Source: Natronococcus sp. CG52
GTDB lineage: Archaea > Halobacteriota > Halobacteria > Halobacteriales > Natrialbaceae
Direction: 5' to 3'
DNA: 64,000 nt
Assembly (NCBI RefSeq): GCF_023913515.1
Contig: NZ_CP099393.1
Coordinates: 62,001 to 126,000 of the forward strand
Shown piece after piece: positions 1 to 64,000 of this stretch; positions within the stretch are counted from its first letter, which is position 1; each line of letters opens with the position of its first letter. The notes under the pieces were generated by a model. The model was not told the DNA's origin and did not search any database. It saw only the letters and a list, made by a program, of their open reading frames with translations. The translations under genes and the position numbers were made by a program.

Positions 1-513
1 CTCGAGGGGCTCGTCGGGATCGAACCGCTCGTTGAACAGCTCCGCGATCGCCTCGCGGGATTTGTGGATCGCGGGCGCGACGATGTGCGAGGGCGCCTCG
101 TCGGCCACCTGGAGGACCCACTCACCGAGGTCAGTCTCGACGACGTCGACGCCGTCCGCTTCCAGCGCGCCGTTGAGTTCGATCTCCTCGCTGGTCATCG
201 ACTTGCTCTTGACGACCCGGTCGGCGTCGCGGTCGGCGGCGACCGATCTGATGTACTCGTTGGCGTCCGCGGCATCGTCGGCAACGTACACCGTGCCGCC
301 GTTGTCCTCGACGGTTTCGATCAGTTGGTCAAGTAGTTCGGGGAGCCGCTCGATGGCGTCCTCTTTGATCGCCCGCGCCTCGCGCTTCAGCGCCTCGTAG
401 TCCTCGAGGTCAGCGACTGACTCGTACCGGCCTTCGTTAAAGGCTTGCGTGTTCTCCGCGACGGCCGCTCCCTCGGTCCGCAAGAGTTCGCGAATTTCGT
501 CTGCCGTCGCCAT
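1..513 (-). CDS. lutB: LutB-like iron-sulfur L-lactate oxidation protein (3' end outside window)
   Basis: Only the first 171 residues lie in the window; the gene continues past base 1. The N-terminal LUD region is clear: the motif KSKSMTSEEIELN (about residues 97-109) and the stretch ending APSHIVAPAIHK are typical of LutB/YkgF proteins, which carry 4Fe-4S clusters further downstream. The ATG at 513-511 is one base beyond the lutC stop (TAA-G-ATG), so the two genes are almost certainly one operon. In the family, LutA, LutB and LutC together oxidise L-lactate to pyruvate. That fits the neighbouring rhamnose island, whose proposed pathway yields L-lactate. The iron-sulfur half cannot be seen here. 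Confidence 0.88.
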   Translation of the reverse strand, partial: MATADEIRELLRTEGAAVAENTQAFNEGRYESVADLEDYEALKREARAIKEDAIERLPELLDQLIETVEDNGGTVYVADDAADANEYIRSVAADRDADRVVKSKSMTSEEIELNGALEADGVDVVETDLGEWVLQVADEAPSHIVAPAIHKSREAIAELFNERFDPDEPLE

Positions 514-514
514 C

Positions 515-1042
515 TTACGCACCCGCCTCGAGGACGATAACGTGGACGTCTCGCGGCCCGTGAGCTCCCTTCACGAGCGCGCCCATGTCCGCCGTGGCGC
601 TCGGTCCGGTCGCCAGAATCGCACTGTCGCTCCCGTCGGAACGGTTGAACTCCTCGTGAAGCGTGTCCATCGCGGCGTCCATGTCCGCGACGATGTCCCC
701 CTCGCGAACCACGGCCACGTGGCGATCGACGAAGAGACTCACCAGTTCGCTGGCCCGATCGGTCAGCGACAGCACCAGCGAGCCGTAGTCGGCGACACCC
801 AGTTGTGCCCCCGTCACGCCGGTCGTCGCCTCGCGCAGCGCCGCCGGCGTAGGATCGACCGTGACGGCCGTTTCAGTCAGCGAAAGCACTGGGTCGTCGA
901 ACGTCTCCTCGAGCGCGACACCCACGGCGGGCGCCGCGACCGTCTCGTCGATCAGTTCGCGGAACCCGTCCTCGTCGACGCGGGTAACGCGGACGCCCAG
1001 GTCGTCGAGCGACGACTCGAGCGATGAGAGTCTGGCAGTCAT
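515..1042 (-). CDS. lutC: LutC-like LUD domain protein
   Basis: This 175-residue protein has the size and fold signature of LutC/YkgG: an acidic start MTARLSSLESSLDDL, a central GAQLGVADYGSLVLSL motif and the C-terminal ATGPSATADMGALVKGAHGP motif of LUD domains. A longer frame opens upstream, but the extra 34 residues are basic and unlike the family, so the ATG at 1042 is preferred. It is the first gene of a minus-strand lut operon, one base ahead of lutB. In the family it supports oxidation of L-lactate to pyruvate in the cytoplasm. Its first codons and upstream region recur, diverged, at 12429-12515. Confidence 0.85.
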   Translation of the reverse strand: MTARLSSLESSLDDLGVRVTRVDEDGFRELIDETVAAPAVGVALEETFDDPVLSLTETAVTVDPTPAALREATTGVTGAQLGVADYGSLVLSLTDRASELVSLFVDRHVAVVREGDIVADMDAAMDTLHEEFNRSDGSDSAILATGPSATADMGALVKGAHGPRDVHVIVLEAGA

Positions 1043-1288
1043 CAGTATGGAGAGACTGGTGTTACACCGCCATTTAGCTTTGGTTCGCATTCGGTTCGCA
1101 CGGCGAACATCGGAATCGACTGTTCGTTGACGAGACCACCTCACAGTTCCGTCAAGTCGAACGGCCGCTCTCTCCGCTTTCGAACCAGCGACGTTCGAAT
1201 CGTATTCGTCACGATATCGGACTCCGTGGTATCAGTCGACGAAATCTTTATTAGATGAGACATCCGAACTCAGAGCGAGAGCACCACA
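1043..1288. promoter_or_regulatory. Divergent promoter region between lutCB and the sugar ABC transporter
   Basis: The 246 bases separate the minus-strand lut operon from the plus-strand transporter genes. An A/T-rich CTTTATTAG near 1248-1256 sits about 35-40 bases before the ABC ATPase start and is a reasonable TATA element. On the lut side, bases 1043-1095 are the part duplicated near 12.5 kb, which argues that the lut promoter lies there. No gene is supported within the gap. Confidence 0.5.
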
Positions 1289-2053
1289 ATGGCGACTGAT
1301 TACGACTCCGTCGAACCGCTGTTGCGAATGAAAGACATTCACAAGTGGTACGGTTCGGTCCACGCGCTGAAGGGCGTCGACTTGCAGGTGTACCCGGGCG
1401 AAATCCTCGGGCTGCTCGGCGACAACGGTGCCGGAAAGTCGACGCTGATCGAGATGATCGCCGGTGTCCACCAGCCGACGGAGGGTGATATCTTCTGGAA
1501 AGGTGAACACACCGAAATTTCGTCGGTCAACAACGCCCGGGAGCTGAGCATCGAGACCGTGTTTCAGGATCAAGCGGTCGTCGAGGGCCGGAGCGTCGCA
1601 CAGAACGTCTTCCTCGGACGCGAGTTGACGAAAGGAGTCGGGCCCGTTCATCTGCTTGATAAACCGCAGATGCGCGAGGAAGCGGAGAGCGTCACGCAGA
1701 GTCTCGGTCTGGACATCGCCTCGCCCGAACAGGAGGTCCGCTTCTGTTCCGGCGGAGAGAAACAGGGCGTCGCAATCGCTCGGGCGATGTACTTCGACGC
1801 GGAGCTCGTCATCATGGACGAGCCGACGACTGCACTGGCCATCTCCGGTGTCCGTAAGGTCCTCGATTTCATCGAACAGTTGGCGGAGTCCGGGACAGCC
1901 GTAATCTTCATTTCTCACAACCTTCCCCACGCTTACGACATCTGTGAACGGTTCGTCGTCTTCTCGCGGGGTGATAAGGTGGGCGACGTCCGGAAGGAGG
2001 AGACCGACGTCGACGAACTCGAGGGAATGCAGGCAGGACTTCCGGACGACTAA
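1289..2053 (+). CDS. Sugar ABC transporter ATP-binding protein (single ABC domain)
   Basis: The 254-residue protein is a complete ABC ATPase with Walker A GDNGAGKST (residues 44-52), Q-loop Q93, signature SGGEKQ (154-159) and Walker B ELVIMDEP (172-179). It resembles the sugar CUT2 ATPases of the RbsA/XylG type. Those usually carry two ABC domains in about 500 residues, while this protein has one and so presumably acts as a homodimer. The receptor and permease genes follow on the same strand (gaps of 157 and 210 bases). The catabolic context points to uptake of L-rhamnose or a rhamnoside, but the sequence alone does not fix the substrate. Confidence 0.9.
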   Translation: MATDYDSVEPLLRMKDIHKWYGSVHALKGVDLQVYPGEILGLLGDNGAGKSTLIEMIAGVHQPTEGDIFWKGEHTEISSVNNARELSIETVFQDQAVVEGRSVAQNVFLGRELTKGVGPVHLLDKPQMREEAESVTQSLGLDIASPEQEVRFCSGGEKQGVAIARAMYFDAELVIMDEPTTALAISGVRKVLDFIEQLAESGTAVIFISHNLPHAYDICERFVVFSRGDKVGDVRKEETDVDELEGMQAGLPDD

Positions 2054-2210
2054 TTCGCGGTAGTCCGCTCAGGTTAGACTGGGTCTGTGTATACAGTCCG
2101 AATCGTCGTTTCGACTCTTTCAGCACTGTCCGCGATCGATTAGAGTTTTGGTGCTAATTGAAAAACAGGAAAGATTTTTACCCTTCTACTTGAATACGGT
2201 AAACGTACAT

Positions 2211-3353
2211 ATGGTAGACGATAGCAACAGTCGAGTAGAGAGGCGAGACCTCTTGAAAGGTATTGGTGCAGCGGGTGTGGCAGGACTGGCTGGCTGTATG
2301 GGCGACGATAACGGTGACGGGCGGCCGTTTTACCCGCACACGATCTGGGGCATGTACGGCGCCTGGGAGGAAGCATACGTACAGGGCGGCGAGTTCTACG
2401 CGGAGGACCACGATTTCGAGTTCGATAACTACAATACCGGCGGTACAGAGGAGGAACAGATCTCACACATCCAGACGTTCATGCAACAGGGCGCCGATGG
2501 CATTCTCATCGGTCCGGTCTCCGCGACGGCGACGGCGGGACAGGTCGAGACCGCGGTCGACGACGGCATTCCGGTGATTGCTGCCAACTCCGACATCGAG
2601 ACAGAAGCGCTCACGATGAGCGTCTACATCGGAAACGAACCCGCCTGTGAGGAGTTGGGTGAGGAAATCGTCGACTACCTCGAGACGGAGGTCGGCTCCG
2701 ACGGCGAGATTGGGGGGACCGTCATCGACCTTCAGGGTGACCTCGGGATGAGCATCGGTATCGAGCGAGAGGAAGGGTTCCAGAACGCCATGGAGGGCCA
2801 CGACGGGATCGACGTACGGCAAATTAGCGCCGGCTTCAACAGGGAGCCGGCACAGGAGGACACCTATTCCCTGCTCCAGTCCGAGGACGGCGAGATCGAT
2901 GCAATCTTCGCCGCCAACAGCGAGATGGCGATCGGTGCTGCGAACGCCCTTGACACGTATGGGATGGACCCCGGCGACGTGTTCATCGCATCGATGGATG
3001 GCGGACCGGCGCTGATCGACCACATGGACGAGGGGTGGGTTCAGCGGGGTTTCTCCCAGCCAACCCAGTACTACCTCCCGATCGCGATGCACTATCTGGA
3101 GATCGCCCAAACCGAAGGCGAGGACGCACTCCCCGAGGTTGGCGAAGAGATCACCACGGACGATTTCGAAATCAGCGGCGGTGAACACCTCGGAACGAAC
3201 ATCTGGGCGGAACAGGACTGGGCGCCGGCCGAGATCCGCGAACGGCACGGACATCGGTGGTTCCAGACGAACGGCCGGTTGTTAACGCCCGACAACTACG
3301 ACGATCCCGCCAACTGGGGTGTTGTCTTTGCCGACGAGGCGGACGACGACTGA
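2211..3353 (+). CDS. Sugar-binding lipoprotein of the ABC transporter
   Basis: This is a 380-residue substrate-binding protein of the periplasmic-binding-protein type 1 (RbsB-like) fold. The start at 2211 gives a proper signal: RRDLLKGIGAAG then LAGC with lipobox Cys29, so it is probably Tat-exported and lipid-anchored outside the membrane. A longer frame from 2148 adds 21 residues before the signal and is rejected. Motifs such as GADGILIGPVSATAT and IPVIAANSDIETEAL are typical sugar-receptor segments. It lies between its ATPase and permease. The likely ligand is rhamnose or a short rhamnoside, inferred only from context. Confidence 0.9.
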   Translation: MVDDSNSRVERRDLLKGIGAAGVAGLAGCMGDDNGDGRPFYPHTIWGMYGAWEEAYVQGGEFYAEDHDFEFDNYNTGGTEEEQISHIQTFMQQGADGILIGPVSATATAGQVETAVDDGIPVIAANSDIETEALTMSVYIGNEPACEELGEEIVDYLETEVGSDGEIGGTVIDLQGDLGMSIGIEREEGFQNAMEGHDGIDVRQISAGFNREPAQEDTYSLLQSEDGEIDAIFAANSEMAIGAANALDTYGMDPGDVFIASMDGGPALIDHMDEGWVQRGFSQPTQYYLPIAMHYLEIAQTEGEDALPEVGEEITTDDFEISGGEHLGTNIWAEQDWAPAEIRERHGHRWFQTNGRLLTPDNYDDPANWGVVFADEADDD

Positions 3354-3522
3354 GACTCGAGCCGCTGCAGACGCCACCAGCAGCGCGAACGACTGCGAAA
3401 TCGATTCGAATTCGATTCGAAAACGATAGGCGGTCCGGAATCGGTATCCCGATTTGCGCAACGAACGTCGATGCTGTCGACAGTTATTTTCCGCGTAATT
3501 GTACCTCGTCCCGACAACAACG

Positions 3523-3530
3523 TTTATATA
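3523..3530 (+). promoter_or_regulatory. TATA-box candidate for the permease gene
   Basis: TTTATATA lies 34-41 bases before the permease ATG in a 210-base gap. This suggests the permease can be transcribed separately from the ATPase and receptor genes. Confidence 0.5.
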
Positions 3531-3563
3531 TGATGGTTTTGAACGGATTGGTAGAGGTCCGAG

Positions 3564-4577
3564 ATGCAACTAGACTTGCAAGGAATCGACGCACTGACGG
3601 ACGGAGAGACATCGACACGGACGAAATTATTTCTTGTCGATAATTTTATCTGGGTACTACTGGTACTGACGACGATCGCCTTCGGCATTCTCAACGGCCC
3701 GCAGTTCTTCAACTACTCAAATCTTCAGTTCATCGTTTTCGCGAGCGTGATGCTCAGCTTCCTGGTTATGGCGGAGGGGATCTGTCTGCTGAGCGGTAAT
3801 TTCGACCTCTCGGTCGGGCAGGCAGCGGGTTTCGCGGGAATGCTCAACGCGATGCTGTTGACGAGCTGGGCGCCGTGGATGCCGTGGTATCTCGGCGTCG
3901 CGACGATCCTCTTCGTCGGCGCCGTGATCGGTGCGACGAACGGCTTCTTCATCGCGTACATGGACCTGAACCCGTTCCTAGTGACCCTGGGAACGTTTTT
4001 CATCCTCCAGTACGCGATGCTCGAGATCAGTCTCAACCCGATCAGCGGACTCCCCGACGCGTACCTCGCGCTCGGTGGCGACACGCTTGCGGGCGTTCCG
4101 ATCGCGATCTTCCTGCTCGTCGTCACGGCCGTGCTCCTGCACGTACTGTTGCGTCACACGCGATTCGGGAGTAACGTTTACTCCGTCGGTGGCGATCCGG
4201 AAGCGTCCAGCCGCGTCGGTATCAGCAAGACGCGGACGATCTTCCTCGTCTTCGTGCTCTCCGGGATGCTCAGCGCATTTTCCGGGCTGCTCTACACCGG
4301 ATTTCTCAGCTCAGCGACGCCGGGGATGGCCGACGGAGCCCTGTTCATGGCGTTTGCCGGTGCGGTCATCGGCGGTGCGAGCCTCTCGGGCGGCCGCGGA
4401 TCGATTATTAACATGATTGGTGGGGCATTACTCATCGGTGTGTTCGACGCTGGCCTCGTTCAGACGGGCCTGAGCGGCAACCAGGTCAACATTTTCTTCG
4501 GCGTGCTGGTGATCGTCGCGATCATCATCAACCGCTATCGCGAGCAGAAGCGAGACGACCTGTTGACGCCGAGCTGA
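3564..4577 (+). CDS. Sugar ABC transporter permease (RbsC-like)
   Basis: This 337-residue hydrophobic protein belongs to the BPD_transp_2 family. It has about ten membrane segments and the conserved LLSGNFDLSVGQAAGFAGM region (about residues 74-92) and GGASLSGGRGS region (about 272-282) of ribose-type permeases. The cytoplasmic N-terminus is unusually acidic, as expected in a halophile. No second permease gene follows, so the channel is probably a homodimer paired with the single-domain ATPase upstream. It ends the transporter group; the exported rhamnosidases come next. Confidence 0.88.
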   Translation: MQLDLQGIDALTDGETSTRTKLFLVDNFIWVLLVLTTIAFGILNGPQFFNYSNLQFIVFASVMLSFLVMAEGICLLSGNFDLSVGQAAGFAGMLNAMLLTSWAPWMPWYLGVATILFVGAVIGATNGFFIAYMDLNPFLVTLGTFFILQYAMLEISLNPISGLPDAYLALGGDTLAGVPIAIFLLVVTAVLLHVLLRHTRFGSNVYSVGGDPEASSRVGISKTRTIFLVFVLSGMLSAFSGLLYTGFLSSATPGMADGALFMAFAGAVIGGASLSGGRGSIINMIGGALLIGVFDAGLVQTGLSGNQVNIFFGVLVIVAIIINRYREQKRDDLLTPS

Positions 4578-4749
4578 TCGTCCTCGGAAGCTCGGTTTCG
4601 ACCCGCCCCGAACGCCACCGGATCGACGCCTGTTACGGGCATCCCGAACACGCTACGTCATCGTCTCGCCGACTGTTCGCTGCTGATCTGTCGACGGGAA
4701 CGGATCGATCGGTACGCCGGTAATGTCATTATCCGTCAGAAAACCTTAT

Positions 4750-4798
4750 CAATAAATATAATGTATAAGCAACTTGTACTTGGTGTTAGATACCAAGT
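4750..4798 (+). promoter_or_regulatory. Promoter and inverted-repeat operator candidate before the GH78 rhamnosidase gene
   Basis: An A/T-rich AATAAATATAATG (4750-4762) resembles a TATA element. Just downstream is a perfect 7-bp inverted repeat, ACTTGGT at 4778-4784 and ACCAAGT at 4792-4798, with a 7-base spacer. Its place between TATA and the start codon at 4855 suits repression by a dimeric regulator. The IclR protein encoded in this island is an obvious candidate, but that is inference. Confidence 0.45.
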
Positions 4799-4854
4799 GA
4801 CGAGCAACCCTCTCGATCGACACGGAGAGCGGATCGCTCGACGAAGACGTACCC

Positions 4855-7800
4855 ATGAGTGACAATCATACCGATTCGACGGCAGCGGAATCGCACATGA
4901 CCGACGAACCACCGACCGGTCACATCGACCGTCGGGACTATTTGCGGTACACGGGCACGCTCGCGGGCGGTTCGGTGATAGCCGGATACGCCACGCAACC
5001 CGCAGGGGCCAGCGGCGGGACGAGCAACGACGACTCCGAGCCCTTCGGGCCGACGAACCTGCGAGTGGAGTACGACCAAGACCCGAACAACGTGCTCCCC
5101 ACCGCGGGCGCATCGAATGACGCACTCGAGGCGCCGCGGTTTTCCTGGGAGGTGACAGGTCCGCGAGGCGCCGCCCAGTCGGCGTACCGCATCCTCGTTG
5201 CGGACAGTCGGGAGGCCCTCGAGCGCGGCGATGGCACCGTCTGGGACAGCGGCACGGTCGAATCCTCGCGGTCGGTCAACGTCCTGTACAACGGCGAGCC
5301 GCTCGATTCCGACACGACCTACTACTGGACCGTGCGGATCTGGGACGGCGACGAGGCGAGCGACTGGAGCGAGCCGGCGCAGTTCGTGACGGCACTTCCT
5401 CACGACGGCGAGCACTGGGAGGGCGAGTGGATAGGTCCCGACTACGGCGAGTGGGACGAGGACGACCCGATCGACTATGATTTCCTCGAGGAGGGCGACT
5501 ACGACGACCGTCCCGAACCGCTGCTGCGAAACGAGTTCGACCTCGAGAGGGAGGTCGAGGAGGCGAGGATTCATATCAGTGGTCTGGGATGTTACGAACT
5601 GTACCTCAACGGCGAGCGTGTTGGTGACCGCGTCCTCGAGCCCGCCCAGACGCAATATGACGAGCGGGTACTCTACTCGACGTACGACGTGACCGAGTAT
5701 CTGGCGAAGGAGACGAACGCTATCGGGGTCGCCTTAGGTCGCCTCCGCTTCGGCGAGATGGTCGCGGACAATGGCTCTTGGAGGTGGAGCCACGCTCCAT
5801 GGTGGAGTGATCCGCAACTGCTGGTCCAGCTGAACGTCGAGTTCGCCGACGGAACGAGCACGTCGATCGTCACTGACGACGACTGGCGAATGACCGACGG
5901 GCCGACGCAGTTCGACTCGCTGTTCGCCGGAGAGATATACGACGCCCGGGAGGAGAAACGGGGGTGGACGGAGCCGAACTACGACGACGGCGATTGGGAG
6001 ACGTCGCCGATCGCCGACGACCCCGACGCGGAGATTTCGCCCCAGCACGTCCAGCCGATGCGAGTGCGCGCCACCCTCGACCCCGTCGAGATCACCGAGC
6101 CCGAGGAGGGCGTCTACGTCGTCGACTTCGGACAGGTCATGACCGGCTGGGCGGAGTTGACCGTCGACGGCGAGGCGGGGACCGGAGTCACCGTCAGTTA
6201 CGGCGAGAAGCTCAACGACGACGGTACGGTAGACAACTCCAACTTCCTCGTTGCGGCCCCGATGCAACGGGACCACTACGTTCTCGAGGGCGACGGACCG
6301 GAGACCTGGGAGCCGAGTTACAGCTACAAGGGCTTCCGGTACGTGCAGGTCGAAGGCTACCCCGGCGAACCGAGCCCCGGCGACTTCGAGGCGAAGTACG
6401 TCTACACCGCCTTCGACGAGGGCGTCAAAAGCGGCTTCGAGTCCTCCAACGAACTGCTCAATCGGATCCACGAGAACACGTTGTGGGCGTACCGCAATAA
6501 CATGCAGGGCCTGCCGACGGACACCCCAAAACTCGAGAAGAACGGGTGGACCGGCGACGCCCAGCTGACCGCGGAGGCGGGGATCTACAACTACGACATG
6601 GCTCGGTTCTGGAGGAAGTGGCTCCGCGACTTCGCCGACGCCCAGCGCGAGGACGGCGAGGTCCCGACCGTCGTTCCTCACAACACTGAATACAGCATTC
6701 TCGGCTTCGAACCGAATTTCGGCGCCGTGCTGGGTCCCACGCCCGGTTGGGACGCGGCGTTCATCCTCATCCCGTGGTGGGTCTACCAGTACTACGGCGA
6801 CGAGCGGATCCTCGAGACGCACTACGAGGACTGGAAGCAGTACATCGACTGGATCCAGCAGTATTCCGAGGGAGACGTTCTTGAGGACCTTCCCGACCAG
6901 ATGTCGGGTGATGAAGAGGCTATCCGCACCTTCGAGGACAGCCACGTCCTCCCGGTCGGGCTCGGCGACTGGGGCGGTGCACCGCTGACCGACACGGACG
7001 ACGGATACGGCGGTAGCGGCGACGAGGTGCCGATCACCTCCACGGCCTACTACTACCGGTTCGCGAAGGCGCTCGCCGAGACCGCCGCGCTCATCGGCGA
7101 AGACGAGGAGGCCGCCGAGTGGGACGCCCTCGCCGAGGAGATTCGCGAGGACTTCAACGACGAGTTCCTTGATACGGAGCGGGGCTACTACCGGACCGGC
7201 CAGCACGAGGCGTACCTCCAGACCTCGAACCTCCTCCCGCTCGCGTTCGATATGGTTCCGGAGGAATACGAGGGCATCGTTGTCGAGAACCTCGTCGGGG
7301 ACGTGATGGAGACCCACGACGGCCACCTTAACACCGCGACACTCGGGACGAAGTACCTCCTTCCGGTCCTCACGGAGTACGGCCACCACGACGTCGCCTA
7401 CACGGTGGCGACGCAGACGGACTACCCCAGCTGGGGACTTTGGATCGAGGAGGGCCGGACGTCGCTGCTCGAGTTCTGGGAGCTCGACTCCCGCTCGTGG
7501 AACCACCACTTCCTCGGAGTGACCGACGAGTGGTTCTACAAGCACCTCGCGGGCATTCAGGTCGACGAACCCGGCTTCGAGCACGTCCGAATCGCCCCGA
7601 AGCCGGTCGGTGATCTCGAGTCGGCGAGCGGGAAAACCGATACCGTCAGGGGCGTCGTCGAGTCCAGTTGGGAACTCGTCGAGTCGCCCGGTGAGGGCCG
7701 GGGGATTCGTCTCGAGGTGACGATCCCCGGGAACGCGACGGCGACCGTCGAGATTCCGGCGCTCGGCGCCGAGCGGGCCCGAGTCCGGGAGAGCGGCACG

Positions 7801-7935
7801 AACATCTGGAACAACGGTAACCGGACGAACCGGGACCACCCCGGAATCGAATCGGTCGAGCGAACGGACGAGGCCGTCGTCGTCGAGGTCGGCGCCGGCG
7901 AGTACGCGTTCGAACTCGAGCGGATCGGGAACTGA
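4855..7935 (+). CDS. Tat-exported alpha-L-rhamnosidase, GH78 type
   Basis: The 1,026-residue protein begins with a twin-arginine signal (RRDYLRYTG, about residues 26-34). It follows bacterial GH78 architecture: Fn3-like N-terminal domain (about 60-190), a carbohydrate-binding beta domain with YELYLNGERVGD (about 240-255), then the (alpha/alpha)6 catalytic domain. The catalytic signature reads TDTPKLEKNGWTGD, with acids D556, E561 and D568 matching the DCPQR-E--GWTGD motif of the family. A C-terminal beta-sandwich with GFEHVRIAPKP follows. It should release terminal L-rhamnose outside the cell to feed the adjacent transporter. The polymer is unknown; plant rhamnogalacturonan and algal ulvan are both plausible. 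Confidence 0.88.
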   Translation: MSDNHTDSTAAESHMTDEPPTGHIDRRDYLRYTGTLAGGSVIAGYATQPAGASGGTSNDDSEPFGPTNLRVEYDQDPNNVLPTAGASNDALEAPRFSWEVTGPRGAAQSAYRILVADSREALERGDGTVWDSGTVESSRSVNVLYNGEPLDSDTTYYWTVRIWDGDEASDWSEPAQFVTALPHDGEHWEGEWIGPDYGEWDEDDPIDYDFLEEGDYDDRPEPLLRNEFDLEREVEEARIHISGLGCYELYLNGERVGDRVLEPAQTQYDERVLYSTYDVTEYLAKETNAIGVALGRLRFGEMVADNGSWRWSHAPWWSDPQLLVQLNVEFADGTSTSIVTDDDWRMTDGPTQFDSLFAGEIYDAREEKRGWTEPNYDDGDWETSPIADDPDAEISPQHVQPMRVRATLDPVEITEPEEGVYVVDFGQVMTGWAELTVDGEAGTGVTVSYGEKLNDDGTVDNSNFLVAAPMQRDHYVLEGDGPETWEPSYSYKGFRYVQVEGYPGEPSPGDFEAKYVYTAFDEGVKSGFESSNELLNRIHENTLWAYRNNMQGLPTDTPKLEKNGWTGDAQLTAEAGIYNYDMARFWRKWLRDFADAQREDGEVPTVVPHNTEYSILGFEPNFGAVLGPTPGWDAAFILIPWWVYQYYGDERILETHYEDWKQYIDWIQQYSEGDVLEDLPDQMSGDEEAIRTFEDSHVLPVGLGDWGGAPLTDTDDGYGGSGDEVPITSTAYYYRFAKALAETAALIGEDEEAAEWDALAEEIREDFNDEFLDTERGYYRTGQHEAYLQTSNLLPLAFDMVPEEYEGIVVENLVGDVMETHDGHLNTATLGTKYLLPVLTEYGHHDVAYTVATQTDYPSWGLWIEEGRTSLLEFWELDSRSWNHHFLGVTDEWFYKHLAGIQVDEPGFEHVRIAPKPVGDLESASGKTDTVRGVVESSWELVESPGEGRGIRLEVTIPGNATATVEIPALGAERARVRESGTNIWNNGNRTNRDHPGIESVERTDEAVVVEVGAGEYAFELERIGN

Positions 7936-8162
7936 CTCGGTCCACGGCGTCCTCGACGACGGCGAACACGACCATCTCAGCGGCCGTTTGCATCGGCTCG
8001 TCGATACCGCCGGCGACGCGGTCGATGGCTCTCGAACGCTTTTTTCTCTAGCTCGCTTTATATTAGTGTTGGGCACAGTAACAAATTCCGAGAAGATTGT
8101 GGTTTCTTATCACACCTAGACGAGACCGACTAGTCGGCAGACTGCCAGAAACGGTGATCGAA

Positions 8163-11159
8163 ATGGATCAGCATTCAGACCGTCGAATCGACGGTACAGA
8201 CGGACGTACAGGACTGACTATAGATCGGCGCGGCTACCTCAAATCGACCGGCGCCCTCGCGGGATTGTCGCTCACGGGAGCGGCCAGTGCGGGCGCGGAA
8301 CCCGGTAATTCTGAGGAACGGAGTCGGGAGCAACGCGACTTTGCGGCCGAATTCGCGGATCCAAGCAGGGACGTACAGCCGAAATTCAGGTGGTGGTGGC
8401 CCCACGCGAAGGTCGAGCACGACGAGCTCGTCCGAGAGATAAACGAGATCGCAGACGCGGGCTTCGGCGGCGTTGAGATCGCTGACGTCCATCACAGCGT
8501 CGAGGAGCCCATCGACCCCGAGCAGTACGGCTGGGGAACGGAGGCGTGGACGAGCGTCGTCGAGACCGCACTACGGGCCGCGAAAGAACGTGACGTCATC
8601 GTCGACCTGACTATCGGACCGAGTTGGCCGGCCGCCGTCCCGACGGTCACGCCGAACAGTGAGGCCGCAGCGAAGGAACTCGTGTTCGGACGGACCACCC
8701 TCTCGGGCGGTGAGACGTACGACGGTCCGATTCCGGATTCCGACGTCGAACCAGCGAGCGACGAGTTGGATCCGACGCTCGTTGCCGTGCAAGCCGCTCG
8801 CCTCACCGGCTCGGACGGCTCCGAGTGGGCGTTAGCACGGGACTCGCTCGTCGACCTGACTGAGTCGGTCGAGGACGGTAGCCTCACGTGGACTGCGCCG
8901 AGCGACGGGGAGTGGGCGCTCATCAGCTACTGGCAGCGGGGAACGGTACAGCAGCCCGAAGCCGGGCCACACACGAGCCCGGAGTCGTACGTCATCGATC
9001 ACTTCAGCGAGGCGGGGACGCGAGCGGTCACTAACTTCTGGGAGGAAAACATCCTGACACCGACTATTCGAGACCTCCTCTTCGACGCCGGTGGGACGCT
9101 CTTCGAGGACTCCCTCGAACTGGAAGCCGCTACCGTCTGGACACCGAAGGCGCTCGCCGAATTCGAGGACCGCATGGGGTATTCGCTCCGCGAGTACCTC
9201 CCGCTGATCGTAAACGAGGATGACGATCCCGCGTTCGAATTCGGTGACGGACTCACCTCGCAGGTGCGACGCGACTACTGGGAGACGCTGACCCAGCTGT
9301 ATCTCGAGAACCACGCCGAACTGCTCAGAGACTGGGCGCATTCCATCGGTCTCGGTTTACGGGTCCAACCGTACGGTCTGGAGACGGACGCCATCGCGGC
9401 GTCCGCAGTCGTGGACGTCCCCGAGGGCGAATCCCTCGGGTTCAGTAACAACGACGACTTCCGGTGTCTCGCCGGCGGACGCGACATGGGCGGGAACGAG
9501 ATTCTATCCGAAGAGGCCGGTGCGTACCGCGGCGGCGCGTACAATACGACGTGGGAGACCGTGCTCGAATCCCTGAATAATCACTATGCAGCCGGCGTGA
9601 ATCAGGCCGTCCTGCACGGGTACTCCTACGCAGATGCACCCGGTGCTCAGTGGCCGGGGTTCGCAGCGTTCACGCCGTATAACGGGTGGCCGGGGTACTC
9701 GGCCTCGTGGGGGTCGCGGCAACCGACCTGGGAGCACGTCCCCGATATCTCCGGCTATCTGAGCCGAACCCAGCAGCTCCTACAGAGCGCGACGTCGAAG
9801 GTCGACGCCGCGATCCTCCGACAGAAGGGATACGCGGGAACCGGATTCGGTGCCCCGTGGTTCACCGATCACGGCGTCCGACGGGGATATTCGTACCAGT
9901 TCCTCAGTCCCGCACTACTGACCGGGCCGAACGCGACGGTTGAGGACGGTCGACTGGCACCCGACGGCCCCGCGTATAAGGTGTTCGTGGTCTACGAGGA
10001 CGACTTCACCGGCGAGAACACGCTGCTGGTCGAGTCGGCCGAGCGGATCCTCGAGTTCGCGAAGGACGGGCTGGCGGTCGTCGTCGTCGGTGACGATTAT
10101 CACGTGCCGGGGATCCCGCAACCGGGCGAGAACGAGCGACTGAACGAGATAATGGCGGAGTTACTCGCCCAGCCGAGCGTGACTCAGGTCTCGAGGGAGG
10201 TCGATATTCCGGTCGGGCTGGAAGAGCAGAACGTTACCCCTGACCTCGAGTACACCGAGACATCCCCGGTGTTGAACGTCCACCGTGCGGGGAAGCGCGT
10301 GGACTATTACTATCTGCACAACCCGTCAGACGAAGCGGTGAGCCACTCGGTCTCCGCGGTGGCAAACGTGCCGGAGGCGGTGCCATACGAGCTCGACGCG
10401 TGGACCGGTGAGTTCGAACGCATCGTGGAGTACGAAGAAGGAGACGGTCGCATCACCGCGTCCGTGGCGCTGGCGCCCGGCGAATCGACGATTCTCGCGA
10501 TCGGGAGACGGAGCTGGTACAACGACCGGACGAGCGTGAGCGTGCACGCGACGAGCAGCGAAGTCGCGGACCTCCGCGCCGAGGACGGTACGCTCGTGGC
10601 TCGTGACACGAGGGAGGGCACGTACACGATGACGCTCTCGAGCGGGAGAACCGTCGAGACGACCATCGAGGACGTTCCTGACGCCCGGCAATTGTCAAGT
10701 TGGCAGCTCTCCGTAGAGGACTGGCGTCCCGGCGATTCGGCGACCGAGACGATCACGAAGCACCACGAATTCGACCTCGATGAGTTACGACCGTGGACGG
10801 AAATCCCCGAGTTGGAAGACGTCTCGGGCGTCGGGACGTACGCGACGACGGTCGAACTCGGTGAGGCGTGGACCGGCGGTCACGGCGCGTATCTGGACCT
10901 CGGCGAGGTGTTCGATACCTTCCGGGTAACGGTGAACGGCGAACAGTTACCGCCCGTCAGCCAAGTGAACCCGGTGGCCGACGTCGGCCCTCACCTCGAA
11001 TCGGGGACCAACACCATCGAAGTCGAGGTCGCGACCACGCTGAACAATCGGATGCGTCTCGCGCGACCGGAGATATACGATATCATGCCGCGCCAGGAGT
11101 ACGGCTTGCTCGGACCGGTGGAACTCGTTCCGTACGGCGAGGCGCCCGTAACGGAGTAG
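8163..11159 (+). CDS. Tat-exported alpha-L-rhamnosidase-like glycoside hydrolase, GH106 type
   Basis: The 998-residue protein starts with a Tat signal (RRGYLKSTG) and opens its mature part with PKFRWWWPHAKVE followed by ADAGFGGVEIADV. This tryptophan-rich start is characteristic of GH106 alpha-L-rhamnosidases. The C-terminus carries a beta-sandwich with a sugar-binding-like DTFRVTVNGEQL segment. The start at 8163 is preferred over an in-frame start at 8097 because it puts the signal near the N-terminus. A TATA-like CTTTATA lies at 8056-8062. Two structurally unrelated rhamnosidases side by side suggest a branched substrate or different linkages. GH106 assignment is by motif and length, not alignment. 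Confidence 0.8.
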   Translation: MDQHSDRRIDGTDGRTGLTIDRRGYLKSTGALAGLSLTGAASAGAEPGNSEERSREQRDFAAEFADPSRDVQPKFRWWWPHAKVEHDELVREINEIADAGFGGVEIADVHHSVEEPIDPEQYGWGTEAWTSVVETALRAAKERDVIVDLTIGPSWPAAVPTVTPNSEAAAKELVFGRTTLSGGETYDGPIPDSDVEPASDELDPTLVAVQAARLTGSDGSEWALARDSLVDLTESVEDGSLTWTAPSDGEWALISYWQRGTVQQPEAGPHTSPESYVIDHFSEAGTRAVTNFWEENILTPTIRDLLFDAGGTLFEDSLELEAATVWTPKALAEFEDRMGYSLREYLPLIVNEDDDPAFEFGDGLTSQVRRDYWETLTQLYLENHAELLRDWAHSIGLGLRVQPYGLETDAIAASAVVDVPEGESLGFSNNDDFRCLAGGRDMGGNEILSEEAGAYRGGAYNTTWETVLESLNNHYAAGVNQAVLHGYSYADAPGAQWPGFAAFTPYNGWPGYSASWGSRQPTWEHVPDISGYLSRTQQLLQSATSKVDAAILRQKGYAGTGFGAPWFTDHGVRRGYSYQFLSPALLTGPNATVEDGRLAPDGPAYKVFVVYEDDFTGENTLLVESAERILEFAKDGLAVVVVGDDYHVPGIPQPGENERLNEIMAELLAQPSVTQVSREVDIPVGLEEQNVTPDLEYTETSPVLNVHRAGKRVDYYYLHNPSDEAVSHSVSAVANVPEAVPYELDAWTGEFERIVEYEEGDGRITASVALAPGESTILAIGRRSWYNDRTSVSVHATSSEVADLRAEDGTLVARDTREGTYTMTLSSGRTVETTIEDVPDARQLSSWQLSVEDWRPGDSATETITKHHEFDLDELRPWTEIPELEDVSGVGTYATTVELGEAWTGGHGAYLDLGEVFDTFRVTVNGEQLPPVSQVNPVADVGPHLESGTNTIEVEVATTLNNRMRLARPEIYDIMPRQEYGLLGPVELVPYGEAPVTE

Positions 11160-11291
11160 GAACGGCATCCTAACGGCGATCCCCGCCTTTTCGTCGGGCG
11201 TACTGGCCGACGTGCTACCGGTATCCACGTCTCGGGAAATTCGATACCCCGTAGCGAAGATTTACTATGCGTCCTCGATAACCGTTCGAAT

Positions 11292-12120
11292 ATGCTTGAC
11301 ACCCCATACGCACGCGTGGGGCGCAGCGAGCCGCGACCACCCGTGGGTGAACGGTCCGTTGTTAGACGTCGTCGACGACTTCGACGTGCACACCGTCTAC
11401 ACCGCCGATCGACTGCTGGCGGACATGGATCGCAACGGGATCGACGAGGCGGTCGTCGTCGGCTATCCGATCTGCGAGTGGACGGACAACTGGTACACGC
11501 TGCGGGCCGCCGAGGAGTACGACCGACTGTACGGCATCGTGATGCTCGACCCGTTCGCCGACGACGCGGCCGAGCGGCTTCGTCGCTGTATGGAGACGGA
11601 CGGAATCCTCGGGTTCCGCCTCGGGACCGCCTGCCCCTACGATCGGATGTGGGAGACGTTCGATCCGAGCGTCGCCTGGCTCCGAGACGCGATCGAGGAG
11701 ACCGAGTTCTGGGAGGCCGCCCTCGAGACGGATGCCGCCGTACAGATCCTCTGTGACCACCGACAGTTGGACCAGGCGCTCGAGCTCGTCGAAACCTACC
11801 CGGATCTCACCTATCTGTTCGATCACTTCACACACGCGGACCCGGAGACGCCGACCGACGACGGAACGTTCGCGCAGTTCGCCGACCTCGCCGAGTACGA
11901 CACCGTCGCCGTGAAGGTCTCGGAGATTCCGCACATGTCCGAGACGACGTTCCCATACGAGGACATGCACGAGCACGTGCGCTGGTTCCTCGAGACGTTC
12001 AGCCGCGAGCGGATCGTCCGGGGGTCGGACTACCCGAACGTCAGCGACGTCGCCAGCTACGCCGAGTCGTACAACTGGCTCCGCGAAGTCGACTCGCTCT
12101 CCGAGTTCGATCGCGAGTAG
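11292..12120 (+). CDS. Amidohydrolase-2 family lactonase (candidate L-rhamnono-lactonase) with a 5' frameshift
   Basis: The protein resembles sugar-lactone hydrolases of the amidohydrolase-2 family, with PHTHAWG near the start, CDHRQLDQAL, TYLFDHF and RIVRGSDYPN towards the end. In sugar oxidation such enzymes open the aldonolactone made by the dehydrogenase. The expected start is the ATG at 11292, but this frame reads MLDTPYARVG. Dropping one C from the run of four at 11302-11305 restores MLDTHTHAWG, with the HxH metal motif, in frame with the rest (275 residues). Either the gene is frameshifted or the run was misread. The remaining 270 codons are undamaged, which favours a recent change or error. 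Confidence 0.75.
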
Positions 12121-12185
12121 CTCACGGAGCGGTCGTTCCGGCGTCACGTCGGACTCGGCTGAGAGGCGCCCCGGTCGCCGGGAGA

Positions 12186-12463
12186 TCACGCCGCCAGCAG
12201 TTCGACCGGGTGGCGCGGTTGACGTTCTAGCAGCGCGTCGAGGTGCTCGAGACAGGACATCCTGTTGGCGACAACGGGGCGCTCGCGGACGCCGTCGACC
12301 CACAACTGCCCGCGCAGGCGGTCGCCGACGCCCATGCTTAGCTCGTAGTGGTCGGCCTTGTAGTCGAAGCTGTCGGCCATCCTGCAACACTCGACGTCGG
12401 AGGTGACCACGTCGTAACCGCACTCCTCGAGAGACGACTCGATCGATGAGCGTTTGGTAGTCA
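12186..12463 (-). pseudogene. Deletion scar of a second lut-type operon
   Basis: Bases 12423 down to 12186 encode a 3' end CGYDVVTSDVECC...VANRMSCLEHL...PVELLAA. It resembles the CCG-type C-terminus of FAD-linked oxidase/iron-sulfur subunits of the GlpC/GlcF kind; CCRMA replaces the usual CCGMA. Directly upstream, and in the same reading direction, is a diverged copy of the lutC start (TTKRSSIESSLEE against TARLSSLESSLDD) plus its promoter. The simplest reading is an internal deletion that joined the first dozen lutC codons to the last 80 codons of a distal oxidase gene. No ATG remains. Confidence 0.65.
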
Positions 12464-12945
12464 GTAGTCTACACAGCGTGCTACATCGCCATTTAGGTTT
12501 GATTCACACCCAGTCGGTCGAAGGCGCAGGTCCGGTTCGACGGGGTTCATTCGGTTGTCGGCTCTGACGAACCGAAGAGGCAGGAGCGCCGCAACCAGTG
12601 GCGAGACGATCAGTCAAACGAGACACGTCCTCATGGACTCGAATCTCGTAGCGTCGATACCGCGACGTTCGAGGAGTCTGTCAGTATATCCGGTGATAGC
12701 GGAAGAGTTCTATTACAAACGTATGTTCGTAAAGAGGGGCGAATTACTCCTCATCACCGATCGTGTTACACGTATTCTTATCGAGAGTCTCATGACAATT
12801 GGTATTATTTTCCGGCATCGCCGGAAATAGAGCGAGAATTGGTCGAGGAGAACGCAGCGACCGCAACGTCGCCATCGTCCAAAGGTTTATATCAGGACAC
12901 ATACAAGGAATCGATGATCAGGGCAAGCCTGAGGTATCAAGACAA
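12464..12945. promoter_or_regulatory. Gene-free gap with inverted repeat and promoter for the zinc dehydrogenase
   Basis: No gene is supported in this stretch. It holds the rest of the lut promoter duplicate (to about 12515), a perfect inverted repeat TTTCCGGC-ATC-GCCGGAAA at 12809-12827, and TTTATAT near 12886-12892, which is a plausible TATA element about 55 bases before the start at 12946. The palindrome lies upstream of TATA, a position that suits an activator or a distal operator. Confidence 0.45.
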
Positions 12946-13977
12946 ATGAAGGCAATCGTTCAAACGGGGGCCGAAGAAGTCGAAGTACAGGAACGCGAGA
13001 AACCGACTCCCGATCCGAACGAGGTGCTCGTCTCGGTTCACTCGGCGGGCCTATGCGGGAGCGACGCACACGCGTATAAATACGACGGCGGATACGAGTG
13101 GATACCGATCCCGCGTATCATGGGCCACGAATACTCGGGTCGGGTCGCCGATGTCGGCGAGAACGTCGATCAGTTCGACGTCGGACAGAAGGTCATCGAG
13201 GAACCGATCCACGACTGCGGTCACTGTTTCCAGTGTAAGAACGGGCAGGAGAACGTCTGTCAGAACTTCTCTATCAGCGGTATGCACAAAGACGGAGCCT
13301 ACGCCGAGTACGTTACCGTCGAAGCGCAACACGTCCACGCCGTCCCCGACGACGTCCCGCTCCGGCACGCGGCGATCACGGAACCGACGAGCATCGCCAC
13401 CCGTGCCGTCCTCGATCAATCGGTGACGACGCCGGGAGACACCGTCCTCGTCGAAGGACCAGGTCCGATCGGGGTCCTCGTCGCGGCTGTCGCCGACTCG
13501 CTGGGCGCCAACGTCCTCGTCTCCGGTCTCGAGCAGGACGCCACCTATCGGCTCCCGCTGCTCGACGAGCTCGGCATCGAGACGGTGAACGTCCAGGCCG
13601 CCGATCTCGAAGAGCGTGCCGAGGCGTTCACCGACGGCATCGGGTTCGACGTCGTGTTCGATTCGACCGGACACCACACCGGCCTCGGGACCGCCGTCGA
13701 CCACGTCCGCAAGGGCGGTCAGGTCGTCGTCGTCGGCATTCCCAATGACACCAGCGAGGTCACGTTTACGCCGGTCGTCCGCGGCGAGATCGAGGTCAAC
13801 ACCTCGTACGGATCGACGTGGCGAAACTTCGAGCAGGCGCTGCGACTGATGGAACGCGGCGAGATCGCCGTCGACCAGATCCTTGATACATCCTACAGTG
13901 CGGACGAGCCCGCGGCCGCCTTCGAAGCGTTCCTCGGGTCCGAGACCTGCAAGCCCGTCTTCCAGTTCTCAGCGTGA
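12946..13977 (+). CDS. Zinc-dependent medium-chain alcohol/sugar dehydrogenase
   Basis: The 343-residue MDR-family enzyme has catalytic zinc ligands C37 (GLCGSD), H61 and E62 (GHEYSG), structural zinc cysteines C91, C94, C97 and C105, and a Rossmann motif EGPGPIGVLVA (about 169-179). It resembles sorbitol/threonine-type dehydrogenases. The start MKAIVQTGAEEVEV is preferred over an opening 49 codons earlier, which adds a non-homologous basic stretch. In this island it could oxidise L-rhamnose to the lactone or 2-keto-3-deoxy-L-rhamnonate to the diketo acid. No short-chain dehydrogenase is present to take the other step. Confidence 0.85.
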   Translation: MKAIVQTGAEEVEVQEREKPTPDPNEVLVSVHSAGLCGSDAHAYKYDGGYEWIPIPRIMGHEYSGRVADVGENVDQFDVGQKVIEEPIHDCGHCFQCKNGQENVCQNFSISGMHKDGAYAEYVTVEAQHVHAVPDDVPLRHAAITEPTSIATRAVLDQSVTTPGDTVLVEGPGPIGVLVAAVADSLGANVLVSGLEQDATYRLPLLDELGIETVNVQAADLEERAEAFTDGIGFDVVFDSTGHHTGLGTAVDHVRKGGQVVVVGIPNDTSEVTFTPVVRGEIEVNTSYGSTWRNFEQALRLMERGEIAVDQILDTSYSADEPAAAFEAFLGSETCKPVFQFSA

Positions 13978-14438
13978 CCGCCCGTGGTTCGATGGAATGG
14001 ACGCGAAGGAACGGTCGGGCGAACACGGCGGTGCAGTAGTACGATTGGCGGCACCGAAACGTCGCTGCGTACGCGGACCGAAACCCACAGAACCGTCGCT
14101 GGGTCGAGAACCGACGGGCCGTCTTTTCGAGCTGCGAGCGGTCGAGTTGCAGTATCGCGGCGGTAGCGACCTCAGCTGCGTGGATGGACGTCGTTCCAAC
14201 TGCCAGTTCGAACGTCACGGCTATGACGGTAGCGTTCGCCGCCTGATACGGACTGCCGTCAGTCAGTTCCGGTGGGACTGCCACCCGTTCTGCGGTTGCG
14301 CCGGTACATCGTTACACCAGACCGTATGAAGCGTCGCAGTGCTGGCGTCGAACGCGACGGAGACGGCGCAGTGCGGGTCGAACAGTGAAAAAGATTTTAT
14401 CGTGTCCGGGGGAAGTGGTACGTACCGAACGAGATACC
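13978..14438. other. Gap without a supported gene
   Basis: Open frames here have odd composition (Arg/Ser rich) and no family resemblance. An A/T-rich AAAAAGATTTTATCG at 14387-14401 may be the promoter of the enolase-family gene that starts at 14439. Confidence 0.4.
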
Positions 14439-15644
14439 ATGGAGATTACAGACGTCAGTGCGACCAAGATAAGCAACGAATCGTGGGGCGAGTTCATCGA
14501 GTTCCCACTCGTCACGATCATGTCGAAGTACGACGAGTACCGGAACGTCGACGGTGAGAACCCCCAGGCCCGCCGCAAGTGGATGGGTCCTGTGGGCGAC
14601 GTCGTCGTCGAGGTCGAGACGGACGCCGGCATCACCGGCGTCGGCGTCGGTAACTGGGGCACCGGGGCCATCGCCACCGTCGTCGAGGAGACGCTCTCGA
14701 AGATCGTGATGGGCGAGGATCCCACACAGCGCGAACGCCTCTGGGAGCAGATGTACCGCGCGACGCTCCCCTTCGGTCGGAAGGGTGTGGCCGTGATGGC
14801 GATCAGCGCGGTCGATCAAGCACTGTGGGACATCGCGGGCAAGGACGCCGGCAAGCCGGTGTACGAACTTCTCGGCGGTCCCACGAAAGACGAGATTCCC
14901 GCCTACGCGTCAAATCTCCACCCCGTCGACATGGAGACACTCGAGCGCGAGGCCATTCAGTACGCCGAGGAGGGCTTCGACGCGATGAAGCTCCGCTTTC
15001 TCCACGGCCCCGAAGCCGGCCGCTCGGGCATGAAGAAAAACGAGGAGATCGTGAAGACGGTCCGGGACGCCGTCGGCGACGAGCTCGAGATCGCCGGCGA
15101 CGCGTACATGGGCTGGAGCGTGAAGTACGCGAAGAAGATGACCCAGCGCCTCGAACCCTACGACATGGCATGGGTCGAGGAGCCGGTCATCGCCGACGAC
15201 ATCGCCGGTTACGCCGAGGTCCGCGAGGCCGCACCGATGCCCATCTCCGGCGGCGAGCACGAGTTCACCCGCTGGGGCCACGAGGACCTCCTCGAGGAGG
15301 GCGCCGTCGACATCCTCCAGCCCGACGTGGGCCGCGTCGGCGGCATCACGGAACTGCAGAAGGTCGCCGACATGGCCGAGGTCCACGACGTGCCCGTGAT
15401 TCCACACGCCGGCACGAATCCGACGCTCCACGCCATCGCAGCGCACACGAACATGCCGATGGCGGAGTACTTCCCGACCCCCGAGTGGTTCGAGGAGCAA
15501 CAGGAGGAGCAAGACTCCACCTACGCCGACGCCATCTTCGAGAACCCACCCTCGCCCGAGAACGGATCGATCCCGATCCCCGATGACCCCGGCATCAGCA
15601 CCCAGTTGAACCGCGAGGCGCTAGAACACTTCGCCGTGGAGTGA
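14439..15644 (+). CDS. Enolase-superfamily acid-sugar dehydratase, L-rhamnonate dehydratase type
   Basis: The 401-residue protein has the capping and barrel domains of the mandelate racemase/enolase superfamily. Metal ligands are D221 (GDAYMGW), E247 (WVEEP) and E273 (GGEHEF). H323 (IPHAG) and D296 (LQPDVGRVGG) form the base dyad. The GEHE-F, QPDVG and PHAG pattern fits rhamnonate dehydratases better than mandelate racemases or galactonate dehydratases, although fuconate or another aldonate cannot be excluded. It would make 2-keto-3-deoxy-L-rhamnonate. The start MEITDVSATKI at 14439 is chosen over an upstream frame. The next gene starts 3 bases after the stop, so the two are one transcript. 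Confidence 0.83.
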   Translation: MEITDVSATKISNESWGEFIEFPLVTIMSKYDEYRNVDGENPQARRKWMGPVGDVVVEVETDAGITGVGVGNWGTGAIATVVEETLSKIVMGEDPTQRERLWEQMYRATLPFGRKGVAVMAISAVDQALWDIAGKDAGKPVYELLGGPTKDEIPAYASNLHPVDMETLEREAIQYAEEGFDAMKLRFLHGPEAGRSGMKKNEEIVKTVRDAVGDELEIAGDAYMGWSVKYAKKMTQRLEPYDMAWVEEPVIADDIAGYAEVREAAPMPISGGEHEFTRWGHEDLLEEGAVDILQPDVGRVGGITELQKVADMAEVHDVPVIPHAGTNPTLHAIAAHTNMPMAEYFPTPEWFEEQQEEQDSTYADAIFENPPSPENGSIPIPDDPGISTQLNREALEHFAVE

Positions 15645-15647
15645 CCC

Positions 15648-16682
15648 ATGTCCGAAGACATCACGTTCGAGTACAACGTACCGGTGTTCGCCGGCGCGCC
15701 GGACGAGGGAAGCACCGAGCCCGAACATCGCGACACGCCCCGCTACGAGTCGTTGGACTGGGAGACGACCAGAGCCGGCATCGAGACGGCCGAGGAACTC
15801 GGCTTCGATGCGGCGTGGGCGCCCGACCACCTGATGCTGGGCCGCGATCACGCCGAGTACGAGTGCTGGACGCTGCTGTCGGCCGCCGCTGGCTTCACCG
15901 ACGACATCAACCTCGGATCGCTCGTCCTCTGTAACGACTACCGAAACCCCGCGCTCGTCGCGAAGATGGCGGCCACGCTGGATGTGATCTCCGATGGCCG
16001 ACTCGAGCTGGGGCTCGGCGCCGGCTGGCACGAGCCCGAGTACGACGCCTACGGCTGGGAGTACCGCGGCGGGTTCGAGCGGTTGATGCGCTTGGACGAG
16101 TCGATCCGTCTGATGAAGCGAATGTGGGACACCGGCAGCGACGGGGCGAGCTTCGACGGCGATCACTATCAGATCGAGGACGCGTACTGTGCACCGCCGC
16201 CGGTCCAGGACCCGCATCCGCCCATCCTCGTCGGCGGACAGGGTGAGGAGGTTACGCTCAAACTGGTCGCCAAACACGCGGACGTCTGGAATACGGACGT
16301 CTTCAACGGCGACGTCGAGACCCTGAATCACAAGATCGGAGTCATCGAAGACCACTGCGAGACCGTCGGCCGCGATCCCGACGAGATCGAGTACTCCTGG
16401 GACGGCCACGTCATCTGCACGCACGACGAGGAGAAGTTCGATCGCCTGCTCGATCAGATGACCCCGATTCAGTTCGAGGAGGAGTACCAGGACCAGGCGC
16501 CGATCGAGACCGAAGAAGACGCCCGCGAATACTTCATCATGGGGACGCCCGAGGAGTGCGCCGAGGCAATCGAACGCCGCATTGATGCCGGCGTGACAAA
16601 GTTCCAATTCTGGTTCACTGACTTCCCGGACACGAGCGGGATGGAACTGTTCGCGGACGACGTGATTTCGGAGTTCCGCTGA
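15648..16682 (+). CDS. Luciferase-like (LLM) flavin/F420-dependent oxidoreductase
   Basis: This 344-residue protein is a bacterial-luciferase-fold enzyme: AAWAPDHLML, LGLGAGWHEPEY, PPILVGGQGE and a C-terminal TPEECAEAIERRIDAGV segment. The family includes FMN monooxygenases and F420-dependent dehydrogenases such as F420-glucose-6-phosphate dehydrogenase. It begins 3 bases after the dehydratase gene, so it is probably translated with it. That coupling makes a role in the same sugar pathway likely. It might act as the 4-dehydrogenase step that is otherwise unassigned, using F420 or flavin. This functional idea is inference from position only. Confidence 0.85.
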   Translation: MSEDITFEYNVPVFAGAPDEGSTEPEHRDTPRYESLDWETTRAGIETAEELGFDAAWAPDHLMLGRDHAEYECWTLLSAAAGFTDDINLGSLVLCNDYRNPALVAKMAATLDVISDGRLELGLGAGWHEPEYDAYGWEYRGGFERLMRLDESIRLMKRMWDTGSDGASFDGDHYQIEDAYCAPPPVQDPHPPILVGGQGEEVTLKLVAKHADVWNTDVFNGDVETLNHKIGVIEDHCETVGRDPDEIEYSWDGHVICTHDEEKFDRLLDQMTPIQFEEEYQDQAPIETEEDAREYFIMGTPEECAEAIERRIDAGVTKFQFWFTDFPDTSGMELFADDVISEFR

Positions 16683-16890
16683 CGCGTTCGCCTTCGATTG
16701 CGTCGATTTCGGTGGTCAGCCGAACGTGATTCTCTCGTCTTCTCAACTCTCCCGATTCGATACGGAGTCGATGAGCCAGTGCTATCCTGACCACCAGTAT
16801 TTACCCGATGAGCGTACCGTGAACGCGCCCCCACAATCGATCCGGCCATAGCGGAAAGGCTTTTGATAGCGTATCCCCGAATGTCCGGGT

Positions 16891-17649
16891 ATGACAACAC
16901 AAGTCCCGGTGAAGGCGGCCAAGGTGACGTTGGAGATCATCGACACCCTCCGGCAACTCGACGGGGCCGGCGTCTCCGAAATCGCACAACAGCTGGATAA
17001 ACCTACGAGTACAGTCCACGACCACCTTCGGACGCTCGAGCAGGAACAGTACCTCGTCAAGGAAGGCGACGAGTACCATATCAGCACGCGGTTCCTGCAG
17101 CTCGGCGACCAGGCGCGCTCGCGAAAAAAGGTGTTCGAGATCGCCCGCCCGGAGATCAACGAACTCGCCGAGAAGAGCGGCGAGCACGCCAATCTCATGA
17201 TCGAAGAACACGGGCTTGGTGTCTTCCTCTACCGAGCTCGCGGCCCCGACGCCGTTCAGCTCGACACGCACGCCGGAATGCGTGTCCCGCTGCAGACGAC
17301 AGCCATGGGCAAGACCATTATGGCCTTCCGGCCGCGGGAGGATGTCGAGGAGATCCTCGACCGACACGGTCTTCCAGCAGTCACCGAGAACACGATCTCG
17401 GAAAGGGACGAACTACTCGACCACCTCGAGGAGATCCGGGAGCGCGGCTACGCGTACGACGACGAGGAACGAGTCAAGGGGATGCGATGCGTTGCGGCGC
17501 CGATCACCGACGACGACGGGCGTGCGATCGCGGCCGTGAGCATCTCCGGCCCGAAGAGTCGCATGCAGGCCGACCGCTTCACGAACGAGATCCCGGAGCA
17601 GATCCGCCGGAGTGCGAACGTCATCGAGGTGAACCTCACCTACTCGTAG
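16891..17649 (+). CDS. IclR-family transcriptional regulator
   Basis: The 252-residue protein has an N-terminal winged helix-turn-helix (about residues 12-62; GVSEIAQQLDKPTSTVHDHL) and a C-terminal IclR effector domain (GMRVPLQTTAMGKTI, then VKGMRCVAAPITD and AIAAVSISGP). Members bind small acids or sugars and control nearby catabolic genes. It sits between the dehydratase/LLM pair and the FAH-fold gene, as expected for a local regulator of the rhamnose island. Its operators may include the inverted repeats at 4778-4798 or 12809-12827. Whether it activates or represses cannot be read from the sequence. Confidence 0.9.
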   Translation: MTTQVPVKAAKVTLEIIDTLRQLDGAGVSEIAQQLDKPTSTVHDHLRTLEQEQYLVKEGDEYHISTRFLQLGDQARSRKKVFEIARPEINELAEKSGEHANLMIEEHGLGVFLYRARGPDAVQLDTHAGMRVPLQTTAMGKTIMAFRPREDVEEILDRHGLPAVTENTISERDELLDHLEEIRERGYAYDDEERVKGMRCVAAPITDDDGRAIAAVSISGPKSRMQADRFTNEIPEQIRRSANVIEVNLTYS

Positions 17650-17718
17650 GGGTCCGCCGACTCGTCGCGCTCCGATTAAACGCAATAGTTAGGTAGGCGG
17701 AATAGGAACGGGCACCTG

Positions 17719-18567
17719 ATGCAGTTCGTTCGATACACGACCGGTGGGGCCCCGCAGTGGGGCGTCCACCGCGACGACGAAATCGTTCCCCTGACGGGGC
17801 TTCGCGAGGACGTATCGTATCAGCAGTTGACCGACGACGGATTCCTGCGAGTCGTCGAAGACGCCGTCGACGCCGCTGAAGCGCGGGCGATTCCCGCGAC
17901 CGAGGTGAACCTACTCGCTCCCGTCCCGCGACCGGGGAAGATCATCTGTGTAGGGCTGAACTACCACGACCACGCCGAGGAACAGAACGAAGAAGTCCCC
18001 GAGCGCCCACTCCTCTTCGGGAAGGCCGGCACGGCGGTCACGAATCCGAACGATCCCATCGTCCACCCGGCTGAACTCGAGGAAGTCGACTACGAGGTCG
18101 AGCTGGGCATCGTCATCGGCCGGACGGCGAAAGACGTCTCGGCGGAACACGCACGTGACTACGTTGCCGGCTACACGGCGATCAACGACGTCAGCGGACG
18201 CGACGCCCAGTTCGCGGACGAGCAGTTCTTCCGCGGGAAGAGCTACGACACGTTCGCGCCGATGGGACCGACCCTCGTCCCCGACTGTCGGCTGGACCCG
18301 TCCGCCCTGGACGTCGTCTGTCGCGTCAACGGCGAAACCATGCAGTCCTCGAACACCGAGGAGTTCATTTTCGACGTCGACGAGATCGTCGAGTACATCA
18401 GCGGTATCACGACGCTGCGACCAGGTGACGTCATCTCCACGGGAACGCCCGGCGGCGTCGGGATCTTCCGCGATCCGCCGGAGCTCTTAGCGCCTGGCGA
18501 CACGGTTGACGTCGAGATCGAGGGAATCGGGACGCTGACCAACCCAGTCATCGCCGAACACGAATAA
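17719..18567 (+). CDS. FAH-family hydrolase (candidate 2,4-diketo-3-deoxy-L-rhamnonate hydrolase)
   Basis: The 282-residue protein belongs to the fumarylacetoacetate hydrolase family. Metal ligands E126, E128 (VDYEVELG) and D157 (INDVSGRD) are present, along with K174 (FRGKSYDTFAPMGP) and the NYHDHAEE lid motif. FAH-fold enzymes hydrolyse carbon-carbon bonds of diketo acids. In the diketo-hydrolase rhamnose pathway known from Haloferax and some bacteria, such an enzyme gives pyruvate and L-lactate. Presence together with the rhamnonate-dehydratase-like gene and lutCB makes this its probable role. It stands 69 bases after the IclR gene. Confidence 0.85.
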   Translation: MQFVRYTTGGAPQWGVHRDDEIVPLTGLREDVSYQQLTDDGFLRVVEDAVDAAEARAIPATEVNLLAPVPRPGKIICVGLNYHDHAEEQNEEVPERPLLFGKAGTAVTNPNDPIVHPAELEEVDYEVELGIVIGRTAKDVSAEHARDYVAGYTAINDVSGRDAQFADEQFFRGKSYDTFAPMGPTLVPDCRLDPSALDVVCRVNGETMQSSNTEEFIFDVDEIVEYISGITTLRPGDVISTGTPGGVGIFRDPPELLAPGDTVDVEIEGIGTLTNPVIAEHE

Positions 18568-18603
18568 CGGTCCGACCGAGTGGTGGGACACGGGCCTCTC
18601 GTA

Positions 18604-19271
18604 TCAACGTACCCGAGTGACCGTCCAGAGAAGTAGACTCAGGGTGCCGTACGGGCGACACAACGGACACGGCGAGTATCGGGAGCCGGCGACAAGCCCC
18701 GGAAACAGTCGGTACAGGTCACTGCAACGAAGACCGTGACGTCCGAACTCACCGATCTCGATGACGTCGCTGCGCTCGAGTTGCGTGACCGTAGCCGCCG
18801 TGACAGCTCCAATTCGGTTCCGGAGCGCGCCGAGCCGATCGGCGCTGCGCTCCAGCCGGTCATCGTCGCTCGGCGTCTCGAGTTCCGATTCGAGACACTT
18901 CGTCAAGTGGTTGTAGACCGTCTGGTGGGAGACGAAGTCCGATTCGACCCGTTCGATCGGTACGCCGTCTCGTTCCAGTTCGTTCCGGGTCTGGACCCGA
19001 GTTCTACTACTGACGTCGTCGTCGGTTAGGAGCCGATACGTGTTCTCGACTTCGCCATCTTGAACGAGACGTCCGCGTCCTTGAGTGCCGCACGCAGCAC
19101 GCGCCGGTTCACGCGGGCCGCCAGTTCGCGCGTGCTGGATCGCTCGTCACCCTCGCCCGTCCAAGATGCGTCCAGATCGGTGTCGAGTCCGATGAGGTCG
19201 TATCGGTCGCTGATGCGGCCGAGTTTACAGCCGCACGGCTTGGAATCCGAAGCCTCGTTCTGTTCGGTCAT
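18604..19271 (-). pseudogene. RdfA-like (rod-determining factor family) gene with a frameshift
   Basis: Two adjacent frames together make one protein. The first (from 19271) reads CGCKLGRISDRYDL...ASWTGEGDERSSTRELAARVNRRVLRAAL, the N-terminal signature of haloarchaeal RdfA proteins. About base 19062 the frame changes, and the continuation reads DGEVENTYRLLTDDDVS...TVYNHLTKCLESE and ends with CPLCRPYG at 18604. One base appears missing after VSFK. In Haloferax the RdfA family influences rod-to-plate cell shape; a plasmid-borne copy may have another role. The rest is intact, so a recent lesion or a sequence error are both possible. Confidence 0.75.
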
Positions 19272-19305
19272 TGTCTTCGCAAAGGGTTGGAGGCATTGTT
19301 CAGAT

Positions 19306-20332
19306 TATAGTAGGCGTTAGAAATAGTTACTCATACTTGGAACAGAGAGTTGGTCAAGGGCAGTGTCGATCGCTGTTGTAAGTTCAGTAAGTGAATCAAA
19401 AACCGGTTGCTGAGAGCGGTTTGGAGTTGTCTCCAGTGCTCCTCAACCGAATTTAGTTCGGGAGAGTACGCCGGTAACGTGATGACAGCCGACGCCTGGA
19501 AGTACGGCGCTCCATCTAGCACGGCAATCAAATCATCTTCGAACTCTTGGCATAACGCAAGAATGAAATGTTTTGCGTGGTCGGCCGTCACGTACTCTTC
19601 GAACCGAGAAAAGAAGCGATCACCGAAGACGGTGATCGCGCCTAAGAGACACGTCCAGTGGCGTTGTCCAGAGAGTTCGACAGCCGGCCGCGTGCCGCGC
19701 GGAAACCACGCGGTACGCGACTCAACTTACACGGGTTTCTTGGTTTGATCGAGACAGACTACTGTGGCGTCCATCTCCCGCTGCTTTTTTTTTGAGTTCC
19801 TTGCGAAACGTTTCTTGGTCCTCAGCTTCAGATTCAGCAGCTGTACGGCGTGGTTTTTGGAAGGTCAGTCCCGCTTCTTTGAGCAACCGCCGGCAACTCG
19901 GGATTGAGTACTCGACTCCGTAGGTTTCGTCAAGATACTGCTGGACGAGCGCCGGCGTCCACGCCGGCGCGTAAATCCCAACTTTCTCTGGCGGGTCGTG
20001 GACAGTTTCTTCAAACTCTTGTTGCTCTTCTCCTGAGAGCTTTCGTTTTCTTCCAGATCGGTGAGCATCAGTAATTGCCTGCTCAAGCGACTCGTCGGTG
20101 TCGAGTCGCTTGAGCCAGCTATATATCGTCCGTCGCTGAACGTCATACCACTCGGCTAGTTCAGTCTGCGTGACACCGTTTTTGTACGCTATTGCCGCTA
20201 AGAGCCGTTGTGTCGGCTTCTTGTCCTCTACGTTGTCAAGGGCATTTTGCAATTCCTCGACAGAGATTTCGTCGAGATGATCCACTACATTCAGCAATAA
20301 TCTTCGAGTAGAAGGTTCTAACAGTTACTATA
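19306..20332. mobile_element. IS630-family insertion sequence, decayed
   Basis: Imperfect terminal inverted repeats delimit the element: TATAGTAGGCGTTAGAA at 19306-19322 and its partner TTCTAACAGTTACTATA at 20316-20332 (three central mismatches). About 1,027 bp lies between the ends, a normal size for IS630, and the ends begin with TA, the usual IS630 target. It separates the rhamnose island from the replication region. Confidence 0.75.
19325..20297 (-). pseudogene. IS630-type transposase, multiply broken
   Basis: The N-terminal helix-turn-helix part is intact (ELAEWYDVQRRTIYSWLKRL; PAWTPALVQQYLDETYGVEY). It runs into a nine-A tract at about 19784-19792 where the frame changes. The next frame continues KQREMDATVVCLDQTKKPV, meets a TAA where the family has a codon before VESRTAWF, then reads through RHWTCLLGAITVFGDRF to LPAYSPELNSVEEHW. 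A small internal deletion removes residues before LPAYSP, and another shift occurs near the end. The slippery A tract might once have been a programmed frameshift; the stop and deletion show that the gene is dead. Confidence 0.8.
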
Positions 20333-21348
20333 GCTGCACCTCGAGCGACAGTCAGCCAGCGTGTCTACCAATGAGAGAATTGCGAGCGTCATCTGCAATT
20401 GATCTCGAGAGGGACTTCTACTTAATCCGCGGCAGAACGAGCATACTGGTAGCAGTAGCAGATGAGACTGGGACGGAGTAGCACAGCACCAGTCAAGAAC
20501 AGGTCACTATGAACTTGAGTGCATCCAGAGCGACAGCGGAGTTACATACCGACCCGGCAATGAGCATCACGGGCGGCCGAGACAACAGCAAAAACGAGGC
20601 TAAACAGTTAGAGCGACCACAGACGAGCCATCCTGAACGCGAACGCAAGTTAATCCGCTGTGAGTGGACATTTCGAAGTCAAGTATGCCATCATCTAATG
20701 AACACACCTAATGAACACACCTAATGAACACTTTCTTGCCAGAGTTGGCAGCAAGCCAAGGAGGAGCACGGGGCCAGGTGTAGATACCGTGATCTCTCCT
20801 GGAGACAGCCTGCGGGGTCCCACTATGCGGTACCAGAGACAAGGTTCCATCCACTCACGACGAGCACTATACCGAGAGTAGTGCGAGTACTTTGGAGACG
20901 ATACTGCGAAGATCATGAGTGCCGACCGGATACTGGCTCGAGGACGGAAGGAGATCGACAAACTCCCCAACGTCCATCCGCAGCGAATGTCGTGACTCAC
21001 CATAGCTCCAAATTCGTCAAAGTATGTCCTCATTCAGAAAAGACAAATTATCGATGTCGAACTGCGGGACGCACGTCACCGAACGATATGCCCGTGTCTT
21101 CACACCGGATGGCGTTGATGAATCTCGAGTCTGACCGCAGTGTCCCGATAAATTTCGAGATGGGGCCGATGTTCGGGAGGCAAAATCACAACGACGTTAG
21201 TTGGTTCCCTCCCTAACGCCGCTCCGTAGCCGTCACATCTGTGTGCTGTTTCCTTCCAGCCGATAGGAAGACTCGAGTTGGCTCGAGTAGAGTTAAGAGT
21301 TTGAGAGTTACCCCATAAACGGATGTCTTCGAATGATGTGGAGTAACT
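20333..21348. other. Gap between the IS630 element and the replication region
   Basis: No gene is convincingly supported here. Several open frames of 70-110 codons lack recognizable motifs and have poor composition. The notable content is a short tandem array of 13-bp units at 20699-20730, annotated separately. Low protein likeness and mixed composition suggest old, decayed plasmid sequence. Confidence 0.4.
20699..20730 (+). repeat. Three 13-bp-phased TGAACA units (distal copy of the parA-side array)
   Basis: TGAACA occurs at 20699, 20712 and 20725, exactly 13 bases apart, in the context CTAATGAACACAC. The same unit with the same 13-base phase is repeated upstream of parA at 27381-27590. Two separated arrays with the same helical spacing are typical of centromere or operator sites for a partition system. 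Confidence 0.7.
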
Positions 21349-21719
21349 ACGGAAGACCTGACAAAACCATCTGCACCTAAGCTACCAGCGTATGTGCAAG
21401 ATCCACTTGAGGACCAACCACCAGAACGGCTCGAGGTGATCGCAGAGTATGCCAGCGATCTCGCAGCGTGGAAGCGAGCGAAACGCAAGCAGGAACTCGA
21501 ACAAAAGCGGGCTGAAGAAGCGGTCGACGAAAATGAACTCGAGGGACTCGAAGAACGTGATGTCTCGACTGATTCAGAAGCTACGAAACCGTACCTGCGA
21601 GCGGTGCCTACATTACCACGAAGGAGACGAAACCTGGATATCACTATTACTACTGGCAGTGGCGTGACAGAGGGTCCCAGGAGAACGAGTATACTGCTCC
21701 AGTCAATCCAAAACGATGA
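21349..21719 (+). pseudogene. Small plasmid-type protein gene, start lost and frameshifted
   Basis: A first frame reads EDLTKPSAPKLPAYVQDPLE...LAAWKRAKRKQELEQ up to about 21587. A one-base shift then gives SYETVPASGAYITTK...PGYHYYYWQWR and NEYTAPVNPKR before a stop at 21717-21719. Joined, this is a coherent protein of about 120 residues with a charged helical first half and a tyrosine-rich ending, like short proteins found on haloarchaeal plasmids (possibly DUF6788-related; unsure). The codon where a start would be expected is ACT or ACG, and an upstream in-frame stop is near. The gene is therefore probably dead. Confidence 0.6.
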
Positions 21720-21770
21720 GAGAAACAAGAATATACCCGATATCGCTGCCAGGAGAAGAGCGAATCCGGG

Positions 21771-22290
21771 CACCCCTCTATCGATGTGTAGTTGATGTAT
21801 ATAATGAGGTAGACGATATGCTCGAGTAGAAGGACGTATTCAGATTTTGCATATTCTTTACCGGTAGAATTTACACAGACACTCCTCTATCGATGTGTTC
21901 GAAGTGTTCGTGTAGAGGTCTAAGAAACCGGTCGAAAGGATGACTGGGATAGGAAGATGATTGAAAAGCAGCAAGAGAAGAGGTGAAAAGAGGATTCCTG
22001 TGGGTCTTCGATGACAGATACGTCGAGTAGAACAGTATGGAACTGTTGTTCTCAGAAGGACACTATCTTGGCTATTGCGGAACACATCGAACACTTCGAT
22101 AGAGGGGTGTGTGAGTGTTCTAGCTAGAAAGCTAGAAGAAGAAGGAAGGATGGATCAAAGCAAATCTATATCTCAGACCATCAAACCGGTGTTACCGAGG
22201 TTTAAGCTATTCTTCGGTGCTGCAATCACATCGGATCGAGTAGTTCACCCCCCTCTCTCGAAAGACATCGAACACTTCGATAGAGGGGTG
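21771..22290. repeat. Origin iterons, left group (four copies)
   Basis: The 19-bp unit CACCCCTCTATCGATGTGT occurs at 21771-21789 (+) and 21880-21898 (+, CACTCC variant). It is inverted at 22091-22109 and 22272-22290 in the form with GAAGTGT. The three inner copies are extended by a second TCGAAGTGTT-like half. The surrounding sequence is A/T-richer than the genes. Position next to orc1 and matching copies on its other side identify this as part of the replication origin. Confidence 0.85.
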
Positions 22291-22492
22291 TCTCTCTCAA
22301 CCCGAGTCTCCCCGAACTCGAGGAAATCACGCTGGGAGTCCGACCAGCCTAACACTTCGTCGCCGCTCAGCGAATTAATGCCTGGTCTCTGACCATCATC
22401 CCTGTTTGAGGTTGATGCAATATCTGAAACGACGAATCTCACTTCGATACTGGTGCAAACTTTTTTGAACCTTCCTTGAGTGTCCATCTAGC

Positions 22493-24103
22493 ATGGGTAC
22501 TGACGACTCCGAGTCTTCTCGCCCTGACCAAGAGACTTCGGAGGACAAGAGAACGACACAATCGAGGCACTCATCAAATGCTTCCGATCCAGGGCCTTCG
22601 TCGGATCACTCGGATAGCGCTGATCGGGGTAACTCCGACGATCTGCCGAATAGTAACACTCGACCGGTCGAGTCTGATCGATCAGATACCGTGGACCGAA
22701 CGGACGATCGAAGCGAACCTCTCCCCTCTGAAAACGACCCGACCATGACAGCAACCGATGACGAGTCGTCATCGACCTCGGCATCTCCCACCGACGGATC
22801 GGACGATGATTCCCGATCGATCGAGGAAATGCTTCTGGAGTTCGATGATCAGAAGGGATTGATTCGCGAGCGATCGCTTCTCGATCCGAACTATATCGTT
22901 GAGGAGGATCGAATCGTCGGCCGTGACAGGCAACTTCAGGAAGTTACGAAGATGCTCCGGGTCGCACTCGGCGATAATCGACCACCGAATCTCTTCCTTT
23001 ATGGCCCCTCTGGAACCGGGAAATCGCTTATCACGAAAGCCGTATGCAAGAATATCAGCCGTATCTGCCGCTCTCGCGACATTCGCTTCGGGACGATCGA
23101 GGTCAACTGCCAGGACCTCGATACGCTTGGTGTTGCGGTTTACGAACTCGCCAGTTGCGCTGCGGAGGAGGCCGGGGTTAGCGTCGAAGTCCCGAAACAC
23201 GGCGTCGCAACGAAAGAAAAGTGGGACGAACTGTATCGGATCGTCAACGAGAATTTCGATTCTGTCGTCTTCGTCCTGGACGAACTCGACATGCTCGTGG
23301 GACGGCGAGATAAACAGGAACTGGCGTTCTCTCGGCTGCTCTATCAGTTGTCGCGCGCCGGTGCCAGCGACGATCTGACCGCGTACATCTCGGTTGTCGC
23401 GATCTCGAACGATACGAAGATGATGGAGTCGGTCGGTAGTCGTGCGCTGAGTTCGTTCACTCCGGAAGACGTCCACTTCGACGACTACGATGCTAATCAG
23501 TTGCAGGCTATCCTTCGTCGACGACAGGATGCCTTCTATGAGGGCGTCTTGGATGACGATGTTATTCCGTTAGCAGCTGCGTTTGCCGCCCAGACGCACG
23601 GTGACGCACGAAAGGCGATCGACCTGATGCGGGTCGCTGGTGAACTCGCCGAACGGGAAGGTAACGAACGGGTTCGTGAAAAGCACGTTCGGAGAGCGCA
23701 GGACAAGGTCGAGAAAAACCGCGTTCTCGAGGTCGTTCGGGGGATCAGTACACAGAAGAAGCTCTGTCTGTACGCAACGGCGGCTGTCGCGACAGAAACC
23801 GACGACGGGACGGCTCGCAGTACAATCGGGTACCGCGTCTACCAGTTCTTGACCGATTCTATTGACGCCGACCAGTATCACCAGGAAACCTACGTCAATA
23901 AGATGAAGGAACTGACGACATACTCGCTGGTCGACTTTGAGCGTCGGAGTCACGGACCGAGCTCAGGAATGTTTCTCGAGTTCCAGTTTGGCGAACGACC
24001 GGACACAATTCTCGAGACGCTTCGCGAGGACTCTCGTCTCGAGTCTGTCTCCACCGAAGAAGTACAATCAGTCGTACGAGCGCAACTCCACAATAGGAGA
24101 TAA
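22493..24103 (+). CDS. orc1: Orc1/Cdc6 replication initiator
   Basis: The 536-residue protein has a low-complexity Ser/Asp-rich N-terminal extension (about residues 1-110), then an AAA+ core with Walker A GPSGTGKS (171-178), Walker B VVFVLDELD (D263, E264) and sensor-1-like VVAISNDTK. A C-terminal winged helix (TYSLVDFERRSHGPSSGMFLEF) binds DNA. It opens the origin and loads the helicase in haloarchaeal replicons. Four iterons lie on each side of the gene, a classic arrangement for a cognate initiator. The long disordered N-terminus is unusual compared with chromosomal homologues and suits a plasmid-type initiator. Confidence 0.93.
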   Translation: MGTDDSESSRPDQETSEDKRTTQSRHSSNASDPGPSSDHSDSADRGNSDDLPNSNTRPVESDRSDTVDRTDDRSEPLPSENDPTMTATDDESSSTSASPTDGSDDDSRSIEEMLLEFDDQKGLIRERSLLDPNYIVEEDRIVGRDRQLQEVTKMLRVALGDNRPPNLFLYGPSGTGKSLITKAVCKNISRICRSRDIRFGTIEVNCQDLDTLGVAVYELASCAAEEAGVSVEVPKHGVATKEKWDELYRIVNENFDSVVFVLDELDMLVGRRDKQELAFSRLLYQLSRAGASDDLTAYISVVAISNDTKMMESVGSRALSSFTPEDVHFDDYDANQLQAILRRRQDAFYEGVLDDDVIPLAAAFAAQTHGDARKAIDLMRVAGELAEREGNERVREKHVRRAQDKVEKNRVLEVVRGISTQKKLCLYATAAVATETDDGTARSTIGYRVYQFLTDSIDADQYHQETYVNKMKELTTYSLVDFERRSHGPSSGMFLEFQFGERPDTILETLREDSRLESVSTEEVQSVVRAQLHNRR

Positions 24104-24169
24104 TAGTAAAACATCAATTTTTCTAGTTCTTGTGTCGAACTTATAACGGTATCTCCGTAGAATTGCAGA

Positions 24170-24483
24170 CACCCCTCTATCGATGTGTGCTGAACGATTG
24201 GTATCATCTCACGATCGAGACCACAAACAAATGGGTAGATGATGTTTCATTTGAGCTACTAATGGGTTATGGATTTTTTCATTATTTGAAATGTGAGACT
24301 CCTCTATCGAAGTGTATTTGACCGCGTTAGCCGGTGTGCTGCTGCGTTTGATCTTTTTGGACCCCATTATTCCTACGTGTCGAACTGATTAAAGAGCGTG
24401 AAAGTTAATGATTTGCTCCGGATACCCCTCTATCGATGTGTTCTGTACTCCCCTAATTACGACCCACCCCTCTATCGATGTGT
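24170..24483 (+). repeat. Origin iterons, right group (four copies)
   Basis: Direct copies of the 19-bp iteron lie at 24170-24188, 24297-24315 (GAAGTGT variant), 24423-24441 and 24465-24483. All four point the same way, whereas the left group has both orientations. The stretch between is A/T-rich and includes TGGATTTTTTCATTATTTG near 24272, a possible unwinding element. With the left group, this makes eight iterons flanking orc1. Confidence 0.85.
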
Positions 24484-24490
24484 TAGGTCC

Positions 24491-24706
24491 ACAGGTGGAA
24501 CAGGCTGAGTGCCTCGGGGTCAAGTCCCGAGGCGGTTCACTCGGTGAACCGTTTCGGCGTCAGGTGGGTCGAGAGAGCGACGCTCTCTCGTCATACTGCA
24601 AGACCTCTGGTCTTGCATAGATCACAAACGCGAAGCGTTTGCTCACTCACGGAAGACTGGAGATCTTCCGAACAACCCTGAGGTACTCCGGCCTGCTCTG
24701 CCTGTA
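24491..24706. mobile_element. MITE-like element with terminal inverted repeats and six tandem hairpins
   Basis: The ends are imperfect inverted repeats: ACAGGTGGAACAGGCTGAG (from 24491) pairs with the reverse of 24673-24706. Between them are six consecutive perfect or near-perfect hairpins at 24512-24532, 24534-24550, 24570-24590, 24597-24617, 24625-24641 and 24650-24670, each with a 7-10 bp stem. No protein is encoded. A single matching end occurs inverted at about 43488-43530. The element ends only 40 bases before tfb, so it may influence that gene. It could instead be a structured RNA gene. Confidence 0.6.
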
Positions 24707-24713
24707 GCACGAG

Positions 24714-24719
24714 GGTTTA
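24714..24719 (+). promoter_or_regulatory. TATA-like element of tfb
   Basis: GGTTTAA centred on 24714-24719 lies about 28-33 bases before the tfb ATG, directly after the hairpin element. This spacing predicts a leaderless transcript. Confidence 0.5.
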
Positions 24720-24746
24720 AGACTGTCTGGGCGCGGAACTACTTGC

Positions 24747-25703
24747 ATGGAGCGCTATACGCGCCAGCGCGAATCAAAATCAACCGAAAAAGAGCAAGAG
24801 TCCACGGATGAACAAACATGCGATGAATGTGGCTCGAGCGCTCTTGCGACAAGCGAGGATCAGGGTGAACTCGTCTGTGAGGACTGTGGACTAGTTATCG
24901 AAACGACGAACATCGATCGAGGTCCAGAGTGGCGAGCCTTTGACCACTCAGAACGGAACAGCAAATCCCGTGTCGGGGCGCCGACCACCAAAACGATGCA
25001 CGACAAGGGCCTCACAACGACGATCGACTGGAAAAACAAAGACGCCTATGGACGGTCCCTGTCTTCGGAGAAGCGCGGCCAGATGCAGCGCCTGCGCAAG
25101 TGGCAGGAGCGCATCCGAACGAAAGATGCCGGCGAGCGCAACCTGCAGTTCGCACTGAGCGAAACCGACCGGATGGCCTCGGCGCTGGGCGTGCCACGAT
25201 CAGTTCGGGAAGTCGCGAGCGTCGTCTATCGGCGGGCGCTGAACGAAGATCTCATCCGCGGGCGTTCCATCGAAGGGGTTGCGACGAGCTGTCTGTACGC
25301 CGCTTGCCGACAGGAAGGTATCCCGCGCAGTCTGGAAGAGGTGGCCGACGTCTCTCGAGTGGAGCGGAAAGAAATTGGGCGGACGTACCGCTATATCGCT
25401 CAGGAACTCTCCCTCGAGATGAAACCAGTCGATCCCAAGGAATACGTCCCCAGATTCTGCTCCGAGCTCGGCTCAAGTGAAGAGGTTCAGTCGAAAGCCA
25501 GACAAATCATTGATACCACTGCAGAACAGGGGCTGCTCTCTGGAAAGTCTCCAACAGGGTATGCCGCCGCTGCAATTTATGCTGCTTCACTCCTGTGCAA
25601 CGAGAAGAAAACTCAGCGTGAGGTCGCAGACGTTGCGCAAGTAACCGAAGTGACGATTCGGAACCGGTACCAAGAGCAGATCGAAGCAATGGGCATTCAT
25701 TAG
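24747..25703 (+). CDS. tfb: Transcription initiation factor TFB
   Basis: The 318-residue protein has a zinc ribbon (C25, C28, C44, C47 in TCDECGS...VCEDCG), a B-reader region ([21 protein letters not shown] split by helix breaks), and two cyclin repeats (about 120-205 and 215-305), including [19 protein letters not shown] and [21 protein letters not shown] bridges TATA-bound TBP and RNA polymerase. Haloarchaea keep several paralogues, often on plasmids near origins. A second, truncated TFB segment survives at 45.7-45.9 kb in this window. Confidence 0.95.
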
Positions 25704-26013
25704 CTGCTTTTCTGGCAGTGGAACTATCGCCCCTAATCCTGGTGTCGAACTCGTCTTTATCAGTCGTAGCTTCGAGGCAGTGAGCTGAAGGCGTCGCTCG
25801 AGGATTGGCTGCTCAGCAACGCCGATTGACACCTCCTCCGCCTTCAGGCGGAGGAATCTCGAGCCTTGAGATATCAAGGTTTGTAATCTACAGATGGACC
25901 AGGACGAGTACCTCTGGATTCGATGTCTCGAACTAAACTCCGATATCGTGTCCGAGGAAGGATATAGCGATAGATAATATATCGTCGAGAGTGCTGATTC
26001 CAATCTAGCTTGG
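25704..26013. other. Gap after tfb with one strong hairpin
   Basis: No gene is supported. A perfect hairpin CCTCCGCC-TTCA-GGCGGAGG at 25835-25854 stands alone, preceded by GATTGACACC. This arrangement resembles the right end of haloarchaeal IS200/IS605-type elements, but no tnpB lies beside it. It may instead help terminate tfb transcription. Confidence 0.45.
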
Positions 26014-26433
26014 TCAGGTATCGAACGTCATCCCATGCCCCCATTCTTCCAGCTGTTCTTCGACTTCATCGAGGCGGTTGAGCCCGACCATCATAAGTGC
26101 CTCGCGAAGATCGGTCAGAGAGACGTCATCGTCGAACCGCTTCTCGAGTTCTCGAAGGGCATCGCGTTCGGCGCGCTTCGTCTCTGGTTGCAGGAAGAGC
26201 GGGACTCGGTCACGACCGTCCTGGACGCCGTCACGCCGAAACTTGTAGGGGATCTGCATCGGCTGGCGTTGTGACTGCTGCGATTCAGAACTGGAACTCG
26301 TTGCTGACTCAGTTTCGGTCTCGGGCGACGGTTCAGTATCGGTTGCGTTCGTCTCCTTCTCCGTTTCCGATGCTGTCGGCTCTGGATCCTCAGCGAACGG
26401 ATTCTCGCCAGCCCCCTCTTTCATCCCAGTCAT
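26014..26433 (-). CDS. Small ParA-partner protein (putative plasmid partition adaptor)
   Basis: This 139-residue protein begins MTGMKEGAGENPFAEDPEP, continues with a long acidic Ser/Thr/Glu linker (about residues 15-60), and ends with a basic-acidic helical domain (IPYKFRRDGVQDGRD...LFLQPETKRAERDALRELE...LREALMMVGLNRLDEVEEQL). Its ATG overlaps the parA stop by four bases (ATGA), so it is translationally coupled. A short DNA-binding partner in this position is standard for partition operons. No classic ParB domain is visible. It probably binds the 13-bp phased repeats nearby and stimulates ParA. An in-frame upstream start inside parA is rejected. Confidence 0.7.
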   Translation of the reverse strand: MTGMKEGAGENPFAEDPEPTASETEKETNATDTEPSPETETESATSSSSESQQSQRQPMQIPYKFRRDGVQDGRDRVPLFLQPETKRAERDALRELEKRFDDDVSLTDLREALMMVGLNRLDEVEEQLEEWGHGMTFDT

Positions 26434-27305
26434 ATCGACATCACCTCGTGGGTCAGGTTTCCTGGCTCGGGCGGGTTGGGTCCCTCGAGCCCGACGTCTT
26501 GTTCCAGATGCCGTGCGATTTGATCGAACTGCGCGAGCGTTTCGATCTCGTAGTCGCGTTGTCGGTCGCGGAATTCGCGGACGTACTTGAACGCCGAACA
26601 TTGTTTCATCCAGCACCCTTCCATTAGGGAGGCTCGCTCGCCGATGATTTCTGGGACCGGATACTCGATTTCGTCGAGGATCTGCCGTTGATCCCGCGTA
26701 TTCTTGAACCCGATCGGGATGGCCGCGAGGACGCCGACTTCGACCTCCAACTGATCCTCGAGGCCGGCGACGAGCGATTCTAACCCTTCGACTGCCGCTC
26801 GACCTTTGGCAGTGGGTTCGACAGGAATTGCCAACGATCGAGTTGCGTGGATGGCGTTGTAGAGGTGTGGCCCCTCAGTCGCTGGTGGGTCACAGATGAG
26901 GACGTCGTATTTTTCAGGGACACCTGCTTCGCGGAGTACTCGAAGGAGCTGTGCGTGCATCCCGAACGCTTCTCCCATTGCTTCCGCTTGTTCTTTCTCC
27001 CGCCGAAGGTACTCTGCGAGATCGGAGAGCATGTTGTGTTCAGGAACGATGTCGACGCCCTCGGCAGACCGGACGAGATCATCGAAATCACCTTTCGGAC
27101 GCCGGATCATGTGACGGACGATGTTGTCGACAGGTTCCGTTCGCTGATCGTCCACGCCAAATAGTCGGGAAAGATTCCCGTCCTGTGGGTCGAGCGGAAC
27201 GACAAGTGGTTTTAGTCCCGCGCGTGCGTGCGCGACGGCCAGATTCGCTGCTGTGGAGGTCTTTCCGACTCCTCCGGCTTCACTATACGTCGAGTACGCT
27301 AACAT
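26430..27305 (-). CDS. parA: ParA-type partition ATPase
   Basis: The 291-residue protein starts MLAYSTYSEAGGVGKTS, with a deviant Walker A ending GGVGKT (K15). It then has PLDPQDGNLSRLFG (A' box) and DVLICDPPATEGPHLYNAI (Walker B), all typical of ParA/Soj ATPases. Another ATG eight codons upstream (27329) is possible. ParA forms ATP-dependent assemblies on DNA to distribute plasmid copies. Directly upstream is a 13-bp-phased array of TGAACA units, probably its operator and centromere. It is transcribed away from orc1 and tfb, 1.6 kb from tfb's start. Confidence 0.9.
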   Translation of the reverse strand: MLAYSTYSEAGGVGKTSTAANLAVAHARAGLKPLVVPLDPQDGNLSRLFGVDDQRTEPVDNIVRHMIRRPKGDFDDLVRSAEGVDIVPEHNMLSDLAEYLRREKEQAEAMGEAFGMHAQLLRVLREAGVPEKYDVLICDPPATEGPHLYNAIHATRSLAIPVEPTAKGRAAVEGLESLVAGLEDQLEVEVGVLAAIPIGFKNTRDQRQILDEIEYPVPEIIGERASLMEGCWMKQCSAFKYVREFRDRQRDYEIETLAQFDQIARHLEQDVGLEGPNPPEPGNLTHEVMSI

Positions 27306-27380
27306 ACTCTCTTCATGAAACCCATTCATCTTGAAAGTACGTCAGACACATTCATGTCTTCAGACCGTTTTTTGACACAA

Positions 27381-27590
27381 TGAACAATATTAATGAACAC
27401 AACCACTGAACACACCTAATGAACACAACTACTAAATGCGACAGATGAATGCGATGAATGAACACAATTGCTGGATGGTGGGCAACAACTCTATCCAATG
27501 ATGGTGTGATGGCCGTGTTTTCGCTATTCTCCCTAACCACATGGATAATGTTCAAGAAAGAACTTCATGAGTGAACACAGTGAATGAACA
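27381..27590 (+). repeat. 13-bp-phased TGAACA array upstream of parA (operator/centromere candidate)
   Basis: Exact TGAACA units occur at 27381, 27394, 27407, 27420, 27459, 27572 and 27585. The first four are 13 bases apart, 27459 is three further steps of 13, and the last pair is again 13 apart. Degenerate units (TAAATG, TGAATG) occupy the missing phases 27433 and 27446. The consensus is TGAACACAMCTAA. Spacing of 13 bases does not match a helical turn of 10.5, so adjacent sites face different sides of the DNA. The 20699-20730 array shares unit and phase. Confidence 0.8.
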
Positions 27591-27950
27591 TTATCTGTTG
27601 CCTGCTGGAGCTACAATATCGTCGGGCGTAAAGAGGGAAACATCGTCCCTGTCCGCGGCTACTCGCTGTAAATCGTCAAAAAACCCGGACCGACAGAAAC
27701 AGCAGTAGTGATACTCGAGGCCGGTCCCGTTCGGAGGTGACCACTGAATTTGTGCAGCGCTGCGCTCGAGATCGACATCCTTCCACCGCAGCCCGTTCCG
27801 GCAGTCGTCTCGAGGATCACTGAGGACTTCGCTGTCACGAACCCAGAGTACGCGAGGACGTACACGAGTGTGCGATCGCGGAGTTCCTCGAGCGCATCGA
27901 ACTTCTTCTCGTCGACGGCCTCGTACACGCGTTGATCTAGTCGAATCAGC
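27591..27950 (-). pseudogene. Composite remnant: tyrosine recombinase piece joined to an archaeal-ATPase C-terminus
   Basis: Reading down from 27950, LIRLDQRVYEAVDEKKFDALEELRDRTLVYVLAYSG is the start of an integrase catalytic domain. After a frameshift it continues EVLSDPRDDCRNGLRWKDVDLE. At about 27760 the similarity switches: IQWSPPNGTG...YHYCCFCRSGFFDDLQRVAADRDD resembles the C-terminal tail of the DUF234-type ATPase at 62-63.4 kb (FSRSGFTQAVEDAAEERDN). The frame ends at 27591. Two unrelated gene fragments are thus fused by recombination. Bases 27774-27835 also recur at 56401-56462. Confidence 0.65.
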
Positions 27951-28004
27951 TATGCGCCTGGTATTGATTCGACACGATGGTTGTGAACGAAGAAAATTTA
28001 TGAT

Positions 28005-28691
28005 TCAGTCGTGGGCGTTCAAGCCAAAATATTCTCGGAGCATATCATCGGTTTCCTGCCGATTTGGAGACAAGGGTAACGGCGACTCCCAGAGAAAAAC
28101 GCCGCCATCCCCACGGTCGTCGACACGCCACGCCGGCGCATGCAGTAGCCGTTCTCGACCAATCTGTTCGGCCATGCGAGGTCCGAATCCGTTCACCCAG
28201 TATAGTTCCTCCAGCCGGCCGGCTTCGATCCCCTCAGCAGAGAGGGGTGACTCGTCGAGATACATGTTCCCGCAGACGTAGCTCGGGGAAAGATACTCGT
28301 ACAGCTCGAGTACAAACTCGTGAATGAGTGCCGGTTGCTCGTTGCGCCACGGTTTCACATACCACTCATCGATTGAGAGCGAAAGATTCGGCATAGTCGG
28401 ACGGTGGGCCGACTGTCCGTTCACATGGATCCCTACATTTAGATCGTCGTACCATAACCATACTGTGCCACCAATTGCTCGAGTAAGACCGTCGATTGCC
28501 TCGTTAATCGACGAATCGTACCGAATTCCATCGGTTTCTTCAGTGGTATAGCCGAACTGGTTCGTTCGTTCGCTTTCTGGTGGCGATCGGGAACAGCCCA
28601 GTTCATCGAAACAGAATCGGAGGACGTTTTCGATACTGCGAGCATCCATCTCCTCTTCGAGCAGATACGGAATCGATAGAAACTCACTCAT
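28005..28691 (-). CDS. Conserved-looking hypothetical protein, last gene of a coupled trio
   Basis: The 228-residue acidic protein has no motif I recognise. It is soluble, lacks a signal peptide and has a well-ordered mix of predicted helix and strand, including LTRAIGGTVWLWYDDLNVGIHVNG and WVNGFGPRMAEQIGRERLLHAPAWRVD. Its ATG lies eight bases inside the upstream 59-codon gene, so translation is coupled. Proteins of this size and style in overlapping gene trios are often immunity or defence accessories, but nothing here proves that. It sits between plasmid partition remnants and a MITE. Confidence 0.65.
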   Translation of the reverse strand: MSEFLSIPYLLEEEMDARSIENVLRFCFDELGCSRSPPESERTNQFGYTTEETDGIRYDSSINEAIDGLTRAIGGTVWLWYDDLNVGIHVNGQSAHRPTMPNLSLSIDEWYVKPWRNEQPALIHEFVLELYEYLSPSYVCGNMYLDESPLSAEGIEAGRLEELYWVNGFGPRMAEQIGRERLLHAPAWRVDDRGDGGVFLWESPLPLSPNRQETDDMLREYFGLNAHD

Positions 28692-28863
28692 TGTAAATCC
28701 CTACCTCAATATCGTTAGACTCGAGCATCTGTCTGATATCGGAGTTCAGTTCTTCGAGTCGATCAACCGAATCGGCACCTGCGTATTCTGAGTTTAGTTT
28801 CACCAAGTCCTCGTGAAACGTTTCTGCACAGTCGAGGATCGCTGTGATTGCTGCTTGTTTCAT
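28684..28863 (-). CDS. Small helical protein, 59 residues
   Basis: The frame starts ATG at 28863 (MKQAAITAILDCAETFHED) and ends at 28684 (IEVGIYNE). It shares one base with the stop of the gene upstream (TAATG) and overlaps the next gene by eight bases, so all three are translated as one unit. The predicted structure is two acidic helices. The overlaps on both sides are the main evidence that it is a real gene. Function unknown. Confidence 0.6.
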   Translation of the reverse strand: MKQAAITAILDCAETFHEDLVKLNSEYAGADSVDRLEELNSDIRQMLESNDIEVGIYNE

Positions 28864-29234
28864 TACGAGTGCTTTACCTTCCCCCTGATTAATTGATTAG
28901 CTGTAATACCCGATTTCCGACAGTAGTGGCCGATCCCGATTACATCGTTCGATTCTGACCGTAGCGCAACGTACGCTGGTCCACCGCTCGCGGTAACGAT
29001 GTAATTCTCGTTTTGTTGGATGAATTCAACTGCATTACACAGATGGGCGATCAGATCGTAGATATAGCCCGAAATTGGAAGTGTGTCCGGTCCCCCTGCA
29101 ATAGATGCGCTATCGACCGATATTGCTAACGAGCCCCGAGGATTAGTGGTGCTATCTTCGATTATCTGTTGACGATACTCGTGTTCGCGGACAATCTTTA
29201 TCGATATATCAGTATGGATCACATTATCGCTCAT
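28863..29234 (-). CDS. Hypothetical protein, first complete gene of the coupled trio
   Basis: The 123-residue protein carries no domain that I can name. It has alternating strands (HTDISIKIVREHEYRQQI, SLAISVDSASIAGG, ENYIVTASGGPAYVALRSES) and no membrane segment. Its stop overlaps the ATG of the 59-residue gene. Composition is less acidic than the housekeeping genes in the window, suggesting acquired DNA. Upstream (29363-29512) is the 3' end of another gene cut by a MITE. Confidence 0.6.
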   Translation of the reverse strand: MSDNVIHTDISIKIVREHEYRQQIIEDSTTNPRGSLAISVDSASIAGGPDTLPISGYIYDLIAHLCNAVEFIQQNENYIVTASGGPAYVALRSESNDVIGIGHYCRKSGITANQLIRGKVKHS

Positions 29235-29362
29235 CTACCCACCCACCGTTTCCATCATTTAGCTCTGGATTCCACTGACGAACGCCGGGTCCATCTTCTG
29301 GAAGGGAATATATCTTATAATTGAGTTAAATATGCTTACTTCCCATATTAAAATTTGAACAA

Positions 29363-29512
29363 TTATGTCTCTTCTGCTTTTGACAATAATTCGATGAATT
29401 CTTGGTAATTGTCGTCAAATCTGATTTCTTCGATTTCATCGAAACTGGATTGTACACTGCGACTGGCACGTATTATTTCATCCATTACTGATTCCTTTTT
29501 GACTGGCTCTGT
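29363..29512 (-). pseudogene. 3' fragment of a gene cut by the MITE at 29505
   Basis: The open frame reads EPVKKESVMDEIIRAS...EEIRFDDNYQEFIELLSKAEET and stops at 29363. It stays open right into the MITE's terminal repeat, so the 40-residue version from the ATG at 29485 may be all that remains of a longer gene. No family is recognized. Confidence 0.4.
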
Positions 29513-29970
29513 TAAAACCCTTGATCAGTGATAGGTTCTAACGGTCGTGCTGAATAGATAGCGCGATTGTGGCACGAGCAGTAGTCGCTCAGCGTGGAGG
29601 ACGGTGGTTCGTAGAACGGCAGTATTATCTCTGAATACAGCGAAATACCGCTCAATGGCTTCCGTGAACGGTGAGGAGGAGTCCCAGCGAGACGCAGGTG
29701 TAGGGATGTCGATTGGACTTGTACTCGGCGTCGCTATTGGTATTACGATGAATGAATTGGCTATCGGTATTGCGCTCGGAATCATACTCGGTGCGAGCCT
29801 CGAAGCTGGCTGGCCTTGAAAACGACTGTCGTAGTTCATTCATCGTTCACTACGTTCTTTGTCAGCTAGTTCAGAATTTGCGGGCCGAAATAGTGGTATT
29901 GGCCGTTCAACAGTGATCCTCTGTATTCAACACGCGCTTCATATCAATCTTTGAGGGTTTCAACAGAGCC
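29505..29970. mobile_element. 466-bp MITE (non-autonomous IS5-type derivative) with a passenger gene
   Basis: The ends are inverted repeats: GGCTCTGTTAAAACCC at 29505-29520 against the reverse of GAGGGTTTCAACAGAGCC at 29953-29970. Subterminal GTGCTGAATA and TATTCAACAC blocks are also inverted relative to each other. The same ends occur at the IS5-type transposase remnant (39013-39028), at a mini-element (39533-39616), and partly near 61845-61880. No transposase is present; one small membrane-protein gene lies inside. Confidence 0.75.
29655..29819 (+). CDS. Small glycine-zipper membrane protein carried by the MITE
   Basis: The 54-residue frame from the ATG at 29655 has a charged start (MASVNGEEESQRDAG) and then two hydrophobic segments rich in small residues (IGLVLGVAIGITM; IAIGIALGIILGASL) ending in GWP. 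Glycine every fourth position suggests helix packing. An earlier in-frame start at 29604 would add basic residues and is less likely. Proteins of this sort are common in haloarchaea. Its location inside a MITE means it can be dispersed as cargo. Confidence 0.6.
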   Translation: MASVNGEEESQRDAGVGMSIGLVLGVAIGITMNELAIGIALGIILGASLEAGWP

Positions 29971-30045
29971 GTTTGTCTCAATCTTCCGCTGTCGCAGTCC
30001 CAACTCACTCCGGTAAAATTCCTGACTTAAAAACCAAACAAAACG

Positions 30046-31809
30046 TCATTCAATTGTAAATTCAGCGTCGACAGTATATGTACTGTCGCCGTCGAGAGTC
30101 TCCGTTGCGACATAATCGCCAGCGTCTGGATTCGTCATGCCGTCAATCTCAACGCGGACCTCTCCTTCGACCGATGTATTGTATCTCCCGTCGAGATCGA
30201 ATGTATCGGTGTTGCCGCCGTAGGTATCGGAGTTTATCCGGATTTCATCGACGGTTCCATCGCCATCACGGTCCATGAAAACAGAGACGTCATCCTGCGT
30301 GAGACCGTCGAGACTCGTTTCAGAGGGGTAGTCGACAGTGATCGTATCGACTTCGCCACTAAAGTCGTCTGATGGATTTGAGAGCGTCCAGGTATGGTAT
30401 GATGATGAGTCAGCAGTATTAGGATTGGCGTCAATGACGTCCGTTCCGGCGCTGCTGTCGCCATCGTAAGCAGACCAGAGCTCAAAGTCGGCAGTGTTCA
30501 GATTCGTTGTACGCAGGAGTTTTCGGTTGTCACCAACGTGATTCGTATCATCCCGAACGTCATCATCGTTGAGTCGGAGATCCGTACCAAGATCAGCCGC
30601 AAGGGTATCGAGATTGGCGCGTTCCTCAGCGGTCTCACTTCCACTCCCCATCAGGAGTACGACGCCACCATTGTCGATGAAGTGCTGCACTTCTGTGACT
30701 TCGTCTGCAGTCCAACTATCGGGACTACATGATGCAACGAGTGCTCGAGCCTCAGAGAGGCTGTATCCGTTCCCGTTGCCATAGGTATTGATACTGTGGA
30801 GTTCGATGCCGACACCTTCGAGGAAGCGCTGGTAGAAGGCAGTATCTTCGGCGGAAATAACGTTATCTTGGTTGAAAGTATGATGCCCACCGTCGACCAA
30901 TATCGGGCCAGATGGATCCGTATTGTCGTGCAAGTGGTCGATCAGGTTTGTGACAAACACAAAGTGATCTAGATCGGCGGATTCCTCCTCCCAGAGTTCG
31001 TTGATCGAGCAGCCACCAAAGTACGCGATATTAGCCACTTCGTCAACACCAACCAGCGGGATGGTTCCGCTATCGTAGTTAACCGTACTGCTCCATGTAT
31101 TCTCTTGGACCGCTTCTGGCTCTGCCCAGACCGGTACCCGCGAGCTGGAGATTTTGCCACTGGTCGTCTTGATACTCGATGTATGCGGGTGAAAGGTTTC
31201 GTCGACAGCAGTGTTTCGCCACTCTGGAACCTGCCCATCAGCAGCTACCCAGAGACCACGCCCATTCGCTCGAGCACGCTCTTGTGCATCTAAGTATTCG
31301 TCAGTATTGCTCATACTCCCGGCGTATAGCCGAGCATACCCTTCCTCGAGGGTCAGCTTGTTATAGACGGTGTCATACGTTCCATCGCCATCTCGGTCAT
31401 ACCTGATCTTGGCGAGTAGTCTGCCGTATTGGTCAATTTCATCCGATTCACAGTCCAGCATGACTTGACACTGCGTCCCGACTGGAAGTTCGTCTTCAGC
31501 AAAGGTCGTCGCCTTGTTTCCCCACTCTTCAAGATGGGTTTTGTCCTCTATGAACTCCCATTCTTCCGTCTTTTCATAATATGTGTTCCCAGTCTTCTCG
31601 GGTGTGTCGTGCCCCAGAGTGCGGACATTGTACTCCGTATCGTTGTTGTACACGTAGATGTCGAACGTATCACCATCGATGGTGTCGACGATCTCAGCCA
31701 CGTGCCAGACCCCACAGTCGAGTCTCGAGTCAGCGGCGAGGACAGATTCCGACGATGATGCTAATCCAACGGCAGCGACAAACGACCGTAAGAAGCCACG
31801 TCTTTTCAT
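30046..31809 (-). CDS. Tat-exported SNase-like nuclease with a C-terminal accessory region
   Basis: The 587-residue protein begins MKRRGFLRSFVAAVG, a Tat signal. Residues about 38-195 form a staphylococcal-nuclease-like (thermonuclease) domain: IVDTIDGDTFDIYV, NVRTLGHDTPEKTG, DQYGRLLAKIRYDRDGDG and ARANGRGLWV. A second domain (about 250-410; ILVDGGHHTFNQDN, LSEARALVASCSP, GGVVLLMGSGSE) resembles GATase-like or DUF4350-type folds that often bind or sense ligands. The final 150 residues are beta-rich with DRDGDGTVDEI, a calcium-loop motif. It would cut extracellular nucleic acid. It stands alone; flanking DNA is MITE and small zinc genes. Confidence 0.82.
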   Translation of the reverse strand: MKRRGFLRSFVAAVGLASSSESVLAADSRLDCGVWHVAEIVDTIDGDTFDIYVYNNDTEYNVRTLGHDTPEKTGNTYYEKTEEWEFIEDKTHLEEWGNKATTFAEDELPVGTQCQVMLDCESDEIDQYGRLLAKIRYDRDGDGTYDTVYNKLTLEEGYARLYAGSMSNTDEYLDAQERARANGRGLWVAADGQVPEWRNTAVDETFHPHTSSIKTTSGKISSSRVPVWAEPEAVQENTWSSTVNYDSGTIPLVGVDEVANIAYFGGCSINELWEEESADLDHFVFVTNLIDHLHDNTDPSGPILVDGGHHTFNQDNVISAEDTAFYQRFLEGVGIELHSINTYGNGNGYSLSEARALVASCSPDSWTADEVTEVQHFIDNGGVVLLMGSGSETAEERANLDTLAADLGTDLRLNDDDVRDDTNHVGDNRKLLRTTNLNTADFELWSAYDGDSSAGTDVIDANPNTADSSSYHTWTLSNPSDDFSGEVDTITVDYPSETSLDGLTQDDVSVFMDRDGDGTVDEIRINSDTYGGNTDTFDLDGRYNTSVEGEVRVEIDGMTNPDAGDYVATETLDGDSTYTVDAEFTIE

Positions 31810-31937
31810 CTATACAGATAGTGTTTGGATGATATTATATGAAATTTATTGATATTAAGTAACATATTCATAGAAAATGTAGTCCGATATGCAGATAGAG
31901 GACCCTCTGAGCACTCCACTAGTTGAGTGCAGCGAAC

Positions 31938-32060
31938 TCAGTAGATGACTCTCGGCTGATCGTCGGTCTCGTAGACCGGGCACGCGCCACGATACCGGGC
32001 GTGGATGAACGGCGTCGAGGTCGGCTGGTTGCGTGAGTAGTTCGACGGGTTGACGGTCAT
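31938..32060 (-). CDS. Small protein, 40 residues, coupled to a zinc-ribbon gene
   Basis: The frame from the ATG at 32060 reads MTVNPSNYSRNQPTSTPF then RYRGACPVYETDDQPRVIY. It overlaps the stop of the upstream zinc-ribbon gene by four bases (ATGA), which is the main support. No motif or function recognised. Confidence 0.5.
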   Translation of the reverse strand: MTVNPSNYSRNQPTSTPFIHARYRGACPVYETDDQPRVIY

Positions 32061-32203
32061 CGTTCACCCCCGGCGTAGACCTGGGTTTGGTCGAGTTTTC
32101 CGCAGCGCATACACTCGAGGCCGCGGACAGTCTTCCAGACCCGCATCGTACAGGATCGACACTCAAATTCAGTGAACTCGTGATCGAACGTCTGTCCGCT
32201 CAT
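32057..32203 (-). CDS. Zinc-ribbon micro-protein, 48 residues
   Basis: The frame starts at 32203 (MSGQTFDHEFTEFECRSC). It has two CxxC knuckles, CRSC (residues 15-18) and CMRCG (32-36), enough to bind one zinc, and ends LDQTQVYAGGER. It overlaps the next 40-residue gene by ATGA. Such short zinc proteins are abundant on haloarchaeal plasmids and viruses and are thought to contact nucleic acid or protein. Confidence 0.6.
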   Translation of the reverse strand: MSGQTFDHEFTEFECRSCTMRVWKTVRGLECMRCGKLDQTQVYAGGER

Positions 32204-32433
32204 CGGTCTGTCTTCTCGGATGTGAGTTCGAGTTAGGCGGCGGTTCGCGAGGTGTGGGTGTTGTCGTCGTCTCGAGTTTCGGCGTCACGGAGTTCGGCCA
32301 GTATTCGGCACCTCCGTTACGCTCTTCTTGTCGAACACGCCGAACATCTTCAATTATGGATAGTTCTCTATAGTTCGATAGAGAGATCCTAGAAGCCTTC
32401 AAGCGACTCTCAGACCACATACCATGTGTCTCA

Positions 32434-32592
32434 ATGACACCCCAAATACAAGAGTTCCCGCGAACCGTCGCAATTTGTGCTGACTGCGGAACGGCATTTG
32501 CCGCACGAGAAGCGCCGGACGGAACGCTTTTCCCGATCGGTACCTCGGGACCGTGCCCGTGTGGGTGTGACGAATTTAGTCCATTCAGTTGA
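32434..32592 (+). CDS. Zinc-finger micro-protein, 52 residues
   Basis: The frame from the ATG at 32434 reads MTPQIQEFPRTVAICADCGT...PIGTSGPCPCGCDEFSPFS. CADC (residues 15-18) and CPCGC (43-47) make a plausible zinc site. It lies on the strand opposite the nearby zinc-ribbon pair, with about 230 bases between them that may carry both promoters. Function unknown; coding status rests on the cysteine pattern and start context. Confidence 0.5.
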   Translation: MTPQIQEFPRTVAICADCGTAFAAREAPDGTLFPIGTSGPCPCGCDEFSPFS

Positions 32593-32924
32593 TCGGCCTC
32601 GCCGGTGCAAGAATTCATTCCACCGTCGGTCACGATCTCCCGGCCGCCGGGCCGCGTCGCCGCCACCTACGGTGGCCGGACGTCGACCGCGTCAGCCTCG
32701 AGCGTCTCGTCTCGAGTCCGAGTCGGGACTGAATCTCGCTCGTCTCGAGTGGGAGCGGGTCGTCAGTGAGCTCGGCTTTGCGAGCGACGATCGCTTCGGG
32801 AGGTTGCGCTTGATGCTCCCGAATGGATCTGTGTGACGACCGCACGGTAGGCCTCGAGTAATTCCAGGTCACGAACCCCTCGAATGCAGGCCATCGCGAA
32901 CAGTTCGTTCGATTGTTGTTTCCG
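32593..32924. other. Gap without a supported gene
   Basis: Frames on both strands are Arg-rich shadows with no motif. The GC-rich palindromic-looking stretch CGGCCGCCGGGCCG near 32641 is the only notable feature. Confidence 0.35.
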
Positions 32925-33160
32925 CTGGACGTGTTGTCGGTGTTGTACTCGTCAATCTCGAGATCCTGGCACTCAAGGCCGCTGTGCGCGTGCTTGACGG
33001 GTTCCCGCCCCGGGTAGTCTAAGAAGGGCTTTCCTCTCCGCAGTGGCGACAGAGCCACACTTCGACGTTTGACAGAGCGTGCTCGTGGACGCTCCCTTCT
33101 TGCTCTCAACCGGAAATGCCCAGCAGTTGTTCGACGATATCGACCTGTCGGCCAACACAA
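32925..33160 (-). pseudogene. Decayed zinc-motif protein gene
   Basis: Two frames join into one plausible protein. VDIVEQLLGISG, an in-frame stop, then EQEGSVHEHALSNVEVWLCRHCGEES; after a one-base shift near 33020 it continues FLDYPGREPVKHAHSGLECQDLEIDEYNTDN. The CRHCG and later LEC suggest a zinc-binding domain. A stop codon and a frameshift within 80 codons mark it as dead. No family name can be given. Confidence 0.5.
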
Positions 33161-33763
33161 CTGGTCTAACTACTATTCCCGTTGAGATCCCAAGAGATCG
33201 TCATCTTAGACTTAAAGAGCCGTAGGTATGGCCGTCGCTGTGGGTATCTCAGTCGGGAGAACGGATATACTCCCAAGCAACGGGATTAATTCCACCAAAA
33301 TAAGCGAGATGAGGGTCTAATTACTAGCAGTTGTCTTCAGACTCAGGTTCGGGTTCCTCGCTCCCCTCATCGGCGTCGTCGACTTCTTCGCTGTCCTCCT
33401 CGGTGTTGTCGCCGTCGGCGGCGGATTCCTCCTCGCGTTCATCACTATCGTCGTTAACCTCTTCGCTTTCTACGAAGATAACGCGATTGAGGCGGTGCTG
33501 TCTAGCGATCCTACAGAGCAAAATATAGTATATTAGAGAAGTAGCTTCTTCGGCCTTATTTTTTATTAGAATATGTATAATATATTATTACCACCCTAAT
33601 ATTCATAGACTGTTTTCAGGAGTAAAATATATATTCGGTTGGTGTACAGTATGCTTCATGTAATCTGTACATAAGAAAGAGCCTAAATTGAATGGAGTAG
33701 CTAGTATAGGTTTACTCGCTAGTGGTGGGTAAGCCGAACAGTAATCACTGCGAAAACTAATAA
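33161..33763. other. Upstream region of the subtilase with a diverged repeat and an acidic frame
   Basis: A minus-strand frame (33521-33324) encodes LCRIARQHRLNRVIFVESEEV followed by about 40 residues almost entirely Glu/Asp/Ser. It lacks an obvious start context and is probably a 3' remnant. Bases 33458-33555 are repeated, diverged, at 60541-60645. From 33540 to 33763 the sequence is strikingly A/T-rich (TATTTTTTATTAG; ATATATTATTACC) and likely holds the subtilase promoter. Confidence 0.45.
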
Positions 33764-36700
33764 ATGTCAGATACACGCGAACAGATATGGGTTGTTGCCC
33801 TTGCTATACTGGTGGTACTCTCGATCGTCGCGATCGGGACTACAGGAGCAATGGGCGGTGCAGTTGCAGACGAGGGAATCGACGCACAATCGTCGACGAC
33901 AACCGAGACACGAGACGCGGACGCACATGTTGATCCGAGACTCGAGGAGGCCGAGGGCACCGAACAGGTATACCTGGTTCTCGATCAGTACGACGGGTCT
34001 CTCAGCGAGGATCGCGAAGAAGCGATCACCCAACTTCGGGAGTATTCCGAGGAATCGCAGGCGACCGCTCGCCAGGAAGTCACCGCCATGAACGGCGTTG
34101 AACTCATCAATACCTACTGGATCACCAACGCCATCCGCGCCGAAGTTGACGCCGACACCGTCGACACCGAAGAGCTCGCCGCCATCGACGGTGTCAACAC
34201 CGTCATGATCCGGCCCGAGTACCAAATTCCCGAACCCGTCGACCGTAACGAAGAGGTACCGAGTAGCCTTCAGGAAGACGACCACACTTACGGGCTGAAC
34301 CAGATCAACGCCTCCGACACGTGGGAAGACTTCAATGCCCGAGGCGAGGACGTCAAAGTCGCCGTCCTCGACACCGGCTTCGACGTCAGCCACCAGGACC
34401 TCGACCTCTACACCGAGGACGCGGACGATCCGACGTACCCGGGCGGGTGGGTCGAAATCGGCCCCGACGGTGAGCCCGTCGAGGACTCCGAGCCGTACGA
34501 CACCCACTACCACGGCACCCATGTCGGCGGCACGGTCGGGGCCGACGTCCCAGCCGATGATGACACTCCCGCCTACGGCGTCGCGCCGGGTGTCGACCTC
34601 CAGCACGCGCTGGTGCTGCCGGGTGGCTCCGGCGCCAGCTCGGACCCGATCGCCGGCTTCGAGTATACCGTCGAAGAGATGGACACCGACGTCGTGAGCA
34701 TGAGCTTCGGCGCCGGCTGCGGTCTCTTCGGTCCGGTCTACCAGGACGCCTGGATTCCCGTGATCCAGAACGCCAACGATATGGGCGTGCCCGCAGTCAC
34801 CTCCTCGGGTAACTCCGGCGAGGGCTGCGTGGGCTCGCCGGCGAACATTCACGACTCGTTCTCGATCGGCGCCTCAAACGCCGACGGCGATATCACCGAC
34901 TTCTCGAGCGGCGACACCATCGCCGCCGACAACTGGGACAACCCGGACCCCGAGTGGCCCGACGAGTGGATCAAACCGGACGTCGCCGCCCCCGGCGAGG
35001 ACGTCCTCAGCGCCGAACCCGGAGACGGCTACCAGGAACTCGACGGCACCTCGATGGCCGCCCCGCACGCCGCGGGGACCATCGCGCTGATGCTCTCAGC
35101 GAACGACGAACTGACCGCCGAGGAAATCCAGAATACCCTCGAGGAGACCGCCTGGAAACCCGACGACTGGGACGAACCCGGCGACGAGAAGGACGTCCGG
35201 TACGGCTACGGGATCATCGACGCCTACGCGGCCGTCGACGAGGTCGGCGTCGGCGCCCTCGAGTACGACCTTGGTGACGTCAATCAGGACGAGTCAGTCA
35301 ACGTCCAGGACGTCCAGCTGACCCAGCAGTACCTCCAAGACATGGACCCCGACGAGTTCAACGAGGACCTCGGGGACCTCGACCGTGACGGCGAGGTTAC
35401 GACCACCGACCTGAACCTGCTGCAGTACAAGGTTCAGGGCAATCTCGACGAAGGAGAGATCGCCGTCTCGAACCTTGAAACGCTCGACGAGGCTGACCAG
35501 GGCGAGACGATCGAGGTTACGGTCGACCTCGAGAACCTCGGCGAAGAGGGTGCGGTCCAGGAACTCGGCGTTCACGTAAGCGAGGATCCGGACGACCTCG
35601 GTGACGGCGAGCCCGTTACGACGGAGGTCGTCGATGTGGCCGCTCCCGGCGTCGACGACCCGGTCGACCAACCCGCCGAGACGACGATCACCATCGACGT
35701 CGACACGAGCGAAATCGAACCCGGCGACTATCACATCGGCGTCTTCTCCGAGGACGACTCCGCGAGCGACGAACTCACCATCCTCGGGTCGCACTTCGCC
35801 GTCTCGAACCTCGAGGCACCCGACCAGGCCGACCAGGGCGAGACGGTCGAAGTCAGCGCCGATGTCGAGAACACGGGTAACACCGAGGACACGCAGGACG
35901 TCGAGTTCCGCTTCGACGACTTGAACGAACCGCTGCTCGTCGAGGAGAACGTCACCCTCGGCGCCGGCGAGGGGACGAGCGTGACCTTCGAAGTTGATAC
36001 GAGCGACTTCAGCGAGGGCGCGTACGACCACGGCGTCTTCTCCGAGGACGACGAGGCGACGACGACGATCACCATCCTCGAGCCGTACTTCGACGTCGAA
36101 ATCACCGACGCACCGGAGACAGTCAGCGCCGGTGAGAGCTACACGGTCGACGCGACCGTCGAGAACACCGGCGACGCGCCGGACGAACAAGAGATCGTCT
36201 ACGACCTCGGCGCCGGCGGCGGCACCGTCGCCGTCGTCGACGTTGCAGCGGACACCAAACAGGGCGAGGGAATCGCGGACGTCCTCAACGACAGTCTCGA
36301 CGCCGAGACCTACGAGGTCGAGGTCGTCACCGCCGAGAACCTGCTCGACGAGATGGGCGACTACGACACGTTCGTCGTCCAGCGCTTCGGCAGCGACGAG
36401 ATCGCCGAGGACTTCCTCGACGCCCTCGAGGCCGACCAGGGCGCGGTGTACCTTGACTCGTATCAAGGAGGGTCCTCGCAGACGTACGCCGACGGCGTGT
36501 ACCGCCTGAACAATGTCCGCGAGAACCCTGCCGAGCGCGATTCGGACGCGACGGCGACCGACGGTGAGCCGGTCGAGATCGACATCCACGAAGATCACCC
36601 GATCTTCGCCGGCGTCGGCTCGGCCGGCGATTCCGTCGAAGTGTACGCCGGAACCACCACGTGGGGTGCGTGGTTCGACGACTACGACGGTACCGTCCTC

Positions 36701-38584
36701 GCCGACGCCGACTTCTCCGCCGGCGACGACGGCGTTCACGAGGGGCCGTCGATCGCGGTGAACGATGACGAGAACGAGGTCCTGGCGACCGCCGTCGCCC
36801 GCGACTTCTTCACCGACGAACCGTCCTTCACCGAGGAGGGCAACCAGCTGCTCGCGAACGCCGTCGAGTACGCCACGACCGGCGGCGTCACGGCCGATGC
36901 GACGTCGATCGAGAACTCGGATGTCGTCCGGCTCGAGCCGGGCGAGAGCGAGGGCGTCACGCTCTCGTACACGGTACCGGACGACGTCGAACCCGGCGAC
37001 GCGAACCACATCGTCTCCAGCGAGGACGACCAGGATCTCGCGCCGGTCACGATCGAAGACGACACGCCGACCGGCGACGTCGTTGGAACGGTCGTCGACG
37101 ACCAGACCGGCGACCCGATCGAGAACGCGACGGTCGAACTCGGTACGGGCGATGAGACCTACACCGACGTGACCGACGTCGACGGCGCCTACACCCTCGA
37201 GAACGTCCCCGCCGGTGAACACGAGATCACCGTCACCGCAGAGGGGTACGCCGAGAAAACCGACACCGTGGAGGTGCCCGAAGACGGAACCATCACCAAG
37301 GACATCGGCCTCCACACCGAATCCGGTGCGATCAGCGGGCAGGTGACTGCCAGCGACGACGGCGCGCCCGTCGAAAACGCCACCGTCGTCGCCGAGAACG
37401 ATGACGGCGGGATCTACGAGGCAACCACCGACGCGAACGGCGAGTACACCCTCGAGAACGTCTCGGCGGGGACCTACGTCGTGAACGTCGCGGACACGCC
37501 GCCGGGCTACCAGCCCGACGAGATCGTCGTGGTCGAACCCGGCGAGCACGTCGAGGACGTCGACTTCGAAATCGACCGCACCGCCGGCGCGATCGAGGGG
37601 TACGTCACCAACGCGGCGGGAGTCCCCATCGAAGACGCGCACGTCGTCGACGCCGACGGCGACGCATTCAACGTCACCACCAACGCTGACGGCTACTACG
37701 AGATCGAGAACGTCACTCCTGGCACGTACGCGCTGCGCGCGATCGCTGACGGGTACGACGACTCACACATCTCGTTCGTCGAGGTCGACGCCGGCGAAAC
37801 CACCGTCGAGAACCTCACCCTCGGCACCTACTTCGAGGTCTCCGACTTCGAAGCGCCCGACACGGCGAGTCAGGGCGAGGAGATCACGGTCAACGCGACC
37901 ATCACGAACGTCGGCGAGCGGGAGGATACCCGCACCGTGTTCTACTTCCCACCGGGCACCGACTTCGGCGGCGACGTTATCGATTACGAGCCCGAGCAGT
38001 CTCAGACGGTAACCCTCGAGGGCGGCGAGTCCACGACGGTGGAGTTCAGCTACGAGATCCCCGAGGACGAAGCGACCGGCGAATCCACGCACGGGATCTC
38101 GGCCGACGAGGTCGAAACCGCACCGATCACCATCGAAGGCGACGACGCCGACCCGGACCCGGCGTACTTCGAAGTGAGCGACCTCGACGGACCCGATAGC
38201 GTGCAGGCCGGCGACGAACTCTCCGTCGACGCTACGATAACCAACACCGGTGACGAGGAGGGGACCGAGACGGTCTTCCTCTTCTGGGATCAGTCGGCCG
38301 ACGGACTCGCGGACGCCACGCACGAGGAACTCCGCGAGTACGGTCCTGACTCGATGGTCGAACTCACCCTCCAGGGCGGCGAGTCAGAAACGGTTACGCT
38401 GACGCACGCGGTCGACGCCGAGACCGAACCGGGAACCTACCCATATACGGTATCGGCGCTCCTCGAGATGGCCGACGACGACGTCGTCGTCGAGAGCGCA
38501 CAGAACAGCGTGCGACCGCCCGCTCACGCGGGCCCGGGAACGCCAGGGAGCGCGGCGAATCCGCTTGTCCACGCGGGCGCCTAG
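33764..38584 (+). CDS. Very large secreted subtilisin-family protease with CARDB-like and carboxypeptidase-regulatory-like repeats
   Basis: The 1,606-residue protein opens with a hydrophobic Sec-type signal (about residues 10-36), a propeptide, then an S8 catalytic domain with D203 (AVLDTGFD), H250 (HGTHVGG) and S430 (DGTSMAAPHAAG). A dockerin-like pair of calcium loops follows (about 504-565; DVNQDESVNVQDV, DLDRDGEVTTTDLN). Then come several CARDB-like units (beginning ISNLE or VSNLEAPDQADQGETVEV), a segment resembling GATase-like or DUF4350 folds (about 825-1040), and three carboxypeptidase-regulatory-like units (GAYTLENVPAGEHEITV and variants). The last 20 residues (PPAHAGPGTPGSAANPL) look unlike the rest and end at an IS remnant. 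The true C-terminus, perhaps an anchor, may therefore be missing. Confidence 0.88.
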   Translation: MSDTREQIWVVALAILVVLSIVAIGTTGAMGGAVADEGIDAQSSTTTETRDADAHVDPRLEEAEGTEQVYLVLDQYDGSLSEDREEAITQLREYSEESQATARQEVTAMNGVELINTYWITNAIRAEVDADTVDTEELAAIDGVNTVMIRPEYQIPEPVDRNEEVPSSLQEDDHTYGLNQINASDTWEDFNARGEDVKVAVLDTGFDVSHQDLDLYTEDADDPTYPGGWVEIGPDGEPVEDSEPYDTHYHGTHVGGTVGADVPADDDTPAYGVAPGVDLQHALVLPGGSGASSDPIAGFEYTVEEMDTDVVSMSFGAGCGLFGPVYQDAWIPVIQNANDMGVPAVTSSGNSGEGCVGSPANIHDSFSIGASNADGDITDFSSGDTIAADNWDNPDPEWPDEWIKPDVAAPGEDVLSAEPGDGYQELDGTSMAAPHAAGTIALMLSANDELTAEEIQNTLEETAWKPDDWDEPGDEKDVRYGYGIIDAYAAVDEVGVGALEYDLGDVNQDESVNVQDVQLTQQYLQDMDPDEFNEDLGDLDRDGEVTTTDLNLLQYKVQGNLDEGEIAVSNLETLDEADQGETIEVTVDLENLGEEGAVQELGVHVSEDPDDLGDGEPVTTEVVDVAAPGVDDPVDQPAETTITIDVDTSEIEPGDYHIGVFSEDDSASDELTILGSHFAVSNLEAPDQADQGETVEVSADVENTGNTEDTQDVEFRFDDLNEPLLVEENVTLGAGEGTSVTFEVDTSDFSEGAYDHGVFSEDDEATTTITILEPYFDVEITDAPETVSAGESYTVDATVENTGDAPDEQEIVYDLGAGGGTVAVVDVAADTKQGEGIADVLNDSLDAETYEVEVVTAENLLDEMGDYDTFVVQRFGSDEIAEDFLDALEADQGAVYLDSYQGGSSQTYADGVYRLNNVRENPAERDSDATATDGEPVEIDIHEDHPIFAGVGSAGDSVEVYAGTTTWGAWFDDYDGTVLADADFSAGDDGVHEGPSIAVNDDENEVLATAVARDFFTDEPSFTEEGNQLLANAVEYATTGGVTADATSIENSDVVRLEPGESEGVTLSYTVPDDVEPGDANHIVSSEDDQDLAPVTIEDDTPTGDVVGTVVDDQTGDPIENATVELGTGDETYTDVTDVDGAYTLENVPAGEHEITVTAEGYAEKTDTVEVPEDGTITKDIGLHTESGAISGQVTASDDGAPVENATVVAENDDGGIYEATTDANGEYTLENVSAGTYVVNVADTPPGYQPDEIVVVEPGEHVEDVDFEIDRTAGAIEGYVTNAAGVPIEDAHVVDADGDAFNVTTNADGYYEIENVTPGTYALRAIADGYDDSHISFVEVDAGETTVENLTLGTYFEVSDFEAPDTASQGEEITVNATITNVGEREDTRTVFYFPPGTDFGGDVIDYEPEQSQTVTLEGGESTTVEFSYEIPEDEATGESTHGISADEVETAPITIEGDDADPDPAYFEVSDLDGPDSVQAGDELSVDATITNTGDEEGTETVFLFWDQSADGLADATHEELREYGPDSMVELTLQGGESETVTLTHAVDAETEPGTYPYTVSALLEMADDDVVVESAQNSVRPPAHAGPGTPGSAANPLVHAGA

Positions 38585-39028
38585 ACTGGCCACCCGGCCC
38601 GATCGGATATCCCGCCATTTTTCGGGCGACCAACGCTCCGTCCAACACCGTTAGTCGGGAGCAGTGAAACAGAGAGATTGAGAAGCACCCGCCAGACCGC
38701 CATATCGAGTCTATTGAACGCTTTGCACAGCGTTGACGGGGCAGGAAGTTCAGTGAGGTTGATCGCGTTCCGAATGCGGGACATTTCAATGAGTTCGTCG
38801 AGGAGTGTTCGATAGGTCGTGTTCTTCCGAACTTTGAGACACAGGAGAACGATGTGCTGATGAAGCGTGTAGCGTTGTTTGGAGAACTTGAAGGAGTATC
38901 GAGCCACAGCACGTTGCGCTAACTGAAATGCTTCCTCGACAAACCGGAGCAGTCGTGACTTCGGGAGAGTCTACATTCGGTCACACTACTGTCCAAACGT
39001 ATACCTTCTCAAGGATTTCAACAGAGTC
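38585..39028 (-). mobile_element. IS5-type element remnant with broken transposase
   Basis: The transposase frame runs from an ATG at 38976, immediately followed by TAG, then TLPKSRLLRFVEEAFQLAQRAVARYS...KQRYTLHQHIVLLCLKVRK...LPAPSTLCKAFNRLD and NLSVSLLPTNGV. That is the N-terminal third of a haloarchaeal IS5-type transposase. The catalytic half is gone by about 38640. The 5' outer end is a terminal repeat, AAGGATTTCAACAGAG at 39013-39028. The stop as second codon and the deletion make it inactive. It abuts the 3' end of the subtilase gene. Confidence 0.75.
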
Positions 39029-39029
39029 G

Positions 39030-39200
39030 GATATTCCTCTCTCCAGAAGCCCAAATGGGACGAGGATGACCGCAGTGATGACACCGACGGCGACAACAGT
39101 CTTAACTGCTCGCAGGGGCTGTTTGCCGTACAGGTATTGTCGGATAGCGGCCACAGTAGTCGCCTGAATCCCACAAAGAGATATACTTTCGGTCGGCTGA
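39030..39200 (-). pseudogene. Membrane-protein fragment truncated at the IS5 end
   Basis: Minus-strand frame TTVAAIRQYLYGKQPLRAVK followed by a hydrophobic stretch VVAVGVITAVILVPFGLLERGIS looks like genuine coding sequence. It runs straight into the IS5 terminal repeat at 39028. No start codon can be chosen with confidence. Confidence 0.35.
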
Positions 39201-39275
39201 TGGCAGGATTGCAGCACTGTATCATCAAGAAAAATAGACACAATCTTTTTGATACGAATTATAATAGTTGGCAGT

Positions 39276-39545
39276 ATGACATCCAAAGAAGCATCGAATA
39301 ATTCAGATGTGCGATTCAAGAAGCGCCTTGTGAGGGTGGTCGTTTCGGTCGTCGTACTGACTGGTGTGACTGTCGTTCTCGGGTACGGCGGGTGGATTGT
39401 CTTGACGCTCACGGCCAAGGTCGGTGGCTATGATCCGAAGACAGCTGATGGGGAGTTACTACGTAATCGGTTACTGACGTGGCCCGACCGCAACAGAGAA
39501 GTCATGCGCTCGAATGGCAGAGCGAGCCTCCCGTTGAAACCTTAG
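39276..39545 (+). CDS. Small single-span membrane protein, C-terminus probably altered by a mini-IS
   Basis: From the ATG at 39276: a charged N-terminus (MTSKEASNNSDVRFKKRLVR), one membrane helix (VVVSVVVLTGVTVVLGYGGWIVLTL) and a polar tail LLRNRLLTWPDRNREVMRSNGRAS. The final residues SLPLKP come from the terminal repeat of the mini-element at 39533, so the original ending may have been lost. Function unknown. Confidence 0.55.
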   Translation: MTSKEASNNSDVRFKKRLVRVVVSVVVLTGVTVVLGYGGWIVLTLTAKVGGYDPKTADGELLRNRLLTWPDRNREVMRSNGRASLPLKP

Positions 39546-39616
39546 CGTATTTGCGACACTCATCCTCTGTATTCAGCACGCCAGTCCTGTCAGTTGGTGA
39601 GGGTTTCAACAGAGCT
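39533..39616. mobile_element. 84-bp mini-element with both ends of the IS5-type family
   Basis: GTTGAAACC at the left and GGGTTTCAAC/AGAGC at the right are inverted, and the internal block TCCTCTGTATTCAGCACGC matches the right interior of the 466-bp MITE (TCCTCTGTATTCAACACGC at 29918-29936). It is almost nothing but ends, and it truncates genes on both sides. Confidence 0.6.
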
Positions 39617-39893
39617 CTCTCGTAGTAAATTGGAAATTCAGCATTCGCTAATTGGGTGGGGAGGGACATCAACGAAATTCCCACAGATATTATCCAAGGT
39701 ATTGCACCAATAATGATAATAGAGGTTATGATTATAGGTCTTGGCTGTCGATAGTATTTAGAATACGCTTCGTAATTCAGCCCTATGACCCAAAAGTCGA
39801 AGATGATCTAATCATATCATTACTATGGAATAGCCTTAGTGAATAGTGAATCGCACTTCACCGGTTAAATGGTCTGCAACTCTATCAGTTGGC
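39617..39893. other. Gap with a truncated membrane-protein fragment
   Basis: A minus-strand frame reads IIFDFWVIGLNYEAYSKYYR then a hydrophobic segment PIIITSIIIIGAIPWIISVG and ends in SLPTQLANAEFPIYYER at the mini-element. It has no in-frame ATG and is likely the 5' portion of a gene cut by the insertion. Confidence 0.35.
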
Positions 39894-40889
39894 TTATTCC
39901 AGCACCTCGAACGTTTCTTTGGTGAGGGTCATCACAAGCTCATCTGCTGGTTCTACTTCACGTGTTAGTCCGGCACTCTGGCCTGCATAGAGAGGTAATT
40001 CCTCTACGTCTCCACTCATATCAGGTACTGAAAGTGAATCCTCGTACCGCCGTACCGGAGTACCATCATCTGTTTCGGCAACGATGTCGCCCTCTCCCGG
40101 TCGTTCCGTTGAGGGGTGTTCTGCTGCCCTCCATTCTTCGACAGTCCCATTTTCGATTACCCGATGTGGCACATCTGGCCATCCTTCGTCGAAAAGCGTC
40201 GAGTAAACTGTGTCAGTCTCTTCCGCGTCAATTACCCGCTGTCGATACAGCCGATGGACGTGAGCTTCTTCCGTTGCGAGAAATCGCGTGCCGAGCCACG
40301 CGTCTGCCGCGCCGAGAGTGAGTACCGCAGCAATTCCGCGTCCATCTGCGATACCACCAGCGGCGATGACTGGTGTGTCGGGTACGGCATCAACGATACG
40401 GGGTACCAGCGGGAGTGTGGCGACTTCACTCTGCACGTGCCCGCCTGCTTCCCATCCCTGTGCAACGAGAATATCTACATCTGCATCGACAGCATCCTTC
40501 GCCTCTTCAGCACTTCCTACCGATTGGAGAACGATCCCATCACGCGAATGAATTTGCTCGGTATACGGTGCGGCCTCCCCAAATGAAAAGGAGAAGATGT
40601 CGATTCCTTCGTCAAGACAGACTTCAACGTGGGTCTCTGTCGGGACGTTTTTCGCGTCCGAATCCGCGACAATATTGACGCCGAAAACGCCCTCTGTCCG
40701 CTGTTTGGTTTCAGTGATAACCTTACGGGTTGCCTCAGCGTCACGCCATGTAACGGCCAGCATTCCGAGTGCGCCAGCGTCAGCAACGGTGGCTGCCAAA
40801 GCGGGACAGGTCGCACTTCCGACCGGTGCTTGAACGATGGGAACGTCAAGACTGAGGGCATCAGTGAGGGGCGTCGTCAGCCGGGGCAT
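39894..40889 (-). CDS. Nitronate monooxygenase (2-nitropropane dioxygenase) family enzyme
   Basis: The 331-residue FMN-dependent TIM-barrel protein has the family hallmarks PIVQAPVGSATCPALAATV near the start, VAQGWEAGGHVQ (about residues 143-154), TPVIAAGGIADGRGIAAVL (about 172-190) and LGADAWLGTRFL (with GAADAW here). Such enzymes oxidise propionate-3-nitronate or alkyl nitronates, protecting against nitro toxins. Others in the family have reductase roles. It is transcribed alone towards the IS debris. A start at 40889 (MPRLTTPLTDALSLD) agrees with the family length. Confidence 0.88.
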   Translation of the reverse strand: MPRLTTPLTDALSLDVPIVQAPVGSATCPALAATVADAGALGMLAVTWRDAEATRKVITETKQRTEGVFGVNIVADSDAKNVPTETHVEVCLDEGIDIFSFSFGEAAPYTEQIHSRDGIVLQSVGSAEEAKDAVDADVDILVAQGWEAGGHVQSEVATLPLVPRIVDAVPDTPVIAAGGIADGRGIAAVLTLGAADAWLGTRFLATEEAHVHRLYRQRVIDAEETDTVYSTLFDEGWPDVPHRVIENGTVEEWRAAEHPSTERPGEGDIVAETDDGTPVRRYEDSLSVPDMSGDVEELPLYAGQSAGLTREVEPADELVMTLTKETFEVLE

Positions 40890-41369
40890 AGCGAATCAAG
40901 TAGAAGTTTGATGTATGGGTTCTTGGTTCTAGTGAGTTGAACACGCGCCCGCGTGTGCATGACACCGATTCCCCGATACTGGCAACACTGGAGATCTCGC
41001 GCCGACGTCGCCGGTAAAGTAAAGACAGATATGATATTACTGCGGGCTGTCCCGAAAGGGATCTGGAAGCGTACTCATGGACTCTGCACTGTGGGCGAGG
41101 AACCGGCCCGCTGCAACGGGCTGTTTCCTTCATTGTGGATTCGGCCCGTTCCACCGGGCCACTTTTTGAGAACGGAGACGGGTGCCATGAGTGTAACAGT
41201 AGATAGTAGCACGATTTCTTTATTCAGAGTTGGCCGTGAAACTCGCGTTCAGTATAGAGAAGTACTCATCACGGAACATATGACAACTGATGGAGGGGTC
41301 GCTGGAGATCGGATGAATACGAAAACTGTCAAACTGTAGATATAAATAACACATCCGCCTATATAGGTC
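40890..41369. terminator. Gap with two G/C hairpins (terminator-like) and the promoter of the next gene
   Basis: No gene is supported. Hairpins GCCCG-CTGCAA-CGGGC (41106-41121) and GGCCCG-TTCCAC-CGGGCC (41143-41160) are followed by TTTTT (41163-41167), which looks like an intrinsic terminator. A clean TATA element, TATAAATA at 41341-41348, lies 22-29 bases before the ATG of the membrane protein, predicting a leaderless transcript. Confidence 0.5.
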
Positions 41370-41999
41370 ATGGCCACCGCATTCCAGGCACCCTCCAGTC
41401 GAACGGTCAGTCGCCTGCTGAGCGTTCTTGCCATCCTGTTTGCCAGCGTAGCAGTTACGTACCTCCTGCTTCCGAATCCACTTGGAGATGTATTCTTTGC
41501 CGGAACCGTGATGCTCAGCGTTATTTTCGCCCTTGTCGGTGGGGTTGGCGCGTGGACGAACCGGCCACCGCTCGTTTGGGTGGCCGCGCTCCTGTTGACG
41601 GGGCTTTCGATCGTAGGGATGTTGTCAGTCGGACGCTTCATCGCACCCGCCGCTCTCCTCTTGCTCGGGGCCGCCGTATTCTCTCAGATAGCCGGGCCGC
41701 GTACGGACGTTCGGGAGACAATTATTGCCAATCCGCCGACTGAACGGGAAGTCATGCGGAAGAAGCAGGTCGGCACCGGTTCAGTAGTCGTCGGAGTTGG
41801 ACTGGTGTACGTAGGTGCATTCAGACGAGAACTGTTCGGGGCGTGCGCGAGTGAAACATTAGCCTGTGCTCTTGACAAGATGAATTGGGGTGCGGTTGGA
41901 CTAACCATCTTCGGATTGGTTGCAATTGGCCTCGGGGGATGGTTGCTCTGGAAGCAGGCCTATATCACACGTGTACTTGCGTCAACACAGACCCGGTAG
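41370..41999 (+). CDS. Multi-span membrane protein of unknown function
   Basis: The 209-residue protein has about six membrane helices: residues 14-36, 41-60, 66-85, 88-105, 137-156 and 173-193. A soluble linker RTDVRETIIANPPTEREVMRKK precedes the fifth. Charge distribution puts this linker in the cytoplasm. No catalytic motif is evident. A TATA box at ideal spacing supports expression. The following gene is a histidine kinase 336 bases away, with no clear operon link. Confidence 0.7.
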   Translation: MATAFQAPSSRTVSRLLSVLAILFASVAVTYLLLPNPLGDVFFAGTVMLSVIFALVGGVGAWTNRPPLVWVAALLLTGLSIVGMLSVGRFIAPAALLLLGAAVFSQIAGPRTDVRETIIANPPTEREVMRKKQVGTGSVVVGVGLVYVGAFRRELFGACASETLACALDKMNWGAVGLTIFGLVAIGLGGWLLWKQAYITRVLASTQTR

Positions 42000-42335
42000 A
42001 AGGTAATATACAGTCGCTCCAGCCTTGTTGGAAATCTTTTCGGTTGATGAGCTCAGGGTCTCGCCGATAGGTACGCATCCCTACGTAACAATTCGACCGA
42101 CTCAGATTCAGCACCAAGGCTGAATAAAGAAACCGTATTGTCAACTACTGGTAAACTTACGAGAAATCGGACTTGACAGGCGTTTTGCGGCCGTTGATCA
42201 AGCACAGGAAACAGACACCGTTGCAGAAGCGCATAACGCTCAGATAGACGATGCCGACCACCAGCGCTAAAAGAGCGCAGCGAATCTCCCCTCAATACAA
42301 AAAGGACTATTGGTTCTCGTCACCGAATCGCATTA
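42000..42335. other. Gap with a possible gene remnant
   Basis: A broken plus-strand frame (SDSAPRLNKETVLSTTGKL, then after a shift RRFAAVDQAQETDTVAEAHN) ends at about 42269 and may be the 3' end of a decayed regulator. Nothing else is supported. Confidence 0.3.
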
Positions 42336-43481
42336 ATGACTCGTTGGAGTCCGGCCATGTTCACCCTTGGAGGGAGACACGTCATAATTACCCTCGGAGG
42401 TCTATACATCGCACTTGCCGTCGGATGGGCGCTTGTCCAAGCCTCTTTGGGGACGTTTCTTCCAAGTATTCTAGTTGGTTCTTCTTTTATAGGCGGTTTT
42501 GGTTTCATCCTTTTTGTTGGCGGATATAGATTGCCACAGACTGATATTCATCCAAATTTTTATTCTTTTATTGCAGTTCGCTGTCTCGGTGGACTTGGAC
42601 TGATAATTCTCATCCTTATACTCTACGAACTCCAACCCGCTGCAGGGATTGAAAATATTGACCGATCTGTTCTGATACTCACAGGATTCGGCACTGCTGC
42701 CGGCTTCGGTGTGGGTAGATATGATGCGCAGGCAAAATCACGTGCCCGTGAAATCGAACTCCAAAACCAGAAACTACAGCAAATACAGGACGAGCTCGAA
42801 GAATCGAACAAGCGGCTCGAGCATTTCGCCTATGCTGCATCCCACGACTTACAGGAACCCCTGCGGATGATCTCGAGCTACCTGCAACTCATTGAGAATC
42901 GCTATGCTAATGAACTCGACGAGGATGGTGAGGAGTTCCTCGAGTACGCGATCGACGGCTCGAAGCGAATGAAAGAGATGATTGACGGACTACTCGAATA
43001 CTCGCGCGTCAATACACAAGGGAAACCGCTCGAACCTGTCGATCTCAACGACATAGTTACCGACGCTCGCAAAAACCTCGAGATACAGATTAGGGAAAGC
43101 AACGCTGATATCGAATGTGATGAGTTGCCGCGTGTTAACGGTGATGCGAGCCAATTACGCCAGCTTTTCCAAAACCTCTTTTCTAATGCGATTGAGTACA
43201 GCGGTGACCAGCCTCCACGAGTCGATGTCTTTGCCGAACGAACTGGCGAGAAGTGGAAACTCTCGGTCCGTGACGACGGCATCGGGATTGACCCAAAGGA
43301 CCAAGATCACATCTTCGATGTGTTCGAACGACTCCATAGCCACGAAGAGCACGCTGGAACCGGCATCGGACTGGCGCTCTGCAAGCGAATCACCGAACGT
43401 CACGACGGTGAGATCTGGGTTGACTCCGAACCTGGTGAGGGTGCAACGTTCTCGTTTACGCTACCGGCTGTGACTGCGTAA
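42336..43481 (+). CDS. Membrane-bound sensor histidine kinase
   Basis: The 381-residue protein has a four-helix membrane sensor (about residues 14-125), a coiled coil (AREIELQNQKLQQIQDELEE, about 137-157), and a kinase core. Phospho-acceptor H170 lies in FAYAASHDLQEPLRM, the N box is FQNLFSNAIEYSG, and the G boxes are DDGIGIDP and GTGIGLALCKRI. A start at 42357 (MFTLGGRHV) is equally possible. No response regulator is adjacent, so it is an orphan kinase. The stop is directly followed by an isolated end of the hairpin MITE. Confidence 0.9.
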   Translation: MTRWSPAMFTLGGRHVIITLGGLYIALAVGWALVQASLGTFLPSILVGSSFIGGFGFILFVGGYRLPQTDIHPNFYSFIAVRCLGGLGLIILILILYELQPAAGIENIDRSVLILTGFGTAAGFGVGRYDAQAKSRAREIELQNQKLQQIQDELEESNKRLEHFAYAASHDLQEPLRMISSYLQLIENRYANELDEDGEEFLEYAIDGSKRMKEMIDGLLEYSRVNTQGKPLEPVDLNDIVTDARKNLEIQIRESNADIECDELPRVNGDASQLRQLFQNLFSNAIEYSGDQPPRVDVFAERTGEKWKLSVRDDGIGIDPKDQDHIFDVFERLHSHEEHAGTGIGLALCKRITERHDGEIWVDSEPGEGATFSFTLPAVTA

Positions 43482-43487
43482 ACTGCC

Positions 43488-43530
43488 TTGGGACTTGACC
43501 CCGAGGCACTCGGCCTACTCCGCCTGTAGA
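43488..43530 (-). repeat. Solo end of the hairpin MITE family
   Basis: Read on the minus strand, CTACAGGCGGAGTAGGCCGAG continues into GTGCCTCGGGGTCAAGTCCC, matching the left end of the element at 24491-24532 with few mismatches. The hairpins that follow in the full element are absent here. Confidence 0.6.
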
Positions 43531-43800
43531 CGTCCTTCTCGATTGACGAGATCGAACACGCCATCCTGCATCCAACTAAACGGGTGCTCTTCGTCCTCGT
43601 CTTCCCGCTTGAGGACGTGGCTCTTCAAAAAATACTCGATAGTGCCAACGAGGAGCCCTGTTCGACGAGGAAGTCGCTGGAGACCTTTTCTGCTACACCG
43701 ACAAGAGAGGTGACAATATCGGCGATCAAGCAGAATTTCTGGATGTTGTTATCAATTACTGACCTGATTACCTCGGTTACGGAGAAATCCGTAGATAGGC
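43515..43800 (-). pseudogene. Decayed gene of unknown family ending at the solo MITE end
   Basis: A frame open from about 43800 reads TDFSVTEVIRSVIDNNIQKF then LIADIVTSLVGVAEKVSSDFLVEQG. One base near 43655 is out of place, after which it continues LLVGTIEYFLKSHVLKREDE...HPFSWMQDGVFDLVNREG and ends LQAE at 43515. The joined peptide is protein-like and acidic. The frameshift and lost start mark it as a remnant. Its last codons overlap the MITE end, which perhaps supplied the stop. Confidence 0.5.
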
Positions 43801-44330
43801 CGGATGATGAGTAGCACAGAGGTTATCGCAGCAAGAAGAACGAGCCGAATATCGACCTGCTGTATTTCGGCTGCGGAAAACGTTCGGAGTGATTGCCCGA
43901 GAAATACATAGAAGACCGCCCATGGGAACTCACCGATCAGTGTTCCAAGCGCAAATATTCGTGTTGAGACACCGGTAAGTCCGGCGCCATATGAAACTGC
44001 ATCGGCAGGTGCTGGAGAAAGACGTGCAGCGATCATTCCTCGAAGCTCACCGGTTATATCGACAAATGTTGCTCCGTAGACTGTAGCCCAGTCGAGATAG
44101 GTACCGTCAACTCGAGTCGCAACAAAAAATGGAGGGAGGCACGTGAGTACGGTACCAAACAACGCTAACGGGACTCCAGATGGAAATCCGAATACATAGC
44201 CGATGAACACCGAAAACACACTCAGAGGCCAGAGTAGGAATGGCCGTACAATATAGAGTCCGATTAGTCCGAGAACCAGGATTGACCAGTGATGGGTAGT
44301 CTCTTGTATGCTAACAAGGAGTTCAGTTAG
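43752..44330 (-). pseudogene. TVP38/TMEM64 (DedA-like) membrane protein, 5' truncated by the TnpB element
   Basis: The readable part has the SNARE-associated Golgi/TVP38 signature: GYVFGFPSGVPLALFGTVLT, LSPAPADAVSYGAGLTGVST and ALGTLIGEFPWAVFYVFLG, with several membrane spans. A GTG at 44219 opens 155 residues, but the same frame continues upstream (SILVLGLIGLYIVRPFLLWP) to the edge of the TnpB element near 44330 with no start codon. The family begins with exactly such a helix, so the 5' end was cut off by the insertion. Members are lipid-scramblase-like membrane proteins. Confidence 0.72.
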
Positions 44331-44333
44331 TCA

Positions 44334-45715
44334 ACTACCCCACCCTACTTCGCTCACCCTGACGGGTTCGCTCGTGGAGGGTGGGGCTTGTCCATGAACT
44401 CGGCTTCAAACCCTTCCGGGTGGGCGGTAAATCCACCACTTGGCATCACTGTTCCAGACTTTAGGGCAAGCTGACTGTTGCCCGTCCGCCGAGACGACTG
44501 TTGGCCCCGACGGACATACCGCATCCCGATGTTCTTCGCCGCGTTATAATCCGCGTTCGCCTCCGACTCGCACTTCACACAGTGGAAGTCGTTGCGTGCC
44601 GGGCGATTCTCGTCTGCCGTGAATCCACATTCGGCGCACCGTTTCGACGTGTACGCTGAACCGACTTGCTTCACCGAAACCCCCACCGCTTCGGCCTTGT
44701 ACTCCACCTGTTCGTACAGCGTTCGGAACGCCCACTTGTGACCCCACGACGCGCCTGTGCGATCGCGGATATCGGTCAGGTCCTCGAACGCGATTACGTC
44801 GCACTCATATCGGAGTGCTTCATCTACAATCGCGTTCGAGGCTCTATGTAGCACGTCGCGAACGTAACGGAGTTCGCGCCCACTCGACTGTTCGAGCGTT
44901 CGGTGGGCGCTTCGCGTCCCGGTCTGTTGGAGTCCGGCGCGTACTTTTTCGAACTCGCGGAGGTTGTGGGTTAACTCCCGCCCACTGAAAAAGTAGGCGG
45001 TACTGGTGACAGCAAGGTTTTCGATGCCGAGGTCAACCCCGAGGACTGTTCCGTCCTCGGCGGTGTTCCTCTCAGCATCGTTCTTCGGTCGGCGGAAGCC
45101 GATATGCAAGAAGTAGTCGCCGTCACGGGCAGTGAGTGTGCTTTCTGTGACGCTCCACGTGTCCGATTCGAGGTACTGTCGCTGGTAGCCATCGTCGGAT
45201 TCGGGAAGATCAAGCGGACACCGGACTCTGCTCTCCGTTGTGGAGAGAGAAACGGTGTCGTCCTCAAACAACGTCATCGTCCGGCTGTCGTACTTCACCG
45301 TGGGTGCGGTAAAGGTAGGCTTGCTCGCCTTCTTGTCTTTAGATAGGCGTTCGATACAGCCGGTAATGGCTTGTGCAGCTTGGTGGGTGGCGAGAATCGC
45401 GTGCTGACTACCAAGGTCCGTTTGAGCGCGTACGTCGTCGTAGGCGAGGGGTTGCACGTCGCTTTTGGCGTTGCATTTTTCCCACGCCATATCAGTGGCG
45501 ATCTGGCAACCACGCTTCCACTCGGAGATGGTCTCTTCGAGAAGGTTGCGTTGCTCGTCAGTAACCTCAAGATGAGTGATTGCCGTCCGTCGCACGTAGT
45601 CGTCTGCCACAACTTCAATGTGGTCGTGAGGCTACTTATAGATCGGTGTTTGTAAACTATACGAACGCGCTCCTCCCTACTCACTCGCTTTGCTCGTTCC
45701 TTGAGGAAGGGGACT
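44334..45715 (-). mobile_element. IS1341-type (IS200/IS605-derived) element with tnpB only
   Basis: The element contains tnpB but no tnpA transposase, so it cannot move alone. Its right end, just past the tnpB stop, is a GC-rich imperfect palindrome (CACCCTCCACGAGCG / AGGGTGAGCGAAGTAGGG) ending GTTGAC. This is where the omega/re RNA used by TnpB is expected. The left end is placed near 45660-45715 from the loss of TFB similarity. It lies exactly between a truncated TVP38 gene and a TFB fragment. Confidence 0.65.
44354..45610 (-). CDS. tnpB: TnpB RNA-guided nuclease, intact
   Basis: The 418-residue protein has an N-terminal helix-turn-helix-like region, a split RuvC fold with D193 (GVDLGIEN), E276 (IAFEDLT) and D354 (ADYNAAKN), and a zinc ribbon C325, C328, C344, C347 (CAECG, CVKCE). 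All catalytic residues are present and the frame is unbroken. TnpB proteins cut DNA guided by an RNA derived from the element's right end and help retain the element. The C-terminal tail (GTVMPSGGFTAHPEG) overlaps the expected guide-RNA scaffold. It is the only undamaged mobile-element protein in this part of the window besides the IS6 transposase. Confidence 0.9.
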   Translation of the reverse strand: MADDYVRRTAITHLEVTDEQRNLLEETISEWKRGCQIATDMAWEKCNAKSDVQPLAYDDVRAQTDLGSQHAILATHQAAQAITGCIERLSKDKKASKPTFTAPTVKYDSRTMTLFEDDTVSLSTTESRVRCPLDLPESDDGYQRQYLESDTWSVTESTLTARDGDYFLHIGFRRPKNDAERNTAEDGTVLGVDLGIENLAVTSTAYFFSGRELTHNLREFEKVRAGLQQTGTRSAHRTLEQSSGRELRYVRDVLHRASNAIVDEALRYECDVIAFEDLTDIRDRTGASWGHKWAFRTLYEQVEYKAEAVGVSVKQVGSAYTSKRCAECGFTADENRPARNDFHCVKCESEANADYNAAKNIGMRYVRRGQQSSRRTGNSQLALKSGTVMPSGGFTAHPEGFEAEFMDKPHPPRANPSG

Positions 45716-45910
45716 CCGCGCTACTGCTTCAGTTGACCGTCCACGGATGAGATCTTCGTCTAGTGCTCGTCGATAGATCACACTTGTGACTTCGCGAACT
45801 GATCGCGGGACACCCAGCGCCGAGACCATCCAGTCGATTTCACTGAGTGCAAACTGGAGGTTGCGCTCGCCAGCGTCTTTTGTTCGAATGCGTACCTGCC
45901 ATTTCCGCAT
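45716..45910 (-). pseudogene. TFB fragment (first cyclin repeat)
   Basis: [20 protein letters not shown] then [20 protein letters not shown] and [12 protein letters not shown] are near-identical to residues about 118-175 of the complete TFB at 24.7-25.7 kb. Similarity stops at STEAVA where the TnpB element begins, and there is no upstream zinc ribbon. The fragment is a partial duplicate of tfb, truncated on both sides. Confidence 0.85.
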
Positions 45911-46026
45911 CGCTTCGGTGTAAAGCGCAGCAACAACCAGAAATCCTGCAGCTAATCGACCCTAGCTACTTTTCGGATTGGAGTGATAGGCCCACATCGT
46001 CTCTCTGAGTCCCATATTTATGGCGT

Positions 46027-46539
46027 TCATTGTTCGAATGATTCGAGTTTTCGGACGAGTTTTGTGTATAAATCTGGTGCACAATACCAGCCTTCTTCGA
46101 TCATCGAATCAATCGTCTCACGCGCTTCGGAGACAGTGATGTGTCCCCGCTTAGCGCATAAGAGAACAAGGTAGGCTGTCCCTCGTGTCTCGATTCCTTC
46201 AATTTCTGCAGCTGTTCTTCCATAAGCTTCGTCCATTACGGCGACTGCATCAAGTGACGCAGCACATCCAAGTACAGCTACATCAGCGTCACTCAAGTTA
46301 GGATTTTGTTGTAAACGGGCCACAAGCGGAGAGTCATCAACTGAGATGACCTCGAAAAGCCCAGCATCAATGCACTGTTCGATACGTCGAGCATCGGTAT
46401 ACCCCTCTTCAAGACCGGTAGTAACGACCTCCGAATGGATTTGCTGAGGGAGATAACACTGCCCATTGAGGTTGGAGACGAGGTGGAGTTGATCGACCTT
46501 CGCGAGGTAAATTAGCGGCGTCGCGTCGAAAACCCACAT
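46027..46539 (-). CDS. PIN-like (DUF3368) nuclease toxin
   Basis: This 170-residue protein starts MWVFDATPLIYLAKVDQLHL, the N-terminal strand with D5 and the hydrophobic helix of PIN nucleases in the DUF3368 group. Further acids are in LSDADVAVLGCAASL and AVMDEAYGRTAA, forming the metal site. PIN toxins cut RNA. Its ATG immediately follows the antitoxin stop (TGA-ATG), the expected order for UPF0175/DUF3368 pairs. An intact pair such as this would stabilise the replicon that carries it. Confidence 0.85.
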   Translation of the reverse strand: MWVFDATPLIYLAKVDQLHLVSNLNGQCYLPQQIHSEVVTTGLEEGYTDARRIEQCIDAGLFEVISVDDSPLVARLQQNPNLSDADVAVLGCAASLDAVAVMDEAYGRTAAEIEGIETRGTAYLVLLCAKRGHITVSEARETIDSMIEEGWYCAPDLYTKLVRKLESFEQ

Positions 46540-46830
46540 TCACAGCTCCTCAAGATCGTCTTCGAGGTGATCGCCCGATACCCATGTGATATCATGATCC
46601 TTCGCGAGCTGGGCGAACTCCCAGACAGACATCCCTGCAAGCTGGGCGGCCTTCGTGAACGTAATCTCATCGGCAGCGAGTCGTTCGACCGCTTGCTCAC
46701 GACGCCAGTCCTCGAGCCCTTCCGAGAGGAGTTTTCGTACTGCTGTGCTCCGATCCAGACGTTCTTCCTCGAGGTATTCTTCGAGTTCCCCCTCGAGATC
46801 ATCTGGAACCCGCGTCGATATTGTTCCCAT
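46540..46830 (-). CDS. UPF0175-type antitoxin with ribbon-helix-helix start
   Basis: The 96-residue protein from the ATG at 46830 (MGTISTRVPDDLEGELEEYL) has an N-terminal RHH DNA-binding segment and a UPF0175 C-terminal half (ITFTKAAQLAGMSVWEFAQLA). An earlier in-frame start at 46893 adds 21 residues unlike the family. It should bind its own promoter and neutralise the adjacent PIN toxin. Confidence 0.85.
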   Translation of the reverse strand: MGTISTRVPDDLEGELEEYLEEERLDRSTAVRKLLSEGLEDWRREQAVERLAADEITFTKAAQLAGMSVWEFAQLAKDHDITWVSGDHLEDDLEEL

Positions 46831-47073
46831 ATCGTATGCTATGTTTGCAATGTATACAAGCGTTTCGCTCGTTCTGATTGCCCTCGATTCCATCGCTCGA
46901 GACGGTTTGTGACCCCGGAGAAGCGGTGACGGGGGGTCATGGATAGAGTATGTATCTGGGATGGTAAAATCGTTCGTAGGAGCCTCTATTGAACCCCTTT
47001 TCAGGTACTTATTCGAAACGCCAAAATTGGATATCCAGAAACGATATCTACTCAGAGAGTATCACATCGTATA

Positions 47074-47538
47074 ATGGCCTACGAGAACTTGGACGAAGAC
47101 TTAGTGAACGAACTACTTGGCGACGGGCGTGCGAGTCTCCGGAGTCTCGCTGAAGAACTCGATGTCTCCGTTACTACCGTCTCAAACCATCTTTCCGATC
47201 TCGAGGAAGACGGGGTGATCAAAGGATACACACCAAAAGTCGACTATGACGCTGCCGGATACGATGTCACCGCTGTAATGCAGCTCAAAGCCGAAGGGAA
47301 TGCGCTCCCCGAAATCACGGAGACACTGAAAGATCACCGACAGATGATCTCGGTCCACGAGGTTACCGGTGACTACGACGTGATCGCGATCGGCAAATTC
47401 GAAGATACCGATGACATGAACGACCAGATCAAAGCCCTGATCACAGATCCAGACATCAACCAGTCAAATACGAGCATCGTTCTCAACGCTGTGGCTGAAA
47501 ACAACCAGTTCGAACTCGAAACCACCGATAACAGCTGA
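47074..47538 (+). CDS. Lrp/AsnC-family regulator
   Basis: The 154-residue protein has an AsnC helix-turn-helix (about residues 18-45; [21 protein letters not shown]) and a RAM/AsnC ligand domain (about 65-145; [33 protein letters not shown]). These proteins sense amino acids and regulate metabolism. It is divergent from the toxin-antitoxin pair across 243 bases and has no evident target operon beside it. The start is the only suitable ATG, with ATAATGG context about 30 bases after an A/T-rich stretch. Confidence 0.9.
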
Positions 47539-47588
47539 TTCACGACCGCGATTGCAGAAGGTCAGTGAATCGAGACCGCGTTTCCGGT

Positions 47589-47894
47589 CTAGCTGCTGTC
47601 CTTCTGACCGGAGACGCCATAATCGATATGGACTTCCGGTGTGCTCGGTGATTCCGGCGCAGCGACACCGTTCCAATCGACGACGTGCACGTTCGCCAAC
47701 TGGCCGGAAAACCGAAATCGCATCACGCCAGTCTCGATCACACCCTCTGCTGCGTGCTTTGAGACGATCGTTGCTTCCTCGAGGGGATCGGCGCCCACCA
47801 ATTCGATGGACCCGTTAACAGTGATTTCGTAGCTTGCTGGGACTCCCCTGCCAATGATTGTGACGAGATTTGCCAATCTGTCCCCACCGGGCAT
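47589..47894 (-). CDS. Hypothetical beta-rich protein
   Basis: The frame from 47894 (MPGGDRLANLVTIIGRG) encodes about 101 residues with alternating strands: PASYEITVNGSIELVG, GVMRFRFSGQLANVHVVDW and STPEVHIDYG. It looks like a single immunoglobulin-like module such as those at the C-termini of secreted haloarchaeal proteins, but no signal peptide is present here. It may be a detached 3' part of a larger gene. An ATG at 47936 is also possible. Confidence 0.5.
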   Translation of the reverse strand: MPGGDRLANLVTIIGRGVPASYEITVNGSIELVGADPLEEATIVSKHAAEGVIETGVMRFRFSGQLANVHVVDWNGVAAPESPSTPEVHIDYGVSGQKDSS

Positions 47895-47985
47895 ACGTTG
47901 ATGACTACTGCGTGTCAGCATAAGCCTTCCTGGCAACTACACCAGATGAATAGAGACCTGTTTGAGCGGACGAATGCAGCTCTTT

Positions 47986-48261
47986 TTACACGTTGACGTA
48001 CTGGTTCTCCCACTCCCGTCGTTCCTGAATTACGTCCTCTCCCGCGTCGTTGATGGCGTAGTAATTCGTTCGTCTATCGAGTTCACCCTTCTCGACTAGC
48101 TCCTTGTTGACAAGCGTGTCGAGGTTAGGGTACAGCCGGCCGTGATTAATCTCGCTCTCGTAATACCCCTCGATTTCCTCCTTGATGTCTTGGCCGGACG
48201 GCTCGTCGGCACCTGCGATCACGTACAGGAGGTCTCGTTGGAAGCCGGTGAGGTCGTCCAT
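47986..48261 (-). CDS. PadR-family transcriptional regulator
   Basis: The 91-residue protein (MDDLTGFQRDLLYVIAGADE) is a minimal PadR winged helix: GQDIKEEIEGYY, INHGRLYPNLDTLVNKELVE and the wing ELDRRTNYYAINDAG. An ORF extending 41 codons upstream has atypical composition, so 48261 is preferred. PadR proteins usually repress their own promoter or stress and toxin genes. It is 259 bases downstream of the candidate immunity gene on the same strand, so a link to the toxin locus is possible but unproven. Confidence 0.85.
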   Translation of the reverse strand: MDDLTGFQRDLLYVIAGADEPSGQDIKEEIEGYYESEINHGRLYPNLDTLVNKELVEKGELDRRTNYYAINDAGEDVIQERREWENQYVNV

Positions 48262-48519
48262 CTCACGAGAGTATTCAACGATGCTGTATATGGGTTCTTT
48301 GCACACTGAATTGTATGTTTGTGCGCTGTGAAAGTATAATAGTGAATATTTTAATGTGACGTTATCTGAATCGCTGTTCAACATCTTCTCTGGATCTCAT
48401 TCTAAGTAGAATCGGAACTACCCCTGTAGAATACCTTGGGTAGAGTCCACGGCATGTTTTGACCAATTGATTTCTAACAACAGAGAGGGAGGCTACAATT
48501 CAGATAGCCACGTGATTGA

Positions 48520-49275
48520 TCAGTAGTAGGAGATCACTGATTCGGGAACGTGATCGCTCGTGTACGTGACATCAAGACTGCGCCGACGAGCAAAGATTAT
48601 ACAGAAACAGACGTGAATATTCACCAGTTCCGTTGGAGTCGACTCGTATACGTCAAGAGACTCGTGAAAGTTATCTAGCTCTCGGCAGGCGGCTTCAACC
48701 TGTTCGACGTCATGGTTCGCGATACCTGTCACTGCTGTCACGAGATTCACATCTCGCTTCGCGTAGATTGTTTGCTCATCCATCGCGTCGAACTTCGATT
48801 GGGCCGAGTCGCAGTACTCGCTGTGTGACTCGCCGAGAACGAACGCTGCAAGCGCTGCTACTGCATCGATGATCAAGGCGTTCTCCCAACCGCGGCACTC
48901 TTCGAGAAACGAGAGGGATGCCCATTCGACGACCTGCTCTGCCGCTTCGAGGAGAACATCATCGTTGCCTGCGAATGTTGCGAGTTGCATCGCTGTGAGC
49001 GCATCAATCCAGGGTTTTGCACCGAGCGAGTCTGGTGGATCAGACGGATCGAGCCTGCCTTCTGCAACGAAGCGTGCGTATTGCAGGTAGTCTGGCGCTG
49101 CTGCGGTGGCCCACATCCGCGCTTTGTCAATCTCACCAATACCGAGATATGAGAGGATGACGTCTCTCGCACCGCCTCGGCCGCCATCTACAGCGTCTAG
49201 CAGATCACCTGTCTTCGCTTTTTCATTGTCGATGGTCTCATCAACGATGTCTCGCAATCTGCTTCTGTCAGTCAT
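48520..49275 (-). CDS. Candidate immunity protein for the adjacent toxin (Imm49-like)
   Basis: The 251-residue acidic, all-helical protein (RDVILSYLGIGEIDKARMWA, WIDALTAMQLATFAGNDDVL, LIIDAVAALAAFVLGESHSE) has no signal peptide and is cytoplasmic. It resembles helical immunity proteins of the Imm49 type in size and repeat-like build; the match is by eye only. It begins 14 bases after the stop of the giant exported toxin-like gene, the standard toxin-immunity order. Its role would be to bind the C-terminal nuclease and protect the producer and its kin. Confidence 0.6.
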   Translation of the reverse strand: MTDRSRLRDIVDETIDNEKAKTGDLLDAVDGGRGGARDVILSYLGIGEIDKARMWATAAAPDYLQYARFVAEGRLDPSDPPDSLGAKPWIDALTAMQLATFAGNDDVLLEAAEQVVEWASLSFLEECRGWENALIIDAVAALAAFVLGESHSEYCDSAQSKFDAMDEQTIYAKRDVNLVTAVTGIANHDVEQVEAACRELDNFHESLDVYESTPTELVNIHVCFCIIFARRRSLDVTYTSDHVPESVISYY

Positions 49276-49289
49276 GAATTATCGTATCC

Positions 49290-52200
49290 TCAGGAAACTG
49301 TAAATGTATCCCCAATTTTTACAACCTCTACGCTGTCGACCGTAGGTAATGTGCTGTCGCTTGGGTTCCGGAGGGAATCGGCGTTTGCCAGATTATCCGA
49401 AACGGACGCGTCCTGATACGCTACGAACTCTGTTTTGATTTTATCTTGGTTCACCCGTACGTCGACTCTGTCGCCGTTACGCATGGTTGTGATGACGCCT
49501 TGATCTTCGAGTGCTTGGAGAAATGCTCTCTTTTCCGCGGTATCAGCGTTCTGACCGAGGTCATCCATCTTCTGTTCGATCCAATCTTCACTCAACTGCT
49601 GGCCGTTATTCGTGTTCTCGAGATCGCTGCGAACGACATTCGTATTCTTTCCTCTCACCTTCGTTTCAATAACAACCAAGTTTCCATCGCTGTCGATCGC
49701 TAAACTGTCCACGCCGGTCTGACTACTACCGAAGTCGTATGGGACATCCTCTTCGGGAATATATCCTTCTGTGAGGGAACCGACATCACTGTCAGCATCG
49801 TAGTCGAACGATCCTGATCCGTATTTTTGGTTCAGTATCCGTGTCTGCAGAACTTCTTCACCGAGTCCGCCACGGATCTTCACGGCGTCAGCTTGACTTA
49901 CCTGATCCAGATGATCAATCGCATCAACACCGTATTCTTCGTATAGATCACCGCCTCTATTGTTTTTGAACACTTTTTCAACTGCTTGTTCGTTCGACGA
50001 GAGCGTATTTTTCACCGACTGTGTACCATCGTCGTAGAACCGTCCGGTAACGGCAATATCTCCATCTGCACCCTCGATTCGGCCATAGGTGGCTGTTTCA
50101 TGTCCGCCAGCTCGTCGCACGGTGGTATCCGAGTCGAACTTCGAGACACTGTTCAGCAGTTTCTGGCCATCATTTGCACCTAAACTGCTAACTCCCTTTG
50201 CAAGGAACCCTCTGCTTCTCGAGTCAATTTCTAGAGAAAGTATCTCATCGAGTTGTTCCTGATCCAGATCGCGAATGGCACGGTTCGTGTTGGCATCTCC
50301 TCGAACCAGCGTGCGTCCAAGTCGTTCCTGCCGTACTTCCGACAACGCGTCAACATCAGCATCCATTGCCCGCTGGTGACGCCAAAGCCTGTAGGCGCCA
50401 CCAGCAGTGTCAGCTTGGCTCAGCATTGCCTCTGTGGCGTCTCCATCAGTCGCTAGCAGCACGCGTGCAGTCGCTCGTGCTTTCGCGGCGTCTTTTGTAT
50501 CACTTGCTCGCGAGAGCGCTCGAGCAGCCTTCGTGTCGACGAGTTGGGAGCCAACCTTCTGGGCGCTGCTGGTTCCCTTGATCGCGCTCTTGGCGCTGTT
50601 CGCACCGGATCCGCCAAGTACAGTCTTCGCGAGGAAGCCTGTAGCGTACCCTTCATACCAGTTGACTTCGAACGTGTCGTACAACTCGGGATGCTCTTTC
50701 CCGTCGAGCGAGCCGTACGGATTATTGCGTACCTGCGTCTGCTCGACGTTCTGGGCGATCGCGGTGACCAACGTTTTACCTGCCCCGAGTCGCTCCTCTG
50801 CGACCAGTGCGATCAGCGCTCGTATCCCCTCGACGACGGCAGCAGGATCCTCGATGAGCTGTGAGACGTCCTGGAAGGCGACACCGAGACTTGAGGAAAA
50901 GCCTGAAATCGTACCGAATTCGCTGGCAACCGCCTGATCGATGAGCGTCCCGGTGTACAGACCGCCAGCAGCCTCGCTGTAGAAGTTCGCCCGCTGAACC
51001 CCAACAATCTGATGCGAATTGGCATTTGTGTCGCTACTCTCGAGGTAGATCGTCGTTCCGGCTGTCGTGTCACCGACGGACTCAGCAACGCTGCCAACGG
51101 TTTCGGCGCTCTTCGATCCAAACGAGATGAACGTCGATTTGACACTGCTGGTGTCAATGTCGGTTTCCGATTCGGTGAATTCTTCGGTGAACTTGAGCGT
51201 GTCGTAGACGTCTACCTTCCCGCCGTAGGTTTCCGTTCGCTCCTCGTTTCCATCCTTTATTAGGACTGCGCGGTCGACGCCTGCCGGGTCATGGATGTGG
51301 ACGTTGACCCAGTACGTGGTATCAAGACTGCGCTCAGGAATCTGATAGCCTGACTGCTGGATGTCTATTTCCGGTGGCTGAGCGTCATACAGCGTTGGAT
51401 CGCCAGCATTCTCGAGTTCGTCCTCGTCGTCGATGCCGTCACCGTCGGTATCACGAGCTGTCGGATCTGTTGCGAGCTCGCGCTCACGACCATCGTCGAG
51501 ACCGTCTCCGTCGGTATCGGCCGCTAATGGATCAGAGTAGACTTCGTACGTCTTGTAGTGGTCATCGATCGCATCTGGGTTCTCACCACTGGTTTCGAGG
51601 ACCGCGTTTGTCGCGTCAGAGTCAGTCGTTTGAACGACGGTCGTCGATTCGTGTGTCTCAGTGTAGTCGTCGACGCCATCACCGTCAGAATCGACCTTCG
51701 ATGGGTCACTTCGAAGCTCGTAGTAGGTGTAGTTGTATTGCTGCCCATTGCGGTCGATATCGACGGTGACTCTGCGCTCGATTTCTTCACCATCATCAAG
51801 GCCATCACCGTCGGTGTCGGCAGCATACGGATCAGTGTCGACGTACTCCGCCCATCCGGTTCGGACCCCCGTCTTTTCAACGCTATCTGGTAACCCGTCG
51901 CCGTCGGTGTCGAGTCCATCAGTTGCGTTTTCAGCGACTCGGGAGAATACCTCGGGGAGATCGTCCGCACCGTCGACGAAGTGATATTCGCCGTCAGTCT
52001 CATCTGCAATCCGTTTCAGCTTCGATTCATCTGCCGAGCCAAACCCGATCGTGTAGATTGTGATGTTCCGCTCGGCAGCCGCCTCTGCCTCGCTGATGCC
52101 GCCGCTTCCGACACCGTCAGTGAGCAGGATCGAGACCTTTGCACGTGAGTCGTTGCTCTCCGCATCGAAGTGGTCATTCGCTTCCTGGAGGCCCGCGCCG

Positions 52201-54497
52201 ATATTCGTTCCACCGCTCGCACCGAGGCGGTCAATACTGCTGTTGACGGCGTCGAAGTCCCCGGACAGATCCTGTGTAACGCTGGCGTAGCTATCGAAAT
52301 CGACGACGCCGGCTCGATCGCCATCGATGAGTGCACTGACGAACCGCTTCGCGGCGTCTTTCCGGTACCCGTATGGATCGTTCGACCCCATCGATCCCGA
52401 CGTGTCGACAACGAACATCGTGTCGAGAGGCTGCGTCTCCGAGACGTTGTCATCGGTATCACCGTCTCCAGTCTCGGTTGCATCGAACTGGGCTACCCAG
52501 GTCGGGATGTGGAAGACGACGAAGGTAGAGAACTGCGTGGTCTCTCCGGTAATCGTTCCGTTCTGTGTGTCGACCGTCGAGGGCAGTGCCTCGAACGTCT
52601 GTGTTGTCTCGTTGAACCGGAATACCGCTAGTTCATCCGCATCGCCGTCATCGAGAACCGTGTCGTCGTATTCGACGGTGATGTTCGCCTGGTCGAACTC
52701 GCGTTCCGATCCAAGCTCGATAACTGGTGAGGCGCTGGCACTCTCGATACCGTTCGTTTCGAATCGATCCTCGTCGTTTGACTCGATCGTCACCCCGCTT
52801 GCAAGGTCGCCGATGCCTGTTATGTCGATATCAACGCCGAGAGACTCGTTGCTCGTACTCGTCGTGTGGGTGTCCTCGCCGTCATTGATGCCGTTTCCGT
52901 CAGAATCAGCCGTGAGTGGGTCCGTTCCGAGTCGAACCTCGACGCCATCGATCAGACCGTCATTGTCAGTGTCGGGATCGTGTGGGTCGGTTCCGATCTC
53001 GAGTTCGCGACTGTCGTTCAGTTCGTCTCGATCCTCGTCGGCTATGAGTGAATTAGTTCCCGCTTCATATTCCTCGTAGTTCGTCAATCCGTCATCGTCA
53101 GCATCCCATTCGGCATCATCGACACCGTCATCTCTGGTGTCGGCACTCGTCTGATCCAGCTCTGGATACTGGACTTCGAAGTGGTCTGGAAGGCCGTCAC
53201 CGTCAGTGTCGGGCTCGAACGGATCCGTGTCGAATCGGCCCTCGTGGTAATTAGTGACGTTATCGTCGTCGAAGTCCTCGAGGCCGTCGATGACGCCGTT
53301 GTCACCGACATCTTCGTTGACTTTCGGTGAATCGCTGTCTGGGTGTTGCGGATCGGTCCCGACTATTTCGGTTTCGTACGTGTCTGGAAGCCCGTCGCCA
53401 TCAAAGAGGACGGTGTCAGTGCCGACCTGAGGACCATCAGTCTTTCCAGATGGTGCGCCGTCAACTCCGCGATCATTTCCATTTTGATCTGCGTCCCCGC
53501 CCGCTTTCTGCTTCGACTTCCTGTTCCGATCATCTTCGTCCTCTGAGATAGGATCCACGACTTCGACTTCGACGGATGTAATCTGCTCGTCAAGCGTCAC
53601 ATTCGTCGCGAATGTCGCGTTGGTGCGGCTATCGCTGGTTTCGATCGGGACGGTTTTTGTCTCGGTATCACCGATCGTTACCGTCGCCTCTGACAGTGTT
53701 TCCGGACGGACATCGAAAATGGTCCCTCGGATTTCTCCTTTGATCGATTCGGTCCCATTTCGCGGTGGATCACCGCGAGTCGTGATCGTTACCTCAGGCG
53801 ATGTTGCGGCGTCAATCGCGTCGAGGGCCTTCGTTGCCTGTACCCAGGCAATTCGATACTGTTGAATTGCGCTCGCCTGTTCGTCGAAGTCATCTCCGTC
53901 AGCAGCTTCGCTTCGTTCCTGTGCGCGCTCATATGCGCGTTCTGCGTTCTGGATGTGTGCCGTAGCACTCTGCTCAACGCCTGTATGAAGGTCTTCTTGG
54001 GTGTGGTTGAGTGCCCACGTAGCCTCTGCAATCCGTTCTGCTGCAGTTTCGTTGTCTGCAGAGACAATGAGATGCGCTGCCAGAACCCGCTGTTCGTCAG
54101 CTTCTGGCTCGCCAGACAGGGCTAACGAGTCGACGGCTGCCGCAGAGTGATTAAACGATGCTGGGTCCGAAATGTGCGCTGAGCCGTCTGTATATTCGAT
54201 CGAATCGTTGAGGTGAGCCAGTGCCTCTTCGTCAGTTTCAGCATCTAATTCTGAACTATTCGTGAGAATGAATCGCGCCCATGTCTTCTGAAGCACGGGA
54301 TCTCCTTCAGTTAACGTATCGACCTCATCGCGTTCTAAGATCGACGTAGCTAGCTGATCATCACCGGTTCTCTGGTCTATAGCCCCAGACGAAGATTCCA
54401 TAGCGAAAACGGGAGCTATCGTTCCCGTTACCATTAGGATGGAAAAGACGATTGCCAGCAACCCCTTCCGAGTTAGTACCGATCTTCTCTCATTCAT
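49290..54497 (-). CDS. Giant exported polymorphic-toxin-like protein: VWA domain, calcium repeats, C-terminal PD-(D/E)XK-like nuclease
   Basis: The 1,735-residue protein has a Sec-type signal (about residues 11-33). An extracellular helical region (40-210) precedes two clusters of thrombospondin-type-3/EF-like calcium loops with the pattern DxDGDGLxD (about 365-560 and 866-1040). Between them is a von Willebrand factor A domain whose MIDAS motif DTSGSM starts at D698. A helical, Ala/Gly-rich stretch (about 1170-1420) resembles pretoxin regions. The last 195 residues contain E1547/E1548 in a helix, then D1597 and E1611-T-K1613 (VVIETK), the active-site pattern of PD-(D/E)XK nucleases. The downstream 251-residue gene is its candidate immunity partner. 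Confidence 0.8.
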   Translation of the reverse strand: MNERRSVLTRKGLLAIVFSILMVTGTIAPVFAMESSSGAIDQRTGDDQLATSILERDEVDTLTEGDPVLQKTWARFILTNSSELDAETDEEALAHLNDSIEYTDGSAHISDPASFNHSAAAVDSLALSGEPEADEQRVLAAHLIVSADNETAAERIAEATWALNHTQEDLHTGVEQSATAHIQNAERAYERAQERSEAADGDDFDEQASAIQQYRIAWVQATKALDAIDAATSPEVTITTRGDPPRNGTESIKGEIRGTIFDVRPETLSEATVTIGDTETKTVPIETSDSRTNATFATNVTLDEQITSVEVEVVDPISEDEDDRNRKSKQKAGGDADQNGNDRGVDGAPSGKTDGPQVGTDTVLFDGDGLPDTYETEIVGTDPQHPDSDSPKVNEDVGDNGVIDGLEDFDDDNVTNYHEGRFDTDPFEPDTDGDGLPDHFEVQYPELDQTSADTRDDGVDDAEWDADDDGLTNYEEYEAGTNSLIADEDRDELNDSRELEIGTDPHDPDTDNDGLIDGVEVRLGTDPLTADSDGNGINDGEDTHTTSTSNESLGVDIDITGIGDLASGVTIESNDEDRFETNGIESASASPVIELGSEREFDQANITVEYDDTVLDDGDADELAVFRFNETTQTFEALPSTVDTQNGTITGETTQFSTFVVFHIPTWVAQFDATETGDGDTDDNVSETQPLDTMFVVDTSGSMGSNDPYGYRKDAAKRFVSALIDGDRAGVVDFDSYASVTQDLSGDFDAVNSSIDRLGASGGTNIGAGLQEANDHFDAESNDSRAKVSILLTDGVGSGGISEAEAAAERNITIYTIGFGSADESKLKRIADETDGEYHFVDGADDLPEVFSRVAENATDGLDTDGDGLPDSVEKTGVRTGWAEYVDTDPYAADTDGDGLDDGEEIERRVTVDIDRNGQQYNYTYYELRSDPSKVDSDGDGVDDYTETHESTTVVQTTDSDATNAVLETSGENPDAIDDHYKTYEVYSDPLAADTDGDGLDDGRERELATDPTARDTDGDGIDDEDELENAGDPTLYDAQPPEIDIQQSGYQIPERSLDTTYWVNVHIHDPAGVDRAVLIKDGNEERTETYGGKVDVYDTLKFTEEFTESETDIDTSSVKSTFISFGSKSAETVGSVAESVGDTTAGTTIYLESSDTNANSHQIVGVQRANFYSEAAGGLYTGTLIDQAVASEFGTISGFSSSLGVAFQDVSQLIEDPAAVVEGIRALIALVAEERLGAGKTLVTAIAQNVEQTQVRNNPYGSLDGKEHPELYDTFEVNWYEGYATGFLAKTVLGGSGANSAKSAIKGTSSAQKVGSQLVDTKAARALSRASDTKDAAKARATARVLLATDGDATEAMLSQADTAGGAYRLWRHQRAMDADVDALSEVRQERLGRTLVRGDANTNRAIRDLDQEQLDEILSLEIDSRSRGFLAKGVSSLGANDGQKLLNSVSKFDSDTTVRRAGGHETATYGRIEGADGDIAVTGRFYDDGTQSVKNTLSSNEQAVEKVFKNNRGGDLYEEYGVDAIDHLDQVSQADAVKIRGGLGEEVLQTRILNQKYGSGSFDYDADSDVGSLTEGYIPEEDVPYDFGSSQTGVDSLAIDSDGNLVVIETKVRGKNTNVVRSDLENTNNGQQLSEDWIEQKMDDLGQNADTAEKRAFLQALEDQGVITTMRNGDRVDVRVNQDKIKTEFVAYQDASVSDNLANADSLRNPSDSTLPTVDSVEVVKIGDTFTVS

Positions 54498-54837
54498 GTT
54501 ATATGAAAATCAGATATAACTAACATATTATAATACTTTCTATTGTTAAAGAGAAAATCAAATAGGCTAATATCTACTGTATTAGGACGCCGTCTAACCG
54601 CTTTTGGGCGACGTGCTTACACACTGTAGTCGATTCTGACCTGTAGCCCGGAGTTACAGTCGGCGGTCGGCGAGTTTCTTGACGGGGTATTGGGGAACAC
54701 TGAGCGTATGAAAGCGGAGCTAGAAAGCGCAGAGTTCGGAACGTTCGAGGTGCTATCCGTGAGCCTGAACTACAACTATTCTGAAAGATCTCCCGAACGG
54801 ACACTTCGTCAACGAGCACGAAGAGCATCTCGCACTC
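54498..54837. other. Upstream region of the toxin gene
   Basis: The first 60 bases are A/T-rich (TAACATATTATAATACTTTC near 54520) and should hold the toxin promoter. A plus-strand frame (MKAELESAEFGTFEVLS, then after a shift PNGHFVNEHEEHLALSVGE) may be a gene remnant, but it is not secure. Confidence 0.4.
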
Positions 54838-55008
54838 TCAGTTGGCGAGGTATCGAGCAACTAGGACGATTGGAAGGACCGGGATCACCAACCCTGTCAC
54901 GACGAGGATGACGACGACGATCGCTTTCTCGAGCTGACTCGAGTCGTCCCAGACTGAGCGTGACAGGCTATCGATTCCTTCCGCGGTTCGCTGTACGAGT
55001 CCAGCCAT
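54838..55008 (-). CDS. Small single-span membrane protein, 56 residues
   Basis: From the ATG at 55008: MAGLVQRTAEGIDSLSRSVW, a short acidic linker DDSSQLEK, then one long hydrophobic segment AIVVVILVVTGLVIPVLPIV ending LVARYLAN. This amphipathic-helix plus tail-anchor layout is seen in many haloarchaeal micro-proteins (DUF7535-like; name uncertain). An A/T run just upstream of the start supports transcription. Confidence 0.65.
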   Translation of the reverse strand: MAGLVQRTAEGIDSLSRSVWDDSSQLEKAIVVVILVVTGLVIPVLPIVLVARYLAN

Positions 55009-55262
55009 ATCAAAAATATAACGCAGCAGATGAGTGTAAATCTTCGTTCGTCAGAAAGAGATAGTACTCAAAATTGAGATATACTCTCGTTGACTAAATC
55101 TTAGATCTCAACGCTCAACTGAATATTCCTCGATTCTCCCAGTAGAGATACAATATGAACGTTGATATCCCGATGATTAGCTCGGAAAGCGTGTTCACTG
55201 TCATCGAGGTCAGTACTACAGGGTCGTCCAACCCAGACTCAAGACTGCATCTTTGACTTTGA

Positions 55263-55388
55263 TCACTCTCGAGGATTACTGAGGTTCTGCATTGGACCCG
55301 CGCATCGTGGACAAGTCAGCGTATGCTCAGCTCTAACCCGATGGCTACACACTACACATTCGCACAGGTTCGTGGGAATATTGACCAT
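55263..55388 (-). CDS. Zinc-ribbon micro-protein with rubrerythrin-like C-terminus, 41 residues
   Basis: The frame from the ATG at 55388 reads MVNIPTNLCECVVCSHRVRA then EHTLTCPRCAGPMQNLSNPRE. CxxxxxC knuckles (C9, C11 and C14; C26 and C29) and the ending GxMxNLS-PRE match short haloarchaeal rubrerythrin-like zinc proteins. Too short for most gene finders, but strongly patterned. Confidence 0.65.
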   Translation of the reverse strand: MVNIPTNLCECVVCSHRVRAEHTLTCPRCAGPMQNLSNPRE

Positions 55389-55905
55389 AATTTATTGTTT
55401 CTTGTAGTTTCCCCTACGCGTTCTACGTAAATAAAAGAATTGTTGGCGGAACTGTTCGATTCGGCCCCACTGGACGGTCAAAACTTGCGGCGTGCTGATC
55501 AGGACTGAGCCGAGAGCGTCTAATGCCGAGGAGGCAACGGCCAAGTCGGTTCTCGGGCGGGTTCGATAAACGAGTATCCAACCAAGATCTATCGCACACC
55601 AGCCGCTCAGAAGGAATAAGAGCTGGTCTATCGATCTATCGCAAAAAGGCGGATTAGGGGTGGGGATTGGGGACTCTCGTTCTCTCAATCAACGTTCGAA
55701 TTCCGCCAGGGGGGATTGGGAGTGCGATGGATGATGGCAGCTCCGCTATGGTTGCACGGGAGCGGCCGTACCTGGCGTGGTCACGTGCCGGTAGGAGCAC
55801 GTGACGTCTACCTATCTGGTCCGGTTTCATATTAACCGGCGAGCTCGATCCCAGTGTGTGGGAATGGCACTGCCAGTTCTGAGGGGTAATAGTAGACCGA
55901 CCAGA
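55389..55905. other. Gap between the micro-protein and the recombinase remnant
   Basis: A minus-strand frame of 98 codons (55688-55392; LFLLSGWCAIDLGWILVYRT, LGSVLISTPQVLTVQWGRIE) is open but shows no motif. G-rich tracts GGGGTGGGGATTGGGG (55656-55671) and GGGGGGATTGGG (55711-55722) are notable on the plus strand. No gene is claimed. Confidence 0.35.
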
Positions 55906-56480
55906 TCACTCGTTTTCAAAGACCTCAGCAGTCTCCTCGGCCAACTCACTCGCTTCGATATGGGCGTACATCTGTGATGTGGTCCGCGGGTCGGCGTGGC
56001 GAAGCACTCGTTGTGCTGCAGCCGCGCCGTGCTCGCGATAGATCGCCTCACCGACGCCACGCCTCGCACCGTGCGGTTTCAGGTACTCGCCGTCGACGTC
56101 GAGATCAGCGTCTTCGCATAGCCGTTTCAGGACTGATCGGCCACCGTTCGTCGAGAGAGGCGGCGGAACTCCTCCGTGTTTCCGTTATAACTCCAAGGTT
56201 CACCCGCAGATGGATCGGCGCCGTCCGAGGGATTGCTATACAGCGACGGCGCATGGCTCGAGACAAAGATCGGCCACTCTGAAGATGATGGATTGAGTGC
56301 CTTCTCAAGCCTCTCGATCGATCCGTGTGCCTGTGGCGGGAGTTGGACCTCCTCATGTTGCTAGTTCTTCCCCAGGACGTAGAGCTGGTTGTTTTCGAAA
56401 TCGACATCCTTCCACCACAGCCCGTTCTGGCAGTCGTCTCGAGGATCACTGAGGACTTCGCCGCTTGCATGATAGCCAAT
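55906..56480 (-). pseudogene. Tyrosine recombinase (integrase), C-terminal half, broken
   Basis: Reading down from 56480: GEVLSDPRDDCQNGLWWKDVD and ENNQLYVLGKN, a stop, then HEEVQLPPQAHGSIERLEKA and SSEWPIFVSSHAPSLYSNPS. After a further shift come LKRLCEDADLDVDGEYLKPH, GARRGVGEAIYREHG and HADPRTTSQMYAHIEASEL. Catalytic H-x-x-R (HGARR), the second His (RHADPRTT) and the Tyr (QMYAHIE) are all recognizable. The gene lacks its N-terminal half and has at least one stop and one frameshift. It is an inactive plasmid or virus integrase. Confidence 0.75.
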
Positions 56481-56585
56481 TCCAAGAACTGCCCGCTCGT
56501 TGACTAGACACTGCTTTAAAGACAATTGATCACAGTTACTACCAGGTATAGTATTTTATGTTATGATCTATAATGTATTGTAACG

Positions 56586-59500
56586 ATGACCGATAAACAA
56601 AGCGATAGTACTTTGAGCGAAAGGTGGAGTGCAGACGATCTGAAAGACGTCCATTCTTTACCGTCCGATATCGGTCGGCGGGCATTCCTCCAATTGACGA
56701 GTGTGGGGGCAGTAACCGCTCTCGGAACTGGTAGCGGAGTAGCCGCAAGTTCGGACGCGCCGAATACGAAGACGCGTCTGACTTGGTGGACCCAAACGGA
56801 CCGCGAGAACGCCCGACGTAATATCCAGCAGTACGGCTGGGCGAAACAGCGCCGTGACCAAGCCGTTCAGACGGCAGACGCCTACCTCGAGGAGTATAGC
56901 ATGGGCGACCTGTGGAACGTGGTCGCCGGCCAGCGCGTCCCCCGCGAAGCGGGTACGAGGCGCGTCCGTGATCTTATGGGCGGGACGTCGTCGTCCGGGA
57001 CCGATCGGCCCTGGAAGATAGCAACGGACAGTGGGTACATCATGCCGACGAACGACTTCGCGGCGTACCGCCAGAGCGGTCTCAATAACAAGGGAACATT
57101 CGATCCCACCCTGGCCGACGATCAGTACCTCGTCAACGAAGAGTATCCGGACAAACCCGATGACTGGGGCGTCGATGACGGTTACGGATGGGTCGATGAG
57201 GGTGGAGAATTCGGCAACGAAGGCGAGACACTCCACTTTATCGCATTCTACAACCACTGGTTCCGCTGGCGAGGGGTGATCCAGGACATGATTCAGACGT
57301 TCTCCGATGCCTACCTCTTCACCGGAGACACCAAGTACGCACGCGCCGGAACGGTGTTGCTAGATCGTATTGCCGATATTTATCCCGACATGCAAATTGC
57401 CGCCTATCCCACGCCGGAGTATCACAACATCACCGGTGGTCGCGAGACGGGTAAAATTCTTGGTTCCCTCTGGGAAGACCAACTCATTCCAGACTTTCTC
57501 AAGAGCTATGACGCGTACTACCCAGCACAAGACGACCAGCAGTTACTCAATTTCCTCGACAAGAAAACGGAGGAGTATCCAGGTCTTGGGTGCAAGGATA
57601 CGGCCGGATACATCAGAAAGAACATCGAGGACGGGCTATTCAGACAAATCCTACCAGCCGTCAAGAACACCCACATTGTTGTCGAGAGTGGTGCACGAGA
57701 CGTGTTGGCCCTCTCGGCGCGGATCCTAGACGAACCGAACGGGTATACGGATCGAGCCCTCGAATTCCTCTTACAGCCAGGCAATATTGAATACACCGGC
57801 AGCGACGGTGATGACGAGTCGAGCGAGTGGACCACGACTGGGGGGGACGTTCTCCCCTGGTTACTCAGACATGTCGACCGAGACGGCTATCGGGAAGAAG
57901 CGGGGCCACACTACAACTCACTCGGTCAGGGCGTGTTCACGAATTTGGCGAATATCCTCAAAGGATATGACGTCTACGAAGGTGCAGATCTCTGGGAACA
58001 TCCGAAACTCTACACCTTCTCGCAACAAAACATCGATCTCGTCTTACTCGATCAACTGACGCCGGATATTGGCGACGATGAAACCAGGTACATGAACTAC
58101 AACTTGAACACCGAGACGATCCAGAGTGCGTTCCAAGCCTACGGTGATTCGCTATTCGCCCAGACCTACTTCTTCCTGAACGGCTACACGACCGCTGGTA
58201 TGCGAGGCGACATCTTCTCTGCAGATCCGGAAGCGCTTCCAGCCTCGGTAGAGAGTGTGATCGAAAACGAGGGTGTCCTCGACAGGGACAGTACACTGTT
58301 ACCAGCCTACGGATTCACCGCGCTCCGTGACGGGGAGAACTACACGAATGTCCGCTACGGGGAGACCTACGCGTTCAAGGATCTCCTAGTCAGTAGTTCC
58401 GTCCCGACCAAGGATTTCTCGGAAGCGATTCAACTCCAAGCGAACGCGCCGGGTGAAGAGTGGACTTTTGAGTTCGAGGTTGACCACGACGGCACATTCC
58501 TTCTCGAAATAGAGGCGCTCAAGGCTTCGTCGTACGGCATCTACGAACTCCTGATCGATGGCGAGTCTGTCAGAACGATCGACTTCTTCGGCGGCTCCCG
58601 GTTTACTTCTTCGGTCGAAATAGAACTCGCGCAAGGGATACATACACTCACGTTCGCGAACAATGGCAAGAATGATGAATCTGATGACTACCTGATGGCG
58701 CTATATCACCTGGACGTTTTAGACGAGGCCGCGCGGGAAACCAGAGAACGCGCCGAAAGTCGTGGCAACGCGAAACGAGCTATCTGGCTCTACTTTGGAA
58801 AGAACGCTCATGGGCCAGGCACATCCCACGCACACACCGATACTCTAAACCTCGGCGTGATGGCCCATGAACTTGACCTGGCTCCCGATCTCGGCTATCC
58901 GGCGGACCTCGGCACGCCGAAGGCTCAGAACTGGACGGCCGAGACTATCAGCCACAACACCGTGATGGTAAACGAGCAGTTCCAAGAACCACAACTTGTC
59001 GCCGAGACCAAACACTTCGACGACGACGAGAAGGTCAAACTGTTCGACGCGGATTCAACGGAAGTTTACGAAGACGTCGACGAGTATCGCCGAACGACGG
59101 CGATGATCCGCGTCGATGAGGAGAACTCTTATGCGGTCGACTTCTTCGATGTCAAAGGGGGCGACGACCATCTGTTTAGCTTTCACGGTACGAAATCGAG
59201 TAACGTCGCCACTACCGGCCTGAATTTAGTCGATCAGGAGAGCGGTACGTACGCCGGTTCGGACGTACCGTTTGCTTCCCAGTCGTACAATGAATCCAGG
59301 GGTAACGGTTTCAACTACCTTCAAGACGTCTCCCGGGACGAGAATCCACCAGAATCCTACAGTATAGACTGGAACGTAGAGGACTACCGTGACCGACGCG
59401 ACGACGACGCGGATGTACACCTGCGGTTGACCATGCTGAACGACGTAGACGAGGTGGCACTCGCAACCGGCGAACCGCCAGCCTTGCCGGAGAACCCCGA

Positions 59501-60242
59501 CGAGTTGACCTACCTGATCGCCCGACGGACAGGCAAGGGCCTCCAGTCTACGTTTTCGTCGGTTCTCGAACCCTACGTCGACCAGCGGTTTGTCGAGTCT
59601 GTCGAGTCGGTCGCCGTATCGAGCGAGGACGCAGATGTCTCGGATGCACGTGCCGTGAAAGTTGTCCTGTCGAATGGTCGAACGGACTACGTCGCCCGGG
59701 GCGCCGGTCACGACATCACACACAACGTCGGCGAGGCGTTCTCGTTCACTGGTGTTTTCGCAGTTTACTCAGAGCGCGATGGAGAAGCGGTTCGTGCCTA
59801 CATTAATGACGGACCGAGCCTGACCGCAAACGGCGAGACGCTCATCGAGGAGTCGACCGGACGGTTCACGGGTACCGTCGAAGATTTCACCCGGAAGTTG
59901 AGCACGGACAACGCGATTACGATTGCACTCAACGACGACTGTGGGTCCTTTGACGGTACCGCATCGAATTACCTCTACGTCGACAACACAGATACCAGAC
60001 TTCCCGGAATCAACTCGAGTGAGAATGGCGAGACCTATGCCCAAAGCGGTGCGTACCGAATCGAGGCGGTCGAGAGCAACGACAATGGCCGGATCATGGT
60101 TGACGTCGGTGACCAAACGTTTATTCGCCGATTCGCGAATCCAGAGCAACTCGAAGACGGCGGGTACCACTACAACATCGAGGAAGGCGACGAGGTGTAC
60201 ATGCCGTTGCGTCACACCTGGGATCCAACCGAGCAAGACTGA
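56586..60242 (+). CDS. Tat-exported heparinase II/III-type polysaccharide lyase
   Basis: The 1,218-residue protein carries a Tat signal (GRRAFLQLTSVGAVTALG, about residues 31-48). An (alpha/alpha) toroid domain follows (about 75-560; HFIAFYNHWFRWRGVIQDMI, GPHYNSLGQGVF), then a carbohydrate-binding-like insert (about 610-710), and the heparinase II/III C-terminal beta domain with GPGTSHAHTDTLNLG (about 743-757) and SHNTVMVNEQ (about 790-799). Lyases of this type cleave uronate-containing polymers by beta-elimination. Together with rhamnosidases 45 kb away it suggests use of a rhamnose-uronate polymer. The exact polymer is not predictable from sequence. Confidence 0.82.
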   Translation: MTDKQSDSTLSERWSADDLKDVHSLPSDIGRRAFLQLTSVGAVTALGTGSGVAASSDAPNTKTRLTWWTQTDRENARRNIQQYGWAKQRRDQAVQTADAYLEEYSMGDLWNVVAGQRVPREAGTRRVRDLMGGTSSSGTDRPWKIATDSGYIMPTNDFAAYRQSGLNNKGTFDPTLADDQYLVNEEYPDKPDDWGVDDGYGWVDEGGEFGNEGETLHFIAFYNHWFRWRGVIQDMIQTFSDAYLFTGDTKYARAGTVLLDRIADIYPDMQIAAYPTPEYHNITGGRETGKILGSLWEDQLIPDFLKSYDAYYPAQDDQQLLNFLDKKTEEYPGLGCKDTAGYIRKNIEDGLFRQILPAVKNTHIVVESGARDVLALSARILDEPNGYTDRALEFLLQPGNIEYTGSDGDDESSEWTTTGGDVLPWLLRHVDRDGYREEAGPHYNSLGQGVFTNLANILKGYDVYEGADLWEHPKLYTFSQQNIDLVLLDQLTPDIGDDETRYMNYNLNTETIQSAFQAYGDSLFAQTYFFLNGYTTAGMRGDIFSADPEALPASVESVIENEGVLDRDSTLLPAYGFTALRDGENYTNVRYGETYAFKDLLVSSSVPTKDFSEAIQLQANAPGEEWTFEFEVDHDGTFLLEIEALKASSYGIYELLIDGESVRTIDFFGGSRFTSSVEIELAQGIHTLTFANNGKNDESDDYLMALYHLDVLDEAARETRERAESRGNAKRAIWLYFGKNAHGPGTSHAHTDTLNLGVMAHELDLAPDLGYPADLGTPKAQNWTAETISHNTVMVNEQFQEPQLVAETKHFDDDEKVKLFDADSTEVYEDVDEYRRTTAMIRVDEENSYAVDFFDVKGGDDHLFSFHGTKSSNVATTGLNLVDQESGTYAGSDVPFASQSYNESRGNGFNYLQDVSRDENPPESYSIDWNVEDYRDRRDDDADVHLRLTMLNDVDEVALATGEPPALPENPDELTYLIARRTGKGLQSTFSSVLEPYVDQRFVESVESVAVSSEDADVSDARAVKVVLSNGRTDYVARGAGHDITHNVGEAFSFTGVFAVYSERDGEAVRAYINDGPSLTANGETLIEESTGRFTGTVEDFTRKLSTDNAITIALNDDCGSFDGTASNYLYVDNTDTRLPGINSSENGETYAQSGAYRIEAVESNDNGRIMVDVGDQTFIRRFANPEQLEDGGYHYNIEEGDEVYMPLRHTWDPTEQD

Positions 60243-60814
60243 CGCGACGGTGGGCGAACGAGTGGAATTCGAGGCGGCAGATGTAACTGACGTTTGTTCG
60301 ACGAACTCGATCACCCCCGGAAGGAGGACAAAATGCAGATCGAGCAAGGGTTCGTACTCCTCGAAGCACTCGTCAAGTCCCTTTGGTTTGAGCGAGCGTG
60401 CGAGTTCCTCTCCGGGAGCGCCCTGCACATCACATACGCAAGGACGGCCTCAGTGAGCTGGTCTAATTTTTAACAATGTAGTGACCCTCCGGAACACCTT
60501 CTCGGATGAAGAGGTAAAATTCCGAATTCCTAGCACTCTGCCTCTTCGCTTTCTACAGAGATAACAAGATTGTAGCCTTGCCGTCTAGCGATCCTACAGA
60601 GCGCAATATCGGGCATGGTAGGGTACGATAGCGGCTTATTTGGCCTGCACGGAACGTGCGAATCTTGCTGTTAGGCAATAATTACTAGACGTGGGCGCTA
60701 ATCCTAGCACGTTCTGCAACGCACCTTTTCGTGAAGAACACACGCGTGAGATTGTCGTATAACGTCATCTACTATCATTGGTGAAGTTAGCAGTCAGAAA
60801 ACATTCGGAGTCCA
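60243..60814. other. Gap with a diverged repeat of the 33.5-kb sequence
   Basis: Bases 60541-60645 match 33458-33555, with identical blocks such as CTCTTCGCTTTCTAC and GTCTAGCGATCCTACAGAGC. Both encode on the minus strand a peptide LCRIAR-------VI-VESEE; here it ends EEAEC and stops. No complete gene is supported. The region ends at the IS6 terminal repeat. Confidence 0.45.
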
Positions 60815-61559
60815 GGGCACTGTCTAGTTTAGCACCTCCGCTGGCGTCTGTCCGTGGAGTGACTGATGAGGTCGTTGTGTGTTGTAGTAGTGTACGAACT
60901 GTTCAAGCCATTCTCTGACGCTGGCCCGACTGCCCACCCACGAGTTATGGAAGCGGTCGATCCGCATTTTGAGGGTATGAAACCACGTTTCGATCAGGTT
61001 TCTCTCGATGTAGTCGAGCTGACCGCTCAATCCGAATCGAGAGAGGGCAGTCAGATAGCCGTAGCCATCGACGAGAAACACCGCCTCGGAGAGATCGTGT
61101 TTCTCGGTCAGTCTGTGAATGAATGCAGCAGCTGGATTGGTGCCTCGTCGTCCAAAGACTGCGACATCGAGAACCAACCGTGAGTCTATGTCTATTGCAG
61201 CATACACCCAGGACCAGTTGCCATTGATTTTGACAGCAGTCTCATCAACGGCGACCCGCGACGGCTTCGCCGTCGGCGGGTCTGGAACGCTGTCAGCCAG
61301 CCGATGTACCCGGTGCCAGATTGCTTGATGAGAACGTTCAACGCCGATCAAGCGAAGAATCGCTTGTGTCTCTCGGAGCGAACAACCGGTTGTGTGAAGG
61401 CGGACGGCGAACACCTTGACGGGCGTCGCCGTCCGCTCACGCTCCCAAGATTCTTCTAAATCCGTCGCGTAAGACTCGCTGAGCAGGTCTGCGAGCTGCA
61501 TGTCCAAACCAACTCCACGACCTGCTCGCTTCTCAAACCGCGCTAACTAGACGGTGCCC
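60815..61559. mobile_element. IS6-family insertion sequence
   Basis: Terminal inverted repeats GGGCACTGTCTAGTTTAGC (from 60815) and, reversed, GGGCACCGTCTAGTTAGC (to 61559) bound about 745 bp, typical for IS6. Flanking 8-mers differ, so no target duplication is visible. The element may have taken part in replicative rearrangement, leaving different sequences on its two sides. Confidence 0.85.
60824..61507 (-). CDS. IS6-family transposase, intact
   Basis: The 227-residue DDE transposase has D88 (AVDETAVKING), D147 (FLVDGYGY) and E173 (IERNLIETWFHTLKMRIDRF), plus an N-terminal zinc-less helix region and the C-terminal YYNTQRPHQSLHGQTP motif. The frame is complete and fills the element. IS6 elements move replicatively and form cointegrates between replicons, a possible source of this patchwork region. 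Confidence 0.9.
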   Translation of the reverse strand: MDMQLADLLSESYATDLEESWERERTATPVKVFAVRLHTTGCSLRETQAILRLIGVERSHQAIWHRVHRLADSVPDPPTAKPSRVAVDETAVKINGNWSWVYAAIDIDSRLVLDVAVFGRRGTNPAAAFIHRLTEKHDLSEAVFLVDGYGYLTALSRFGLSGQLDYIERNLIETWFHTLKMRIDRFHNSWVGSRASVREWLEQFVHYYNTQRPHQSLHGQTPAEVLN

Positions 61560-61794
61560 CGACAACGGATCCGTCAACATCCTTGACGCCGACCTCGACA
61601 CCCCGCACATGAACGCGAACAAAAATAACGAATCACTCCGCGAATACCTCGTCGGCATCAACTGGATCGACACGCACCTCATCACGGACGCGTACTGGAA
61701 ACCCGGCATGTACGCCAACCAAAACACCGCCACCAAACTCCGCAACCAATACACCATCGAACACCTCTACCAACACTTCGACATCACTGAGTAA
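61560..61794 (+). pseudogene. C-terminal fragment of an unknown protein beside the IS6 element
   Basis: The frame DNGSVNILDADLDTPHMNAN runs straight out of the IS6 terminal repeat and ends LRNQYTIEHLYQHFDITE. It contains IDTHLITDAYWKPGMYANQN. It reads as real coding sequence without a start of its own, so IS6 probably cut off the 5' part. Codons use C in third positions much more than nearby remnants do. I do not recognise the family. Confidence 0.5.
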
Positions 61795-61834
61795 CACGGT
61801 CAAGCCAACCAATCAGACCAACCTATACGATTCT

Positions 61835-61885
61835 GCGGAACCCCTTGAAAATTGATAGAACAGTCGTGCTGAATAGAGAAAACGA
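61835..61885. repeat. Left-end remnant of the IS5-type/MITE family
   Basis: CCCCTTGAAAATTGATAGAAC followed by GTCGTGCTGAATAGA resembles the left interior of the 466-bp MITE at 29505 (GGTCGTGCTGAATAGA). No right end is close by. Confidence 0.45.
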
Positions 61886-62003
61886 AATTAGCGCCAAGTG
61901 ACTTAGCGACTACAACGATTGGATTGTGGGTACCCGATCTTTTGTACCGCCAGTCTAGTAGCGTACTTTGGAGTACGATACTTCAGAGTATGATTATACG
62001 AAG

Positions 62004-62010
62004 TATTATA
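62004..62010 (+). promoter_or_regulatory. TATA-box candidate of the ATPase-nuclease gene
   Basis: TATTATA lies 25-31 bases before the ATG at 62035, predicting a leaderless message and supporting that start over an upstream one at 61924. Confidence 0.5.
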
Positions 62011-62034
62011 TCTGGGGGCACGGTATTAGTGGCT

Positions 62035-63426
62035 ATGCCTGGGTTTGTGAACCGAACGGAGGAACTCTTACACCTTTACAAACTCTATGAGTCAGATAAG
62101 GCGGAGTTGGCGGTGATTTTCGGGCGACGACGCCTCGGGAAAACCGAACTCGTCAAGCAGTCTCTCAAAGGATACGACGAGGCAATCCTCTATCAGGCGA
62201 AGCAAAAAACGAGTGCGCTACAGCTCCAGCAGTTCGTCGAAGTCGCTTCGGACGTGTACCCGGGGATCAGGCGGATCCGCGAAGAGTGGGAGTCTATCCT
62301 CGGATATCTCGCAGATCAGGATGCGATCGTCGTCCTCGACGAGTTTCCATATTTGGTTGAACAAGACGAAAGCCTCCCCTCGGTTTTGCAGGCGATGTTC
62401 GACCACGAACTCGACGACTCCAGTGCTACGTTCGTCCTCGTCGGTTCGTCGATCAGCATGATGGAGGAAGCTGCACTGTTGCGAAATAGTCCACTCTACG
62501 GTCGTTCGTCACTAAAACTAGATATCAGACAGCTTCCGTTCGATGCGGCGATGGAGTTCTTCTCCGAGAGCTACACCGCTGACGAGCAGGTGTTCACCTG
62601 GGGAATCTTCGGTGGCGTTCCGTACTATCTCGAAGAAGTGGATCCAACGGGGAGCCTCGGAGAGAACATTCAACGGACGATCCTCTCTCGGCACGGGACG
62701 CTACACGACGAACCAGACTACGTTCTCCGAATGGAACTTACGGAGCCGACGCGATACTTTTCGATTCTGGAAGCGATCGCAGGCGGAAGTACGAGTCGAA
62801 ACGAGATTGCCGGAGCGACGGGTATCGATTACAATCAACTATCAAAATACTTGAATCAACTCTCCCGGTTGCGACTGGTCGAGCAACACGTTCCAATTAC
62901 CGAACGAAAGGAGCGGACCAAGCGAAGCCGCTACCGTATCCGTGACCAGTTCTTCCGGTTCTGGTTTCACTTCGTCTACGGGAGCGGTGACAGATACGAG
63001 GATTTTGGCGACGAAGCGTACGAGACGCTCATCGAGCCGGAACTCGCGGACTTCATAAGCGACTCGTTCGAAGATCTCTGCGGTTCCGCTCTTCGAACGC
63101 TGTATCCTGAGTATACGATCACGGACGTCGGTCAATGGTGGTATCAGGAGCACGAGGTCGACGTCGTGGGTCTGACGAACGAGGACGCGCTGATCGCTGG
63201 AGAGTGCAAATTCCAGCGGTCACCGTTGGATTACGACGCGTTCTCGAAGCTTCAAACTCACGTAAACGAACTTCGATGGACGCCATCCGGAGGCGGAGAG
63301 CGGAGGCACGAATACGCGTTGTTCTCTCGAAGCGGCTTTACGCAGGCCGTAGAGGACGCTGCCGAGGAACGAGATAATCTGCAGTTGTTCACCGTCGACG
63401 ACGTCGTAACAGCGCTGAAATCATAA
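62035..63426 (+). CDS. Archaeal AAA ATPase fused to a DUF234-type nuclease domain
   Basis: The 463-residue protein has an ATPase core with Walker A GRRRLGKT (30-37) and Walker B IVVLDEFPYL (D102, E103), and a sensor segment FVLVGSSISMMEE. A winged-helix linker follows (NEIAGATGIDYNQLSKYLNQ, about 265-285). The C-terminal domain (about 330-463) carries D376 and E390-C-K392 (GECKF), the pattern of PD-(D/E)XK enzymes. The family is widespread in archaea, often linked to mobile or defence islands; its role is unclear. The start MPGFVNRTEELLHL is set by a TATA box. A C-terminal fragment of a relative survives at 27.6 kb. Confidence 0.87.
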   Translation: MPGFVNRTEELLHLYKLYESDKAELAVIFGRRRLGKTELVKQSLKGYDEAILYQAKQKTSALQLQQFVEVASDVYPGIRRIREEWESILGYLADQDAIVVLDEFPYLVEQDESLPSVLQAMFDHELDDSSATFVLVGSSISMMEEAALLRNSPLYGRSSLKLDIRQLPFDAAMEFFSESYTADEQVFTWGIFGGVPYYLEEVDPTGSLGENIQRTILSRHGTLHDEPDYVLRMELTEPTRYFSILEAIAGGSTSRNEIAGATGIDYNQLSKYLNQLSRLRLVEQHVPITERKERTKRSRYRIRDQFFRFWFHFVYGSGDRYEDFGDEAYETLIEPELADFISDSFEDLCGSALRTLYPEYTITDVGQWWYQEHEVDVVGLTNEDALIAGECKFQRSPLDYDAFSKLQTHVNELRWTPSGGGERRHEYALFSRSGFTQAVEDAAEERDNLQLFTVDDVVTALKS

Positions 63427-63621
63427 CTGCAGGTACCGTTGAATTAGCGCCTCTACGAGGCGATTGCCTCTCTAAATACCTTAGTCGGGGTTCCATTTTC
63501 GCTTTCTCGCTCCGCTTGTGCAGTGACTCTCGAGGATTCCGGTACTGAGTGCGTGATTGAGTCACACCGTATTCCAGAGACGGCTGACTTCCTAAGTACG
63601 ATAGGGGGACCAAGCAGCCGT

Positions 63622-64000
63622 ATGTGCGATAATGACGGCGACGAATTCGTCGATATCCTACTGGAGTGGTATGCTATTAATGGACGCCACGATCTCCCGT
63701 GGCGCGATCCGAACACCACTCCGTTTGAAGTCCTCGTCGCCGAGTATGCTCCAACAGACGTCCGTGGAACAAGTTCTCGGCGTCTACGAAGAGTTCGTGG
63801 AAAAGTACCGACGCCGGCGTCGCTTGTCAATGCGGGATCCGACGAGTTCGGTGAAGATCTCGAACCACTCGGCTTGCACAAGCGGACGGCGTGCATTGAA
63901 AGGGCATCCGAGCAGATTATCGGACAGCACGACGGTGAGATGCCGGACACGCTGGACGAACTTCTCGACCTGCACGGAGTCCTCTCTCGTGTAGGTCCCG
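63622..64000 (+). pseudogene. mutY: MutY-type A/G-specific adenine glycosylase with two compensating frameshifts (3' end outside window)
   Basis: From the ATG at 63622 the frame reads LLEWYAINGRHDLPWRDPNT and TPFEVLVAE, then leaves phase. The family continuation MLQQTSVEQVLGVYEEFVEK is in the next frame. Near 63808 the first frame resumes with PTPASLVNAGSDEFGED and LGLHKRTACIERASEQI. One extra T near 63747 and one missing base near 63808 explain it. Further on, HGVLSRVGP departs from the expected HGVGRYTANA. MutY removes adenine opposite 8-oxoguanine. This copy looks inactivated unless the reads are wrong; it is cut by the window edge. Confidence 0.7.

Follow-up and report, generated by a model that had tools for sequence, protein, structure and literature searches.

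The window analysed here, a stretch of 64,000 nucleotides (C3:62001-126000) within a haloarchaeal genome of 4.74 Mb, very probably carries a haloarchaeal L-rhamnose (rhc) catabolic cluster of the diketo-hydrolase type, in which the zinc MDR enzyme would perform the C4 step and the luciferase-like (LLM) oxidoreductase would be a core member of the cluster without being the C4 enzyme. Orthology, gene order, co-occurrence and the absence of a Haloferax-type short-chain dehydrogenase (SDR) were established directly; all enzyme activities are those that we infer. Explaining the C4 step, which had been flagged beforehand, removes one false lead and leaves a sharper one: the LLM gene is as tightly tied to the rhamnonate dehydratase as any pathway gene, and more than half of the clusters lack the expected first dehydrogenase.

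Organization of the rhamnose cluster

Searches of the window with Pfam and NCBIfam profiles placed on the plus strand, in this order, a sugar ABC importer, two alpha-L-rhamnosidases, an amidohydrolase-2 family protein, the MDR enzyme, the dehydratase, the LLM oxidoreductase, an IclR-family regulator and a fumarylacetoacetate-hydrolase (FAH) family protein. The importer consists, according to the profile searches, of an ATP-binding protein (1289-2053), a substrate-binding protein (2148-3353) and a BPD_transp_2 permease of the sugar type (3564-4577). The first rhamnosidase (4855-7935) has Bac_rhamnosid domains of the GH78 type (Pfam Bac_rhamnosid6H, E 9e-94) and the second (8097-11159) a Glyco_hydro_106 domain (GH106; Pfam, E 4e-41). 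The amidohydrolase-2 family protein (11212-12120) is a probable L-rhamnonolactonase, as judged from its domain and from the context of its orthologues, which adjoin the rhamnose mutarotase gene in relatives; a second copy, 85% identical to that of the window, is located outside it at C3:59299-60261. Downstream of the MDR, dehydratase and LLM genes, the IclR-family gene (16891-17649) probably encodes the RhcR orthologue; it shares 80% identity with the IclR gene that occupies the corresponding position in the Haloarcula rhc cluster. The FAH family protein (17719-18567) is by orthology RhcF, the 2,4-diketo-3-deoxy-L-rhamnonate hydrolase; it is 84.4% identical to a RefSeq rhcF protein, and its gene carries the name rhcF in Haloarcula litorea and Halocatena marina (RefSeq). 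The rhcD dehydratase, rhcE 4-dehydrogenase, rhcF diketo-hydrolase and IclR regulator of the rhc set are present together.

In the pathway proposed for this cluster, the MDR enzyme would oxidise 2-keto-3-deoxy-L-rhamnonate at its C4 hydroxyl, with NAD(P) as the presumed cofactor, and the FAH-family enzyme would cleave the resulting diketo acid to pyruvate and L-lactate. The L-lactate would then probably be oxidised by a neighbouring LudB-/LudC-like pair, made up of a LUD-domain protein that is LudC-like by sequence comparison (515-1144, minus strand) and its LudB-like partner, whose gene extends from 522 to beyond the start of the window (C3:60327-62522). Deletion of LudBC impaired the growth of H. 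volcanii on rhamnose (PMC8305020). The bacterial LRA5/LRA6 route of Sphingomonas SKA58 likewise leads to pyruvate and lactate through a dehydrogenase and a FAH-family hydrolase, but its 4-dehydrogenase is an SDR (PMC6336799) whereas that of the window would be an MDR enzyme.

The pathway logic of the window is the same as that of the Haloferax volcanii rhc cluster. The latter is said to have been described by Reinhardt, Johnsen and Schonheit in 2019 (Mol Microbiol 111:1093). Relatives annotated with the Haloferax volcanii rhc names have the order rhcE-rhcD-LLM-IclR-rhcF, which is also that of the window. In contrast to the Haloferax volcanii cluster, the window has another type of ABC importer, two rhamnosidases within the cluster and two lactonase copies, and neither the SDR nor a rhamnose mutarotase was found in the window genome.

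The zinc MDR enzyme and the C4 step

The MDR gene starts at ATG 12946 and ends at 13977, in a frame that is open from 12799. Its product has ADH_N and ADH_zinc_N domains (Pfam) and intact motifs, namely CGSD at 37, GHE at 60, the four-cysteine structural-zinc motif at 91-105 and GxGxxG. The RefSeq label of its orthologues at the same place is rhcE/KDR dehydrogenase; the protein is 79.5% identical to the RefSeq RhcE and 79.2-82.5% identical, over 342 residues, to the orthologues so named, and the gene order is the same. Orthologues with at least 68% identity are present in 48 of the 49 genomes that bear the dehydratase, while the next paralogues stand at about 53%; in genome G226, which has the dehydratase and the LLM, no MDR orthologue was found at the threshold used. 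Threonine 3-dehydrogenase models also match the protein, with scores below their cut-offs, and promiscuity is common among MDR enzymes.

The 4-dehydrogenase step is almost certainly carried out by this zinc MDR enzyme, which is of a type already known for the step, since it is the orthologue of RhcE (2-keto-3-deoxy-L-rhamnonate 4-dehydrogenase) and since an MDR-type KDR dehydrogenase has been published. The pairing of an MDR paralogue with dehydratase and FAH genes in a second cluster of the same genome (C3:226-244 kb) also favours it. The RhcE assignment was made from RefSeq labels, paper titles and orthology. The initial annotation had left the 4-dehydrogenase step unassigned, which is at odds with the rhcE/KDR dehydrogenase label that the orthologues already carry, and had held that both dehydrogenases of the route are SDRs elsewhere, which is contradicted, as far as the title of the paper goes, by an MDR-superfamily KDR dehydrogenase published in 2015 (Bae et al., Extremophiles 19:469; cited in PMC10444878, PMC6336799 and PMC5674754). 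The title points to archaea, and the likeness of that enzyme to ours, an MDR-superfamily protein for C4, is one of title and not of sequence. Of the two candidates that had been offered for C4, the zinc enzyme is upheld by its RhcE orthology and the LLM is not, because the MDR enzyme already covers the step.

The LLM gene and its dehydratase partner

The dehydratase gene most likely starts at ATG 14439 and ends at 15644. Its product, the RhcD orthologue by domains and orthology, belongs to the enolase superfamily, has MR_MLE domains and is 91.3% identical to a RefSeq rhcD protein; its best NCBIfam model is that of L-rhamnonate dehydratase, with 267 bits against a cut-off of 393 bits. The LLM gene (15648-16682) starts 3 bases past the dehydratase stop, and our reading of the window bore out both this distance and the gene coordinates first annotated. 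The spacing is 1-10 bases, usually 1-4, or an overlap of 4 bases in nearly all relatives, and this adjacency is not due to chance because the short spacing is conserved. LLM orthologues (at least 79% identity, the next paralogue being at 50%) occur in 49 of 391 Halobacteria genomes. The dehydratase occurs in the identical 49, and the two genes are adjacent in every one of them. The chance of identical genome sets comes to 10^-63, a figure that genome relatedness and joint transfer keep from being a true probability. This perfect co-occurrence with the dehydratase in our sample gives good support to the earlier claim of a place for the LLM in the pathway. A literature search on the LLM gene in rhamnose clusters found nothing.

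Comparison of the two gene trees showed that the dehydratases fall into two sharply separate clades of 26 and 23 genomes (support 100/99) and that the dehydratase-clade label has to change 12 times on the LLM tree, where well-supported branches force at least 8 of these changes. The dehydratase genes appear to have been swapped repeatedly, with the LLM gene remaining in place. Repeated exchange of the dehydratase with retention of the LLM would tie the LLM to the pathway and not to one dehydratase lineage.

The LLM protein has a Bac_luciferase domain (Pfam, E 1e-54). It scored 229.9 bits with TIGR03560 (F420_Rv1855c), whose curated cut-off is 231.4, and 63-85 bits, far below this, with the FGD models; RefSeq gives the TIGR03560 class name to one of its orthologues. 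The F420-dependent glucose-6-phosphate and sugar-6-phosphate dehydrogenases (FGD/FSD) belong to the LLM family (PMC6279831) and share their fold with the protein of the window. Their substrates are sugar phosphates, oxidised at C1, and FSD is weakly active on free sugars (PMC6279831). The acid Glu109 and the pocket-wall residue Trp44 are reported to be key residues of FGD1 in F420-dependent sugar oxidation (PMC11448927). In a phmmer alignment with FGD1, Adf and FGD2, the LLM lacked the equivalents of Trp44 and Glu109, the aligned residues being glycine and tryptophan (DHFQPW replaced by DHLMLG, and GTGE by GAGW), whereas His40, which lines the F420 pocket of FGD1, is kept as His61, invariant in 6 of 6 orthologues and nearly so in 30. 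By this key-residue test the LLM is outside the FGD/FSD group and, by its model scores, nearer to TIGR03560. The missing residues would lower the case for FGD/FSD membership more than the case for rhamnose oxidation by another arrangement.

The predicted model of the LLM has a mean pLDDT of 78, with a loop (63-70) below 50. A fold search with this model matched F420 enzymes (Mer, Adf and FGD1) and FMN monooxygenases almost equally; the best VIA-align matches were F420 enzymes, with FMN enzymes close behind. The F420 synthesis gene cofD is present in the genome. Paralogues of the LLM, at about 47-50% identity, are located in other clusters, and many of these include a sugar importer, a mutarotase or an SDR. 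These contexts fit a family acting on sugars or sugar acids, with no indication of the carbon position.

The C1 step

The LLM would not be the C4 enzyme, and the step that lacks a linked enzyme would be C1, the conversion of L-rhamnose to the lactone; any dehydrogenase gap filled by the LLM would be at C1 and not at C4. A genome-wide PF00106 search confirmed the initial annotation in finding no SDR in the window: the matches on this replicon (C3:54067, 169978, 180924, 215926 and 234191) are all outside C3:62001-126000. In the Haloferax cluster, for which our genus search provided genomes of species other than Haloferax volcanii, an SDR gene is located directly 3' of the FAH gene, and its product is likely to be the C1 enzyme, L-rhamnose 1-dehydrogenase. 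The best PDB matches of this SDR are generic entries for acetoin reductase, FabG and glucose 1-dehydrogenase. It was found in 19 of the 391 genomes, all of them among the 49 with the LLM and the dehydratase, and in none of the 342 others. No orthologue of it was found in the window genome, whose best match has 36% identity; this lack is common to 30 of the 49 clusters and is therefore non-decisive for membership of the rhc clusters.

A second SDR type adjoins the LLM gene in 4 further genomes. Most of the 30 genomes that lack the first SDR have relatives of this second type (at least 50% identity), mostly scattered and unlinked to the cluster; in the window genome no match exceeded 47%, and in five other genomes none was found at the threshold. 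Within 10 kb of 26 clusters, that of the window among them, no SDR, Gfo/Idh or AKR gene (at least 100 bits) was found, while within the same distance the MDR gene was found in 22 of them, FAH in 19, the lactonase in 18, the mutarotase in 15 and LudB in 12.

The gap at C1 together with the lack of a linked dehydrogenase leads to two main readings. We lean slightly towards the one in which an SDR or Gfo/Idh dehydrogenase encoded elsewhere, unlinked to the cluster or promiscuous, oxidises C1 and the LLM has another task in the pathway, such as a side reaction with FMN or F420 on a modified rhamnose or the repair of a by-product. About 30 SDR-family matches were counted in the genome, and two of them (C3:180756 and C3:234146) belong to further sugar-acid clusters on this replicon; the second SDR type, with its relatives in most of the genomes lacking the first, points the same way. 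Fungal and bacterial L-rhamnose dehydrogenases and one from Thermoplasma have also been aligned as one group typified by PF00106 (PMC12028159). However, the best SDRs of the window genome itself are no more than 36% and 47% identical to the Haloferax and second types, no relative of the second type reached the threshold in five of the 30 genomes, and the complete conservation of the LLM is left unexplained.

The other reading, which is possible if rather unlikely, is that the LLM is the L-rhamnose 1-dehydrogenase: it would transfer the C1 hydride to F420 or a flavin and deliver L-rhamnono-lactone to the amidohydrolase, the SDR being an optional second C1 enzyme. The invariant pairing with the dehydratase, the restriction of the Haloferax-type SDR to 19 of the 49 genomes and the 26 clusters with other pathway genes and no candidate dehydrogenase nearby all argue for it, as does Haloterrigena turkmenica, in which the mutarotase gene lies directly 3' of the LLM gene. 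It is also consistent with the true F420 sugar dehydrogenases in the family, the F420 enzymes among the top VIA-align matches and the presence of CofD. The missing Trp44 and Glu109 equivalents and the low FGD-model scores argue against it, as do the coexistence of the SDR in 19 genomes, the SDRs that often accompany the paralogues and the unlinked SDRs present in the genomes checked. Assignment of C1 to the LLM is compatible with an MDR enzyme at C4.

In general form, oxidation of L-rhamnose at C1 in haloarchaea by an F420- or flavin-dependent LLM that is the invariant partner of the rhamnonate dehydratase, with the SDR optional, is rather unlikely. The role of F420 in haloarchaea has been described as undetermined (PMC8498797, PMC8305020). 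If the proposal were true, the LLM would act on a deoxy sugar in its free form while lacking the residues known from F420 sugar dehydrogenases, and either F420 would have a physiological function in haloarchaeal carbon catabolism or that catabolism would include a new flavin reaction. With F420 as the cofactor, such a sugar step would give F420 its first clear catabolic role in haloarchaea.

That the LLM performs the C4 step instead of the MDR enzyme is very improbable and was rejected: its translational closeness to the dehydratase, its presence without exception and genome G226 speak for it, but the MDR is the RhcE orthologue, and its orthologues, present in 48 of the 49 genomes, are named KDR dehydrogenase.

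The SDR nearest to the window on this replicon, 8 kb before it, was also considered as the missing enzyme and rejected. Its identity to the Haloferax SDR is 34%, and its neighbours are those of another pathway; read by eye, they are IclR, RidA-like, FAD-monooxygenase, acyl-CoA-dehydrogenase-like and enoyl-CoA-hydratase-like frames with an aromatic-type look.

Rhamnonate dehydratase clades

The rhamnonate dehydratase encoded at window positions 14439-15644 and its relatives fell into two sharply distinct clades, with identities to the window enzyme of at least 90% in one clade and of 72-79% in the other. Both clades were dispersed across the tree of the neighbouring luciferase-like oxidoreductase (LLM; window positions 15648-16682), a pattern that would fit repeated replacement of the dehydratase gene at one constant site.

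Lactonase copies and mutarotase

Two copies of the lactonase-like amidohydrolase gene, 85% identical, bracket the importer and rhamnosidase genes (window positions 11212-12120 and C3:59299-60261, in replicon coordinates). Most relatives carry an L-rhamnose mutarotase (PF05336) inside the cluster, whereas none was found in the whole genome of Natronococcus sp. CG52.

Related clusters and neighbouring genes

Another diketo-hydrolase-like cluster lies outside the window in the same genome (C3:226000-244300) and comprises Gfo/Idh-like, SDR, MDR, dehydratase, aldehyde-dehydrogenase-like, LudC-like and LudB-like genes, together with two FAH-type and two IclR genes; the LLM gene is absent from it. 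Its MDR protein showed 50% identity to the window zinc MDR enzyme (12946-13977), and its dehydratase 38% identity to that of the window.

LLM paralogues (47% identity) at three loci, L166, L168 and L170, adjoin an SDR gene, a mutarotase-like gene and sugar-pathway genes, the latter being SMP-30 lactonase-like or altronate-dehydratase-like in some. These gene sets are a further, undescribed haloarchaeal sugar cluster.

On pHTUR01 of Haloterrigena turkmenica, approximately 7-12 kb separate the LLM gene in the rhamnose cluster from the mycofactocin synthesis genes mftE, mftA, mftB2, mftC and mftF (locus L156, 23496-28301).

Follow-up and report, generated by a model that had tools for sequence, protein, structure and literature searches.

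The six-hairpin stretch lying before tfb in Natronococcus sp. CG52 is very probably a pair of oppositely oriented palindrome-associated transposable elements (PATEs) that meet at their right ends, of which PATE B carries an SMR-A-like cassette; both would be derived from an IS605 transposon and moved in trans by TnpA. The window, that is, the whole stretch of DNA analysed, is 64 kb long, and the feature with both of its target pentanucleotides occupies 24488-24708 (221 bp); the contig that bears it is the third of the genome and 378 kb long, the genome totalling 4.74 Mb. Genome G007, placed in the same genus, is Natronococcus occultus SP4, with 3,089/3,089 bases identical to NC_019976.1, in agreement with a Natronococcus host. 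As shown in Table 1, all six of the stem-loops that the first-pass annotation had counted within 160 bases are present at 24511-24670, and the absence of a coding frame that it reported holds as well, the sole ORF across the stretch being a mechanical one of 70 aa. The imperfect terminal inverted repeats described there are likewise real, the outer ends pairing in the folds over about 30 bp; they are the left ends of two PATEs abutting in opposite orientation. Single PATE copies, which start with AGG and end with GGTTCAC or GTTTAC, have no terminal inverted repeats. PATEs without a cassette measure 48 or 49 bp, too short for a transposase, and the window element contains no gene. The palindrome of PATE B is imperfect, with CCTCAGGG on one side and CCTGACGCCGAAACGG on the other, and this copy may therefore be decayed.

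Table 1. Features of the PATE pair, of its cassette and of the neighbouring DNA (window positions)
Feature	Position	Strand	Remark
orc1/cdc6, left neighbour	22493..24103	+	Cdc6_lid, Cdc6_C
Four origin-box-like repeats after orc1/cdc6	starts 24174, 24301, 24427, 24469
Target pentanucleotide TCCAC, left-end side of PATE A	24488..24492	+	outside element; role from Natrinema empty site
PATE A, insert-free terminal-only IS605 derivative of 48 bp	24493..24540	+	length equals Natrinema net insertion
PATE A hairpin	24511-24533		single palindrome
A/B junction palindrome GGTTCACTCGGTGAACC	24534-24550	.	made by abutting right ends of A and B
Spacer between A and B, 3 bp	24541-24543
PATE B, 160 bp	24544..24703	-	49-bp PATE plus 111-bp cassette in its palindrome
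SMR-A-like cassette, 111 bp	24565..24675	.	outer hairpin-pair module with inner module nested in it
Hairpin 1	24570-24590	.	outer module
Inner hairpin-pair module, 53 bp	24594..24646	.	in linker of outer module; row L001, copy of this stretch
Hairpin 2	24598-24616	.	inner module
Hairpin 3	24625-24641	.	inner module
Hairpin 4	24650-24670	.	outer module
Target pentanucleotide GCTAC of PATE B	24704..24708	-	TCTAC variant
TTTAAGAC, probable tfb promoter box	24716..24723	+	outside element; homologues L114, L115, L116
tfb (TFIIB)	24747..25703	+	PF00382 4.9e-51, PF08271
PATE C, complete 48-bp copy without insert	43478..43525	-
Target TCTAC of PATE C	43526-43530	-

Folding and conservation of the stems

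The RNA fold of a 237-nt stretch reached -125.1 kcal/mol (z -7.74) and its DNA fold -61.8 (z -5.96), with 0/200 shuffles as good in each case. When perfect hairpins with arms of at least 7 and loops of 3-8 were counted, 48 were found in the 64-kb window, 5 of them inside the 221 bp, which is the densest 221-bp stretch of the window. Covariation of the stems, which the first-pass annotation had proposed to look for, is found in the cassettes, of which 27 of the 47 distinct two-hairpin examples were aligned: pairing holds in 98.7% of cells among 14 cassettes of 54 bp and in 99.1% among 13 cassettes of 58 bp, while cells changed on both sides number 24 and 45, respectively, against shuffled means of 8.0 and 17.1 (0/500 as high). 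The number of pairs with both-side changes in the 54-bp set is not outstanding (272/500 shuffles as high), nor are further pair types (218/500 and 500/500 shuffles as high); the search pattern fixes the outer pairs of stem 1, and the covariation rests on the inner pairs of stem 1 and on stem 2 only. The stems are thus kept.

The loops of 107 perfect triloop hairpins, read on the cassette strand, are GNA in 42, TNC in 39 and other in 26. GNA triloops form very stable DNA mini-hairpins. Hairpins outside recognised cassettes lean towards GNA/TNC too (117/255, partly perhaps unrecognised cassettes), so only the strand symmetry, not the GNA/TNC enrichment, is used as an argument; loops alike on both strands point to a DNA palindrome that can be flipped, unlike an RNA with a preferred loop.

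These observations bear on the first of the rival explanations, that the six stem-loops belong to a structured non-coding RNA, either an sRNA or a TnpB omegaRNA guide, acting on tfb or elsewhere. The strong fold and the compensatory changes in the cassette stems agree with it, as does the transcription of PATE and IS605 ends that PMC10544981 and PMC12558985 describe for some haloarchaea; it is nevertheless improbable, because Rfam gave 0 matches at the gathering threshold in the window, including no omegaRNA match, and because the loops are strand-symmetric. Besides, PATE A keeps just the last part of the tnpB-side end, which is probably too little for a guide scaffold, and A, B and the cassette are also found apart, the unit as a whole not being conserved. 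An omegaRNA or another RNA is thus rejected as the primary nature of the stretch, which may even so be transcribed. Where the first-pass annotation had offered either an unusual MITE or a structured RNA, mobility stands, whereas neither a single MITE, since the halves occur alone, nor RNA as the primary nature does, given the Rfam result and the loops. Read as a PATE pair, the striking structure is accounted for without a new RNA or promoter.

Parent transposon and copies of the element

The C-terminus of an IS200-type transposase was found directly upstream of this PATE end at five loci, and complete IS605 copies with divergent tnpA/tnpB and sharp limits in alignment are present in related haloarchaea. 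The parent has GTGAACCGCCTCGGGGTCAAGCCCCGAGGCTTCCCG at one end and ACGGCCTTCACCCTCGGGGTCAAGCCCCGAGGCACTCGGCCTGCTCCGCCTGTAGA at the other; the ends of PATEs A, B and C match both ends of four IS605 copies (L143, L144, L145, L147), and the 48-bp form corresponds to both parent ends merged over the common palindrome CCTCGGGGTCAAGCCCCGAGG. The parent TnpA is a Y1_Tnp protein (PF01797, 4.5e-37). Parent-type tnpA is matched in 7/9 genomes of the genus and has 0 matches in the host genome, so the host copies are probably stranded unless TnpA is supplied by a tnpA from outside.

The size and target of the element were read from one locus that is orthologous in three Natrinema genomes: Natrinema hispanicum CDM_6 has a 48-bp PATE there, in N. 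limicola the same flanks are 48 bp closer together and form the empty site GTCTAC^ACGTACGG, and N. hispanicum DSM 18328 has a 2,081-bp IS605 with identical ends and 2,033 bp more between them. From this comparison, and at the Natrinema locus only, the element is 48 bp long and inserts 3' of TCTAC without target duplication, a single site being occupied by either the mini or the full form. The empty, mini and full states of this locus therefore fix the size and target of this IS605 family; an earlier delimitation of a 53-bp element from GTGAACC to TAGA was rejected, the empty site giving 48 bp. For a second N. hispanicum copy (L198), no orthologous empty site was found.

With the mini and full forms seen as alternatives at the Natrinema locus, we infer that each PATE would have arisen by fusion of IS605-type ends across the common palindrome after loss of tnpA and tnpB. 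By analogy with IS200/IS605 biology, the mover would be a parent-type Y1 TnpA supplied in trans and working on single strands; after binding the palindrome, it would cleave on the 3' side of a pentanucleotide like TCTAC and join the 48 bp there without target duplication, the insertion point being taken from the Natrinema locus. A second rival, less probable still than an RNA, is that of REP/BIME-like repeats whose mobility depends on a domesticated Y1 protein (RAYT) instead of an IS605 transposase: short palindromes in opposite orientation and a Y1-related parent would suit it, but a genuine transposon with tnpA and tnpB has these same ends, and its mini and full forms share one Natrinema site.

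A copy search with a 229-bp stretch as query across 61 genomes, such as the first-pass annotation had suggested, returned further copies, with 14 family matches in the host genome and matches in 49/61 genomes; the lack of copies that it had named as part of a refutation was thus not observed. The matches listed form two separately occurring blocks, query 1-60 and query 60-224, of which the first is the reverse complement of the short element and the second the long version of the same element; among these listed matches, the whole unit is spanned only at the window's own locus, and a single weak match (71%, query 2-108, in genome G012) crosses the junction. Fifty-nine distinct right ends were collected from loci of many haloarchaea, with element lengths of at most 50 bp in 24, about 105 bp in 11, about 155 bp in 10 and other values in 3, the remaining 11 lacking a recognised left part. 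The five bases adjoining the right end are TCTAC in 53/59, an inflated figure because the pattern that yielded 30 of these loci held four of the five bases. The end pattern was matched in 88/121 genomes of the family, and its reversed control in 0; there were 0 matches to haloviruses in phage records, and 0 matches in IMG/VR for two exact patterns, which is weak evidence of absence, the patterns being exact. The mobility that the first-pass annotation favoured is accordingly borne out by a multi-copy family, a transposase-bearing parent and a clean empty site elsewhere.

What had been taken for a second, isolated end at 43488-43530 is in fact a complete 48-bp copy with its target, at 43478-43530 (PATE C, Table 1). 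No empty sites were found for PATE C, and none for the A/B pair, whose flanks in the other 8 genomes of the genus are rearranged or too diverged; for two other copies of the host genome, no empty site was found either, the flanking genes matching and the intergenic parts differing. A histidine kinase ORF (42336-43481) ends inside PATE C, with its TAA stop (43479-43481) coming from the element, and the protein may have been cut short or had its end replaced by this copy. At a distance of 0.8 kb from PATE C, the minus strand carries a tnpB (44354-45610) that belongs to another IS605/IS1341 type; the possibility that the element is an end of this tnpB was rejected, as the surroundings of the gene are without ends of this PATE family.

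Origin repeats and the probable tfb promoter

The PATE pair is located between the origin-like repeats that follow orc1/cdc6 and the tfb gene. In Natribaculum origins of the same type, a fifth origin-like repeat follows at 43 bp from the start of the fourth (L262 5294, L263 5337); in the window, the fourth repeat is followed after four bases by the target of PATE A, and no fifth repeat is seen (24469-24492). At the same origin junction, genome G001 of the same genus has a PATE in the orientation of A which, unlike A, contains a cassette. The surroundings of the Natribaculum origin hold further PATE-like remnants, one of them cassette-bearing (L263, about 5560-5650; L262, about 4860-4895), and on this account the replication region seems to gather such elements.

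The probable promoter box TTTAAGAC sits 31 to 24 bases before the tfb ATG at 24747. In three tfb homologues of the genus (L114, L115, L116), the box recurs, unchanged or slightly altered, and the bases between it and the ATG are similar, but the sequence beyond the box is different; transcription of tfb would therefore most likely begin close to or at the ATG and so not within the element. L114 has TCTAC and the first few element bases at the same place, perhaps a remnant. PATE B would most likely have altered only DNA farther upstream of the tfb promoter. As to the proposal of the first-pass annotation that the stretch may form the upstream region of tfb, a role in the core promoter is unlikely with the conserved box outside the element, and the element was rejected as a tfb leader for the same reason.

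A third rival, very improbable, holds that the stretch is part of a plasmid replication origin, or a tfb regulatory site, that merely resembles PATEs. Its position between the orc1/cdc6 origin repeats and tfb, together with the PATE at the same origin junction of G001, is in its favour; against this, the orthologous Natribaculum origin continues with a fifth repeat and no PATE, the tfb homologues have the promoter box without the element, and the family occurs in most of the genomes searched (49/61). Under the preferred reading as a PATE pair, PATE A would have entered beside the outermost origin repeat at TCCAC, and PATE B would have entered at GCTAC on the opposite strand, next to the tfb promoter; before or after this insertion, PATE B would have gained at its palindrome tip the 111-bp SMR-A-like cassette, in which the linker of one hairpin-pair module holds another such module.

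The last rival, one MITE that has long terminal inverted repeats and is mobilised by a DDE transposase, can be dismissed almost with certainty and was rejected, for although some 30 bp of the outer ends can pair, each half is found alone elsewhere without such repeats, the Natrinema site has no target duplication, the parent is Y1/IS605, and among the matches listed from the 61 genomes only the window locus spans the whole unit.

Modular cassettes

According to the excerpted text of PMC3119063, the PATEs of Haloquadratum walsbyi (ISHwa23 and HqIRS46 forms) are 52-bp terminal-only derivatives of IS605-type transposons, with a target oligonucleotide outside the element; a literature search returned no description of PATEs and SMRs fuller than this one. 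As far as that text goes, the Haloquadratum PATEs resemble those of the window in consisting of two fused IS605 ends around one palindrome, at about 50 bp, in the lack of target duplication, in the adjacent target oligonucleotide and in a core deletion between direct repeats; the window PATEs differ in host group and sequence, in a parent that has both tnpA and tnpB, in the target TCTAC, and in the abutting of two copies in opposite orientation. The same text describes SMR-A small mobile repeats (HqIRS42/43/55) of about 110 bp that insert into PATE/IS605 palindromes (104/192 nested insertions). By description, the window cassette is like SMR-A as portrayed there in its length of about 110 bp, in having no transposase and no target duplication, and in its location in a near-terminal PATE/IS605 palindrome; it differs in being composed of two nested modules that also occur singly. 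The window pair is a fresh case of PATE and probably of SMR-A, mobile DNA that is ordinary for salt-loving archaea. Less known is that SMR-like cassettes are modular, order-wide and found inside tnpA, and the surprise lies more in these modular, self-nesting cassettes than in the window pair.

In copies longer than 50 bp, a cassette of the form TGGTTCGAGA..TCTCGTCATCACGGAAGA..TCTTCCGAACGA is present at the palindrome tip, GGGGTCAAG^CCCC; the window cassette, at 111 bp, carries no gene. Insertion without target duplication is seen in palindromes, at GTCAAG^CCCC, and in tnpA genes with and without cassette. The base before the cassette is G in 56/60, and the base after it is C in 48/48 with a recognised right end, a count that leaves out the 12/60 cassettes without a recognisable one. 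Set beside the prominent inverted terminal repeats that mark SMR-A, the termini are TGGGTCG / CGAACAA in the window copy (5/7 pairs by eye) and TGGTTCG / CGAACGA in other copies (6/7 pairs by eye).

The 47 distinct two-hairpin cassettes have lengths of 54 (14), 56 (5), 57 (2), 58 (13), 59 (1), 60 (9) and 62 (3) bp. In 15/17 distinct rows of the long form, the TCATCA linker holds another two-hairpin unit, 51-57 bp in length, the remaining two rows (L237, L255) being pattern overruns. Single modules, of 54-62 and 51 bp, are found as well, both within tnpA genes and away from transposons. SMR-A strongly prefers IS605/PATE palindromes; the present cassettes sit in them in 23/30 of a family sample and in 7/30 of an order sample, both drawn by a cassette pattern and not by PATE ends, and by different patterns, the family one requiring the two-hairpin form; among the 7 family rows classed as "other", L181 was kept in that class although its left flank looks like a decayed palindrome, its right end not being recognised. 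With no more than 7/30 of the order sample in such positions, the cassettes form a wider family than the label "PATE attackers" would suggest.

Cassettes were found in 7/16 distinct near-complete tnpA copies, 18 distinct rows having been reduced by two that are partial or misaligned (L161, L180); the tnpA-borne loci are L308 (2148-2780), L293, L106, L153, L218, L219, L013 and L085. The insertion sites are codon 22 (5 copies), codon 52 (5) and codon 69 (1), and all 11 inserts are 51 or 54 bp long; the 51-bp insert after codon 22 of some copies has, by eye, the same make-up as the inner unit. Five of the 7 cassette-bearing genes gain one or two stop codons from their inserts; in L013, there is no insert stop, but a frameshift elsewhere; and the tnpA of N. 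hispanicum DSM 18328, with two inserts, can be read without a stop over 210 codons, beginning at a GTG. The inserts occupy three sites, too few to infer selection for keeping the frame. Rickettsia palindromic elements are likewise short palindromic DNA of a length divisible by three inside protein genes. The cassettes in tnpA differ from them in being archaeal, in lying in the transposase of a related mobile element and in mostly bringing a stop codon.

Taken jointly, these features allow a tentative reading, possible though on balance doubtful, in which hairpin-pair modules of 51-62 bp, with two perfect stems and GNA/TNC triloops, would form a separate order-wide class of mobile DNA. Such modules would insert without target duplication, mostly between G and C, into palindrome tips, into each other's linkers (the 110-bp SMR-A being a module inside a module) and, at lengths divisible by three, into the IS605 transposase gene, whose frame they can leave intact; their movement would be that of folded single strands, via some further enzyme, and they would act as a brake on IS605. 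In the excerpted text of PMC3119063, most insertions lie outside the transposase ORF, SMR-A is not resolved into nested hairpin-pair modules, and its mobilisation is called enigmatic; with modules, junctions and nested order defined, this movement becomes testable.

Several stand-alone cassettes (L066, L080, L081, L163, L164, L168-L170) have a common right flank like CAGnGTAAAAG, and in L066 and L080 a gene on the opposite strand seems, by eye, to have its 3' end immediately before this flank, as if the hairpins trailed a terminator.
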